DNA of 64,000 bases from Myxococcales bacterium. GTDB lineage: Bacteria > Myxococcota_A > Polyangia > Haliangiales > Haliangiaceae. Below, in pieces: positions 1 to 64,000 of this stretch (within the stretch, counting starts at the first letter, position 1; every line of letters starts with the position of its first letter). The position numbers and the translations under genes are program-made. A model generated the notes under the pieces. It was not told the DNA's origin, did no database searches, and was given only the letters and a program-made list of their open reading frames with translations. The stretch lies in NCBI GenBank assembly GCA_016794525.1, contig JAEUJY010000113.1:1-64000 (forward strand), given 5' to 3'.

Positions 1-2
1 AG

Positions 3-2162
<2,160 letters not shown>

Positions 2163-2172
2163 TGGTCCGCCC

Positions 2173-3753
2173 ATGCCCGCCGCTCCGGTCTTCCTGATCG
2201 GCTTCCCCGCCGCCGGCAAGACCTCGGTCGGCCGGGGCGTCGCCGCGGCGCTGGGCCGGCCGTTCGTCGATCTCGACGACGCGATCGCCGCCGCCGCCGG
2301 ACAACCGGTGCCGGCGCTGGTCGCCGCCGACGAGCCGGCGTTCCGCGCGCGCGAGGCGGCGGCGCTGGCCGCGCTGGCCGCGCGGGCCGACGCCCCGATC
2401 ATCGCCACCGGCGGCGGCGCCGCCGCCCACGGCGACAACCTGGCCCGGATGCGCGCCGCCGGCGCGGTGATCGCGCTCGACGTGCCGCTCGACGTCGCGC
2501 TGGCTCGCGTCGCGCCCGGTTCGCGGCCGCTGCTGGCGCGCCCCGCCGACGAGATCGCCGCGCTGTACCGCCGCCGCGCGCCGGCCTACCGCCGCGCCCA
2601 CGCCACGATCGCCACCGCCGGGCTGACGCTGGCGCAGGTGGTCGACGCCACCGTCGCGGCGATCGCGCGCATCGAGGCGCCGGCCTCCCGCCACCCGTGG
2701 GTGTGCCTCGGCGAGCGCAGCTACCCGGTGATCGTCGACGCCGGCCCGCTCGACGCGGCGCTCGCGCCGTGGGTCCGCCCCGGCCGCCACGCGCTGGTCG
2801 TCGACGGCAACCTGGCGCCGTGGATCGCGCCGGTCGCGACCGCGCTCACCGCCGCGGGCGCCGACCTCCACGTCGAGCAGGTCGCGCCAGGCGAGGCGTC
2901 GAAGGCGCTGGCCGAGTACGGCCGGCTGGCCGCGGCGCTGGTCGCGGCCGGGCTCGATCGCGCCAGCACGATCTTCGCGCTGGGCGGCGGCGTGGTCGGC
3001 GATCTCGCCGGCTTCGTCGCCGCGACCCTGTACCGCGGCGTCGACGTGGTCCACCTGCCGACGACGCTGGTGGCGATGACCGACTCGGCGATCGGCGGCA
3101 AGACCGCGGTCGACCTGCCGGCCGGCAAGAACCTGCTGGGCGCGTTCCACCAGCCGCGCGCCGTGCTGGCTCACCTGCCGACGCTGGCGACGCTGCCCCC
3201 GCGCGAGCGCCGCGCCGGCTTTGGCGAGCTGTGGAAGTACGCGCTGCTCGACGGCGAGGCGCTGTGGGCCGCGGTCGCCGCGCTGGCGCCGTGGGCCCAG
3301 ACCGACGCGCCGCCGCCGCCGGCCGCGGCGCCGGTGATCGCCGCCGCCGCCACCCTCAAGGCCGCGATCGTCAGCGCCGACGAGCGCGAGCGCCGCGGCC
3401 AGCGGGTGCTGCTCAACCTCGGCCACACCGTCGGCCACGCCATCGAGGCCGCCGCCGACTGGCAGCTCTTGCACGGCGAGGCGGTCGGCCTGGGGCTGAT
3501 CGCCGCTGCGCGGATCTCGCACCGGCTGGGCCTCGCCGCCGCCGACCTCGAGCCGCGCGTGACCGCCGGCCTCGCCGCGACCGGCCTGCCGACCGACCTC
3601 GCGCCCTGGCTGCGCCCCGAGGTGCTGGCCCGGGTCGCGGTCGACAAGAAGCGCACCGGCGGCCGGCTCGCGTTCGTCGCGTGCGCCGCCCCGGGCGACT
3701 GCCAGGTAGTCGATCTGCCTACCACCGCGATCGCCGATCTTTTGCGACCCTGA
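2173..3753 (+). CDS. aroKB: Fused shikimate kinase / 3-dehydroquinate synthase
   Basis: One 526-residue chain carries two steps of the shikimate pathway to aromatic amino acids. Residues 1 to about 170 are shikimate kinase: Walker A GFPAAGKTS at 10-18, the DLDD that follows it, the GGGAA substrate loop, and the RPLLARP lid. From about residue 175 the chain is 3-dehydroquinate synthase, with GGGVVGDLAGF, TLVAMTDSAIGGKT, GFGELWKYALL, and the metal-binding GHTVGHAIE and HGEAV histidines. Separate AroK and AroB proteins are the rule; fusions are known in some lineages. The ATG lies 10 bases after the pilQ stop, so the two genes are probably cotranscribed. Confidence 0.95.
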   Translation: MPAAPVFLIGFPAAGKTSVGRGVAAALGRPFVDLDDAIAAAAGQPVPALVAADEPAFRAREAAALAALAARADAPIIATGGGAAAHGDNLARMRAAGAVIALDVPLDVALARVAPGSRPLLARPADEIAALYRRRAPAYRRAHATIATAGLTLAQVVDATVAAIARIEAPASRHPWVCLGERSYPVIVDAGPLDAALAPWVRPGRHALVVDGNLAPWIAPVATALTAAGADLHVEQVAPGEASKALAEYGRLAAALVAAGLDRASTIFALGGGVVGDLAGFVAATLYRGVDVVHLPTTLVAMTDSAIGGKTAVDLPAGKNLLGAFHQPRAVLAHLPTLATLPPRERRAGFGELWKYALLDGEALWAAVAALAPWAQTDAPPPPAAAPVIAAAATLKAAIVSADERERRGQRVLLNLGHTVGHAIEAAADWQLLHGEAVGLGLIAAARISHRLGLAAADLEPRVTAGLAATGLPTDLAPWLRPEVLARVAVDKKRTGGRLAFVACAAPGDCQVVDLPTTAIADLLRP

Positions 3754-3789
3754 CTCGTCCTTTGCTACGATCTTCGTCGAGGAGTGCCC

Positions 3790-4533
3790 ATGGCCCGCTC
3801 AATCGTCTCCGCCGCGCTTCCCCTGCTGGTCCTCGCGGGGGCCTGCGTCGACAACAACGCCGACTCCGGCCTGGTGATCCTCCGCAACGTCGCGCCCGAG
3901 CTGGGGTGCAACGTCGACCCCGGCTCGTCGTCGGTGCGCACCTCGGGGATCATCGAGGATGACGCCGTCACCGGCTACGTGTTCACGCCGGTCGTGCGTA
4001 ACGACCTGGTCACCGTCGAAGGCGAGAACATCACCGCCAAGTCGATCTTCGTCAGCGGCGCGCGGGTGACGATCGACTTCTACGATCCCGACCTGTTCAC
4101 CGCCGCCGAGCAGACCACCTTCGACACCGACGGGCTGACCAAGTTCGTCGTGCCGAGCTCGGGCGCGATCGATCCCGACGGCGGGCTGCAGACCTTCCAC
4201 CTCGAGATCGTCCCGACCGAGCTGATCGCCAAGATCGCGCCCAAGCTGGCCGCGATGACGACCGACGCGACGCCGTCGACCGTGCTCGACGTCCGCGTCC
4301 AGTTCTTCGGGACCCGCGCCGGCGACGACGTCTCGTCGAACACGTTCCGCTACCCGGTCACGGTGTGCCACGGCTGCCTGACCAACGTGCTGGGCGCGTG
4401 CGACATGCTGCCCGACGGCGAGCCCCGCGCCGGCGGCGCCTGCAGCCCCGACCAGGACGGCGTGATCGACTGCTGTCTCGCCGCCGACAGCTCGCTGGTG
4501 TGCCCGGCGATCGCGCCGACCCCGACGACCTGA
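3790..4533 (+). CDS. Probable secreted lipoprotein, unknown function
   Basis: I chose the ATG at 3790 because GAGGAG ends 5 bases before it; a GTG at 3784 in the same frame overlaps this ribosome-binding site. The product (247 residues) opens with a hydrophobic signal ending LVLAGAC, a passable lipobox, so it is probably lipid-anchored. The middle is beta-rich without a domain I recognise. The C-terminal 50 residues hold five cysteines (HGCL, GACDM, GACSP, DCCL and others), suggesting disulfides in the envelope. It sits between the aroKB and roadblock genes with its own upstream gap. Confidence 0.75.
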   Translation: MARSIVSAALPLLVLAGACVDNNADSGLVILRNVAPELGCNVDPGSSSVRTSGIIEDDAVTGYVFTPVVRNDLVTVEGENITAKSIFVSGARVTIDFYDPDLFTAAEQTTFDTDGLTKFVVPSSGAIDPDGGLQTFHLEIVPTELIAKIAPKLAAMTTDATPSTVLDVRVQFFGTRAGDDVSSNTFRYPVTVCHGCLTNVLGACDMLPDGEPRAGGACSPDQDGVIDCCLAADSSLVCPAIAPTPTT

Positions 4534-4631
4534 CCCCGGCCCGCGAGATCGCGGCGCCCGCGCCCGGCATTCGCCCCGCGGCTGTGAGATAACGTCACCA
4601 CGCCGACCTGGCGCGTACCCGAGGAGCCCGC

Positions 4632-4988
4632 TTGTTCGCTGATATCCTCAAGAAGGTGGTCGACAACGTGGATGGTGGCCTCGGCGCCGTCATCATGGGC
4701 CTCGACGGCATCCCCGTCGAGACCTACACGCGGCAGCCCGAGCGCGTCGACGTCAACACCGTCGGCATGGAGTTCAGCTTCATCCTGACCCAGGCCAAGA
4801 AGGCGGCCGACAGCGCCAAGCTGGGCGCCTTCGAGGAGATGACGGTCAAGGCCGACCAGCTGACGCTGGCGCTGCGCCTGGTGACGCCGCAGTACTTCGT
4901 CGCGGTCGCGCTCGGCCCCGAGGGCAACTTCGGCAAGGCGCGCTTCCTGTTGCGGTTGGCGTCGTCCAAGCTCGTCTCGCTGCTATGA
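4632..4988 (+). CDS. Roadblock/LC7-family protein (MglB-like)
   Basis: A 118-residue protein with the roadblock/LC7 fold pattern: an N-terminal helix ([12 protein letters not shown]), a strand ending [15 protein letters not shown], a long helix, then the closing strands and the [14 protein letters not shown] helix. Roadblock proteins dimerise and act on small Ras-like GTPases; MglB, the GTPase-activating partner of MglA, is the myxobacterial example. No GTPase gene is adjacent, so the partner is elsewhere. The start is TTG at 4632, supported by GAGGAG at 4621-4626. The stop overlaps the aroQ ATG by four bases, so the two are translationally coupled. Confidence 0.85.
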
Positions 4989-5491
4989 GCCGGCGGCGGG
5001 CGCGCGCGGCCGACGCGCCGACGCCGCGGCCGATCCCGCCGCGGGTGCTGGTGCTGCACGGGCCGAACCTCAACCTGCTCGGCACCCGCGATCCGCTGAT
5101 CTACGGCACCACGACGCTGGCCGAGATCGACGCCGAGCTGGCCCGCCGCGCGAGCGACCGCGGCGCGGCGCTCGAGAGCTTCCAGTCCAACCACGAGGGC
5201 GCGCTGGTCGACGCGATCCAGGGCGCGCGCGGGCGGGTCGACGTCATCGTCATCAACCCCGGCGCGTACACCCACACCAGCATCGCGATCCGCGACGCGC
5301 TGGAGGGCGTGGCGCTGCCCGCGGTCGAGGTCCACCTGTCGAACCTCCACGCCCGCGAGGAGTTCCGCCGCGAGTCGCTGGTCGCGGCGCGGTGCGTCGG
5401 ACAAATCAGCGGTTTCGGTGCGCAAAGCTACTACCTGGGACTGGACGCAGCCTTGGCGATTGTGGAACGTAGGCGCGCCGAGCGGACCTGA
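4985..5491 (+). CDS. aroQ: Type II 3-dehydroquinate dehydratase
   Basis: It dehydrates 3-dehydroquinate to 3-dehydroshikimate, the step after AroB. The 168-residue product has the type II signatures: [15 protein letters not shown] with the catalytic arginine and tyrosine region, the NHEG motif, [16 protein letters not shown], and a late arginine of the active-site lid. A 20-residue Arg/Pro-rich extension precedes the domain; the ATG at 4985 is supported by the ATGA overlap with the roadblock gene. aroQ-accB-accC is a gene order found widely in Proteobacteria. Confidence 0.95.
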
Positions 5492-5552
5492 CCGCTTCGC
5501 GCCGTTGCGCCGCCGACTGCTCGCGGCGCGCCTCCTCCACGACGAGACATCC

Positions 5553-6110
5553 ATGGCTACTGGACGCAAGGGTTCGAAGCAGACGCCGGCGCCGACCAGC
5601 GCCCCCGCGACGTCGTCCGACGCCGGTGGCGACGACATCGTCGCCATCGCGCGCGGCCTGGCCGCCGCGGTCTCCGATCACGGCCTGACCGAGCTGATCA
5701 TCGAGACGCCCGACGCTACCTACACCGTCCGTCGCGGCGGCACGCCGGTGGTCATGCCGACCGCGGTGGCGATGCCGGCCGCGCCGATGGCGCCGCTGCA
5801 CCACGCGCCGGCGGCCGCGGCCCCGGTCGCCGCGCCGGCCGCCGCGCCGGCGCCCGTCGTCGACGACAAGTCGCACATCGTCAAGTCGCCGTTCGTCGGC
5901 ACCTTCTACCGTCGGCCCAACCCGGACTCGCCCGAGTACGTGAAGCTGAACGACAAGGTCAAGAAGGGCTCGGTGCTGTGCATCATCGAGGCGATGAAGC
6001 TCATGAACGAGATCGAGAGCGACGTCGCCGGCACGGTGCTGGCGGTGCTCGCCGAGGACGGCGCGCCGGTCGAGTACGACCAGCCGCTGTTCAAGATCGC
6101 GGTGGCGTGA
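5553..6110 (+). CDS. accB: Biotin carboxyl carrier protein of acetyl-CoA carboxylase
   Basis: It carries the biotin that is carboxylated by AccC and used to make malonyl-CoA for fatty acid synthesis. The product (185 residues) has a short N-terminal helical domain ([24 protein letters not shown]), an Ala/Pro linker (about residues 70-100), and the C-terminal biotinyl domain. The biotin acceptor motif is EAMKLMNE with Lys149. I chose the ATG at 5553 (MATGRKGSK); an upstream in-frame start at 5418 would overlap aroQ and adds a non-conserved stretch. accC follows after 7 bases. Confidence 0.95.
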
Positions 6111-6117
6111 GCGCGCG

Positions 6118-7476
<1,359 letters not shown>

Positions 7477-7598
7477 CTGCGACGGTTTCGGCGGCGGGCG
7501 CGGCGGCGGACCGGGCCGCGCCGGCGGTGCCGTGCGGCGGTGCGGCGCGTGGTCGCGCCGTTGCCACCGTAAAGCTACCGAATCATTGAAGCTCTGGC

Positions 7599-7628
7599 TT
7601 GACCCGGGTGACGTCGCGCACGTACGCT
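7599..7628 (+). promoter_or_regulatory. Possible sigma-70-type promoter for the TPR gene
   Basis: In the 266-base gap after accC, TTGACC (7599-7604) is followed after 18 bases by TACGCT (7623-7628). The -35 box is close to consensus and the -10 box is weak. It points to the gene at 7743. Nothing else recognisable is in the gap. Confidence 0.3.
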
Positions 7629-7742
7629 AAGCGCTGTTGCGACCTCTCCCCTTGCCGGGTCTCGGTGGCGCATGTCCGCCCACCGTTCGCGTGCCGCGTA
7701 GGCCGCGCGGATCCGGTCCGCCGTGCGTGGTGACCTAGCGCC

Positions 7743-11081
<3,339 letters not shown>

Positions 11082-11087
11082 GACCTT

Positions 11088-11112
11088 GGAGGGTCTTTCG
11101 CAAAGACCCTCC
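11088..11112 (+). terminator. Hairpin terminator after the TPR gene
   Basis: GGAGGGTCTTT (11088-11098) pairs perfectly with AAAGACCCTCC (11102-11112) across a CGC loop, an 11-bp stem starting 6 bases after the stop codon. There is no T-tract, which is common in GC-rich bacteria. The loop region TTTCGCAAA is shared with the hairpin at 16148. Confidence 0.75.
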
Positions 11113-11128
11113 CCCACAAGACGTGGGG

Positions 11129-11212
11129 CCCCCACCCGAAACGCGAGAGCGTTCAGCGGGGCAGCGGGAGATCCCCCACCCGAAACGCGAGAGCGTTCAG
11201 CGGGGCAGCGGG
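11129..11212. repeat. Two perfect 40-bp direct repeats with internal hairpin
   Basis: Two identical 40-base units, 11129-11168 and 11173-11212, are separated by the four bases AGAT. Each begins CCCCCACCCG and ends GGGCAGCGGG, and holds AACGC-GAGA-GCGTT, a 5-bp stem with a GNRA-type tetraloop. The first 19 bases, without the leading C, recur at 16222-16240. The pair sits between the convergent ends of the TPR gene and the LuxR-type gene. Confidence 0.85.
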
Positions 11213-11227
11213 TGAGTTCGGACGTCG

Positions 11228-11833
11228 CTACGCGGCGAGCACCTCCTGGGCGCGCAGCACCGCGGCCGGGCGCTTCTTGACGCCGAGGCGCTGGTACAGC
11301 CGGAACAGCCGGCTCTTGATCGTGCCGGTGCGGACGCCGAGGTTGGCGGCGATCTCGTCGTTGGACAGCCCCTGCCACAACAGCGACAGCAGCCGCGCGT
11401 CGGTGATCGGCAGGCCCAGGCCGCGGGCCAGCTGCTCGGCGACCTGCCGCGCGCCGGAGCCCTGGGCGACGGCCAGCTCGAGGAGCAGCGTGCCGGGGCG
11501 GGGCAGGGCCCGGGCGCGGACCCGCAGCGTCAGCTCGCCGTGGACGACCCGCTCGACGGCCTGGCCGTGGCGCTCGACCTGGGGGCGCAGCGGCGCCAGC
11601 GCGTCGGCGAGCCAGCCGGGCATCACCGCCAGCGGGCTGTCGAGGAACGCCCGGGCGCTCGCGTTCATGTACATCGCGCGGCCGGTCGCGTCGGCCACCA
11701 CCAGCGCGAGCTCGGCGTGCTCGAGCACCGACATCAGCAGGTCGATGGTCGCGGTCGGCGCGTCGCTCGAGCGCGACGTCAGGACCGCGCGGTCCAGCGC
11801 GGCGAGCGCGATCGGCGTGGGGGGCAGGTGCAT
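11228..11833 (-). CDS. PAS-like / LuxR-type HTH transcriptional regulator
   Basis: A 201-residue probable DNA-binding regulator. Residues about 30-130 look like a PAS fold (ELALVVADATGRAMYMNASARAFL), a small sensor domain. The C-terminal 60 residues are a LuxR/GerE helix-turn-helix: LSLLWQGLSNDEIAANLGV followed by the recognition helix TGTIKSRLFRLYQRLG. There is no receiver domain, so it is not a classical response regulator. The ATG at 11833 starts MHLPPTPIALAALDRAV. It converges on the TPR gene, and the 40-bp repeats lie just beyond its stop. Its target is unknown. Confidence 0.85.
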   Translation of the reverse strand: MHLPPTPIALAALDRAVLTSRSSDAPTATIDLLMSVLEHAELALVVADATGRAMYMNASARAFLDSPLAVMPGWLADALAPLRPQVERHGQAVERVVHGELTLRVRARALPRPGTLLLELAVAQGSGARQVAEQLARGLGLPITDARLLSLLWQGLSNDEIAANLGVRTGTIKSRLFRLYQRLGVKKRPAAVLRAQEVLAA

Positions 11834-12000
11834 CGCCTACCGTAGATCACGTTTCGTGCCGGCCTCCGACCCGTGGCTTCACTGGCAGTTGCGCCGGGGT
11901 AGAGGCGTCCGGATCGCGGACAACGTCACCCATGAGAGGTGTGCGCCCCCAGGGGGGCCGTGATTCCCGTCAGCGCCGCTACCAACCGGCGCCGGCCCCG

Positions 12001-13191
12001 CTACTGACCGCCCAGCACCAGCGCCAGGTTGGTCGCGGTCACCCGGTGCAGCGACGCGGTCAGCGAGGTCGGGCGGAAGCCGTCGAACACCAGCTCGATG
12101 CGATCGATCGGCCCGATGTGGAGCCGATCGGCCGTGGCCGACAGCCCGCCGGCGCGGACGTCCTTGAGCGTCATGTCGAGGACGCCGATCGCCGCCGACA
12201 GCGCGCCCGGGCCGGGCGGGTGGCACAGCCCGCCGCCCAGCTGCAGGTCGACGATGCCGGGGGCGTCGTCGCCGCCGAACAGCAGCGTGCCGCCGCCGAC
12301 GTCGACGTGGCGCGGCGCCGCCATCGACAGCTTGATCGCGATGTCCGAGATCGCCAACGAGCGCAGCGTGCGGCGGCTGTCGCGGCCGCCGTCCTTCTTG
12401 CCGCCGCCGCCGCCGGGGATGCGGAAGTCGGCCAGGCAGCGCAGCGGCACCCGGTTGAAGATGCCGACCACCATCGCCTCGGGGTCCAGCGCCCACGAGA
12501 TGATCTCCTTGGTCGCCATCAGCGGCACGCTCCAGCCGACGACGAACCGGCCGTCGTCGATGCCGACGTCGACGAACTGGCCCTCGAGCCACGACAGCCC
12601 GGACTCGAGCGCCCGGTAGTCGAAGGCGCCGTCCTTGATCGCCACCTTGACCTGCTGATCGAGCGTGCGGATGCCGACCACCGGCAGGTCGAGCACGACC
12701 TTCAGCCGGAACGCCAGCTCGCCGTTGACCGCGTCGAGGAAGCGCAGCCGTTGCTGGCGCAGCGGCGGCGGGGTCTGCGGCGGCGGATCGCTCGACGCCG
12801 GCAGGTGGAACGCGCCGAGGTCGGGCAGCTTGAGCCGCATGTCGGCCAGCGACGCGTGGGGGGCGACCAGCTCGACGCCGCCGCCGGCGGCCTGGGCCAG
12901 CATGACCCCGTGGGGCAGCTCGACCCGCGCGATCTTGAGCTCGAACCGGCCCTGCTTGTCCCGCACGACGAAGTCGCCCGCCGACGCGGCGTCGGTCGAC
13001 CACTGGACGCGCTGCAGGCTCGCCCGCAGGGCCTCGAAGACCACCTCGCGGGCCCTGTACTCGATCGCGCCGGCCTCGCCGCGCAGCGCGTCGATGCCCG
13101 CGTGGGGAAAGTCGAGCCGACGGGCGTCGGCGTCGATGGTCACACCAAAGCCGTCCACCTTGATGTTGCCGGTCGCGCGCTGCGGAGCCAC
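12001..13191 (-). CDS. Unknown beta-rich protein
   Basis: I recognise no family. The product (about 396 residues) is made of alternating strands with repeated phrases such as GNIKVDGFGVTIDADARRL, FELKIARVELPHG and FDYRALESGLSWLEGQ, reminiscent of the repetitive beta-structure of AsmA-like envelope proteins, but that is only a resemblance. No signal peptide is visible with the start chosen. I took the GTG at 13191 because upstream sequence reads as Pro/Arg-rich noise and would run into the promoter region of the divergent kinase gene; the start is uncertain. Confidence 0.6.
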   Translation of the reverse strand: MAPQRATGNIKVDGFGVTIDADARRLDFPHAGIDALRGEAGAIEYRAREVVFEALRASLQRVQWSTDAASAGDFVVRDKQGRFELKIARVELPHGVMLAQAAGGGVELVAPHASLADMRLKLPDLGAFHLPASSDPPPQTPPPLRQQRLRFLDAVNGELAFRLKVVLDLPVVGIRTLDQQVKVAIKDGAFDYRALESGLSWLEGQFVDVGIDDGRFVVGWSVPLMATKEIISWALDPEAMVVGIFNRVPLRCLADFRIPGGGGGKKDGGRDSRRTLRSLAISDIAIKLSMAAPRHVDVGGGTLLFGGDDAPGIVDLQLGGGLCHPPGPGALSAAIGVLDMTLKDVRAGGLSATADRLHIGPIDRIELVFDGFRPTSLTASLHRVTATNLALVLGGQ

Positions 13192-13312
13192 GGCGCATGG
13201 TAGCCCGGCCCACCCATGGGGGCTACGCGGCGGGGGGCTATCCTGTGAGAACGATTGACCGGTCCGGCCGATCGCGCGCCTCCGAGGATCTCCGTCGACA
13301 GACGGGGGGGGC

Positions 13313-15112
<1,800 letters not shown>

Positions 15113-15190
15113 ACGCGCCGCCGCCGATGCCACGGCGCGGCCTGCTCGCACATCCTCTTCAGCTAGCCCGCAACCCAACTGGTGAGAGCC

Positions 15191-16138
15191 ATGCGTATCG
15201 TCCTGTCACTCCTCTGCGTCGGCGCGCTCGCGTCGGTGGCCCAGGCCCAGCCGTCCACCTCGGCGGAGACGTTGTTCCGCGAGGGCAAGGCCCTGATGAC
15301 CCAGGGCAAGATCCCCGAGGCGTGCGCCGCCTTCGAGGGTAGCTACCGCAAGGACCCGGCGACGTCGACGCTGCTCAACGTCGCCGACTGCCGCGAGAAG
15401 AACAAGCAGTACGCCACCGCGTGGGCGGCGTTCGTCGAGGTCGAGCGGCGCAGCCGCGGCTCGGGCGACGCCGCGCAGGTCGCGATCAACACGCTGGCCA
15501 AGGAGCGCGCGGCCAAGCTCGAGCCGCGCATCTCGTACCTGACCATCAGCGTGCCCGACGAGGCGCGCGTCGAGGGCCTGGTGCTGACCCGCGACGGCGA
15601 GCCGATCGACACCGCCGAGTGGAACCGCTCGCTGCCGGCCGACATCGGCGTGCACAAGATCGACGCCAAGGCCCCGGCCTACGAGTCGTGGAGCACGACG
15701 GTCACGATCGTCAACGAGCAGGAGAAGGCCGCGATCACGATCCCGCGCTTCAAGCCGCTGCCCAAGCCCAAGACCGACACCCAGGTCGAGGTCATCGACC
15801 CGTCGCCGTTCACCGCCAAGCGCAAGCTGGCGATCGGCCTCGGCGGCGTCGGCGTGATCGGCGCCGGCGTCGGAATCTGGCTGTACGTCACCGCCAAGGG
15901 CGAGTACGACGACGCCAAGCTCGAGCCCGACGACACCAAGCAGAAGGAGCTGTGGGACTCGGCCAACCAGAAGTACCTGATCGCCCAGATCGCGGGCGGC
16001 GTCGCCGTCGCCTCGCTCGGCACCGCGGCGTTCCTGTGGTTCACCGGCAAGCCCGCGCTCGTCGAGCGCCCGCAGCTGGCGATCACCCCGTCGGTCGGCC
16101 CCGGCGGCGCCGGCATCGTCGCGGTCGGCTCGTTCTGA
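15191..16138 (+). CDS. Secreted TPR/PEGA-like protein with two membrane helices
   Basis: A 315-residue protein starting MRIVLSLLCVGALASVAQA, a signal peptide with an AQA cleavage site. Residues about 25-110 are TPR-like (ETLFREGKALMTQGKIPEACAAF). A PEGA-like beta domain follows (YLTISVPDEARVEG to about 200). Two hydrophobic segments come later (LAIGLGGVGVIGAGVGIWLYV and AQIAGGVAVASLGTAAFLWF), and the chain ends AGIVAVGSF. A GTG at 15182 is an alternative start; the ATG at 15191 gives the cleaner signal peptide. Proteins of this design are common next to kinases in myxobacteria, but the role is unknown. Confidence 0.8.
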   Translation: MRIVLSLLCVGALASVAQAQPSTSAETLFREGKALMTQGKIPEACAAFEGSYRKDPATSTLLNVADCREKNKQYATAWAAFVEVERRSRGSGDAAQVAINTLAKERAAKLEPRISYLTISVPDEARVEGLVLTRDGEPIDTAEWNRSLPADIGVHKIDAKAPAYESWSTTVTIVNEQEKAAITIPRFKPLPKPKTDTQVEVIDPSPFTAKRKLAIGLGGVGVIGAGVGIWLYVTAKGEYDDAKLEPDDTKQKELWDSANQKYLIAQIAGGVAVASLGTAAFLWFTGKPALVERPQLAITPSVGPGGAGIVAVGSF

Positions 16139-16147
16139 ACCTTCGAA

Positions 16148-16164
16148 GGGCTTTCGCAAAGCCC
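16148..16164 (+). terminator. Hairpin terminator, same core as at 11088
   Basis: GGGCTTT (16148-16154), loop CGC, AAAGCCC (16158-16164), nine bases after the stop of the TPR/PEGA-like gene. The core CTTTCGCAAAG matches a near-identical core of the terminator at 11088. Confidence 0.6.
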
Positions 16165-16221
16165 AGGTGGGGCAGGGGGCACGCCGCACGGCATGCACCG
16201 CTCACGTCTGGCGGGGACGCA

Positions 16222-16240
16222 CCCCACCCGAAACGCGAGA
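16222..16240. repeat. Partial third copy of the 11129 repeat
   Basis: Nineteen bases, CCCCACCCGAAACGCGAGA, are identical to the front of both 40-bp units at 11129 and 11173. The copy stops at the GAGA loop, so it lacks the right arm of the small hairpin. Like the first site it follows a TTTCGCAAA hairpin and a GTGGGG stretch (16167-16172). Confidence 0.75.
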
Positions 16241-16296
16241 TCCTGCGCGCGGGTTCGTGCATGCGCGCATCGTCGGCCGGTTGCGCGCGGCCTCGC

Positions 16297-16324
16297 TTGA
16301 CTGTCGACGGCGGCGCGATAGAGT
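16297..16324 (+). promoter_or_regulatory. Promoter of the tRNA-Gly gene
   Basis: TTGACT (16297-16302) and TAGAGT (16319-16324) are separated by 16 bases, and the -10 box ends 12 bases before the tRNA. The position is right for a tRNA promoter. Confidence 0.5.
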
Positions 16325-16336
16325 CGCCTGACCGCT

Positions 16337-16408
<72 letters not shown>

Positions 16409-16480
16409 CGACGATTCGCGTGTGGTGAGGGCCGGTGCGCGAAAACTTGACAACGCGCTGGTCGAGGAGAGGCTTGGAGC

Positions 16481-16789
16481 ATGGCAACGAACCAGGCAGC
16501 AGCGCCCGCTGAGCGCCGCCTTACATGGGATGCGATCCGTGCGTCGTATCCGGATCGCTGGGTCGCGCTTGCCGACGTCGAGTGGGTTGACGAGGACGGC
16601 TTCGAGTTCTCGCAAGCCGAGGTGGTCGCGACGTTTCCCGACCGCAAGGCAGCGTCGCCCACGATGAAGGAGCTGGTCGCGACGGGCCGTGAGGTCGCTT
16701 GCCTCTGGACCGGCGAACGACTGCTGCCCAAGGGCGGCTCGGCGCCCCCGTGGCGCCTGCGCCTACCGGCGCCAGCGCGTAGGCACTAG
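16481..16789 (+). CDS. Small conserved-type protein, unknown function
   Basis: A 102-residue protein beginning MATNQAAAPAERRLTWDAI, with GGAG about 9 bases upstream. It has a compact core, RASYPDRWVALADVEW and DGFEFSQAEVVATFPDRK, of the kind seen in small proteins where a strand pair is followed by an acidic helix. The tail is basic (PPWRLRLPAPARRH). It carries no signal peptide or membrane segment. Its stop overlaps the end of the convergent GIY-YIG-like gene by four bases. Function unknown. Confidence 0.65.
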   Translation: MATNQAAAPAERRLTWDAIRASYPDRWVALADVEWVDEDGFEFSQAEVVATFPDRKAASPTMKELVATGREVACLWTGERLLPKGGSAPPWRLRLPAPARRH

Positions 16790-17397
16790 CCACGCGCGCG
16801 CACCGCATCGGCGGCCATGACCTGGCGAGCCCTGCGGACCTCGGCGATCCACGGCGAACCCGCGTTGCCCTGGATGTTCAGCGGGGGGACCCATTTCTTG
16901 ATCACCCCCCACTCGATCACCGCGAGGTCCGCGCAGCGTGCGGGCTTCTCCCAGACCGCCAGCGTTAGGCGGTCGAGCATCCACGACGTGAGCTCCGCGT
17001 CAGCGTCGGTGTCGAGCGCGAAGTGCGACGGCTTGTCGGCCGTCGTCAACCCGCCGCGAGGTATCGCTCGGAGGGAGAGCTCGTCGCGGAGCAGCGCCGC
17101 GAAGGTTCGCCGAACCGTCGATTGGCCGGTGCGGCCATTGTGGAAGTGCGTGTTGAGGTCTCGGCTCGCCAGGCTCCGCTCCGCCTTGCCGACGTAGAGC
17201 GGTCGGTCATCTGGGGGAACTCCGAGTCCCAACAGCCGCCAGGTCTCGAGGGAGCCGAACACCGCGTAGAGCCCGGGGGCGCTTGGGACGCGCCCTTGGG
17301 CCTCGACAAGGCGGTACCGGTGCGTTCCAAGCGCAACGCAGGCGGCGCCGACAAGATCAAGGTCCATGTGCCCCAGGGCTCGCTTCATCGACGGCAT
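16786..17397 (-). CDS. GIY-YIG-fold nuclease-like protein
   Basis: A 203-residue protein with a GIY-YIG-type domain at about residues 40-150: GLY at 42-44, LYVGKAERSLASRD at 67-80 with the usual arginine (Arg79), and a histidine (His84) on the following helix. GIY-YIG domains cut DNA in repair enzymes, homing endonucleases and some restriction enzymes. The C-terminal part (VIEWGVIKKWVPPLNIQGN) is outside the domain and is not recognised. It lies in the island, convergent with the gene at 16481. A restriction or repair role is possible but unproven. Confidence 0.7.
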   Translation of the reverse strand: MPSMKRALGHMDLDLVGAACVALGTHRYRLVEAQGRVPSAPGLYAVFGSLETWRLLGLGVPPDDRPLYVGKAERSLASRDLNTHFHNGRTGQSTVRRTFAALLRDELSLRAIPRGGLTTADKPSHFALDTDADAELTSWMLDRLTLAVWEKPARCADLAVIEWGVIKKWVPPLNIQGNAGSPWIAEVRRARQVMAADAVRARG

Positions 17398-17414
17398 CCG
17401 TGTTCACGATCTCC

Positions 17415-17783
17415 TCAGCTCGAGGCAGCGCCGAAGAGGATCGCCCCGACCGCGATCAACCCCAGCGGCGTCTCGAACGCGGCGTGCGCCATCGCGTTGC
17501 CGAGCCCCTGGTCGGGGTCCCAGCGGTCGCGGTGGATGCGCAAGCGCACCTTTCCGCCCGCCGCGCCGAAGCACTGCGCGTGAACGCGGCTGCCGTCGGC
17601 AATGGAGAGCGTATAGTCGGACGCCTGCCCGACCGGCCATCCGGTGTTGGCTCGGAAGAACGGGTCGTTCTCGGGGTGGTAGGTCTCGGGCACGAGCAGG
17701 TCGATCTTCTTGCCGGCGACGAGCTCAGCCCAACGGTGACGAACGAGATGGGTCCACAGCATGGGCAGCGCAATGAGCAGCAA
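17415..17783 (-). CDS. Small probable membrane protein downstream of the sigma-54 activator
   Basis: About 122 residues with a hydrophobic start (LLLIALPMLWTHLV), a polar middle containing DLLVPETYHPENDPFF and DYTLSIADGSRVHAQCF, and a C-terminal hydrophobic segment [18 protein letters not shown]. The start is uncertain: TTG at 17783 or the ATG at 17762. The frame stays open upstream into the end of the sigma-54 activator gene, one frame apart, so the two may be translationally coupled. I do not recognise the family. Its position makes it a possible third member of the island system. Confidence 0.5.
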   Translation of the reverse strand: MLLIALPMLWTHLVRHRWAELVAGKKIDLLVPETYHPENDPFFRANTGWPVGQASDYTLSIADGSRVHAQCFGAAGGKVRLRIHRDRWDPDQGLGNAMAHAAFETPLGLIAVGAILFGAASS

Positions 17784-17854
17784 GCGGGCCAGGTCGTTGA
17801 ACGCGTCCTTCCAATGGGTTGGAGCCTCTCGCTGGCCCGCGCTGGCCCGCTTGA

Positions 17855-19840
17855 TTAGCGTCTGGATCCGGTTGATTTCGATCGCCGCGGGCGCCCCGAG
17901 CCGGGGCGAGGACCTCCGCGAGAAAAATGAACCCCGAGCTTCGAGGCGGCTTCTCTCACGGCGCGCTCTCCCACACCGAACGCGCCGCCCATGGCCACGG
18001 CAGTCGGATGGAGTCGTTGATAGCGTGCAAAGAGTTCCGGGTTGGCGCGGACCTGCTCCCAGCGGTGCGTCGCGGATTCGCGCGGTGCCTTCGTCCGACC
18101 TCCTGGTGGCGCATTCCGAGGAGGCGAGTGATCCGGCTCGTTCAGCGAAGCCTCCTTCGTCTTGTGGACGATGAGCGCAACGATCGCTTCCAATGCCCCC
18201 TGCGCACCTGGGGAGAGACTGTCAACCCAAGCAAGGAGCTGCGCCGTCTTCGACGCCAGGTCGTTCTCGTGAAGGGCGGCGTCGCCCATCAGCCCGAGGA
18301 GTCGCTGGACCCAAGGCGGCAGGTTGTCTTCTGGTGGCGGGCGGGCAACGACATCCAGCCTTGCGACAGGGACGCCGTCTACCTGCGACAGGAGTTGCTC
18401 GAGCTCTGCTGCCAGTGTTCGAATGATCTGGTCGTGGCGGTAGACGGCGGAAGCATGCGCATCGAGGGCGACGCGATCACCTGCGATCGCGGTGAAGAGC
18501 GGGGAGCCAACCAGTTGCTCCATCAACTTCGCTGTCATGCTCCCCGGGATCGCACCGATACGAAGCGTGGCCGCAAAAACTGATACCAGCTCCGAGCGCA
18601 GCTTCGGAGCGGTCGTGCCGTACCTGGTGACCGTGTCGTGGTACAGGTCGACGATCTGGCCGGCCATCTTGCGCGTGTTGAGATACCCTGCCCGTATCGG
18701 CCCCGGGAGATCACCAAGGTCAACGCGGAGGATGTCGCGCGGGAACGGTTGGCCGAGTACCAGCGCTCGCGCGAGTTGGTCGACCTCCCGGAGATTGGCC
18801 GGCCATTGGTAGCCCTCTAGCGCCGCCCGAGCTGCGCGCGTCCACTCGACTATGATGCTGCGGCGTGCGTGCTTCGCGATGCATCGCTCGATGACCGGAA
18901 AGAGATCGCCGGCCCGTGCCGCAAGCGGAGGAAGGACGATCACATCACCTCGTAGCCGGAAGTAGAGATCCTCGCGAAAATCGCCCTTGGCGACGAGGAC
19001 CTCGAGGTTCCTGTGGGTAGCCGCGATCACCCATGGACCAACGGTCACCGGGCTGTCCGCGCCAATCGGGCGCACCTCGCCGTTGTTCAAGAACCGCAGG
19101 AGCCTTACCTGGACTTCTGCCGGCGTATCGCCGATCTCGTCGAGGAACACCGTGCCGTTGGCGTGCTTGACGATGACGCCCTGCCTGTCGCTCACAGCAC
19201 CCGTGAACGAGTTCTTCTTGTGGCCGAACAGTTCGGACTCGATCAGATGGCTCGGAAGGCCGCCGCAGTTGAGTGGACCGAATCCACTTGCTCCTTCGGT
19301 TCGCCCGCGCTGACTAATCGCGTGCAGCGCTGCGGCGAGTACCTCCTTGCCAGCACCGCTCGGGCCGTAGATAAGCAGCGGGAGAGGAAGCTCGGCTGCC
19401 TGGTGGCGGTGATGTCCGATCGCGAGTGCCATGTCCGCACCCTTCGCCAGCGAGAGCAGTGTCGCGGCGTCGTGGGTGAATACGCGGTCGAACTCGCGGT
19501 ACTCGCGTACTCGGCGCTCGAGCCAATCACGAAGCCTGGCGGCATCCGGGATCACGACGTATGACGCCATGCCCGTCCTCGGCGTCGCCCTCTGTTCCGC
19601 CCACGTCTCGATTCTGCCTAGCGCGTCGAGTGCGGCGATCTCCCTCAATAGACGGGACAGGTCCTGTGGCGGATCGTTCTCATCGTCCAGGTCATAGAGG
19701 ATGGTCAATAGCGGCCAGACGTCCTTCCAGCGTTCGGTCGCCACCGCGCGGCGAAACGCCGCGCGAAGATAATGGGACGCCTCACTCAGCGCCGGATGAG
19801 GGAACCAGATTCGCGGCTTCACCTCGCCTTGATCGCACAC
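17855..19840 (-). CDS. Sigma-54-dependent activator, atypical
   Basis: An AAA+ enhancer-binding protein of 661 residues. The AAA+ core (about 135-370) has Walker A GPSGAGKE (159-166), Walker B VFLDEIGD (Asp234-Glu235), FREDLYFRL with the arginine finger region (288-296), and WPANLREVDQLA. The sigma-54 contact loop reads NSFTGA (210-215) instead of GAFTGA; the key Phe and Thr are kept. Residues 1-130 are helical with no receiver, GAF or PAS signature. The C-terminal ~290 residues lack a Fis-type helix-turn-helix but end with a possible HTH (AVAMGGAFGVGERAVREAAS) and an Arg/Pro/Gly-rich tail. The start is GTG 19840; GTG 19822 is better placed for AAGGCGAG. It is divergent from the nuclease-STAND gene. 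Confidence 0.85.
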   Translation of the reverse strand: MCDQGEVKPRIWFPHPALSEASHYLRAAFRRAVATERWKDVWPLLTILYDLDDENDPPQDLSRLLREIAALDALGRIETWAEQRATPRTGMASYVVIPDAARLRDWLERRVREYREFDRVFTHDAATLLSLAKGADMALAIGHHRHQAAELPLPLLIYGPSGAGKEVLAAALHAISQRGRTEGASGFGPLNCGGLPSHLIESELFGHKKNSFTGAVSDRQGVIVKHANGTVFLDEIGDTPAEVQVRLLRFLNNGEVRPIGADSPVTVGPWVIAATHRNLEVLVAKGDFREDLYFRLRGDVIVLPPLAARAGDLFPVIERCIAKHARRSIIVEWTRAARAALEGYQWPANLREVDQLARALVLGQPFPRDILRVDLGDLPGPIRAGYLNTRKMAGQIVDLYHDTVTRYGTTAPKLRSELVSVFAATLRIGAIPGSMTAKLMEQLVGSPLFTAIAGDRVALDAHASAVYRHDQIIRTLAAELEQLLSQVDGVPVARLDVVARPPPEDNLPPWVQRLLGLMGDAALHENDLASKTAQLLAWVDSLSPGAQGALEAIVALIVHKTKEASLNEPDHSPPRNAPPGGRTKAPRESATHRWEQVRANPELFARYQRLHPTAVAMGGAFGVGERAVREAASKLGVHFSRGGPRPGSGRPRRSKSTGSRR

Positions 19841-20015
19841 GGGTACGACGAAGCTGCGCGGCTCGTCGGAAGAAGTGATCCCGGGATCTCCGGGATCGCA
19901 TCCAGGAAACCAGTCCCCTTGCCGGCTAGGTCGCGACGACTTACTGATGCGAGGGTTACGCGCGGCGCCCCCACATCGAAGGCGTCAACAAGATGACCTA
20001 TGGCGGACAAGCATC

Positions 20016-23000
20016 ATGGATTTTGATTGGAACAAGATCGGTAGCGGCCCCAAATTCAACGCCCTCGTGAGCGCACTGCTCCGCCAAGACGATCACAAGG
20101 CTCGCATCTTCAACCGGGAGGGCAAGGACGGCGCGATCGACGCCCTCTCTGGCGATGGAAAGACCGTCTTTCAATCGAAGTATCACCACGGCGGCTCCTC
20201 CTCCTTGGCCTTCGCCGACGCCAAGAAGGAGCTCGCCAAGATCGAGAAGCACCGGACCGCGGGCGACAAGTGGTACGCGACCTGGCATCCGGTCGAGCAC
20301 TGGTGCCTCGTTACCAACGTCCCGTTCGGGACGCAGGACGAGCAACGGTGGAAGGACGAGGTGGAGCCCGAGTTCGCGAAGCTGGGCCTCACAGCCGCCT
20401 ACAAGACGTCAGCGGACCTCCAGCTTCGCCTCATCCGGCACCGCGACATCGCGGACGCGTTCTTCGGCGATCGCCCCCGCCTGTTCGTCTCCCTTGCCGA
20501 ACACCGGGAGGCTCTCATCCGCCGCGAGGTGCTCGAGCGCTCCTACGACATCCCGCTCGAAGGTCGCGAGGCCGAGATGGCGACGGTCCGCGACTTCGTC
20601 CAGAACTCGGCGCACCATGTTCTCCTTGTCGAGGGCGAAGGCGGCGTCGGGAAGACGCGGCTCCAGTACGAAGCGGCGGCTGCGCTCGCCGACGAAGGCA
20701 TCGTCGAGACCGTCTATTGCGGGACGGCGCACCTAGCCGCGAGCCCGAGCTGGTACCTGGGCATCGTCCCCGAGTCGACCGCGCTCGTGCTGATCGATGA
20801 TCCCACCGACGCCGAGTTCATCAAGCGTTTCGTCGGAGAGTTCGGCGATCGGACGAGGCACTGGAAGGCGATCATCACGGTGCGGTCGCAGCGAGACCCG
20901 GTCATCGCGCCTCTCAAGGACCCGCGCGACCGGCTGCTCGCTCCTACGCTCGTCCTCACGCCGCTGCCCGAAGCGCCCGCCGTCCGGTTGGCCTCCGAGC
21001 TGCTTCGCCCACTTGCCATCGCCGATGACCAGCGCGCGCGGGCCGAGCGGTGGCTGGCGACTGTCTGCGGGCGCTTCCCGATCTGGATGACCGTTGCGGC
21101 CAAGCTCCTCGAGTCGCGCGACGACCTGCGCGAGCTTCCAGCCGACGGCTTCAAGATTGCCAAGGAGTACGTGGCCGAGATCGTGCACCACACCCCACCC
21201 GAGATCGCCACGCCGGTGCAGGCACTCGAGGCGCTCCGTTGGATCGCCCTCGTGCAACCGCTCAACCGCCTCTCGGACGACGCCCTCGAGCGCTTCGCCT
21301 CGGCCGCCGGGCTGTCGTCGGCCGCTCAAGCCGTTGCCATCATTGACGACTTCGCCCGGCGGCGGGCCGTCACGCTCTTCGGCGTCAACAAGCGCATGGT
21401 CGAGGTCCGGCCCGACGTCCTCCGCGACCACCTCCTGATCGAATGGCTGACGGCCGATGACGCCGGCGGCGGCCGCCGGCCGTCTCCGGCGGCCCGCACC
21501 GTCGCCGACCAACTCGCCGCCGACGCACTCGAGGGGCGGCCGAACCCGTTCATGCAGCAAGTTGTGAGCTCGCTCGCACGACTCGAGTTCACCATCGAGC
21601 CGCCGCCGCCGTTCCTCGACCCTCTGGCGAACGCTGCCGTCGCGCTCGCCGAGCGGGCCTCCGACACGCTTGCGCAGCAGCAGGCCCTTGAACTCGCCAG
21701 CGCGATCGCGCTCTTCCGGCCAGCTGGATTCGCGCGCGTGTCGACGGTTCTTCGCACGCGCGACGTCCCCGTCGGTTCTTTCCGAACCGTACTGGGCGAG
21801 CACGGCGTGCCCCGTGCTCGCGTGCTCGGCGCCGTGCCCTGGGAGCTGTTCCGCGCCGCCCGAGGAGCCATGAGCGGGTCGGAGCGCGTCGCGATCCTCC
21901 GGGAACTCATCGAGTTGGTCGACATCGAGGCCGCGGCTCCGGCCCGCCGCGCGAACGATGGGAAGAGCGCCTCGGAGCTCCTGCAGCGTGTCCTTCACGA
22001 GCGGCACTCTTACCGGTCCAGCTTCCACAAGGAAGCGGCCGCCCTCGCGAGCGACGTCCTGAACCGCGTCGCCGCCGGTGAGCCGCCTCGCGAGAGCGCG
22101 AAGGTCCTCGTGGGCGCGCTCATCGCGCTTGAGCGGCACGATGGCTACACGTCGCCTGACGACCCGAATGCGTTCACGTTCGAGAGCTTCACGATCTCGC
22201 CCGACGCCGGTCTCGGGAAGATCGCCGCCTCGATCCGTGAGCGGCTCTGGGCGATCGCCTCGAAGGTAGGTCCGTTCACGCCGGCGAAGCGCTTCGCCTG
22301 GCCGCTCCTCGATGCGATGCACGGCGGGCTCAACCGTTCAGGCAACATCGCCGGCTGGCGCCGCCTGCTCCTCGACGACCTCGCGCGCTGCCTGGCGCTC
22401 GCAACAGATGCCGCCACGCAGCTCGAGGACCTCCAGGCGGCGAGGGCACTCTGGGACTGGCACGTGGCCTTCGGCGACGACGACTCGGAGGGGCGGCGGC
22501 TCGCGACGAACTGCGAAGCCGCCTACCTCAAGCACCCCGTTGTCGCACGCTACGCCGCGGTCTTCGCCAGCGACCGCATCGAATCCGACCGCGTCCTGCA
22601 GGAGGCGGCAGAGGCGTGGCCGGCGACGGCGACGGCCCAGGAGTTGGAGGAGTACGTCGAGGGAGCCCTCCTCTACGCACGCACCCACGCGGAGCGCTGG
22701 ACCGAGAACCGAGTGATCTCCTTCGTCTCCTACCTCGGCGAACGCCACGGCGCCGATTCAGGCGTAAGGGACTTCGTCGCCGCTCATCTCGCGAGGGGCG
22801 TGACGAGTCCGCTCTTCCAGGTCGCGCTCCGCCTCGCGAACGCCGCGCTCTGGACCGTGCGTCAGCGCGGCGACGATGCCTCCGTGCGCGCCTCCCTGGA
22901 CTGGCTCGACGCCGCGGTCCGAGACGACGAGGCGCGGCTACGACTGCTCGAATCGCTCTACCCGGGCGCAGGAAAGCTGGTTGCGCGCGTGTGGTCGGAC

Positions 23001-24011
23001 GCCGACCGGGCCTTCATGGACCGGCACTGGACGTTGATCGAGCGGCTGTCCGTTCAAAGCCGCTTCTTCGTCATGGGCCGCCGGCTCCAGACGGACCCGT
23101 CGATGATGGCGCGCATCACGGACGCGGTCGCGCCCCTCGACGCCGCCGCGCGGTCGGAGGCCGTCGTCGCGCTCTGGAGCGGCTACGACGACCTTCTCCC
23201 GTACCCGTTCAAGGCGGAAGACATCTCCATGCCCGTCGTCGACTTCCTGCTCGATTTCCTAGTGATGGAACCGGACCTGAGTGCGTCGCACGGCCACGCC
23301 TCGTGGGAGATCGAACAGATCCTCAAGGCCGTTCCCCGCAAGCCGGCTTCCTGGCTCGCGGAGGTCATCCGCCGCCGCGTCGAGGTGTTCGGGCCGCACA
23401 ACAAGCAGGTCGCGGCCGACAAGTTCGGCGAGTACACCTTCATCCTGCCCAGCGACGATGCGCTCATCTGGCGTGTCGTCGAGCGGCTTCCCGACGAGGA
23501 GCCGACGGCTGAGGCCGTCGCGGCGATCGCTCGCCTCTTCGAGATCGCCACAACGGACACCACCGTCGACTACTACCTTGGGCAGACGCTTGCGAAGCTC
23601 GACCCGCATGGACGAGTCGGCCCCCAGGTGGTCGCGCGCCGGCTCGCCGACGTCCTCGACGTGCCCGACGTCGACGCGATCTGTACGTGGGCCCGGTTGG
23701 CGGGCTGGTACCCGATCGGTTCGTGGCCGTGGCGCGTCATCGCGAGCGCCGCGTGCGCGCGCGTCTTCACCGACGCGACCGACGACGAACGGTACACTGT
23801 GTTCTCGGCCTTGCACTCGCATCGAATCCAGAGCTGGTCGGGAAGGCCCGGCGAGCTCCATCCGAGATTCCAGTCGGCCGTCGACGATGCGAAGAGATCG
23901 CTCGACGCTGAAACGGATCCGTTCCTCCGGCCCTACTGGGAATGGGCGGTGAAGGTCGCGGAGCACCACCGCGAGCGCGAGAAGGGGAAGCTCGAGGAAC
24001 GCGAGCTGTGA
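20016..24011 (+). CDS. Mrr-like nuclease / STAND NTPase, Avs-like candidate defence protein
   Basis: A 1331-residue protein. Residues 1-150 look like an Mrr-type PD-(D/E)xK nuclease: GKDGAIDALSGDGKTVFQSK has Asp42, Gln53 and Lys55 in the expected order. An NTPase core follows, with Walker A GEGGVGKT (207-214), Walker B LVLIDDP (Asp261-Asp262), and a TVRSQRD sensor-like motif. The remaining ~900 residues are mostly helical with repeat-like spacing, as in the sensor halves of STAND proteins. Nuclease-STAND-repeat is the layout of antiviral Avs proteins, which detect phage proteins and then degrade DNA. ATG 20016 (MDFDWNKIG) starts the conserved part. The sigma-54 activator is divergent, 175 bases away. 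Confidence 0.8.
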   Translation: MDFDWNKIGSGPKFNALVSALLRQDDHKARIFNREGKDGAIDALSGDGKTVFQSKYHHGGSSSLAFADAKKELAKIEKHRTAGDKWYATWHPVEHWCLVTNVPFGTQDEQRWKDEVEPEFAKLGLTAAYKTSADLQLRLIRHRDIADAFFGDRPRLFVSLAEHREALIRREVLERSYDIPLEGREAEMATVRDFVQNSAHHVLLVEGEGGVGKTRLQYEAAAALADEGIVETVYCGTAHLAASPSWYLGIVPESTALVLIDDPTDAEFIKRFVGEFGDRTRHWKAIITVRSQRDPVIAPLKDPRDRLLAPTLVLTPLPEAPAVRLASELLRPLAIADDQRARAERWLATVCGRFPIWMTVAAKLLESRDDLRELPADGFKIAKEYVAEIVHHTPPEIATPVQALEALRWIALVQPLNRLSDDALERFASAAGLSSAAQAVAIIDDFARRRAVTLFGVNKRMVEVRPDVLRDHLLIEWLTADDAGGGRRPSPAARTVADQLAADALEGRPNPFMQQVVSSLARLEFTIEPPPPFLDPLANAAVALAERASDTLAQQQALELASAIALFRPAGFARVSTVLRTRDVPVGSFRTVLGEHGVPRARVLGAVPWELFRAARGAMSGSERVAILRELIELVDIEAAAPARRANDGKSASELLQRVLHERHSYRSSFHKEAAALASDVLNRVAAGEPPRESAKVLVGALIALERHDGYTSPDDPNAFTFESFTISPDAGLGKIAASIRERLWAIASKVGPFTPAKRFAWPLLDAMHGGLNRSGNIAGWRRLLLDDLARCLALATDAATQLEDLQAARALWDWHVAFGDDDSEGRRLATNCEAAYLKHPVVARYAAVFASDRIESDRVLQEAAEAWPATATAQELEEYVEGALLYARTHAERWTENRVISFVSYLGERHGADSGVRDFVAAHLARGVTSPLFQVALRLANAALWTVRQRGDDASVRASLDWLDAAVRDDEARLRLLESLYPGAGKLVARVWSDADRAFMDRHWTLIERLSVQSRFFVMGRRLQTDPSMMARITDAVAPLDAAARSEAVVALWSGYDDLLPYPFKAEDISMPVVDFLLDFLVMEPDLSASHGHASWEIEQILKAVPRKPASWLAEVIRRRVEVFGPHNKQVAADKFGEYTFILPSDDALIWRVVERLPDEEPTAEAVAAIARLFEIATTDTTVDYYLGQTLAKLDPHGRVGPQVVARRLADVLDVPDVDAICTWARLAGWYPIGSWPWRVIASAACARVFTDATDDERYTVFSALHSHRIQSWSGRPGELHPRFQSAVDDAKRSLDAETDPFLRPYWEWAVKVAEHHREREKGKLEEREL

Positions 24012-24016
24012 CGATC

Positions 24017-24042
24017 GTTGAGCGGACACCCGTTCGCTCAAC
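24017..24042 (+). terminator. Hairpin after the nuclease-STAND gene
   Basis: GTTGAGCG (24017-24024) and CGCTCAAC (24035-24042) form a perfect 8-bp stem around a 10-base loop, five bases after the stop codon. There is no T-run. It may end the transcript or mark the border of the island. Confidence 0.45.
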
Positions 24043-24160
24043 CCTGGCCAGCCCGTTCTTGGTGCTCGGGTCGGTGCTGGAGCCGTTCACACCCCAGTTC
24101 ACACCTTCACCGCGTCGGCCGGGGACGCCCTGTGACACGTGGCGACGTGTATCTCCCAGG

Positions 24161-24619
24161 AACGAGGCCGGCCTGACGAACGGCACGTTCTACACGCACT
24201 TCAAGTCGAAGGAGGCCCTGGTGCGCGAGGCGCTGCTGCGCTCACTCGACCCGCGCCACGAGGACCTCGCGCAACTGCTCCTGAACAGCGACGCCGAGGC
24301 CTTGATTCGTGCGTACCTGAGCCCGGAGCACCGCGATGATCCAGGCGCCGGATGCGTGGTCGCCGCCTTGGCCTCCGAGGTGTCCCGGCACCCGCGCGCG
24401 ACGCGACAGACCTTCTCGACGCATAGCGCGCGCACGCTCGACGCCATCGCGGCCTCGCTGCTGTCCCGCAAGGGGAAGAAGGCCAAGCGCGAGGACGCGG
24501 CCGTCTTCATGGGGCTGCTCAGCGGAACGCTGCAGATCGCTCGCGCCACGCCGGACCGGGACGAGTCCGATGCCATCCTCGAAGCTGGCATCCAAGCCGC
24601 GATCCGGATGTTGAAGTAG
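24161..24619 (+). pseudogene. TetR-family regulator missing its N-terminal half-HTH
   Basis: The sequence reads EAGLTNGTFYTHFKSKEALV, the second half of a TetR helix-turn-helix, and continues to a complete C-terminal TetR ligand domain (GCVVAALASEVSRHPRATR) ending at 24619. The first ~40 residues (helix 1 and the start of the HTH) are absent; the bases upstream do not encode them in any frame. The frame is open back to a GTG at 24008 that overlaps the STAND stop codon, so a 203-residue product could be made, but it could not form a normal DNA-binding domain. The break at about 24161 probably marks the right edge of the island. Confidence 0.75.
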
Positions 24620-24658
24620 TCGCGACGCGACGCGCTCGGCGGGACGCAGGCGTCGCGA

Positions 24659-25003
24659 TCAGCGCTGGTTGGCGCGCTGCTGCGACTGCTGCTGCTGCTG
24701 CTGCGCGGCGGCCTCCTCGTCGGCGATGAAGGCGAGGGCGGAGGCGGCGCCGGCGCCGTCGACGACGGACTGGCCGGGGCCGGACTGGCCGGGGCCCGGC
24801 GGCGGCACGCAGACGCAGCCCATCTTGTTGGCGACGAGCACGACGCTGCCGAGGGCGAGGCCCATCGTGCCGCAGTGGTTGGCGCAGACCTGGGCGCCGT
24901 CGCTCGGCACCTCGAGGGAGGGCGCGACGGGCTCCTGCACGCGACACGCGCCGAGCCCCAGCGCCACCGTCACCGCCACGGCGATCCGACCGATGCTGTT
25001 CAT
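24659..25003 (-). CDS. Small lipoprotein with poly-Gln tail
   Basis: A 114-residue protein beginning MNSIGRIAVAVTVALGLGAC, a signal peptide with lipobox LGAC. The mature part has four cysteines in two pairs (VCANHCG and GCVCVPPP), a Gly/Pro/Ser linker, and ends with EEAAAQQQQQQSQQRANQR. ATG 25012 is an alternative start three codons upstream. No family recognised. Probably anchored in the envelope. Confidence 0.65.
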   Translation of the reverse strand: MNSIGRIAVAVTVALGLGACRVQEPVAPSLEVPSDGAQVCANHCGTMGLALGSVVLVANKMGCVCVPPPGPGQSGPGQSVVDGAGAASALAFIADEEAAAQQQQQQSQQRANQR

Positions 25004-25075
25004 GCGCCGCATCGTGCCGGGACTGGCCCGGCGCGGCAACCGGCGGCGGTCGATGAGTCGGACGTCGCCGGGCGT

Positions 25076-25927
25076 TCAGGCGCGGCGCAGGTCGAGCTCG
25101 CCGACGAGGATCTCGCCGCCGCCGCTGGGGCGGACGGAGTACCAGATGCCGCGGCGCGGGGTCGTGGGCTTGACGCTGAGGCCGCGCAGCCAGCGATCGA
25201 CGTCGGTGATGTCGCCGGCGGCGGCGGCGGCGGCGAGGCCGTGGGTGATGCCGGTGACCTTGCCGCGGTAGCCCCAGGGATCGATCACGCGATCGCCGAT
25301 GGCGAAGCGCGGGCGGGCGCGGGCGGCGCGCGGGGCGGGGGCGGGGGCGGGCGGCGCGGCGGGCGCGACGGCGGCGCGATCGACGGGGTGGCCGGCGTAG
25401 GCGCGGGCGATGACGGCGAGCGGGACGTCGCGTGCGTGGACGGCGCGGGCGAAGCGCCGGTAGCGGCGCGGATCGCCGTCGAGGATGGCCAGCAGGCGCG
25501 CCGAGCCGTCGACGTCGCGGCCGCGCGGGCGGCGGACCGGGCCGCTGTGCCAGCGCCGGTCGCGCGCCTGGCGCCAGACGCAGAACGTGATGTCGTCGCC
25601 GAAGGCGTGGTCGCGCAGCGCGCGGCGCAGCGGCGCGGGCAGCGCGTCGACGACGCCCGGCCAGACGCGCTCGCCGTTGCCGGCCGGGCTCATCGGGCTC
25701 TCGTGATCGAAGCCGAGGATGACCACACCGGCCCGCATGAACGCGATCTGGACGTGGTTGCCCTCGGACTCGCGCAGCCAGAACGTGCCGCCGCCGCGGG
25801 CGACGTCGTGGGTCGGCACGTCGGCGTCGGGATCGATCACGCGATCGAGCCGCGCGAGCGCGACGCACCGTCGCTGGAGGATCGCGGGCGAGGGCAGGGC
25901 GCTCGGGTCGCGGGCCGAGATGGGCAT
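25076..25927 (-). CDS. Unknown protein with C-terminal KOW/SH3-like domain
   Basis: About 283 residues from ATG 25927 (MPISARDPSALPS); an upstream in-frame start at 26002 reads as Arg-rich noise and would overlap the divergent gene. The N-terminal 170 residues form a mixed fold with FWLRESEGNHVQIAFMRAG and HAFGDDITFCVWRQARDRRW. A Pro/Ala linker follows, then RFAIGDRVIDPWGYRGKVTGI, which looks like a KOW/SH3-type beta-barrel of the kind that binds nucleic acid or ribosomal partners. The family is unrecognised. The gene is divergent from the MOSC fusion gene. Confidence 0.65.
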   Translation of the reverse strand: MPISARDPSALPSPAILQRRCVALARLDRVIDPDADVPTHDVARGGGTFWLRESEGNHVQIAFMRAGVVILGFDHESPMSPAGNGERVWPGVVDALPAPLRRALRDHAFGDDITFCVWRQARDRRWHSGPVRRPRGRDVDGSARLLAILDGDPRRYRRFARAVHARDVPLAVIARAYAGHPVDRAAVAPAAPPAPAPAPRAARARPRFAIGDRVIDPWGYRGKVTGITHGLAAAAAAGDITDVDRWLRGLSVKPTTPRRGIWYSVRPSGGGEILVGELDLRRA

Positions 25928-26010
25928 CGCGGCGATGGGACCGCACGCCGCGCGGTGACGCAAGCGCCGACGGGTGCCGCGGCAGCGGCGCCGCCGTGGC
26001 ACGGTGGCGC

Positions 26011-26736
26011 ATGGTCCTGGAGCAGCTGCTGATCCGCCCGCGCGGCGGCGCGGCGATGGTGCCGGTCGGCGGCGCGACCGCGGCGGCGGGGCTCGGCCTG
26101 GTCGGCGACCGCAGCGCGGCGCGCCACAGCCCGCGGCAGGTGCTGGTGACCAGCGGCGCGGTGCTGGCGCGGCACGACCTGACCGCCGCCGACGTCCGGG
26201 CGAACCTGGTGGTGGCGGGCGACGTCGACGCGCTGCGGTCGGGGACCGTGCTGCGCTTCGGCGCGGTGCGGATCCGGCTGACGCTGCCGTGCGAGGTGTG
26301 CCACCGCCTCGAGCGGGTCCGGCCGGGCCTGGCCCGCGCGCTCGCCGGCCGGCGCGGCATGCTCGGGCGGGTGCTCGACGACGGCGCGCTCGCGCCGGGG
26401 CTGGTCGGGGGCGTCGTCGGGCCGGCGCTGCCGGCGCTCGCCGACGACTGGCGCGCGCGGGTCGTCGATGTCCTCCGACACCTGCCGCGCGGCCGGGTGG
26501 TGACGACGACGCGGCTGGCGGCGATCGCCGGCGTCCAGGTCACGTACTGCCGGGCGCTGCCGGCGGTGCTGCGGCGCGCGCCGCCCGACGTCGCCGTCGA
26601 TCGGGTGATCCCGGCGGACCTGACGCGGCTGGCGGCGGACCAGCGCCAGCGGCTGGCCGCCGATGGCGTCGACGTCGACGACCTCGCCGCGGCGACGTGG
26701 GACGGCGCGGCCTACTACGCGGCGTCCGAGCCGTGA
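26011..26736 (+). CDS. MOSC domain fused to an inactive alkyltransferase-like domain
   Basis: Residues 1 to about 110 are a MOSC domain, a sulfur-carrier or sulfur-transfer fold: LVGDRSAARHSPRQVLVTS, ANLVVAGDVDALRSGTVLRFG and the cysteine motif LPCEVC (Cys94, Cys97). Residues about 145-225 match the DNA-binding domain of O6-alkylguanine alkyltransferases: WRARVVDVLRHLPRGRVVTT, LAAIAGV, then AVDRVI where active enzymes have PCHRV. The catalytic cysteine is replaced by Val196 and the histidine by Asp197, so this half would be a binder and not a transferase. I chose ATG 26011; GTG 25996 is possible. Confidence 0.8.
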   Translation: MVLEQLLIRPRGGAAMVPVGGATAAAGLGLVGDRSAARHSPRQVLVTSGAVLARHDLTAADVRANLVVAGDVDALRSGTVLRFGAVRIRLTLPCEVCHRLERVRPGLARALAGRRGMLGRVLDDGALAPGLVGGVVGPALPALADDWRARVVDVLRHLPRGRVVTTTRLAAIAGVQVTYCRALPAVLRRAPPDVAVDRVIPADLTRLAADQRQRLAADGVDVDDLAAATWDGAAYYAASEP

Positions 26737-26759
26737 GCCGCTGCGATACACTGCGGCGC

Positions 26760-27755
26760 ATGCGAACCTCGCTGTGCGCGGTGTCCCTGGCGCTCGCGCC
26801 GATGCTGCTGGCCGGCTGTCCGCGCGGGCTGGTCGGCGGATCGGCGTCGGGCAGCGCGTCGGTGCAGGTCGGCGCGACGGTGAGCATCCCGGATCCGCCG
26901 GCGAGCACGGCGACCCCGATCGACGACCGCGGCCAGGCCGAGGTCAAGCTGGCGGCGTGCGCGCGGGGCGACGTCGCGGCGCAGGTGACGATCGTCAGCG
27001 ACTTCGTCGACAGCTGCCACGAGATGATCGTGTGCGGCGGGCTGACCAACCAGTTCGGCGTGGCGATCGTCAGCGTCCTGTTGAGCGCGGCGCTGGGCAA
27101 GGATCTGGCGATCGGGTCGATCACGTACCAGGGCGACGGCGTCTACAAGGTCGGCGACGTGATGACGATGACGCTGGTGCTGGGGCGCGACACGTCGTGG
27201 GGCAAGGTCGGCGACGTGATCCCGTTCGACGTGATGCGCCTCGACAGCTACTTCACCGAGGCGACGGTGACGGCCAGCGCGAGCGTGTCGATCGGGCCCG
27301 GCGGGCGCGAGACCAAGCAGCAGCTGACCGTCAGCTTCGCCGGCGTCGGCCCGGGCGTCGAGCTGCTCGGGCTGGGCCCGAACCCGGCGTCGGGGGTGAA
27401 GGTCGACTTCCACGAGGTGGCGCGCTCGCTGGGCGGCGCGATCCAGACGGCGAACGTGATCACCGTCGACGACCGCAAGGGCGAGTCGCACATCGGCTAC
27501 CACCTGACCAGCGCGCCGCAGCGGTTCGGCGAGCTGCTCGGGCACGCGCCGCAGGGCATGACGCTGGCGTCGGTCGACGCGACCCGCGGCACGCAGCGGA
27601 TCGAGGTCACCGGCTGGGGCATGCAGTTCCAGCCGGGCAGCAGCGGCACGCTCGACGGCACGATCGATCTGACGGTCCACGGCGACTTCGACTACCGCGT
27701 GCACCTGGGCTACCCGCACCGCAAGGAGCCCGACGTCACGCTCGCCTGCCCGTGA
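26760..27755 (+). CDS. Secreted lipoprotein, unknown function
   Basis: A 331-residue protein starting MRTSLCAVSLALAPMLLAGC, a clear lipoprotein signal (LLAGC). After a Ser/Gly/Pro-rich linker the mature part has two close cysteines (DSCHEMIVCGG) and long beta-rich stretches such as VYKVGDVMTMTLVLGRDT and VTASASVSIGPGGRET, ending DVTLACP. No family recognised. It follows the MOSC fusion gene after 23 bases and may be in the same transcript. Confidence 0.75.
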   Translation: MRTSLCAVSLALAPMLLAGCPRGLVGGSASGSASVQVGATVSIPDPPASTATPIDDRGQAEVKLAACARGDVAAQVTIVSDFVDSCHEMIVCGGLTNQFGVAIVSVLLSAALGKDLAIGSITYQGDGVYKVGDVMTMTLVLGRDTSWGKVGDVIPFDVMRLDSYFTEATVTASASVSIGPGGRETKQQLTVSFAGVGPGVELLGLGPNPASGVKVDFHEVARSLGGAIQTANVITVDDRKGESHIGYHLTSAPQRFGELLGHAPQGMTLASVDATRGTQRIEVTGWGMQFQPGSSGTLDGTIDLTVHGDFDYRVHLGYPHRKEPDVTLACP

Positions 27756-27825
27756 GCGAACGGCGCCACCCGGGCGCCCGCGCACGCGGTCGCGGGCTGG
27801 CCACCGGCTTGCACTACCGGGCGCC

Positions 27826-28398
27826 ATGCAACCATCCAATCGAGTCGTCGCAGTCGTGGTGGGCGGATTGGTCGCGGCGGCGGCCCCGGCCGTGGCCGAC
27901 GAGGCGGTGGCGCCGACGCCGGTGCCGGTCCAGGCCACCGTGGTGGTGGCCGCCGAGGTCGCCGAACCGGAGCCGGTCGCCGTCGTCGTGGCGCAACAGC
28001 CGGCGGAGGTCACCGAGTACAGCCGCTGGGACAGCCGGACGTTCCTCACCGGCGTCGTGGTGTTCGGCGTCGGGTACGGCGCGGCGGCCATCGCCGCCGG
28101 CGTCAGCGACCGCAGCGCCGACGAGCGCCTGTACGTCCCGGTGGTCGGCCCGTGGCTCGACCTCGCCGATCGCGGCGACTGCGACGTCGGCAACCAGGCG
28201 TGTGACAACGAGACCACCAAGAAGGTGCTCATCGTCGCCGACGGCGTGGTCCAGGCGGTCGGCGTGCTGCTGGTCGTCGACGCGCTGCTGTTCCCGACCC
28301 AGGTCCACCGCACCACCGTCGCCGGGAACGACGTCCGGTTGACGCCGGTGGCGATGGGCCGCGGCGGTCGCGGGCTCGCGGTCGCCGGCTCGTTCTGA
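27826..28398 (+). CDS. Envelope protein with signal peptide, unknown function
   Basis: A 190-residue protein: a signal peptide (AVVVGGLVAAAAPAVADE), a Val/Ala/Pro linker, two hydrophobic segments (TFLTGVVVFGVGYGAAAIAAG and VLIVADGVVQAVGVLLVVDALL) and a short end GGRGLAVAGSF. The final AVxGSF resembles the end of the protein at 15191, which also has two late hydrophobic segments, so they may belong to one loose family. A cysteine pair (GDCDVGNQACDN) lies between the segments. Function unknown. Confidence 0.7.
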   Translation: MQPSNRVVAVVVGGLVAAAAPAVADEAVAPTPVPVQATVVVAAEVAEPEPVAVVVAQQPAEVTEYSRWDSRTFLTGVVVFGVGYGAAAIAAGVSDRSADERLYVPVVGPWLDLADRGDCDVGNQACDNETTKKVLIVADGVVQAVGVLLVVDALLFPTQVHRTTVAGNDVRLTPVAMGRGGRGLAVAGSF

Positions 28399-28535
28399 TC
28401 CGCGCGCCGACGTGCGTCGCCCGGACGCCCGCCGTGCGCCCCGGCACGCTCGGCGATCGGATCGTCGCGATACCCGACCGTTATCCATGCGGGCCCCGAT
28501 CGGCGCTGCATGGATGCGCCCCCGGCGCTCGTACC

Positions 28536-29456
28536 ATGCGCACGATGACCGACCGGATCGATGTTGGACCCGGGGCCTGCGCGCGCTGTGACGCGGCGGC
28601 CGAGCGCAACCTGTGTGCGGCGTGCGCCGACGACCTCGACGCGCCGCTGGCGATGGTCCCCGAGCAGCTGCTGTCGGCGTGCGTGCGCCCGCTCGACGCG
28701 GCGCTGGTGGATCGCTGGGGCCGCGCCCACCGGCTGGCGGCGACGACGCTGATCGGGCGCGTGCCCCAGGCGACCGGCGTGGCGATCCTGACCGGCGTGG
28801 TGTCGCGTCGCCACGCCGAGCTGCGCCGCGATCGCGCCGGCGCGTGGTGGGTCCGCGACCTGGGCTCGGCCAACGGCACGTTCGTCGACGAACGGCGGGT
28901 CGACGGCGAGGCGCCGCTGGCCCACGGCGCGCGGCTGACGTTCGGCTCGGTGGGCGTGTACTTCGTGTTCGACCGCGGCCGGCTGCGCGACCGGGTCGAG
29001 GCGGGCGCGGCCGTCACGGTGCGCCCCGACGCGCAGCGGCCCGCGGTCGCGGCGCCGATCGACGACTTCGACGCCGAGGAGCCGACCTTCGCCGGCATGC
29101 CGTCGGTCGCGCTGACGTTCGTCGAGGCGCCCAGCGGCGGCGGCGGCTACCTGGCGGCCGGCGGCAACCAGGTGCGCCTCACCGACACCCAGTTCGCGAT
29201 GGTGCTGACGATGGCGCAGCGGATGGCCGCCGAGGCGACGGTGGCGCCGGTGGTGCGCGGGTTCGTGCCGTCCGGGCAGCTGATCGCCGATCTGCCGTGG
29301 GACGCCCACGATCCCGACGAGGGGCACCTCAAGCAGCTGGTGCGCCGCACCCGCAAGGCGCTCGAGGCGGCCCACCTCGGCGATCTGATCGAGTCGCGGC
29401 GCGGGTTCGGCTACCGGCTGCGCGTGATGCCGGCCCCGGGGAGCACCGGGCTGTGA
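28536..29456 (+). CDS. Zinc-ribbon / FHA / winged-helix protein
   Basis: About 306 residues in three parts. The N-terminus has CARC and CAAC pairs, a probable zinc ribbon. An FHA domain follows (about 70-150) with LIGR, SRRHAEL and NGTFVDERRV, which reads phosphothreonine. The C-terminal ~80 residues end LKQLVRRTRKALEAAHLGDLIESRRGFGYRL when read across the motif, the form of the OmpR-type winged helix. The whole suggests a regulator switched by a Ser/Thr kinase. A paralogue with the same layout is at 37204-38100. The start is ATG 28536 or 28545. Confidence 0.82.
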   Translation: MRTMTDRIDVGPGACARCDAAAERNLCAACADDLDAPLAMVPEQLLSACVRPLDAALVDRWGRAHRLAATTLIGRVPQATGVAILTGVVSRRHAELRRDRAGAWWVRDLGSANGTFVDERRVDGEAPLAHGARLTFGSVGVYFVFDRGRLRDRVEAGAAVTVRPDAQRPAVAAPIDDFDAEEPTFAGMPSVALTFVEAPSGGGGYLAAGGNQVRLTDTQFAMVLTMAQRMAAEATVAPVVRGFVPSGQLIADLPWDAHDPDEGHLKQLVRRTRKALEAAHLGDLIESRRGFGYRLRVMPAPGSTGL

Positions 29457-29539
29457 CGCGGCGGAAGGGTAGCGCCGGGGTTGCCGGCGCCGGATTTCCG
29501 CGACGGACCGACCGCCTCGCGCTACCAAGGTAGACCACC

Positions 29540-32232
<2,693 letters not shown>

Positions 32233-32236
<4 letters not shown>

Positions 32237-32847
32237 CCCGCCGGGTGGTGATCGTCGACGACGATCCCGGCTCGCGGCAGACCGCCGAGGCGATGTTGCT
32301 GCCGCTCGGCCTGGAGCTGCGGATCCTGGCCGGCGGCGCGGCGCTGCTCGACGAGCTGGCGTCACCGCCCGCCGACGTGGTCGTGTGCGACGTGATGATG
32401 CCGGCGGTCGACGGCTTCGCGGTGTGCCGCGCGGTGCGGGCCCACCCGCAGTGGCGGTACGTGCCGGTGATCCTGCTGACCGCGCTCGGCGACCGCGACG
32501 CGATCGTGGCCGGCCTCGAGGCGGGCGCCGACGAGTTCGTGACCAAGCCCGCCGAGGGCGCGGTGCTGCGCGCCCGGGTGCAGGCGATGCTGCGGGTGCG
32601 CGACCGCTACCTCGCGCTCGCCGCGGCGACGCCGCCCCCGTCGGACCGCCTCGCCGAGTTGGTGGCGACGTCCGGCCTCACGGCGCGCGAGCGCGAGGTG
32701 CTCGATCTGCTGGTGCTCGGGCGCAGCCACGGCGACATCGCCCAGGTGCTGGGCATCAGCGAGCGCACGTCGAAGTTCCACCAGGGCAACCTGCTGGCCA
32801 AGCTGGGCGCCGAGTCGCGCCTCGACCTCATGCGGCTGCTCCGGTGA
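32233..32847 (+). CDS. LuxR/NarL-type response regulator
   Basis: A 204-residue protein with a receiver domain (VVIVDDDPGSRQ, the acceptor aspartate in VCDVMMP, FVTKP lysine) and a C-terminal LuxR/GerE helix-turn-helix (LTAREREVLDLLVLGRSHGDI, ISERTSKFHQGNLLAKLG). The GTG at 32233 overlaps the TGA of the hybrid kinase, so the two are coupled and probably form a pathway from the kinase to DNA. Confidence 0.9.
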
Positions 32848-32862
32848 ACCCGACGGGGCGGT

Positions 32863-33831
32863 TCACGCGGCGAGCGCCACCCAGGCCCGGAACGCGGAGG
32901 CCAGCGCGGGGTCGAGGCCGCTGCGATCGGTCGCGGCGCGCCCCGCGCTCGAGGCGATGAGGGGGGCGGCGTGGGCCGCGCGCGCGCACGTGACGGTGTG
33001 GCTCACGTCGAGCACCCGGAAGATCCGGGCCAGGCGAGGGATCTGCTCGCGGTGGAGCCCGTTGGGGTAGCCCTGCCCATCCCAGCGCTCGTGGTGGGAC
33101 CGGAGGATCGTCGTCAGCGCCCCGGTGCCGTCGAGCGCCTCGACTACCGAGGCCCCGATCTCGGTGTGACGGAACAGCGTCGCGTGGTCGTCGTGCGACA
33201 TCGGCGCGACGCCGATGACGAGGTCGTGGGGCACGTCGCTCTCGCCGAGATCGTGGAGCGCGGCGGCGTGGGCCAGCGCGGCGCAGTCATCGCTCGCCAG
33301 CCCCAGATGGCGGCTGAAGCCGACGCACCACTCGGTCAGCTGGCTGCGGATCGACACCCGCGCGGGGTGCTGGACCCGCACCAGCGACGTCAGCGCGGCC
33401 AGCACCCGTGCGGTGGGCCGCTCGCGGTCCCACGCCCGACGCAGCCGCGCCATCGCCCGCAGGCGGAAGCCGAGGTGGCTCCGGCTGATCGGCTTCTCGA
33501 GGTACTCGTCGCAGCCGGCGGCGTACGCCGCGCGGTGCGCGTCGACCGCGTCGAGCGAGCCCATCATCAGGAGCGGGACGCCGTCGAGCGCCGGCACCCC
33601 GCGGAGCAGGCGGCACAGGTGGTGACCGGTCGCGCCGGGTTGCTTGGCGTCGACCACGATCGCGTCGGGTCGCGCCGCCAGCAGGGTGGCCACGACGGTC
33701 GCCGCGGTGGTGCCGAGTTGGGCCGGCTCGATCACGGCGAGCGCGAAGTCAGGCGCCGCGATCACCGAGCGCAGCACGGCGTGGTCGCCGGCCTCGCCGC
33801 CGACGACGATCACCCGGATCGCGGTGCTCAC
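32863..33831 (-). CDS. HD-GYP phosphodiesterase response regulator
   Basis: About 322 residues. The first ~125 are a receiver-like domain (VIVVGGEAGDHAV, acceptor-type aspartate in AIVVDAKQPG, EYLEKP). The remainder is an HD-GYP domain, which degrades cyclic di-GMP: HAAALHDLGESD supplies the HD pair, HTEIGASVVE and HHERWDGQGYPNGL supply the GYP motif. The acidic pocket at the receiver start (usually DD) is altered (GGEAGD), so phosphorylation may not be normal. GTG 33831 overlaps the previous stop. It is the last gene of the operon from 36640. Confidence 0.87.
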   Translation of the reverse strand: MSTAIRVIVVGGEAGDHAVLRSVIAAPDFALAVIEPAQLGTTAATVVATLLAARPDAIVVDAKQPGATGHHLCRLLRGVPALDGVPLLMMGSLDAVDAHRAAYAAGCDEYLEKPISRSHLGFRLRAMARLRRAWDRERPTARVLAALTSLVRVQHPARVSIRSQLTEWCVGFSRHLGLASDDCAALAHAAALHDLGESDVPHDLVIGVAPMSHDDHATLFRHTEIGASVVEALDGTGALTTILRSHHERWDGQGYPNGLHREQIPRLARIFRVLDVSHTVTCARAAHAAPLIASSAGRAATDRSGLDPALASAFRAWVALAA

Positions 33832-34631
33832 GGGTGGTCCCCGATCGCGAGGCACCGCGAGGTCACGAGCGCCAGCTGGCCGCGGTCGCGCGGCACGACG
33901 GCGAACAACAGCCCCTGGCGCCACCAGCCGAGGACGCTGTCGCCGGTGGTCGTGCTGGCCAGCGCCATCCGTGGGTGGACGCCGAGCTCGTGCGCCGCCA
34001 GCGGCAAGGCGCGCGCCCAGGCGCTCATCGCGACGAGCCCATCGACGGTGGCGGCGCTGTCCCGGAACGCGACCGGGCGCAGCGCGTCGCCGGTGGGATC
34101 GGCGGCGAACACCGCGACCGGGACGTCGGGCAGGTCGAGCGCGGCGAGCTCGCCGGCGGCCGCGGCGGCCTCGTCGGGCACCGCCGACGCGATCACCTCG
34201 CCGAGGAGGTCGAGCGGCGCGAAGCTGACCTCGGGGTGGTAGGCGGCGAGCCGCGGCGTCCAGGTCAACGGCGCCGGCCGGGCGCACAGCACGATCAGCG
34301 ACTCGGCCGAGTGGGCGCGCAGCGCCGCCTCGAGCGCCGCGGTGGACAGCCAGCCCTCCGCGACCAGCGTCTCGCCGAGCAGCCGGCCCTCCCGTCGGCA
34401 GCGCTCGTAGACGCTGTCGAGGGCGGCGTCGGGGATCGCGGCGTGGTGCTGCAGCAGGTCGCGCAGCCGACGCTGCAGGCCGTCGGCGGCGACCCAGCAG
34501 ACCCGGCCGCGGTCGACGAAGATCGCGCCGAACGGCGGTTCGCCGAACGACAGGATGCCCGAGGCGTCGGGCGGGAGCGCCTCGACCCGGGCCAGCGCCG
34601 CGATCAGCGTGGTCCACGCGCCGGGCGTCAC
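33828..34631 (-). CDS. DUF4388 (PATAN-type) signalling protein
   Basis: A 267-residue protein from GTG 34631. Residues about 10-110 have the DUF4388 pattern: SGILSFGEPPFGAIFVDRGRVCWVA followed by a helical part with GRLLGETLVAEGWLSTAALEAALRAHS. The remainder (PLDLLGEVIASAVPDEAA to the end) resembles a roadblock-like or sensor fold, ending GLLFAVVPRDRGQLALV. DUF4388 proteins accompany Mgl-type GTPases and receivers in myxobacteria. It overlaps both neighbours by four bases. Exact role unknown. Confidence 0.75.
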   Translation of the reverse strand: MTPGAWTTLIAALARVEALPPDASGILSFGEPPFGAIFVDRGRVCWVAADGLQRRLRDLLQHHAAIPDAALDSVYERCRREGRLLGETLVAEGWLSTAALEAALRAHSAESLIVLCARPAPLTWTPRLAAYHPEVSFAPLDLLGEVIASAVPDEAAAAAGELAALDLPDVPVAVFAADPTGDALRPVAFRDSAATVDGLVAMSAWARALPLAAHELGVHPRMALASTTTGDSVLGWWRQGLLFAVVPRDRGQLALVTSRCLAIGDHP

Positions 34632-35026
34632 GACGCCATCCCCCAGGTCTCGAGCTCGCGCCCGAGCGTCGCTTCCAGGGCGGCCAGCGCCGCGCGGCAG
34701 GAGAGCTGGATCAGCGTCAGGTTCGCCGAGTGGTCGCACTCGAGCACCAGCGCCAGCCGCGACGACTGGCGGCTGGCCTCGATGACGATCACCCCGTGCG
34801 CGAGCACCAGCACGTACTCGACGAAGGGCGCCGGCGCGACGTCGCCGCGTGGCGTCGCGCGTGGGGTGAGGCAGCGCGCCGCGGCCCGGACCAGCGGCTC
34901 GTAGTCCGACGCCCGCGCCTCGCCATGGCCGGCGAGGAAGAAGGCCTCCGGCAGCAGCACCAGCGCCGCGCGGAGGAGGCCGGGCACGTCGCCGCACGCG
35001 CGGGCGATGGCGTCGCCGGCGATCAT
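34628..35026 (-). CDS. Roadblock-like protein
   Basis: A 132-residue protein from ATG 35026. The alternation of helix (PGLLRAALVLLPEAFFLAG), central strands (EYVLVLAHGVIVIEAS, RLALVLECDHSANLTLIQ) and closing helix (SCRAALAALEATLGRELETW) resembles the roadblock/LC7 fold, though it is more diverged than the protein at 36275. It overlaps the MglA-like gene stop (ATGA), so both are probably made in fixed ratio and may bind each other. Confidence 0.65.
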   Translation of the reverse strand: MIAGDAIARACGDVPGLLRAALVLLPEAFFLAGHGEARASDYEPLVRAAARCLTPRATPRGDVAPAPFVEYVLVLAHGVIVIEASRQSSRLALVLECDHSANLTLIQLSCRAALAALEATLGRELETWGMAS

Positions 35027-36264
35027 CGCGCGCCTCCCACGGGCGCCGGCACCAGCCCGACGAACCGCGGCCGGCCGGCGTCGTCGACGCCGACGTTGTC
35101 GAGGGCGCACGCCAGCGCGAGGTCGTGCCGCGCGCAGTGGTGACGGGCCGCGGCCAGCAACGCGGTGGCCGCGGCGGGCGTGAGGTCGCCGGCGTCGGTC
35201 CGCTCGCGCAGCGTGGGTTCGTCGGCGACGACCTGCCACAGCCGCCAGCCACTGGCGCCGTCGGCAGCGACCAGCACGCAGCGCCGCGCCGACAGCACGT
35301 CGCCGGCGCGGGCGTGGGTCCCGGCCCAGGCGATCAGCGCGCCGCGCGCGCGGTCGAGGTCGCGATAGCGGGCGTCGCGCCACGAGTGGACGCGCCAGCC
35401 GCCGGGCAGCTGGAGCTGCCAGCCGTCGGGCGCGGCGGTGACCGTCTGGCGGTGGGGCGGCAGGGCGCCCAGCACGATCCGCCCGTCGACCGGCGGCCAC
35501 ACGCAGCCGACCGGGACGTCGACGCTGGGCGGCGCGGGCGGCGTCGCCACCGGCGTGGGCGTGGGCGTGGCGTCGACGGCGGCGTCGACCGGCTCCTCCT
35601 CGGGCGGCGCCGGCTCGACCGCGAGCCCGCGCAACACGCCGAGCACCTCGTCGCGGTCGCCGAGCACGGTCCGCCCGGTCGCCAGTCGACCGGCGGCCTG
35701 CTCCGCGCGCACGCGATCGAGCGCCAACCGGATCGCGAAGACGAACGCCTCGCGAACGCCGCCGCCGTCGTGCGCCGTCGACTCGACGATCGCGACCCGC
35801 GCCGCGGCGAGCGCCGTGCGCAGCTCGTCCAGCGGTAGCGCCGTCGGATGGTCGCGATGGTTGGCCTGGAACACCACGCCGACGGGCGTGCCCGGGCGCA
35901 GCGCCAGCCGGCGCACGAGGTCGTGCAGCCGATCGAGCGTCGTGGCCCAGGCGCGGGCGCGGGTATCGCCGACGAAGACGATGACGTCGGCGCGATCGAG
36001 GAACAACGCCCGCCGGCGCACCCAGCGACGCTGGCCGGGCACCGAGGCGATCTCGCAGCGCAGCGGGTTGCCGTCGAAGCGACCGCCGGTGTGCTCGACC
36101 CAGTCGAAGAAGACCGTGCGGCCGTCGCGGGCCTCGGGCGTGCAGACCTCGCGGCCGAAGCCGCGCGCCAGCGCGTAGACGCTGGAGGTCTTGCCGGCGC
36201 GCGGCGGACCGTCGTAGACGACGCTCAGCACGATCGCGTGATCCTCGGGGTCGACGACGGCCAC
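35023..36264 (-). CDS. MglA-like small GTPase with C-terminal extension
   Basis: A 413-residue protein. The first ~200 residues are an MglA-type Ras-like GTPase: P-loop DGPPRAGKTS (18-27), VFFDWVE, the switch II motif SVPGQ, DVIVFVGDTRA, and FQANHRDHPTALPLDELR, which aligns with the NKRD guanine motif of MglA but has His in place of Lys. A Pro/Thr linker leads to a ~150-residue C-terminal domain (RIVLGALPPHRQTV, CALDNVGVDDAGRPRFVGL) that is unlike MglA; its DNVGVDDAGRPRF phrase resembles a kinase-like DFG region. MglA sets cell polarity in gliding bacteria. Confidence 0.82.
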   Translation of the reverse strand: MAVVDPEDHAIVLSVVYDGPPRAGKTSSVYALARGFGREVCTPEARDGRTVFFDWVEHTGGRFDGNPLRCEIASVPGQRRWVRRRALFLDRADVIVFVGDTRARAWATTLDRLHDLVRRLALRPGTPVGVVFQANHRDHPTALPLDELRTALAAARVAIVESTAHDGGGVREAFVFAIRLALDRVRAEQAAGRLATGRTVLGDRDEVLGVLRGLAVEPAPPEEEPVDAAVDATPTPTPVATPPAPPSVDVPVGCVWPPVDGRIVLGALPPHRQTVTAAPDGWQLQLPGGWRVHSWRDARYRDLDRARGALIAWAGTHARAGDVLSARRCVLVAADGASGWRLWQVVADEPTLRERTDAGDLTPAAATALLAAARHHCARHDLALACALDNVGVDDAGRPRFVGLVPAPVGGAR

Positions 36265-36274
36265 GGCGCGCTCA

Positions 36275-36640
36275 TCAGGCGACCAGCAGGTCCTTCTCGA
36301 TCGCGCGCAGCTGGAGCCGCGCCATCGCGAGGTTGGCGCGGCTCTTGTCGAGCACCAGGTAGATGAACAAGGCGTCGTTCGTGCCGAGCGGGCGGATCAG
36401 GTGGTACGCCTTGCCCAGCGTGATCAGCATGTCCTCGATCTGATCGTTCAGGTTGAGCGCCTTCATGGTCTTGCGCTTGGCGCGGACCACCTCGGTGTTG
36501 CCGGCGGCGGCGATCTCGAGATCGAGCGGGCCGGAGCCGCTCGACGCGAGCGTCATGCCGCTGTTGCTGTCGACGATGCAGGCGCCGGTACATCCCTCGA
36601 TCTCGAGGAGCTTCGGCATGGTCTCGCGGGCGTTGGCCAT
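36275..36640 (-). CDS. Roadblock/LC7 protein (MglB-like), first gene of GTPase operon
   Basis: A 121-residue roadblock protein: LLEIEGCTGACIVDSNSGMTL, EIAAAGNTEVVRAKRK, LITLGKAYHLIRPL, DALFIYLVLDKSRANLAMAR. Roadblock dimers act as GTPase-activating or scaffold partners for MglA-type GTPases, and an MglA-like gene begins 10 bases downstream. It opens the minus-strand operon 36640 to 32863. AAAGG lies 11 bases ahead of the ATG. Upstream to 36906 I see no further gene. Confidence 0.87.
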   Translation of the reverse strand: MANARETMPKLLEIEGCTGACIVDSNSGMTLASSGSGPLDLEIAAAGNTEVVRAKRKTMKALNLNDQIEDMLITLGKAYHLIRPLGTNDALFIYLVLDKSRANLAMARLQLRAIEKDLLVA

Positions 36641-36906
36641 CGGGTCGTTACCTTTCGTTGCGTGTGCGGGTGGGGACGCTCCCGGTGTAGCGGTCGCGCG
36701 CGCGGCGCGGACCTGTTCGATCGGACAGGGCGGCCTCGCCCGCCGCGCCCTGGCGCGCAGCGGCGTGAGCGGCCTCCGCCGCGCTACCCCGCGCGTACCC
36801 GCCGCCGCCCGCGGCGCCCCACCCCAGCTCGGTGCCTAGCCGGCGCCTACCCTGCGCCACCCCGCGGGTCACCCGCCGCGGGTGACGCGGTCGCTAGGAT
36901 GCGGCC

Positions 36907-37200
36907 ATGTTCGATGTCGAGCCGACGCCATTGCCGCCGCCGCCCGTCGAGCTGACCCGCTACGCGGTGGCGGGCCGCTACGTCCTCGAGGGCCCGCTGG
37001 GGGAGGGCGGCATGGGCCGCGTCCACCGGGTGCGGCACCGCCACCTCGGCCGCGCCTTCGCGCTCAAGGTGATCGCGCCGTCGTTCCGCGACGCCGGGGC
37101 CCAGCGGGTGCAAGTCGCGCTGTGGCTGGCGCGCACGTCGGCGCCGGGGGCCGAGGTCCACGCCTTCTTGCGGCTGCGCCGGCTGCGCGACCCGGCGTGA
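36907..37200 (+). pseudogene. Ser/Thr kinase N-lobe remnant
   Basis: The 97-residue product begins like a Hanks kinase: [18 protein letters not shown] is the glycine loop and [10 protein letters not shown] holds the ATP-binding lysine. Immediately afterwards (from about 37085) the sequence stops resembling a kinase: no helix C glutamate, HRD or DFG follows, and it ends after [11 protein letters not shown] at 37200. It cannot be an active kinase. It runs tail-to-tail, four bases apart, into the FHA gene at 37204. I see no simple frameshift that would restore the rest, so a deletion is likely. Confidence 0.65.
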
Positions 37201-37203
37201 CGG

Positions 37204-38100
37204 CTACGGCTCGAGCCGGAGGCCGCCGCGCAACCGGTAGGCGCCACCGTCGGTGCGGCGGCCCTCGAGCTGGTCGTCGGCGTCGAGCTCGGCCAGCGTC
37301 AGGCGGGTCCGCCGCACCAGCTGCTTGAGGTTGGTGCGGGTCGCCTGCGTGGCCTCCCACGGGATCACCGCGAGGACCGCGTCGATCGCGACGAAGCCGC
37401 GGTCCGCCGTGGCGACGGCGTGCTCGTCGTGCCAGCGCTGGGCCAGCGTCTGCAGCAGCGTGAGCTGGCACGGCGGCACCTGCACGCCGCGCGCGCCGAC
37501 GCTGAGCCGCCCCCAGCCGCTGCTGGCCTCGACCAGCACCAGCGCGCCGGCGGGACGGCGGTGGAAGTCCTCGACCGCCACCGGCGTGGTGATCTCCTCG
37601 GCCTCGCGGCTGGCCGACGCGTCGGGCGGGCGCAGCGCGCGCGCGTCGGCGAGGAAGAACAGCTCCATCGTGCCGATGCGCACCCGCGCGATCGGCGGCA
37701 GCGGCGCGGCGGTGACGCGGCGACGATCGAGCCAGGTGCCGGTGCGGCTGCCGAGATCCGTCAGGCGCCAGCCGCTGGCGCCTAGCTCGATCAGCGCGTG
37801 GGCGCGCGACACGTCGCCGTGGAGCAGCGCGAGCTGGCAGGCGGTGGGGTCGCGGCCGATCACCGCGCGCCGCGGCAGCCGCCACACCTCGCCCCACCGA
37901 TCGACCACCGCCGCCGTCGTCGGGTCCGCGGGCGTGCGGCCGCGCAGCTGCGACGGACACATGCCCCACGGCACCGCGAGCGAGGCGCAGCAGCCGTCGC
38001 ACACGCGGTCGGGGGCGCCGGTGGGGCCGTGGCAGACCGGACAGCGCGCCGCGCGGGTCGGGGGGCCCGGCCGGTGCGGCGTCAGGTCGTCGTGATTCAT
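37204..38100 (-). CDS. Zinc-ribbon / FHA / winged-helix protein, paralogue of 28536
   Basis: About 298 residues from ATG 38100 (MNHDDLTPHRPG). The N-terminus has CPVC and CDGCC, a probable zinc ribbon. The FHA domain has VIGRDPTACQLALLHGDVSRAHALIEL and RTGTWLDRRRV, close to the usual SRxHA and NGT motifs. The C-terminus is a winged-helix of OmpR type (NLKQLVRRTRLTLAELDADDQ). The VDRWGEVWRL strand before the FHA domain also matches the paralogue (VDRWGRAHRL). It is probably a regulator read-out for a Ser/Thr kinase. Confidence 0.8.
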   Translation of the reverse strand: MNHDDLTPHRPGPPTRAARCPVCHGPTGAPDRVCDGCCASLAVPWGMCPSQLRGRTPADPTTAAVVDRWGEVWRLPRRAVIGRDPTACQLALLHGDVSRAHALIELGASGWRLTDLGSRTGTWLDRRRVTAAPLPPIARVRIGTMELFFLADARALRPPDASASREAEEITTPVAVEDFHRRPAGALVLVEASSGWGRLSVGARGVQVPPCQLTLLQTLAQRWHDEHAVATADRGFVAIDAVLAVIPWEATQATRTNLKQLVRRTRLTLAELDADDQLEGRRTDGGAYRLRGGLRLEP

Positions 38101-38224
38101 GCCCGTTGGTTGCACCAAGCCACCGTCGCGGTCGCCGCTGGCGGGTGAGCCGACGGGTAGTTCGCGCCGCCGCCGCGGTGGTGGGTCGGGTCGGCCGCGC
38201 CGCGGTGCGCGGGGCGCGACGGCT

Positions 38225-38611
38225 TCACGCCGACGGGCGGTGGGTCAGCGCGCGGACCGCGGCCTGCAGCTCGATCATCGTGAACGGCTTCTCGAGCAGG
38301 CGATCGCGGATGGACTCGACGAACGCGATCTTGTCGTCGGTGGTGACGCCGCCGGTGACGTACAGCGTGCGATCGAGCAGCGCTGGCTGCAGGCGCTGGA
38401 TGTGCGCCCGGACCGCCGGGCCGCCGCCGGCCGGCATGTTGACGTCGCAGATGATGGCGTCGAACGTCTCGCGCCCGAGCAGGGCCTCGGCTTCGGCGAC
38501 GGTGCTGGCGGTCGTGACGTGGGCGATCGCGCGCAGCGCGCGGCTGAAGATCTGGCACATCGTCGGCTCGTCGTCGATCGCCAGCAAGCGCGGGGGCGGA
38601 GCGTCAGCCAT
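38225..38611 (-). CDS. Single-domain response regulator
   Basis: A 128-residue receiver on its own: LLAIDDEPTMCQIF (acidic pair), the acceptor aspartate in AIICDVNMPAGGG, the threonine in YVTGG, and the conserved lysine in LLEKPFTM. No output domain is present, so it works by protein contact, like CheY-type regulators. ATG 38611 starts MADAPPPRLL. No kinase gene is adjacent. Confidence 0.88.
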   Translation of the reverse strand: MADAPPPRLLAIDDEPTMCQIFSRALRAIAHVTTASTVAEAEALLGRETFDAIICDVNMPAGGGPAVRAHIQRLQPALLDRTLYVTGGVTTDDKIAFVESIRDRLLEKPFTMIELQAAVRALTHRPSA

Positions 38612-38667
38612 GCGTCCCCGGAGCGTACCGCGCCGCGCGGCGTCCGGGGCGGCGATGACGCGGCCGG

Positions 38668-39306
38668 TCAGCCCCCCGCGACGTGGACCGCGGTGAGCAC
38701 GTGGGTCGCCGTCACCGCGAAGCGGCCGACGACGCGGCGGAACGGGCCGGGCGCGGCGATCGCGGCGGCGAAGCTGGCCGTCGCCGGATCGATCGTCAGC
38801 TCGACGTCCTCGAAGCCGAGCCAGGTGCCGGCGAGCGGACGCCAGGCCTTGTAGACGCTCTCCTTGGCCGAGAACAGCAGGCGGTCCCAGCACACCGGGC
38901 CGGGCGGCGCCGCGGCGAGCCACCGCCGCTCGGTCGCCGACGCGACCGTCGCGAGGACGTCGGCCGGGAGCGGCTGGTCGGGCTCGGCGTCGATGCCGAG
39001 CGAGCGCGCCGTCGCCGTCGCCGCCACCGCCGCCGCGACGTAGCCGGCGCAGTGGGTGATGCTGCCGACGACGCCCGCCGGCCAGCGCGGCGCGCGATCG
39101 TCGCCGCGGCCGATCGGCGCGGCCGGGCGGCCGAGCGCGGCCAGCGCGGCGCGGGCGCAGCCGCGGCCGGCGGCGAACTCGGCGCGGCGGGCCTCGGCGA
39201 CCGGGCCGAGCGCGCGCGCCTCGTCGGGGTGCAGCGGCGCGTCGGGCCAGCGCCCGGCGTGCTCGACGACGGCGCAGCTCGCCGGCAGCAGCGCGCGCAG
39301 GCTCAT
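38668..39306 (-). CDS. 4'-phosphopantetheinyl transferase
   Basis: It transfers phosphopantetheine from CoA to carrier proteins of fatty acid, polyketide or non-ribosomal peptide synthesis. The 212-residue length and motifs fit the EntD/Sfp class: VVGSITHC, SLGIDAEPD (magnesium-binding Asp and Glu), and FSAKESVYKA. FAAGRGCARAALAALG near the N-terminus is the usual EntD-type helix. A small gene of unknown function ends five bases before this start. No synthase gene lies in the window. Confidence 0.9.
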   Translation of the reverse strand: MSLRALLPASCAVVEHAGRWPDAPLHPDEARALGPVAEARRAEFAAGRGCARAALAALGRPAAPIGRGDDRAPRWPAGVVGSITHCAGYVAAAVAATATARSLGIDAEPDQPLPADVLATVASATERRWLAAAPPGPVCWDRLLFSAKESVYKAWRPLAGTWLGFEDVELTIDPATASFAAAIAAPGPFRRVVGRFAVTATHVLTAVHVAGG

Positions 39307-39311
39307 CGGGC

Positions 39312-39668
39312 TCAGCCCGCGGCCAGCGCGGCCAAGAGCGCGTCGAGCGCGGCCAGGTCCGGACCCGCCGGCACGTGGCGATGGGTGGCGGCGCCGGCGG
39401 CGGTGAGGGTGGCGGCGCCGGTGCCCTTGGCGCGCGGGCCGCTGCTGGGCTGCGCGGCGAGCAGGCGCCACAGCGTGGCCAGGCGCGGATCGTCGACGGC
39501 GACGGTCGCCGCGCGCGGCGGCCCGCCGTCGTAGCGGCCGGTCGAGCTCATCGCCGGGGTCACCGGCGCGTAGCGCAGCGCGACCGTCGCCCCGGCGGCC
39601 TCGAGCCGGTAGTGGTTGCCGCAGCCGTCGGCGTAGTCGAGCTGCCACGGTGGCGCGGGCGCGATCAT
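39312..39668 (-). CDS. Small unknown protein upstream of the phosphopantetheinyl transferase
   Basis: A 118-residue protein from ATG 39668 (MIAPAPPWQLDYADGCGNHY). The first half is beta-strand-rich (YRLEAAGATVALRYAPVTP); the second half is helical, with DPRLATLWRLLAAQP and LAALDALLAALAAG. No signal or membrane segment is obvious. It ends five bases before the transferase ATG, so cotranscription is likely. I do not recognise the family. Confidence 0.55.
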   Translation of the reverse strand: MIAPAPPWQLDYADGCGNHYRLEAAGATVALRYAPVTPAMSSTGRYDGGPPRAATVAVDDPRLATLWRLLAAQPSSGPRAKGTGAATLTAAGAATHRHVPAGPDLAALDALLAALAAG

Positions 39669-39687
39669 CGCCGCGAGCCTACCGCAG

Positions 39688-41070
39688 TCACGGCGGCGGC
39701 AGGCCGACGGCGAGCGCGGCGCCGATCGTCGCGGCGGTGTAGCTGGTGCCCCACACCGCGTTGACCGCCTCGGCGGTGATCTCGGCGCCGGCGCGCACGC
39801 TCGGCATCACCGCGGCGAGATCGAGCAGGTACAGCCGCGGATCGGCGAGGTCGCGCAGCCGCGGGGCGACCGCCGCCACGTCGCGCCCGGCGCGCTGCGC
39901 GGCGCGGACGAGGCCGAGGTGGGTGCGCAGCGACGCCGCGTGGACGATGTCGATCACGACCTGCTGGTCGGGCGGCGCCAGCCGCAGGTGCAGGTACGCG
40001 GTGGCGTAGGTGTAGACCGACTGCGGGGTGGCCTCGTCGGTGAGCAGCGGGCCGTGGCTGACCAGCGCCGGATCGATCGCGCCGGCGCGCGGCCAGGTCA
40101 GGAGCGCCGCGCCGCAGCCGGTCGCGACCGCCTGGCTCTGCGCGATCGGCACCAGGTTGTCGTGCTCGTCGTGGAGCAACAGCGTCGCGGGCGGCAGGCC
40201 CGCGCACAGGTCGGTGGCGCGCAGCCCGGCGTAATCGCCAGCGCCCGGCGGTCCGCCGGTGGCCGCGACGATGCGGCGGACGTACGGCGTCATGAAGGCG
40301 AGCGCGGCGCCGGTGCGGGTGGTGGCGTGGGCGTACATCCCGGCGAAGTCGGTCGGCGGGTACATCGCCGACACCACCGTGGCCGGCAGCCGGGGATCGG
40401 CGTGGGCCGCGGCGTACAACGCCTCGAAGCCGCCCCACGATCCGCCGAAGACGCCGACCCGCGCGCGGTCGATGCCGGGTTGCTCGGCGAGGAACGCCAT
40501 GCCCGCCGCCATGTCGGCGACGTCGTCGCGCACGTCGCCGCCAGCGTAGAAGCGGCCGTAGATCAAGAGCGTCGCGCAGTCGTTGAGGCGGTGCAGCCGC
40601 GACTGATCGATCACCGCGGCCAGCGGCGTCGGGTCGTAGACGATCATGCCGGTGCCGTCGAAGGCCGGGCCGTCGACGTCGAGGTGCTGGCCGGCGGTGA
40701 GCGGGTAGGCGGCCCAGCGCGCGTCGAGCGGATCGCCGGTCCAGTCGATGCCGGCGTACGGCATCGTCACCACCACGACCGGCCGCGGCCCCGGCTTGTC
40801 CGACGGGATCCACTGCACGTAGGTGGCGCGCCCGTCGGGGCGCCGCACCCGGTAGCGGGTCTCGGTCCAGGTGCGGCTGTCCTCGGTGAACGAGCTGGCG
40901 CCCAGCGGCTCGATCGTCGTCGGCGCGGCGTCGAGGCCGGCGTCGGCCCCGGCGTCGCGCGGTCCGACCGGCGCGTCGGCAGCGTCGAGCGGTGATTCGC
41001 CACAGCCCACCCCGACGAGCGTGGCCAGAACCGACACGAGCTGGAGGATTCGCCGACGGCGGCCGGGCAT
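39688..41070 (-). CDS. Alpha/beta-hydrolase lipoprotein
   Basis: A 460-residue secreted hydrolase. The signal LQLVSVLATLVGVGC ends in a lipobox. An Asp/Ala-rich linker precedes the hydrolase fold: the nucleophile elbow GVFGGSWGGFEALY supplies a serine, HDEHDNLVPIAQSQ has an acid position, and VSHGPLL could supply the histidine. This is the layout of the prolyl-oligopeptidase and acyl-peptidase type of hydrolases. The substrate cannot be told from sequence. Confidence 0.8.
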   Translation of the reverse strand: MPGRRRRILQLVSVLATLVGVGCGESPLDAADAPVGPRDAGADAGLDAAPTTIEPLGASSFTEDSRTWTETRYRVRRPDGRATYVQWIPSDKPGPRPVVVVTMPYAGIDWTGDPLDARWAAYPLTAGQHLDVDGPAFDGTGMIVYDPTPLAAVIDQSRLHRLNDCATLLIYGRFYAGGDVRDDVADMAAGMAFLAEQPGIDRARVGVFGGSWGGFEALYAAAHADPRLPATVVSAMYPPTDFAGMYAHATTRTGAALAFMTPYVRRIVAATGGPPGAGDYAGLRATDLCAGLPPATLLLHDEHDNLVPIAQSQAVATGCGAALLTWPRAGAIDPALVSHGPLLTDEATPQSVYTYATAYLHLRLAPPDQQVVIDIVHAASLRTHLGLVRAAQRAGRDVAAVAPRLRDLADPRLYLLDLAAVMPSVRAGAEITAEAVNAVWGTSYTAATIGAALAVGLPPP

Positions 41071-41103
41071 CCGTCGGGAGATAGCGAAGCCCGTGCCGGC
41101 CGA

Positions 41104-41625
41104 TCAGCCCACGCTCGCGACCTCGAGCCGCGCCAGCACCGCGTCGACCACCTGCGGATCGTCGCCGTGCGGCGCGACCACGTCGGGGCGGAGCGGCGGC
41201 TCGTAGGCGACGCCACCGCCCGGTAGCTGCGCCAGCACCGCGGGCGAGCCGTACAGGCCCTTGGGATCGCGGGCGCGGCACTCGGCCAGCGGCGTGGCCA
41301 CGTGCACCTCGAGGTAGCGGGGCGCCAGCGCCCGCGCCTGATCGCGCCACGCCCGGCGATGCGCGGTGGCCGCGACGACGACCACCAGGCCGCGTCGCGC
41401 CAGCAGCGCGGCCAGGCCCGCGAGCGTCTGGTAGAACGCGTCGCGCGCCGCCGGCTCGTGGCCGGGGCGCGGCACCAGCACCTCGCGCAGATCGTCGCTG
41501 TCGAGCACCACCGCGGCGACGCGGGCCTCGCGCAGCCGGGCGTCGAGGCGCGCCGCGAGCGTCGACTTGCCGGCCGCGGGCAAGCCGGTGAGCCACACCA
41601 CCGCGCCGTCGCGGTGTCCGCTCAT
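41104..41625 (-). CDS. Adenylylsulfate kinase-like protein (CysC family)
   Basis: A 173-residue P-loop kinase: Walker A LTGLPAAGKSTLA, VVLDSDDLREVL, and the CysC hallmark ECRARDPKGLYGSPA. CysC phosphorylates adenylylsulfate, but relatives in secondary metabolism and antibiotic resistance act on other substrates. No sulfate-assimilation genes are adjacent. It overlaps the phosphotransferase gene by four bases, so the two probably work together. Confidence 0.82.
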   Translation of the reverse strand: MSGHRDGAVVWLTGLPAAGKSTLAARLDARLREARVAAVVLDSDDLREVLVPRPGHEPAARDAFYQTLAGLAALLARRGLVVVVAATAHRRAWRDQARALAPRYLEVHVATPLAECRARDPKGLYGSPAVLAQLPGGGVAYEPPLRPDVVAPHGDDPQVVDAVLARLEVASVG

Positions 41626-42695
41626 CGCGCCACCTCGTCGGCCGAGCGCGGCTCGAGCCGCGGCGCGTCCAGCGCGCGCTCGATCCAGGTCAACAGGCGA
41701 TCGCGCCCGTCGGTCGACAGGTTCGGGTACCAGCGCGGGTTGGCGATGACCAGCGCGCGCCAGGCCAGCCACGGCGCCGCGACCTCGAGCAGCTCGTGGT
41801 CGTTGGTGGTCAGCGCGTAGCGCGACCACAGCCGGTGCCACAGCGGGCCCAGCCCGCGGTGCCACGCGCCGGGCGTGTCGAGGGCGAAGAACACGAAGTT
41901 GATCGCGAGCGCGGTGACGTCGTCGGCGGCCTCGCCGATCGCGCCGCGGCTGGCGTCGAGCAGCGCCAGCTCGGCGTCGCCGGTGAACAGGATGTTGAAC
42001 GGGTGGAAGTCGCCGTGGATGCGCGCGGCCCGGGGCTCGCGCCCGCGCAGCCGCCAGCGCCACGCGGCGCAGGACTCCTCGAGGCGTCGCAGCCGCACCG
42101 CCGACGCGCCGGGCACGTCGCGCGCGTAGCCGTCGATCATGCCGAAGACGCCCTCGCCGCTGCCGATCAGGTCGCGGACCGCGCGGGTGTAGAGCGCGGT
42201 GCGGGCGCCGTCGCGGTGGTGCAGCTGCGCCAGGTAGTCGGCCAGCGCGTCGAGGCGCTGGTGATCGCGCGCGGTGGCGCCGGTCGCGGCGATCCGCCGC
42301 AGGTCCTGCGCGTACAGCTCGCCCGGCTGCCAGCCGGTCAGCAGGTAGGTCTCGTCGGCGTCGGCCAGCGAGCGCAGCTCCCCGCCGCGTGTGATCACGC
42401 CGACGTCGAGCGCCGGCACGTGGCGCGGCACCAGGCCGTAGGTGTCGAACGCCAGCAGCATCTGCGCGGCCCGGTCGGCGCGGCGGTCGTGGCCGAAGTC
42501 GTCGGCGCGCGCGGTGTGGAACACCACGGCCTCCTCGCGCCCGGCGGCGTCGCGCATGACGACCCGCACCGGCACCCCGTAACCACTGCCCTTGGTGGTC
42601 GCGTCGTCCCGTTGCTCGTCGTCGCCGAGCCGCGCGCACGACACGATGGTCCGCCCGGGGAACCGGCGCAGCACCAGGTCGCGGATCGCCTGCAT
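41622..42695 (-). CDS. APH-family phosphotransferase
   Basis: A 357-residue protein of the aminoglycoside/choline phosphotransferase fold: ATP-binding region near VFHTARADDFGHD, the catalytic loop IHGDFHPFNILF (Asp and Asn), and the metal-binding aspartate in LALLDASRG. Substrates in this family include antibiotics, choline, homoserine and proteins. The pairing with a CysC-like kinase recalls proteins that fuse an APH domain to an AAA-type kinase. Function not predictable beyond phosphoryl transfer. Confidence 0.82.
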   Translation of the reverse strand: MQAIRDLVLRRFPGRTIVSCARLGDDEQRDDATTKGSGYGVPVRVVMRDAAGREEAVVFHTARADDFGHDRRADRAAQMLLAFDTYGLVPRHVPALDVGVITRGGELRSLADADETYLLTGWQPGELYAQDLRRIAATGATARDHQRLDALADYLAQLHHRDGARTALYTRAVRDLIGSGEGVFGMIDGYARDVPGASAVRLRRLEESCAAWRWRLRGREPRAARIHGDFHPFNILFTGDAELALLDASRGAIGEAADDVTALAINFVFFALDTPGAWHRGLGPLWHRLWSRYALTTNDHELLEVAAPWLAWRALVIANPRWYPNLSTDGRDRLLTWIERALDAPRLEPRSADEVAR

Positions 42696-42739
42696 GCCCC
42701 CACATCAAGCAAGGGCGATGCCGACGTCGGTCGCCGCGG

Positions 42740-44275
42740 TCAGCGCCTGAACGCGCGTCGTGGATCGACGTCGGGCGGCCGGTCCGGGCCGTCGTCGAGC
42801 GGCGTCGGGACGCCATAGGCGCGATCGATCCGGTAACGCAGCCGACGCTCGGCGTCGTACCAGCTGCGCTTGCGCGCGTCGTCCGGGCAGCTCGCGCGCT
42901 CGCTCGAGTCGGGGGGCGCGCCCCAGCGCAGCTCGGGGCAGTGGTACGGGTCGAACGACAGCGCGAACAGCCGATCGACGACGGCGTCGAGCCCGAGCGC
43001 GACCGACCGGCCCTGCGAGTCGGTGTACGCGAACTGGCACGTCGTCGCCGCCGCCGCCTGCCACCACAGCGCGCGCAGCACCAGCGCCGAGATCGCGGTG
43101 GCGGGGAGGCCGTCGGCGAAGGCCCGCAGCTGCCGCACCGCGGCCTTGAGCCGCGCGTCGCGCGACGGCGTCGAGTACACCTCCCAGTCGCCCTCGGTGC
43201 CGTAGATGTTGTCGGGGAGCGCGTCGGGGTGGGCGCGCGCGGCGAGGCCGGCCGCCACCGCGGCGTCGACCGCGGCCACGCGATCGGCGACGTCCCCGCA
43301 GATCGCCTCGAGCTGTTCGCGGAACTCGACGAACGGATCGACCGCGGCGCCGGCCTGCGCGAGCGCGGTGCGGACCCAGGCGTGGTAGCCGCCGCCGTCG
43401 GGCCCGCCCGGGTCGTCGCGGTGCGCGTACTGGCCGACGCCGTCGAAGTCCGGCAGGTCGGCGTTGGCCGCGCGCGTCACGTCGGCGCCGACCAACCGCA
43501 GCGGGCGGAACGCCTTGAAGCCGCCGCCCAGCCGCGCGGTGCCGATCGCGAACGCGGCGCCGAACCGCTTCCAGGTGAGGCTGCCGTCGGGGTGGCCGTC
43601 GATCAGGTAGACCGCGCCGTCGGGGCGCACCCGCGCGACCACCAGCACGTGGCCGTTGGGGTCGTAGTAGATCGCGCCGGGTCGCACCACACCGGGCGCG
43701 ATGCGCAGCGGGTAGAAGTCGCTGCCCTCGACGTCCGGCGCCATCCGGTACATGCCCGAGTGCACGTGGCCGACCACGCCGCGCAGCAGCGCCCGCGGGG
43801 TCGGGTAGTCGCGCCAGGTCCGGTAGCCGGTGGGCGCGATGCCGACGGCGTAGCGGGGATCGCGGCCGTCGCCGTGGGTGCCGGCGACGAAGCCGAACGG
43901 CAGCCGCCGCTTGAAGGCGAAGTACGCGCGCAGCACGTACGGCAGGTCGGCGCAGTCGAGGTGGAGGTCGAGCGCGGCGTCGACCGCCGGCTCGTAGGTG
44001 AGGTTGGCCGCCGGATCGCGCAGGCAGGCGTCGAGGCGGTGGCAGCGCCGCGCCTCGACCGCGTCGCCGAGGCGGGCCACGAACTCGGCGTACTCGGCCT
44101 CGAGCCGCGCGTCCCACTGGTTGACCGCGGGCCAGGCGGCGTCGGTCGGGCGATCCAGGGGCGAGTCGCGCAGCGCGCCGGCGGCGAAGGTCGCGACCAC
44201 CACCAGCGCCAACCCGCGCGAGCGCAGCGCCAACCCGCGCGAGTGGTGGGACTGGCGAGCGCGGGGCGCCGGCAT
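42740..44275 (-). CDS. Membrane-anchored papain-like (Cys-His-Asp) protein
   Basis: About 511 residues from ATG 44275. A hydrophobic anchor (LALVVVATFAAGAL) follows a short repeat, SRGLALRSRGLAL, coded by a 21-bp tandem duplication at 44204-44243. Downstream I see HLDCADLPYVLRAYFAFKRR, NGHVLVVARV and YLIDGHPDGSLTWK, spaced like the Cys, His and Asp of transglutaminase or NlpC-type papain folds. FCxC-type partners are absent. A peptidoglycan or protein-crosslink target is possible; this rests on motif spacing only. Confidence 0.65.
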   Translation of the reverse strand: MPAPRARQSHHSRGLALRSRGLALVVVATFAAGALRDSPLDRPTDAAWPAVNQWDARLEAEYAEFVARLGDAVEARRCHRLDACLRDPAANLTYEPAVDAALDLHLDCADLPYVLRAYFAFKRRLPFGFVAGTHGDGRDPRYAVGIAPTGYRTWRDYPTPRALLRGVVGHVHSGMYRMAPDVEGSDFYPLRIAPGVVRPGAIYYDPNGHVLVVARVRPDGAVYLIDGHPDGSLTWKRFGAAFAIGTARLGGGFKAFRPLRLVGADVTRAANADLPDFDGVGQYAHRDDPGGPDGGGYHAWVRTALAQAGAAVDPFVEFREQLEAICGDVADRVAAVDAAVAAGLAARAHPDALPDNIYGTEGDWEVYSTPSRDARLKAAVRQLRAFADGLPATAISALVLRALWWQAAAATTCQFAYTDSQGRSVALGLDAVVDRLFALSFDPYHCPELRWGAPPDSSERASCPDDARKRSWYDAERRLRYRIDRAYGVPTPLDDGPDRPPDVDPRRAFRR

Positions 44276-44382
44276 GCCCCGCGATGACGCAAGCCCGGGG
44301 CCAGCGACGTGGGCGCGCGATGGTCGACGCGCGCGATGGTTGCGCCGCGGGCGCGCCGCGCCGCAGGCTTTGCGGCCGTCGC

Positions 44383-45969
44383 TCAGAGGTCGACCACGGC
44401 GCCGGCGTGGATGAAGTGCTGGACGCGTGGATCGGCGCTGGTCAGCAGCTCGGCCGGCGTGCCCGATGCGACGATCCGCCCGTCGTGGATCATCGCGATC
44501 GCGTGGGCGATGCGGAAGGTCGAGGCCATGTCGTGGCTGATCACCAGCGTCGTGACCCCGAGCTGCTGCTGGATCTGCTGGATCAGATCGTCGATCTCGC
44601 GGGTGAGCACCGGGTCCTGGCCGGTGGTGGGCTCGTCGTAGATGACGACGTCGGGGCGGGCCGCGACGGCGCGGGCCAGCGCGACGCGCTTGCGCTCGCC
44701 CAGCGACAGCGCGCCCGGCAGCCGCCGCCGCAAGGCGCCGAGGTGCAGGCGTTCGCACAGCTCGTCGACCTGGGCCCGTCGCGCGCGCGGTCCGAGCACG
44801 CCGCGCTCGACCAGCGGGAACCCGATGTTGTCCTCGACCGACATCCAGTCGAGCAGCGCCGCGTGCTGGAACACCAGCCCCAGCCGCCGCCGCATCCGGG
44901 CCAGCGCCACGTCGTCCATCGCGGCGACGTCCTCGCCGAACACCCGCACCTGGCCGCGATCCGGTCGGAGCAGGCCGATCACGTGCTTGACGATGACCGA
45001 CTTGCCCGAGCCGCTGGCGCCGATCAGCACGGTGATGCGGTGCGGGTGGATCGCGAGGTCGACGCCGCGCAGCACCGGGTTGGCGCCGAAGCGCTTGTGG
45101 ACGTCGGTCAGCGTGATGATCGCGGGGGCGAGCGCGGGGGCCGCCGCGGCGCCGGACGGCGTCGGTCGCGTCGCGCGCGCCGCGTCGAGGAACGCCGTCA
45201 CCGCCGGCAAGCGGCAGCGGCGCAGCTCGGCGTAGGTGCCGTCGAACGCGAGCTTGCCGTCGGCCAGGAAGCCGACGCGGTCGGCCAGGCGGCGGGTGCT
45301 GGCCAGGTCGTGGCTGATGACGACGGCGGTGGTCTGGTACCGGGTCCGGGCCAGCGCGATCATCGCGTCGACCTGCTCGACCATCAGCGGATCGAGGCCG
45401 GTGGTCGGCTCGTCGAGCAACACCACCTCGGGGTCGGCGACCAGCGCGCGCGCGAGCCCGACCCGCTTCTTCATGCCACCCGACAGCGCGGCCGGCAGCA
45501 GGTGCTCGCTGCCGGCCAGGCCCAGCACCTGCAGCAACCCGTCGGCCAGGGCGGTGACCTCGCGCCGCGGCAGCGCGGCGTGTTGCGCGAGCGCGAAGCC
45601 GACGTTGGCGTCGACCGTCAGCGCGTCGAACAGCGCGTAGTTCTGGAACAGCATGCCCATCCGCTTGCGCAGCGCCAGCAGCTCGACCGGCGAGGCCGTC
45701 GCCAGGTCGCGGCCGAACACCCGCACCTGCCCGCGGTCCGGCCGCACCAGCCCCATCATCAGCTTGAGCAGCAGGGTCTTGCCCGACCCGCTGCGGCCGA
45801 GGATCACGGTGATCGCGCCGGGCACGATCCGCAGGTCGAGGCCGCAGAACACCGGGTGATCACCGACGCGCAGCCACACGTCGCGCAGCTCGATGATCGG
45901 CCGCGCGGGATCGAGCGGCCACCGCGCCACCCCGGGCAGCAAGCGGTTGGGGCGCGGCGCGGGGTCCAT
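44383..45969 (-). CDS. Tandem MlaF-like ABC ATPase (two ATPase domains in one chain)
   Basis: Two complete ABC ATPases in 528 residues. The first has GRSGSGKT, LSGGMKKRVGLARAL and LLDEPTTGLDP; the second has GASGSGKS, LSLGERKRVALARAV and IYDEPTTGQDP. Both carry QxxALFDxLTV-type Q-loops (LFQNYALFDALTV, VFQHAALLDWMSV) and an ISHD switch, as in MlaF, the ATPase that moves phospholipids across the envelope. The second signature has Leu and Glu where LSGGx is usual. No MlaE or MlaD genes are adjacent. ATG 45969 chosen; GTG 45978 is possible. Confidence 0.85.
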   Translation of the reverse strand: MDPAPRPNRLLPGVARWPLDPARPIIELRDVWLRVGDHPVFCGLDLRIVPGAITVILGRSGSGKTLLLKLMMGLVRPDRGQVRVFGRDLATASPVELLALRKRMGMLFQNYALFDALTVDANVGFALAQHAALPRREVTALADGLLQVLGLAGSEHLLPAALSGGMKKRVGLARALVADPEVVLLDEPTTGLDPLMVEQVDAMIALARTRYQTTAVVISHDLASTRRLADRVGFLADGKLAFDGTYAELRRCRLPAVTAFLDAARATRPTPSGAAAAPALAPAIITLTDVHKRFGANPVLRGVDLAIHPHRITVLIGASGSGKSVIVKHVIGLLRPDRGQVRVFGEDVAAMDDVALARMRRRLGLVFQHAALLDWMSVEDNIGFPLVERGVLGPRARRAQVDELCERLHLGALRRRLPGALSLGERKRVALARAVAARPDVVIYDEPTTGQDPVLTREIDDLIQQIQQQLGVTTLVISHDMASTFRIAHAIAMIHDGRIVASGTPAELLTSADPRVQHFIHAGAVVDL

Positions 45970-45981
45970 CGACGGCACCGG

Positions 45982-46251
45982 TCAAGGCGTGGGCGTCGGC
46001 TCGCCGCGCTCGCGCCTGCGCAGCGACGCGGTGGCCAGGTTCCACAGCACGGTGGCCGCGCTCATGTCGGTCGCGCACAGCCGCGCGACCTCGTGCAGCT
46101 CGCCGCGGTGCGCCGGCGCCGCGCGCGCGGCCAGCTGGCGCGCGATCGTGGCCAGCGTGCCCTCGAACCCCTCGGCGCCGGCCCAGTCGCCGCCACGGAG
46201 GAGCTCGGGCACGGTGCACGTCGAGAGGTCGGACGGGTTGTGCGTGGCCAT
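45982..46251 (-). CDS. Small unknown protein upstream of the tandem ABC gene
   Basis: An 89-residue protein from ATG 46251, chosen because GGAG lies about 6 bases upstream. It is mostly helical (FEGTLATIARQLAARAA, VLWNLATASLRRRERG), with two cysteines. Its stop lies 12 bases before the tandem ATPase start, so they may be cotranscribed. It has no membrane segment. Function unknown. Confidence 0.5.
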   Translation of the reverse strand: MATHNPSDLSTCTVPELLRGGDWAGAEGFEGTLATIARQLAARAAPAHRGELHEVARLCATDMSAATVLWNLATASLRRRERGEPTPTP

Positions 46252-46413
46252 GGGGTCTCCGATCGCGGGCATCCCGTCGGTACGCCGTAGCAAACGCCAC
46301 ACCCGCGGCCAGCGCGTCGGCGGGCCACCGCGGGTCGCGATGCCCGCACGTCTTGCGCCGGCGCGACCGCGGACGTGCGCTGGTTGCGGCCGATCGCGCC
46401 GCCCCGCGACCCG

Positions 46414-49068
<2,655 letters not shown>

Positions 49069-49104
49069 CGGTCGAGCTTGCCGCGCCCGCCCGGCGCGCG
49101 CCAG

Positions 49105-51119
<2,015 letters not shown>

Positions 51120-51120
<1 letters not shown>

Positions 51121-52733
51121 CAATGACGGAAGACGCCCCACGACGTCGTGCCGTGGACCGGGGCGGTGTAGCTGGCCGAGAGCGCGATCGCGACGACGGT
51201 GCGGGTGTCGCGCGGGTCGATGATGCCGTCGTCCCACAGCCGGGCCGTGGCGAAGTACGGGTCCGACTCGCTGTCGATCTGCTTCTCGATCATCGCCTTC
51301 ATGAAGCCGAGCTTCTGCTCGTCGACGGTCTCGCCGCGCTTGGCGGCCGCCTCGCGCTGGATGATGTCGAGCACGCCGGCCAGCTGCTTGCCGCCCATCA
51401 CCGCGATCCGGTGCGACGGCCAGGTGAACAGGAAGCGCGGCGCGTAGGCGCGGCCGCTCATCGCGTAGTTGCCGGCGCCGAAGCTGGCGCCGGTCATGAT
51501 CGTGATCGCCGGGACCTTCGAGTTCGACACCGCGTTGATGAGCTTGGCGCCGTGCTTGATGATCCCCTCCTGCTCGTACTTCTTGCCGACCATGAAGCCG
51601 GTGATGTTCTGCAGGAACAGGAGCGGGACGTCGATCTGGTTGCACAGCTCGATGAACTGCGCGCCCTTCTGCGACGACTCCGAGAACAGGATGCCGTTGT
51701 TGGCGAGGATGCCGACCGGGTAGCCGTGGACGTGGGCCCAGCCGCACACCAAGGTCGAGCCGAACAGCGGCTTGAACTCGCTGAAGCGCGAGCCGTCGAC
51801 GATCCGCGCGATCACCTCGCGGGCGTCGTACGGCGTCTTGGCGTCGTCGGGCACGATGCCGAGCAGCTCGTCGGCGTCGTAGCGCGGCGGCTCGACCGGG
51901 CGCGGCCGCGGCGCCGCCGCCTTCTTCCAGTCGAGGTGGGCGACGATCTCGCGGCCCAGCCGGATCGCGTCGTACTCGTCGGCGGCCAGGTAGTCGGAGA
52001 CGCCCGAGACGCGCGAGTGCATCTCGGCGCCGCCCAGCTCCTCGTGGCCCGACTCCTCGCCGGTGGCCATCTTCACCAGCGGCGGGCCGGCCAGGTACAC
52101 CTGCGCCTGCTCCTTGACCATGACGACGTAGTCGCTCATGCCGGGGATGTAGGCGCCGCCGGCGGTCGAGCTGCCGAAGACCAGGCAGATCGTCGGGATG
52201 CGCGCCTCGCTGCGGCGGGTGAGGTCGCGGAAGCCGCGGCCGCCGGGCACGAAGATCTTGGACTGGTTGGGCAGGTCGGCGCCCGCGCTCTCGATCAGCG
52301 AGATCGACGGCAGCCGGTTCTGGTCGGCGATCTCGGACAGCCGCCCCGACTTCCAGACGCTGACCTCGCTCATCGCGCCGCCCTTGACCGTCGCCTCGCT
52401 GGCGGTGATCAGGCACTCGACGCCGCTGACCACGCCGACGCCGCCGACGACGCTGGCGCCCGGCGCGTGGCCGGGGACGTCCTTGCCGGCCAGCGCGCAC
52501 AGCTCGAGGAAGTACGAGTCGCGATCGAGCAGGAGCTCGATGCGCTGGCGCGGCAACAGCTTGCCGGCGGCGACGTGGCGGCTGTTGTACTTGTCGCCGC
52601 CGCCCACCGTGGCCGTCTGCAGCGCGGCCGCCAGCTTGGCGACCGCGGCCGTGCCGGCCTGGTGGTAGCGGCGGTACTCGTCGCTCTTGCGGTCGACGTG
52701 CGAGCGCAGGATCGGATACGGCTGCTCGGACAT
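51120..52733 (-). CDS. Acyl-CoA carboxyltransferase beta subunit, probably methylcrotonyl-CoA carboxylase
   Basis: A 537-residue carboxyltransferase, the length of MccB. It has the two crotonase-like halves: [16 protein letters not shown] with [15 protein letters not shown] (acyl-CoA side) and [21 protein letters not shown] with [20 protein letters not shown] (biotin side). It moves CO2 from biotin to an acyl-CoA. The GFMVGKKYE motif is usual in the MCC/GCC group. It is coupled to the alpha subunit gene and lies in a block with an acyl-CoA dehydrogenase. Confidence 0.9.
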
Positions 52734-52784
52734 GGGCGGCCCACTCTACCAGCAAGCCGCGGCGGCTCCCGGCCGCGGGCCGGC

Positions 52785-54146
52785 TTACATCGGGTTACGG
52801 TCGACGAGGCGGGCCGGCGGCAGCGCGTCGGGGTCGAGCGTGCGGAACGCCCACGCGGTCTGGTGACAGCAGCGCGCCACCGCGATCGTCGCGATCACGT
52901 TGGCGGTGGCGACCAGGAGCGTGAGCATCACGAACTCGCCGACGTCGTGGATGTTGCGCAGCGCGTAGCGCTGCAGGAACAGCGCTGCCAGCGTGCCGCC
53001 CACCACCCACGCCGCGGCCGAGCCTGGCGTCGCCGCGGCCACCGCCGGACGGCGCGCGCGGACGCTGGCGATCGCCGACAGCAGCAGCAGCAGGCCGGCC
53101 AGGCCGACCAGCGGGATCAGGTTGGGCAGCGCGGACGCCGCGGCCTCGAGGCGATCGCGCTCCCACGAGTCCAGGTCGCCGCGCGACCAGCGATCGCGCG
53201 CGACCCGGTACGCGGCGACCGCCTGGCACGCGGTGGCGGTCATCGTCCACAGCGTCAGCGCGCCGGCGCCGATCAGCCGCAGCCGTGGCCCGGCGCCGTC
53301 GCGGGCGGCGGTGAACAGCCCCGACACCTGCGCGATCGCGGTGGCCAGGAGCGCGACCGGCCCGACGGTGACCAGCAGCTTGCCCAGGCCGGGCGACTTG
53401 GCGCCGATCGCCATCAGCGTGAAGGTCGCGACGCCGATCGCGATCACCACCCGCGCCACCAGCGCGGTGCCGATGCGCTCGAGGCCGGCGACCAGGCGCA
53501 CCGGCTCGGCCGGCGCGGGGCTGGTGCCCTGGCCGATCAGGTAGACCGCGGCGCCGAGCGCGGCGACGTAGGCCCACTGGTAGATGAGGTCCAGCACGGC
53601 GTTGGCCCAGGCGTGGCCGTGGTCGAACGTCAGCCACCCGGCGACGGTGCGGAACGGGTGGTCGATCGCGGTCGCGACGATCAGCGCCGCCCCGACCGCG
53701 ATGCCGATCGGCCCGCGGCGCGCCAGCACCGCGGCCATGCAGCCGGCCGAGGCGAGCCACAGCACCGCCGACACCCGCCCGCTCCACAGGTAGTAGTCGC
53801 GGAGCCACTTGCCGTCGGGGCGATCGACGTAGGTGACGTAGATGGCCATCAGCGGCCGGGCCAGCGCCATCGCCGCGACCGCGGTCGCGAGGACCATCAA
53901 CGTCTGGGCGCCGCCGCGCAGCCGGCCGCTCAGCTCGCCCAGGCCGAGCGCGATCAACAGCGTCACGGTCAGCCACAGCGCGAGCGCGCCGAGGTTGAGC
54001 GCGTCGAACGCGCCGCGGGTCGCGCTGAAGTCGCGCGTCGACAGCAGGTGGGCCTCGTACAGCGTCGCGGCGGAGTCGCCGACCAGCGCGATGGCGAGGG
54101 CGGCGATGATCGCCGGCGGGATCGAGGTGCGCAGGCGGTCGATCAT
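52785..54146 (-). CDS. Multi-pass membrane protein, unknown function
   Basis: About 453 residues with roughly ten hydrophobic stretches, for example IPPAIIAALAIALVG, ALALWLTVTLLIALGLG, IGIAVGAALIVATAI and LVARVVIAIGVATFTLMAI. Repeated elements recur in the two halves, suggesting an internal duplication, but I do not recognise a transporter family. Its ATG overlaps the stop of the acyl-CoA dehydrogenase gene by one base, so it is cotranscribed. It might relate to a lipid or substrate step of the pathway. Confidence 0.7.
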   Translation of the reverse strand: MIDRLRTSIPPAIIAALAIALVGDSAATLYEAHLLSTRDFSATRGAFDALNLGALALWLTVTLLIALGLGELSGRLRGGAQTLMVLATAVAAMALARPLMAIYVTYVDRPDGKWLRDYYLWSGRVSAVLWLASAGCMAAVLARRGPIGIAVGAALIVATAIDHPFRTVAGWLTFDHGHAWANAVLDLIYQWAYVAALGAAVYLIGQGTSPAPAEPVRLVAGLERIGTALVARVVIAIGVATFTLMAIGAKSPGLGKLLVTVGPVALLATAIAQVSGLFTAARDGAGPRLRLIGAGALTLWTMTATACQAVAAYRVARDRWSRGDLDSWERDRLEAAASALPNLIPLVGLAGLLLLLSAIASVRARRPAVAAATPGSAAAWVVGGTLAALFLQRYALRNIHDVGEFVMLTLLVATANVIATIAVARCCHQTAWAFRTLDPDALPPARLVDRNPM

Positions 54147-55288
54147 CAGTAGCCCTCGGTCTTGGAGATGATCTCGTTCATGATCTCGCGGGTGCCGCCG
54201 CCGATCGGGTACAGCCGGGCGTCGCGGTAGAGGCGCTCGACGGTGGTCTCGCGCATGTAGCCGGCGCCGCCGAAGATCTGCACCGCCGCGTCGCACACCG
54301 CGACGACCATGTCGGTCGCGGCGTTCTTGGCCATCGCGCACAGCCCGGGCACGAACTCGCCGCGGATGACCCGGGTCGCGGCCTCGCCGGTGAGCGCGCG
54401 CGCGGCGGCGAGCTGCGTCGCCATGTCGGCCAGCTTGTGGCGGATGACCTGGAACCCGGCGATCGGCTTGCCGAACGCGATCCGCTCCTTGGCGTAGCGG
54501 CGGGCCTCGCGGTACGCCAGCTCGGCGATCGCGACGCACTGGCCGGCGAGCATCAGCCGCTCGTTGGCGAAGTTGGCGGTGATCATCGGGAACGCGCCGT
54601 GCTCGGGGCCGATCCGGTTGGCCACCGGCACCCGGCAGCCGTCGAACGCCAGCTCGGCGGTGTCCGACGCCCACCAGCCGGTCTTCTTGAGCTTCTTCGA
54701 GACGTGGAACCCCGGCGTGCCGCGCTCGATCACCAGGAACGAGATGCCGCCGTGGCCGGGGCCGCCGGTGCGCACCGCCGCGAGCACCCAGTCGGCGCGC
54801 ACGCCCGACGTGATGAACGTCTTGGCGCCGGTGACGACGTAGTGATCGCCGTCGCGCACCGCGCGGGTGGTGAGGCCGGCGACGTCGGAGCCGCCGCCCG
54901 GCTCGGTGATCGCCAGCGCGCTCACCTGCGTCCCGGCCAGGACCGGCGCGACGAACTGCTGCTGCTGCGCCGGCGTCCCGAACTTGACGATCGGCGGCGC
55001 GGCGATGCCGTGGCTGCCGAGGCCGACCACCGCGCCGACCGAGGTGCCGGCGACCACCAGCTCCTCGGACACCGCCAGCACGTGGCCGAGATCGCCGCCG
55101 CTGCCGCCGACCGCGTCGGGGTAGCCGACGCCCATCAGCCCGGCGGCGGCGAGGGTGCCGTACAGCGCGCGCGGGAACTCCTCGGCCTCGTCCCACGCGT
55201 GGGCGTGGGGCGCGAGCTCGGCCAGCGCGAACCGCCGCGCCTGGGTCCGCAACGCCGCGTGCTCTTCGGTCTCGAACAGGTAGGCCAT
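54146..55288 (-). CDS. Acyl-CoA dehydrogenase, isovaleryl-CoA-like
   Basis: About 380 residues (ATG 55288, MAYLFETEEHAALRTQ). It has the family landmarks: the FAD-binding ALAITEPGGGSDVAG, TGAKTFITSGVRAD, FANERLMLAGQCV, and EAATRVIRGEFVPGLCA. The catalytic base position in GGAGYMRETTVERLYRDAR and the terminal RDARLYPIGGGTREIMNEII are typical of isovaleryl- and glutaryl-type dehydrogenases. Within the liu-type block it would convert isovaleryl-CoA to methylcrotonyl-CoA, but other short-chain substrates are possible. Confidence 0.88.
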   Translation of the reverse strand: MAYLFETEEHAALRTQARRFALAELAPHAHAWDEAEEFPRALYGTLAAAGLMGVGYPDAVGGSGGDLGHVLAVSEELVVAGTSVGAVVGLGSHGIAAPPIVKFGTPAQQQQFVAPVLAGTQVSALAITEPGGGSDVAGLTTRAVRDGDHYVVTGAKTFITSGVRADWVLAAVRTGGPGHGGISFLVIERGTPGFHVSKKLKKTGWWASDTAELAFDGCRVPVANRIGPEHGAFPMITANFANERLMLAGQCVAIAELAYREARRYAKERIAFGKPIAGFQVIRHKLADMATQLAAARALTGEAATRVIRGEFVPGLCAMAKNAATDMVVAVCDAAVQIFGGAGYMRETTVERLYRDARLYPIGGGTREIMNEIISKTEGY

Positions 55289-55322
55289 CGCGGCGCGATG
55301 GTACATCGCCGCCGCGCCGTCG

Positions 55323-56489
55323 CTACGGCTCGCAGGCGTCGCCAGCGGTGGTGATCGCGCGATCGTAGTGGACCGCGACCGGCGCGCTGAGGTTCCAGTG
55401 GTTCACCAGCACCGCGCCGAACACCTCGACGGCGGCCGACGACGCGAGGTCGGCGGCGGGCGCGTACAGGTTGCCGGCGAGCGTCGAGCCGCCCGACAGC
55501 GCGAGCGTGCCGGCGCTGGCGACGTAGACCCGCAGCGCGCGCGGGCGGGCCGGATCGCCGAGCGTGACCAGGCCGGGCAGGTTGAGCGCGCCGCCGACGA
55601 ACAGATCGAGCTCGGCGTCGGGCGCGACCTCGACGGTGAGATCGCCGTCGATCGTGACGTTGCCGGCGATGAACAGCGCGACCCGGCCCTCGGCGCGGAC
55701 GCGCAGCCCGCCGCCGACGATCTGGACGTCGCCGAGGTAGTAGCGGCCGCAGGGCAGGGTCAGCGTCTGGTCGCCGCTGGCGGCCGCCAGCGCGTCGGGC
55801 GTGAGGCCGATCGCGGCGTCGTGGTTGGCGGTGGCGTGCAGCGCGATCACCGCGGCGACGTCGAGGGCGCTGGCCGGGTCGCACGGGCACGGCGGCGGGA
55901 CCGCGACCGCGCCGGTGGCGCGGGTGCCGGCGGTGATCGCGCCGGTGACGGTGCTGGCGGCGCTGGTGGTCAGCGTGCCGCGCACGTCGAGCGCGGCGAC
56001 CGCGACGTCGCCGCCGATCCGCGCGCTGCCGCCGACGGTGATCGTCGACGAGCCGCGGCCGAGATCGCCGGCCAGCGCGAGGTCGCCCGCGACGTCGGCG
56101 CGCGGCCCGGCGGCCAGGCTGGCCGCGGCGACGCTGCCCCCGACGGTCAGCGCGGCGTTGGTGTCGATGCCGCGGTTCGACGCGAGATCGCCGCCGGCGC
56201 CGCCCGGGGCCCACGGCCCGACGCGCGAGTCGAAGCCGTCGAGCGTGACCGCGGCGGCCAGCCCGAGGTCGCCGCACGCGCACACCGCCGCGCGGAACAC
56301 CGCCTCGGCGACGTCGCCGGTGCAGGTGTCGTCGACCAGCACCGGCGGCCCGCTGCCCTGGCAGTAGGCGTCGCGATCGTCGCCGTCGCCGGTTGCCACG
56401 GTGTCGTGGGCGACGCAGCCGGTCGCGCCGCTGGCCGCGCCGCCGGCGATCAGCAGCGCCAGCGCCAGCGCCGGGGCCCGGGCGATCAT
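55323..56489 (-). CDS. Surface lipoprotein of stacked beta repeats
   Basis: About 388 residues from ATG 56489. The signal ends ASGATGCVAHDT, a weak lipobox. After two Cys-rich stretches (DDTCTGDVAEAVFRAAVCACG), the chain alternates short strands with Gly/Ala turns (ALTVGGSVAAASLAAGPRADVAGDLALAG) and phrases like VAVAALDVRGTLTTS, CGRYYLGDVQIVGG, LFIAGNVTIDGDL, the pattern of beta-helix or polymer-forming adhesive proteins. It overlaps the membrane-protein gene upstream by four bases (ATGA), in the sigma-factor operon. Confidence 0.7.
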   Translation of the reverse strand: MIARAPALALALLIAGGAASGATGCVAHDTVATGDGDDRDAYCQGSGPPVLVDDTCTGDVAEAVFRAAVCACGDLGLAAAVTLDGFDSRVGPWAPGGAGGDLASNRGIDTNAALTVGGSVAAASLAAGPRADVAGDLALAGDLGRGSSTITVGGSARIGGDVAVAALDVRGTLTTSAASTVTGAITAGTRATGAVAVPPPCPCDPASALDVAAVIALHATANHDAAIGLTPDALAAASGDQTLTLPCGRYYLGDVQIVGGGLRVRAEGRVALFIAGNVTIDGDLTVEVAPDAELDLFVGGALNLPGLVTLGDPARPRALRVYVASAGTLALSGGSTLAGNLYAPAADLASSAAVEVFGAVLVNHWNLSAPVAVHYDRAITTAGDACEP

Positions 56490-57376
56490 GGCGTCGACGA
56501 TAGCGCGGCCAGGCGGCGCTGCGCGGCCGGCGCCAGCGCCGAGCCCGGGTGCGCGTCGAGGAACGCCGTCAGCGCCGCGGCCTCGCCGGCCCGATCGCCG
56601 AGCGCGCGGGTCGCCTCGGCGATGCCCCAGCGCGCCTCCTCGCCGAGTTCGCCGCCGGGACGGGCCGCGAGCGCGCGGCGGTAGGTCGCCAGCGCGCCGC
56701 GGGCGTCGCCGAGGTGCTCGAGGTGCAGCGTCGCCGACGCGAGCTGCGCGACCACCGCCGCGTCGGTGCCGGCGAAGCGCGCGGCCACCCGGCGGTACAG
56801 CGCGTCGGCGTCGCGCCACGCGCGATCCTTGCGCGCCTGGTTCGCGCGGGCGAGCAGATCGGCGGCGGGCGCGTCGTCGGCGGCGGGGGCGCGCGGACGG
56901 GGTGAGGGCGGCGCGGTGGGGGCGACGTCGATCGGGGCGACCTCGACGGGCGTGGGCGAGGTGTTGGGCGAGGGCGCGGGCGGCGCGGGCGGCGTCACGG
57001 CGGGGGCCGGCGGCGGCGATGCGGGCGGCGCGGCCTGCGGCGCGGGCGCGCTGCTCATCAGCCGGGTCGTGATCACCGCGGCGCCGGCGCCGACCACCGC
57101 GGCGGCGACCAGCGCGGCCGCCAGGAGCGGCACCCAGCGCTTGCGCGGCGCGGGCGCGCTGGCCGTCGTCGTCGGCGGCGCGGGCGCGGTGGAAGTCTCG
57201 AGCGGCGCCGTCGCCGCGGCGGCGAGGATGTCGGCGACCATGCGCGACGTGCGCGCGGTCGACAGCCGGCGGGCGGGGCCGGGCTCGTCGTCGAGCTTGG
57301 GCATCACGCCGGCCAGCGCGTCGACGCCGGGCTCGCGCACCAGCGTGGCGTCGTCGGTCTCGAAGCGGCGGCTCAT
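56486..57376 (-). CDS. Single-pass membrane protein with TPR-like C-terminus, possible anti-sigma partner
   Basis: About 296 residues from ATG 57376. The N-terminal ~95 residues are cytoplasmic; one membrane helix (WVPLLAAALVAAAVVGAGAAVI) follows, then a Pro/Ala/Thr linker and a TPR-like region (DLLARANQARKDRAWRDADALYR) with repeated helices ending APAAQRRLAALSSTP. The gene directly follows and overlaps an ECF sigma gene, the usual place of an anti-sigma factor, but no ZAS zinc motif is seen in its N-terminus. The assignment as anti-sigma is by position only. Confidence 0.65.
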   Translation of the reverse strand: MSRRFETDDATLVREPGVDALAGVMPKLDDEPGPARRLSTARTSRMVADILAAAATAPLETSTAPAPPTTTASAPAPRKRWVPLLAAALVAAAVVGAGAAVITTRLMSSAPAPQAAPPASPPPAPAVTPPAPPAPSPNTSPTPVEVAPIDVAPTAPPSPRPRAPAADDAPAADLLARANQARKDRAWRDADALYRRVAARFAGTDAAVVAQLASATLHLEHLGDARGALATYRRALAARPGGELGEEARWGIAEATRALGDRAGEAAALTAFLDAHPGSALAPAAQRRLAALSSTP

Positions 57377-57921
57377 GGGCGGCCTCCTGCGGGCGGCGCG
57401 TCGTGCAGCGCGCGCAGCCGGGTCATGCCGAGGCGCAGGCGGCTGCGCGCGGTCTCGAAGGGGATGGCCAGCTCGTCGGCGATCTCGGGCACCGACAGCC
57501 CGAGCACGTGGTGCAGCACCAGCACGTGGCGCTGATCGTCGGGGACGCCGTCGAGCAGGCGGACCGCGGCGCGGCGCTGCGCGTAGGCGTCGGGCGGCCC
57601 GTCGGGGTGGGGGACGCTGGTGAGATCGGCGCCGTCGTCGAGCTGCGCGCGGGCGCGGCGCGCCTTGCGCAAGCCGGCGAAGGTGGCGCGCACCGCGACG
57701 CGATCGGCCCACGCGGTGAACGTGCCCTCGCCGCGGTGGCTCGGCAGCCCGCGGACGATCGCGACCATCGCCTCCTGCGCCAGGTCGTCGGCGTCGGCGT
57801 CGCCGCGCACCAGGTAGCGGACCAGGTTGCGGATGCGCGGCAACAGCTCGGTCACCAGCGCCTCGAGCGCCCGCCGATCGCCGGCCGCGGCGGCGGCGAC
57901 GCGCGCGTCGACCGCGCTCAT
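57373..57921 (-). CDS. ECF sigma factor
   Basis: A 182-residue sigma factor from ATG 57921 (MSAVDARVAAAAAGDRRALE); ATG 57951 is possible. Region 2: RNLVRYLVRGDADADDLAQEAMVAIVRGL binds the -10 element. Region 4: LLDGVPDDQRHVLVLHHVLGLSVPEIADEL and FETARSRLRLGMTRLRAL is the HTH for the -35 element. It probably directs transcription of its own operon (57921 to 55323) in answer to an envelope signal. Confidence 0.9.
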   Translation of the reverse strand: MSAVDARVAAAAAGDRRALEALVTELLPRIRNLVRYLVRGDADADDLAQEAMVAIVRGLPSHRGEGTFTAWADRVAVRATFAGLRKARRARAQLDDGADLTSVPHPDGPPDAYAQRRAAVRLLDGVPDDQRHVLVLHHVLGLSVPEIADELAIPFETARSRLRLGMTRLRALHDAPPAGGRP

Positions 57922-58024
57922 CGGCAACCCGGGGACGGAGGTGGCGCGCATCTCATGGGGGATCGAGGCGAGGCCGGGGGCGATCGGGTCAACGCCGCCG
58001 CAACTTCGCTGTAACCGTCCGAGA

Positions 58025-59089
58025 TCATGGCGTCACCGCGATCGACAGCGCGACCGTCGGCTCGACCGCCCACAGCCGCCCGACCTCGGCGGCGCCCGCC
58101 GGGCCGCGCACCTCGAACGCCGGCACCGTGGCCAGCGCGGCGGCGCCGACGTCGAGCGCGAGCCACGCCGCGCGGCCGAGCCGGCGGTCGATGCGCACGG
58201 TCGGCGTGACGGTCGCGCTCCAGGTCGCGCGATCGGCGGTGGCCATCAGCGCGCCGCTGGTCGCGGTGGTGGCGCGCCCGAACCGCGTCGCCGCGACCGC
58301 CAGCCCGAGCTGCAACCGCCACGTCGAGCGCGCGAGCAGGGTGCGCGCGCCGGCGAGGCCGAGCGCCTGGCGATCGATCGCGATCGTCGCGAGCGCGGTC
58401 GTGCGCGCGGTCGCCGGGAAGTGCGCGACGGTGGCGGCCAGCTGCCAGCGCCCGCGGCGCACGCCCAGCGCCGCGGCCAGGCCGTGGTGGCCCGCCGCGG
58501 CGTCGCCGTCGAGCGCGGCGATCCAGCCGATCTCGGCCAGCGGCGCGAACCGCGGGGCGGCGGAAGGCGTGGCGTCCGGCGGCGGCGGCGCCGGTGGCGG
58601 TGGCGAGGGCGGGGGCGTCGTCGTCGGCGGCGGCGGCTCGGCGATCACGCCGATCTCGCCGCCCGCGGCCAGGCCGCGCAGCGCGGTGCGCACCACCAGC
58701 GCCGCGGCCTCGAGCGCCGCCGAGCGATCCATCGCGCCGGCGCCGCCGTCGATGCGCCGCACCAGCACGCGGCCGGCGGTGGGATCGGCGACGTTGACGA
58801 TCCAGCCGTCGCCGTCGGCGATGAACCAGACGATCGCGTCGGCGTCGGTGGTGCGCGCGATCGCGCCGGCCGCCGCCAGCTGGCGCGACAGATCGTGGGC
58901 CGCCGCGGGCGCCGGGCCGCGGGTCAGCGTCACCGGCAGATCGGCGACCTGGCCTTCGACCCGCGCGATGATCGCGTCGTCGTCGCGGCCGGCCAGCACC
59001 ACCACGCGCAGCGGCGCGCCGGGCGCCGCGATCGCCGGGCGCGCCAGCGCGAGCGACAGCGCGAGGCAGGCCAGGGCGCGCGCGAGCAC
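58025..59089 (-). CDS. Secreted protein of unknown function
   Basis: About 354 residues from GTG 59089: a signal peptide (LARALACLALSLALARPAIAA) followed by a small alpha/beta part (LRVVVLAGRDDDAIIARVEGQ, ADAIVWFIADGDGWIVNV), a Pro/Thr linker, and a strongly beta-rich C-terminal part ending AVEPTVALSIAVTP, possibly a beta-barrel. It ends 104 bases before the sigma gene begins and may be transcribed separately. Unrecognised family. Confidence 0.65.
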   Translation of the reverse strand: MLARALACLALSLALARPAIAAPGAPLRVVVLAGRDDDAIIARVEGQVADLPVTLTRGPAPAAAHDLSRQLAAAGAIARTTDADAIVWFIADGDGWIVNVADPTAGRVLVRRIDGGAGAMDRSAALEAAALVVRTALRGLAAGGEIGVIAEPPPPTTTPPPSPPPPAPPPPDATPSAAPRFAPLAEIGWIAALDGDAAAGHHGLAAALGVRRGRWQLAATVAHFPATARTTALATIAIDRQALGLAGARTLLARSTWRLQLGLAVAATRFGRATTATSGALMATADRATWSATVTPTVRIDRRLGRAAWLALDVGAAALATVPAFEVRGPAGAAEVGRLWAVEPTVALSIAVTP

Positions 59090-59278
59090 GCACCTACTGT
59101 ACTCGCGCCGCGCGCGATCGCGGCCGTCTGCAACGCGTGTCAGCGCGCGTACAGCGCGCCTACACCGCGACCGAGGGGGACAGTCCCACCCACGCAACCA
59201 TAGAATCTCCGTCGAGAAAATGCGATCGCGCGTGACCCGATCGCGCGCGGCGCGCCTCTGTCGTCGGTGGAGCCCCGC

Positions 59279-60580
<1,302 letters not shown>

Positions 60581-60588
60581 GGTCGACG

Positions 60589-62889
60589 ATGCGCACGCTC
60601 TCCTTCCTCGCGCTGGCGACCGCGCTGGCCCTGACCGCCTGCGCCGACGACGGCGGCACGCCGTGCCCGCCCGACGTCACCGCCTTCGAGACCGACGTGT
60701 GGCGGCCGGTGCTCGAGAACCGCTGCAACATCTGCCACAACGCGACCGGCCTGGCGCGACGCTCGCGGTTCGTGCTGTCGGCGCCGGGCTCGGCCAGCGG
60801 CGCGATGGGCGACAACCTCGCCGCCGCCGAGCGGATGGCGCGCACCCTCGAGGACGGCCAGCCGCTGCTGCTGCGCCGGCCGCTGGGCGTCGATCACCCG
60901 GGCGGCGCGCTGGTCGTCGAGGGCTCGCCCGAGCACCAGGCGCTGGCGGCGTTCGTCGGCCAGGTGCGCGGCGACGCGGCGGCGTGCGCGGCCTCGGCGC
61001 CGGTGTGCGCGCCGGGCGCGCCCGGGCCGCGGCTCCTGCGGCGGCTGTCGCGCACCGAGTACGACAACACGCTGGCCGCGCTGTTCGACGTCGACGCCCG
61101 CTACGCGCCGGCGCTGGTGGCCGACGTGGTGATCGCCGGCTTCGACAACAACGCCCGCGCGCTCGAGGTGTCGCCGCTGCTCGCCGAGCAGCTGCGCCAG
61201 GCCGCCGAGGAGGTGGCGGCGACGGTCGCGGCGCGGCCGGCGCTGGCGTGCAGCGGCGACGGCGCGACGTGCGCCCGCGCGTGGCTGACGTCGACCGGCG
61301 CGCGCGTGCTGCGCCGTCCCCTCACCGACGCCGAGGTCACGCGGTGGCTGGCGGTCTACGCGGTCGGCCAGGCGTCGCCGCTCGAGGGCGCCGCGCCCCA
61401 CGCCAGCGGCATGGCGCTGATGATCGGCGGGCTCCTGCAGTCGCCGGCGTTCCTGTACCGCAGCGAGATCGGCGAGGCCGCGCCCGACGGCACCTACCCG
61501 CTGACCTCGTACGAGATCGCCAGCGAGCTGTCGTACTTCCTGTGGGCGGCGCCGCCCGACGACGAGCTGTGGCAGGCCGCGGCCGCCGATCAGCTGCGCG
61601 ATCCGGCGGTGATCGCGACCCACGCGCGGCGGATGCTGGCGTCGCCGCGGGCCCGCGCGTCGCTCGATCGCTTCGCCGGCCAGTGGCTCGACGTCGAGCG
61701 GCTGGCGACGGTGGCGAAGGATCCGATGACCTACCCCGAGCTGACGCCGGCGGTGCGCGCGGCGATGGCCGAGGAGCTGTACCAGCGGGTCGCGAGCGTG
61801 GTGCAGGGTGGCGGCACGCTGCCGGCGCTGCTCACCGGCACGACGACGTTCGTCGATGGCCCGCTCGCGCAGTTCTACGGCCTGCCGGCGCCGACCGCCG
61901 TCGACGGCCACGGCTTCGGCGCGGTCGACGCGACCGCGCGCGGCGGGTTGCTCACCAGCGGCGCGGTGCTGGCGGTCCACGCCCGCGCCAACTCGTCGTC
62001 GCCGATCCACCGCGGCAAGCTGGTGCGCGAGCGGCTGCTGTGCCAGGCGCTGCCGCCGCCGCCGCCGGGCGTGAACGCCCAGCCGCCGCCGCTCGACCCG
62101 ACGCTGACCACCCGCGAGCGCTACGCCGCGCACAGCCAGCTGATCACCTGCAGCGGCTGCCACTCGCTCATGGATCCGATCGGCTTCGGCTTCGAGAAGT
62201 TCGACGGCATCGGCCGGCCGCGCGCGACCGAGGGCGGTCGCCCGATCGACGACTCCGGCGAGATCCGCGGCAGCGACGGCAGCGACGGCAGCTTCGTCGG
62301 CGTCCCCGGCCTCGAGGCGCACCTGGCCGAGCAGCCGGCGGTCGAGGCGTGCTTCTCGACCGAGTGGCTGCGCTGGGCCACCGGCCAGGACGACCACGCG
62401 CGCCTCGATTGCCTGAGCGCCGAGCTCGCCGAGGCCGTCGGCACCGGCAGCTACCGCATCGACGAGCTGATCGTCGCGATCACCCAGACCAACCACTTCC
62501 GCGTCCGCGCCGCCGCCGCCCCGCCGCCGCCGCCCGGCTCCGGATCCGGATCGGGATCGGGATCGGGATCGGGATCGGGATCGGGATCGGGATCGGGATC
62601 GGGATCGGGATCGGGCTCTGGCGACCCCGCCGACTCGCCCGGCGTCACCGCCACCGTCGAGCGCACCGACTCCTGGCCCACCGGCTACTGCGCCAAGCTG
62701 CTCGTGCGCAACGTCTCGATGGCGCCGGTCACCTGGCGCGTGACGGTCACCGTCGACGGCACGATCAACAACTACTGGAACGCCCAGGTCACGACCAACG
62801 GCAGCCGCGCGACGTTCACCGGCGCGCCGTACAACGCCACCGTGGCCCCGGGCGCGACCGCCGAGGCCGGGTTCTGCGCCGCGCTGTAG
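60589..62889 (+). CDS. DUF1592/DUF1588 cytochrome-like lipoprotein with CBM2-like tail
   Basis: About 766 residues. The signal ends LALTAC (lipobox). Residues to about 100 form a cytochrome-c-like domain with haem motif CNICH; a second motif CSGCH lies in the DUF1588/1585 part (RERYAAHSQLITCSGCHSLMDPIGF). Conserved DUF1592 phrases include RLSRTEYDNTLAALFD and SPAFLYRSEIGE. After a Gly/Ser linker encoded by an 11-unit hexamer repeat, the last ~80 residues look like a cellulose-binding CBM2: DSWPTGYCAKLLVRNVS, NNYWNAQVT and PGATAEAGFC. The partner is DUF1552. Confidence 0.85.
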   Translation: MRTLSFLALATALALTACADDGGTPCPPDVTAFETDVWRPVLENRCNICHNATGLARRSRFVLSAPGSASGAMGDNLAAAERMARTLEDGQPLLLRRPLGVDHPGGALVVEGSPEHQALAAFVGQVRGDAAACAASAPVCAPGAPGPRLLRRLSRTEYDNTLAALFDVDARYAPALVADVVIAGFDNNARALEVSPLLAEQLRQAAEEVAATVAARPALACSGDGATCARAWLTSTGARVLRRPLTDAEVTRWLAVYAVGQASPLEGAAPHASGMALMIGGLLQSPAFLYRSEIGEAAPDGTYPLTSYEIASELSYFLWAAPPDDELWQAAAADQLRDPAVIATHARRMLASPRARASLDRFAGQWLDVERLATVAKDPMTYPELTPAVRAAMAEELYQRVASVVQGGGTLPALLTGTTTFVDGPLAQFYGLPAPTAVDGHGFGAVDATARGGLLTSGAVLAVHARANSSSPIHRGKLVRERLLCQALPPPPPGVNAQPPPLDPTLTTRERYAAHSQLITCSGCHSLMDPIGFGFEKFDGIGRPRATEGGRPIDDSGEIRGSDGSDGSFVGVPGLEAHLAEQPAVEACFSTEWLRWATGQDDHARLDCLSAELAEAVGTGSYRIDELIVAITQTNHFRVRAAAAPPPPPGSGSGSGSGSGSGSGSGSGSGSGSGSGSGDPADSPGVTATVERTDSWPTGYCAKLLVRNVSMAPVTWRVTVTVDGTINNYWNAQVTTNGSRATFTGAPYNATVAPGATAEAGFCAAL
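62548..62613 (+). repeat. Hexamer GGATCG x 11 coding a Gly-Ser linker
   Basis: Eleven perfect copies of GGATCG (62548-62613), preceded by one GGATCC. It encodes alternating Gly and Ser between the DUF1588 part and the CBM2-like domain. Such runs gain or lose units easily by slippage, always in frame since the unit is six bases. A shorter run of the same unit codes the Gly-Ser stretch at about 15010-15025 in the Ser/Thr kinase. Confidence 0.93.
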
Positions 62890-62907
62890 CCCAGCGCGGG
62901 AAGCGCC

Positions 62908-63603
62908 TCACGCCCGGCCGCGGGTGCCGTCGAGCACCAGCGTGATCAGGTCCTGCACCGCCGCCGCCGGATCGCCGAGGTCGCGGGTGGTGAGCGCGGC
63001 GGCCAGGACCTGCTCGGCGGCGCCCAGCACAGCGTGCGCCACCAGCGGCGTCGGCAGGTCGCGCATCGCGCGGTGGCGGCGGGCCTCCTCGGTCAGCCAC
63101 CGCGCGCCCTCCTCGAGCCGTCGCGCCCACGCGCGGATCGGCTTGCGCGCGCCGCGGTCGGGGCCGCGCCGCTCTTGCAGGTACAGCCGCACGACGTCGA
63201 GGTGCTGGATCAGCACGCCGCCGAGATCGATCGCCAGCCGCTGGTACACGCCGGCCAGCTCGGCCGACGGCTCGGCCAGCCCGTCGCGGCAGCGCGCGAA
63301 CGCCGCGGCGGTGGCGGTCGCGGCCGGCTCGAACAGCGCCGTCGCCAGCTCCTCGAGATCGCGGAAGTAGTAGTAGAAGGCGCCCTTGGCCACGCCGGCG
63401 GCGCCGGTGATGTCCTCGATGCGCACGCCGTCGACGCCGCGCTCGAGGAACAGCCGCACCGCCGCGGCGCACAGCGCGGCGACCCGCTCGCGGCGCGCCT
63501 GATCGCGCGCGCCGCCGGGGCGGCCGGGGCGCTCGCGCGGCACCGCCCGGCGCGGCACCCGCGGCGTCCCGATGGCCGGACGTTTTCGGCTAGACGCGGC
63601 CAT
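62908..63603 (-). CDS. TetR-family repressor
   Basis: A 231-residue TetR protein with an Arg/Pro-rich N-terminal extension (SRKRPAIGTPRVPRRAVPRE). The HTH is intact: AAVRLFLERGVDGVRIEDITGAAGVAKGAFYYYFRDLEEL. The helical ligand domain follows (AELAGVYQRLAIDLGG, HAVLGAAEQVLAAALTT). ATG 63603. It faces the fatty-acid-hydroxylase-type gene across 44 bases that hold a likely operator, so it probably represses both itself and that gene in answer to a small, perhaps lipid-like, ligand. Confidence 0.92.
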   Translation of the reverse strand: MAASSRKRPAIGTPRVPRRAVPRERPGRPGGARDQARRERVAALCAAAVRLFLERGVDGVRIEDITGAAGVAKGAFYYYFRDLEELATALFEPAATATAAAFARCRDGLAEPSAELAGVYQRLAIDLGGVLIQHLDVVRLYLQERRGPDRGARKPIRAWARRLEEGARWLTEEARRHRAMRDLPTPLVAHAVLGAAEQVLAAALTTRDLGDPAAAVQDLITLVLDGTRGRA

Positions 63604-63618
63604 GGATCGATAGTATGA

Positions 63619-63630
63619 CTGATTGGTCAG
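63619..63630. promoter_or_regulatory. Likely TetR operator between divergent genes
   Basis: CTGA (63619-63622) and TCAG (63627-63630) form a perfect inverted repeat with a 4-base spacer, within TGACTGATTGGTCAGAAT, in an AT-rich gap between the TetR start (63603) and the hydroxylase start (63648). The form resembles known TetR half-sites. Confidence 0.5.
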
Positions 63631-63647
63631 AATATTGTGAGGCCGTC

Positions 63648-64000
63648 ATGATCGGGATCCCCGTCGCGCTCGCGTGGGCCAACGTCAGCGAGTGGCTGAC
63701 CCACAAGTACATCCTGCACGGCCTGGGGCGGAAGAAGGGCCGGCCGTTCTCCTGGCACTTCCACGACCACCACCAGGCCACCCGCAAGCACGGCGGCAGC
63801 GACCCCGGCTACGAGCGCAGCCTGTGGGGCTGGCACCCGCAGTCCAAGGAGGTGGTCGGGCTGATCGCCGCGGGCCTGGCGTACGCGCCGCTGTTCCCGG
63901 TGGCGCCGTTCTTCACCGCGACGATGTGGTGGTCGATGTGGAACTACCACCGCGTCCACAAGCGGGCCCACGTCGACCCGGCGTGGTGCCGCGAGCACCT
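63648..64000 (+). CDS. Fatty acid hydroxylase-type membrane protein, 3' end cut off
   Basis: The visible 117 residues run to the window edge. ATG 63648 is supported by GAGG 5 bases upstream; ATG 63615 is in frame but lies within the operator. Histidine-rich motifs match the fatty acid hydroxylase superfamily: HKYILH, WHFHDHHQATRKH and NYHRVHKRAH, which bind a di-iron centre. These enzymes hydroxylate or desaturate lipids, sterols or carotenoids. Hydrophobic stretches (PVALAWANVSEWL, VVGLIAAGLAYAPLF) suit a membrane enzyme. Divergent from the TetR repressor. Confidence 0.8.
   Translation, partial: MIGIPVALAWANVSEWLTHKYILHGLGRKKGRPFSWHFHDHHQATRKHGGSDPGYERSLWGWHPQSKEVVGLIAAGLAYAPLFPVAPFFTATMWWSMWNYHRVHKRAHVDPAWCREH

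Follow-up and report, generated by a model that had tools for sequence, protein, structure and literature searches.

The gene at positions 20016-24011 (+ strand) of the window, meaning the whole 64,000-nucleotide stretch of DNA analyzed here, probably encodes an Avs4-like defence protein, divergent in sequence and apparently orphaned, on a tRNA-Gly island that is small and decayed, and the sigma-54 activator, small ORF, and GIY-YIG gene that share the island are best regarded as separate cargo. The protein (1331 aa, from a full-length open frame) begins with a predicted Mrr-like PD-(D/E)xK nuclease domain (20016-20465, +; approximately residues 1-150), continues through a STAND NTPase and winged-helix-like region (20556-21500, +; approximately residues 181-495), and ends in a long, mostly helical C-terminal part (21501-24008, +) that is presumed to be a sensor on the basis of the corresponding role in Avs4.

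The NTPase region contains a Walker A motif (GEGGVGKT, residues 207-214) and a Walker B motif (VLIDDP, with IDDP at residues 260-263). The nSTAND_NTPase5 family matched all six family members that were scanned, with the window protein scoring under the curated cut-off. In a structure model of residues 1-1195 (pLDDT 82.5), this region aligns with Apaf-1 (Z 19.0) and NLRC4 (Z 18.4), so that the Walker motifs and the modeled NB-ARC/NACHT-like fold together place the protein among the STAND NTPases. The C-terminal part is mainly helical as far as the model extends, to residue 1195. At the N-terminus, the modeled order is H-E-E-H-E-H-E (H11-25, E41-44, E50-55, H62-79, E95-100, H, and E126-130), and D42, Q53, and K55 (D42 with Q53-x-K55) are kept in at least 90% of the rows in an alignment of 18 relatives. 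No Pfam nuclease family matched the STAND protein, and the PD-(D/E)xK, Mrr-like domain is predicted from its topology in this model and from its residues. Overall, the combination of nuclease, STAND P-loop, and helical C-terminus proposed in the preliminary description agrees with the nSTAND_NTPase5 matches, the model topology, the D42/Q53xK55 residues, and Foldseek. When the STAND profile was searched against PDB sequences, only short chance matches resulted, mostly to P-loop segments, and these were set aside.

Avs4 (AVAST type 4) carries an Mrr-like nuclease and senses the phage portal. Its layout, in which a nuclease domain at the N-terminus leads into a STAND NTPase and then a long helical C-terminus, is also that of the window protein, and a Foldseek search with the model of residues 1-1195 returned Avs4 as the top match (8dgf_A, E 1.1e-11; the runner-up was at 1.8e-7), the title of the 8dgf structure naming the portal. 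Full-length TM-scores of the model versus Avs4 were low (0.12-0.15), which may reflect a different placement of the domains and does not count as support. The NCBIfam Avs4 model NF041815, for which the cut-off is 1500 bits, scored the protein at an insignificant 10.9 bits (E 0.045). The layout of an Avs protein, as originally suggested, was thus recovered by fold but not by sequence, and the STAND protein is Avs4-like by layout while lying outside Avs4 by that family’s own sequence cut-off. A search for genuine Avs4 across the phylum matched nothing, but its controls were equally empty, and the result carries no weight. It is also shorter than Avs4 (1331 aa versus 1579 in the family model), and most of its relatives differ further in having a HEPN-like partner gene, which to our knowledge is not a feature of Avs4. 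No PADLOC model matched the window STAND protein; the PADLOC candidate PDC-S73 is matched weakly by 8 of the 18 family members (best 6.4e-7), but not by the window protein.

Homologues of the STAND protein were found in nine other genomes of a 379-genome phylum sample and at 14 loci of a genome collection, which overlap in part with the phylum-sample loci. They are patchily distributed among Myxococcota, Planctomycetes, Cyanobacteria, Verrucomicrobia, Kiritimatiellae, and Eisenbacteria. On plasmids, relatives are present only as fragments, in Nostoc azollae, and no relative was confirmed on viral contigs. The genes near these homologues include HsdR, HsdM, HsdS, a DUF1016 nuclease, and RhuM, which is a defence-island setting.

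In 14 genomes, the STAND gene is followed downstream by a gene of approximately 270 aa, and in nine of the ten pairs measured the STAND stop and the partner start overlap by 4 bp (ATGA). Examples of the partner are located at L044:11712-12512, L045:11996-12796, and L058:9569-10369. A fifteenth case comes from a plasmid of Nostoc azollae, in which a fragmented STAND match and the partner flank the start of the record, one on each side. The partner’s R169-N170-xxx-H174 motif (RNxxxH) is invariant across 14 sequences, a motif type that serves as a signature of HEPN RNases, and its sequence contains the RX4-6H pattern expected of HEPN proteins. The partner’s structure model is confident and all-helical (pLDDT 89.7). 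A fold comparison placed the Csm6 structure 6tug_H at Z 7.3, level with unrelated helical bundles; Foldseek returned no HEPN-fold match to the partner at E below 0.001, and none of the Pfam HEPN families matched it. The HEPN-like assignment is founded on the motif together with the all-helical model. Several of the STAND-partner pairs adjoin type I restriction genes. A published survey links HEPN RNases both to R-M systems and to STAND ATPases and lists STAND-HEPN fusions (PMC3710099); the partner resembles these RNases in its RNxxxH motif, its all-helical model, and the proximity of several copies to R-M genes, and differs in being a separate gene rather than a fusion and in being found in the relatives rather than in the window.

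The partner was detected neither at the window locus nor anywhere else in its genome by a search that was positive in four control genomes, and it is also missing beside two other homologues, L046 and L060, both of which have complete STAND frames. In a phylogenetic tree, the window copy is located on a long branch within a weakly supported group (91/91, flagged as open), together with the partner-bearing L059 and L048 and the partnerless L046. From this mixed placement, it is likely that the window copy lost its partner rather than never having had one. No description of an Mrr-STAND/HEPN pair was found in the literature searched, many subscription papers being outside its coverage. A bolder interpretation can be advanced tentatively: the pair may constitute an undescribed, two-gene defence system in which an Mrr-STAND sensor nuclease is operonic with a HEPN-like RNase, one sensor driving attack on both DNA and RNA, and the window island may be a case in which the HEPN gene was lost and the sensor came to be set beside a sigma-54 activator and GIY-YIG cargo.

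The island itself begins at a tRNA-Gly(CCC) gene (16337-16409, +), the sole tRNA, which marks its left attachment side. Within the region, G+C falls from approximately 0.74 to 0.64-0.70, and third-codon G+C is 0.73-0.89 in the region’s genes versus 0.94-0.98 in flanking genes, consistent with the tRNA side and relaxed composition noted earlier. On the minus strand, the sigma-54 activator-like AAA+ gene (17855-19840; 661 aa; Sigma54_activat, E 1.5e-48) is divergent from the STAND gene, with 175 bases between them, and it is followed on the same strand by a small hydrophobic ORF (17415-17783; 122 aa as called) and by a GIY-YIG_2 gene (16786-17397; 203 aa; PF20815, E 9.3e-14) whose product has no relative that could be found in the 379 phylum genomes or in phages. 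An ORF check reproduced the coordinates first given for the STAND gene, the activator, the 175-base gap, and the small ORF. The idea that a small membrane-type protein follows the activator survived in part: a hydrophobic ORF is present, but its single, C-terminal hydrophobic segment is marginal, and its start is uncertain because the frame is open well 5' of the called TTG. The interval as initially drawn, from 17415, begins approximately 1 kb too late, since the previously unlisted GIY-YIG gene shares the island.

The island spans approximately 16410-24165 and is missing its integrase and right attachment site; there is no integrase within it, and the tRNA 3' end was not found a second time in the window. 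These bounds follow from a sequence at 24084-24165 that is 85% identical to the right end of an element in the sister genome G086 (L092 6096-6177), where the element end is situated 36 bases before a second copy of the tRNA 3' end, and from the truncated tetR that comes next. The tetR remnant (24163-24619, +), 5'-truncated and outside the island, is matched by TetR_N from profile position 25, and its relatives are intact in G381 and G086. It joins the island’s right end, and beyond the element the sequence is not syntenic with G086. In a genome fragmented into 177 contigs, this junction on the right may have arisen in assembly. In sister genomes, the same tRNA-Gly is an integration hot spot whose cargo differs: G086 carries 2.6 kb, G390 10 kb, and G333 18 kb, in each case closed off by a further copy of the tRNA 3' end, and phage-type integrases adjoin the tRNA in G388 (L096) and G381 (L098). 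The cargoes, att-type repeats, and integrases of these sister genomes bear out the mobile-island setting that had been proposed. The content of such islands is varied. For example, one at the same tRNA-Gly encodes a Fis HTH-bearing sigma-54 activator (L093:12949-14028) next to an RHS-type protein of 2635 aa whose C-terminus is a papain-fold toxin domain (L093:4965-12872); another has paired HsdM and HsdR genes of a type I restriction system (L097:11068-16565); and in a further sister genome, an eCIS_core-domain protein of 1065 aa is encoded near this tRNA (L095:1508-4705).

The activator’s AAA+ domain is intact, its loop reading NSFTGA for GAFTGA, with FTGA kept in an alignment with FleQ, and the sequence has the Walker motifs, GAFTGA-type loop, and arginine fingers expected of a bEBP. 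No family matched its N-terminal 140 or C-terminal 297 residues; the latter gave no match to any HTH family, including the Fis type, and are without a relative in the 379 genomes of the phylum sample. Among plasmids, no full-length relative was found at a coverage of at least 80%; the plasmid matches cover the AAA+ part and adjoin polysaccharide or hydrogenase genes. The closest match in a defence database is PADLOC RtcR_PspF2 (E 1.5e-69), confined to residues 144-362 and to positions 182-400 of the 481-position profile, i.e., the AAA+ part. RtcR and RtcR_PspF2 have a CARF-AAA-HTH organization, and some of this group also adjoin R-M systems (PMC4012209), but neither a CARF domain nor a Fis-type HTH is recognized in the window activator.

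The preliminary description held that this activator was dedicated to the STAND gene, with induction through sigma-54 as a new idea. It is conceivable that the two genes form a single unit, with the activator responding to stress or infection by turning on the STAND gene from a sigma-54 promoter; their divergent arrangement 175 bases apart on the same small island, the integrity of the AAA+ domain apart from NSFTGA, and the presence of rpoN in the genome are all compatible with this scheme. An operator-like dyad, GAAGTGATCCCGG-N5-CCGGGATCGCATC (19872-19902), with 11 of 13 positions paired, is also present in the shared intergenic region; its pairing is equalled in 9 of 500 shuffles, which makes it mildly unusual, and it could be a binding site for some regulator. 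The idea has a precedent, as RtcR-like sigma-54 activators are known beside R-M systems and were proposed in 2014 to regulate restriction genes (PMC4012209). We nevertheless consider such a unit very improbable. When the homologues were examined for the association, none of 17 STAND loci had an adjacent sigma-54 activator, i.e., the link is not conserved. Just one activator, of the FHA type and 2.5 kb from the STAND gene (L043/L052), was encountered in the 289 kb of these 17 loci, a frequency close to chance, since the window’s genome alone has approximately 80. Furthermore, no -24/-12 element stood above background before the STAND gene (best score 4.1, in-house scoring), and third-codon G+C differs between the two genes (0.73 against 0.87). 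The activator could instead control its own strand, that is, the small ORF and the GIY-YIG gene, and have nothing to do with the STAND gene. The best sigma-54-like site, TGGCCCGCTTGCTGCT (17776-17791, -), has the highest score in the 64 kb (in-house scoring) and lies directly 3' of the activator gene in the right orientation, but it was picked post hoc, overlaps the open frame of the small ORF, and is matched in score in 29 of 2000 local shuffles and in 22 of 60 shuffled islands; it was rejected as a promoter for want of significance across the island, and control of this kind appears unlikely. The link between the activator and the STAND gene is probably coincidental.

With the partner missing beside the window copy, the STAND protein is either self-sufficient or an orphan remnant. 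That the entire locus is a relic in decay that no longer functions, its partner, integrase, and right attachment site gone, is a reading to which we assign a rather low probability. The missing HEPN-like partner, both at the locus and in the genome, speaks for it, as does an island that has no integrase and is joined at its right end to a truncated tetR; against it, neither the STAND nor the activator frame is shortened or interrupted by stops, the catalytic-type motifs are intact, and the partnerless homologues L046 and L060 keep complete frames. For an Avs4-like protein on a decayed island, which we favor, we infer nuclease activity and phage sensing, as well as a HEPN function in the relatives. 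The helical C-terminus would recognize a phage component, ATP-dependent STAND oligomerization would then gather the Mrr-like nuclease domains, and the gathered domains would cut DNA, thereby aborting infection. In most relatives, the HEPN-like protein would probably contribute RNase activity or control, and the activator, small ORF, and GIY-YIG gene would be separate cargo, divergently adjacent by chance.

As the activator link is not conserved, effort is better spent on the STAND-HEPN-like pair of the relatives, which is the most useful lead to emerge from this locus. These findings extend the Avs4-like layout to a multi-phylum family that is unnamed by PADLOC and NCBIfam models, and the conserved HEPN-like second gene would make of it a testable dual-effector system.
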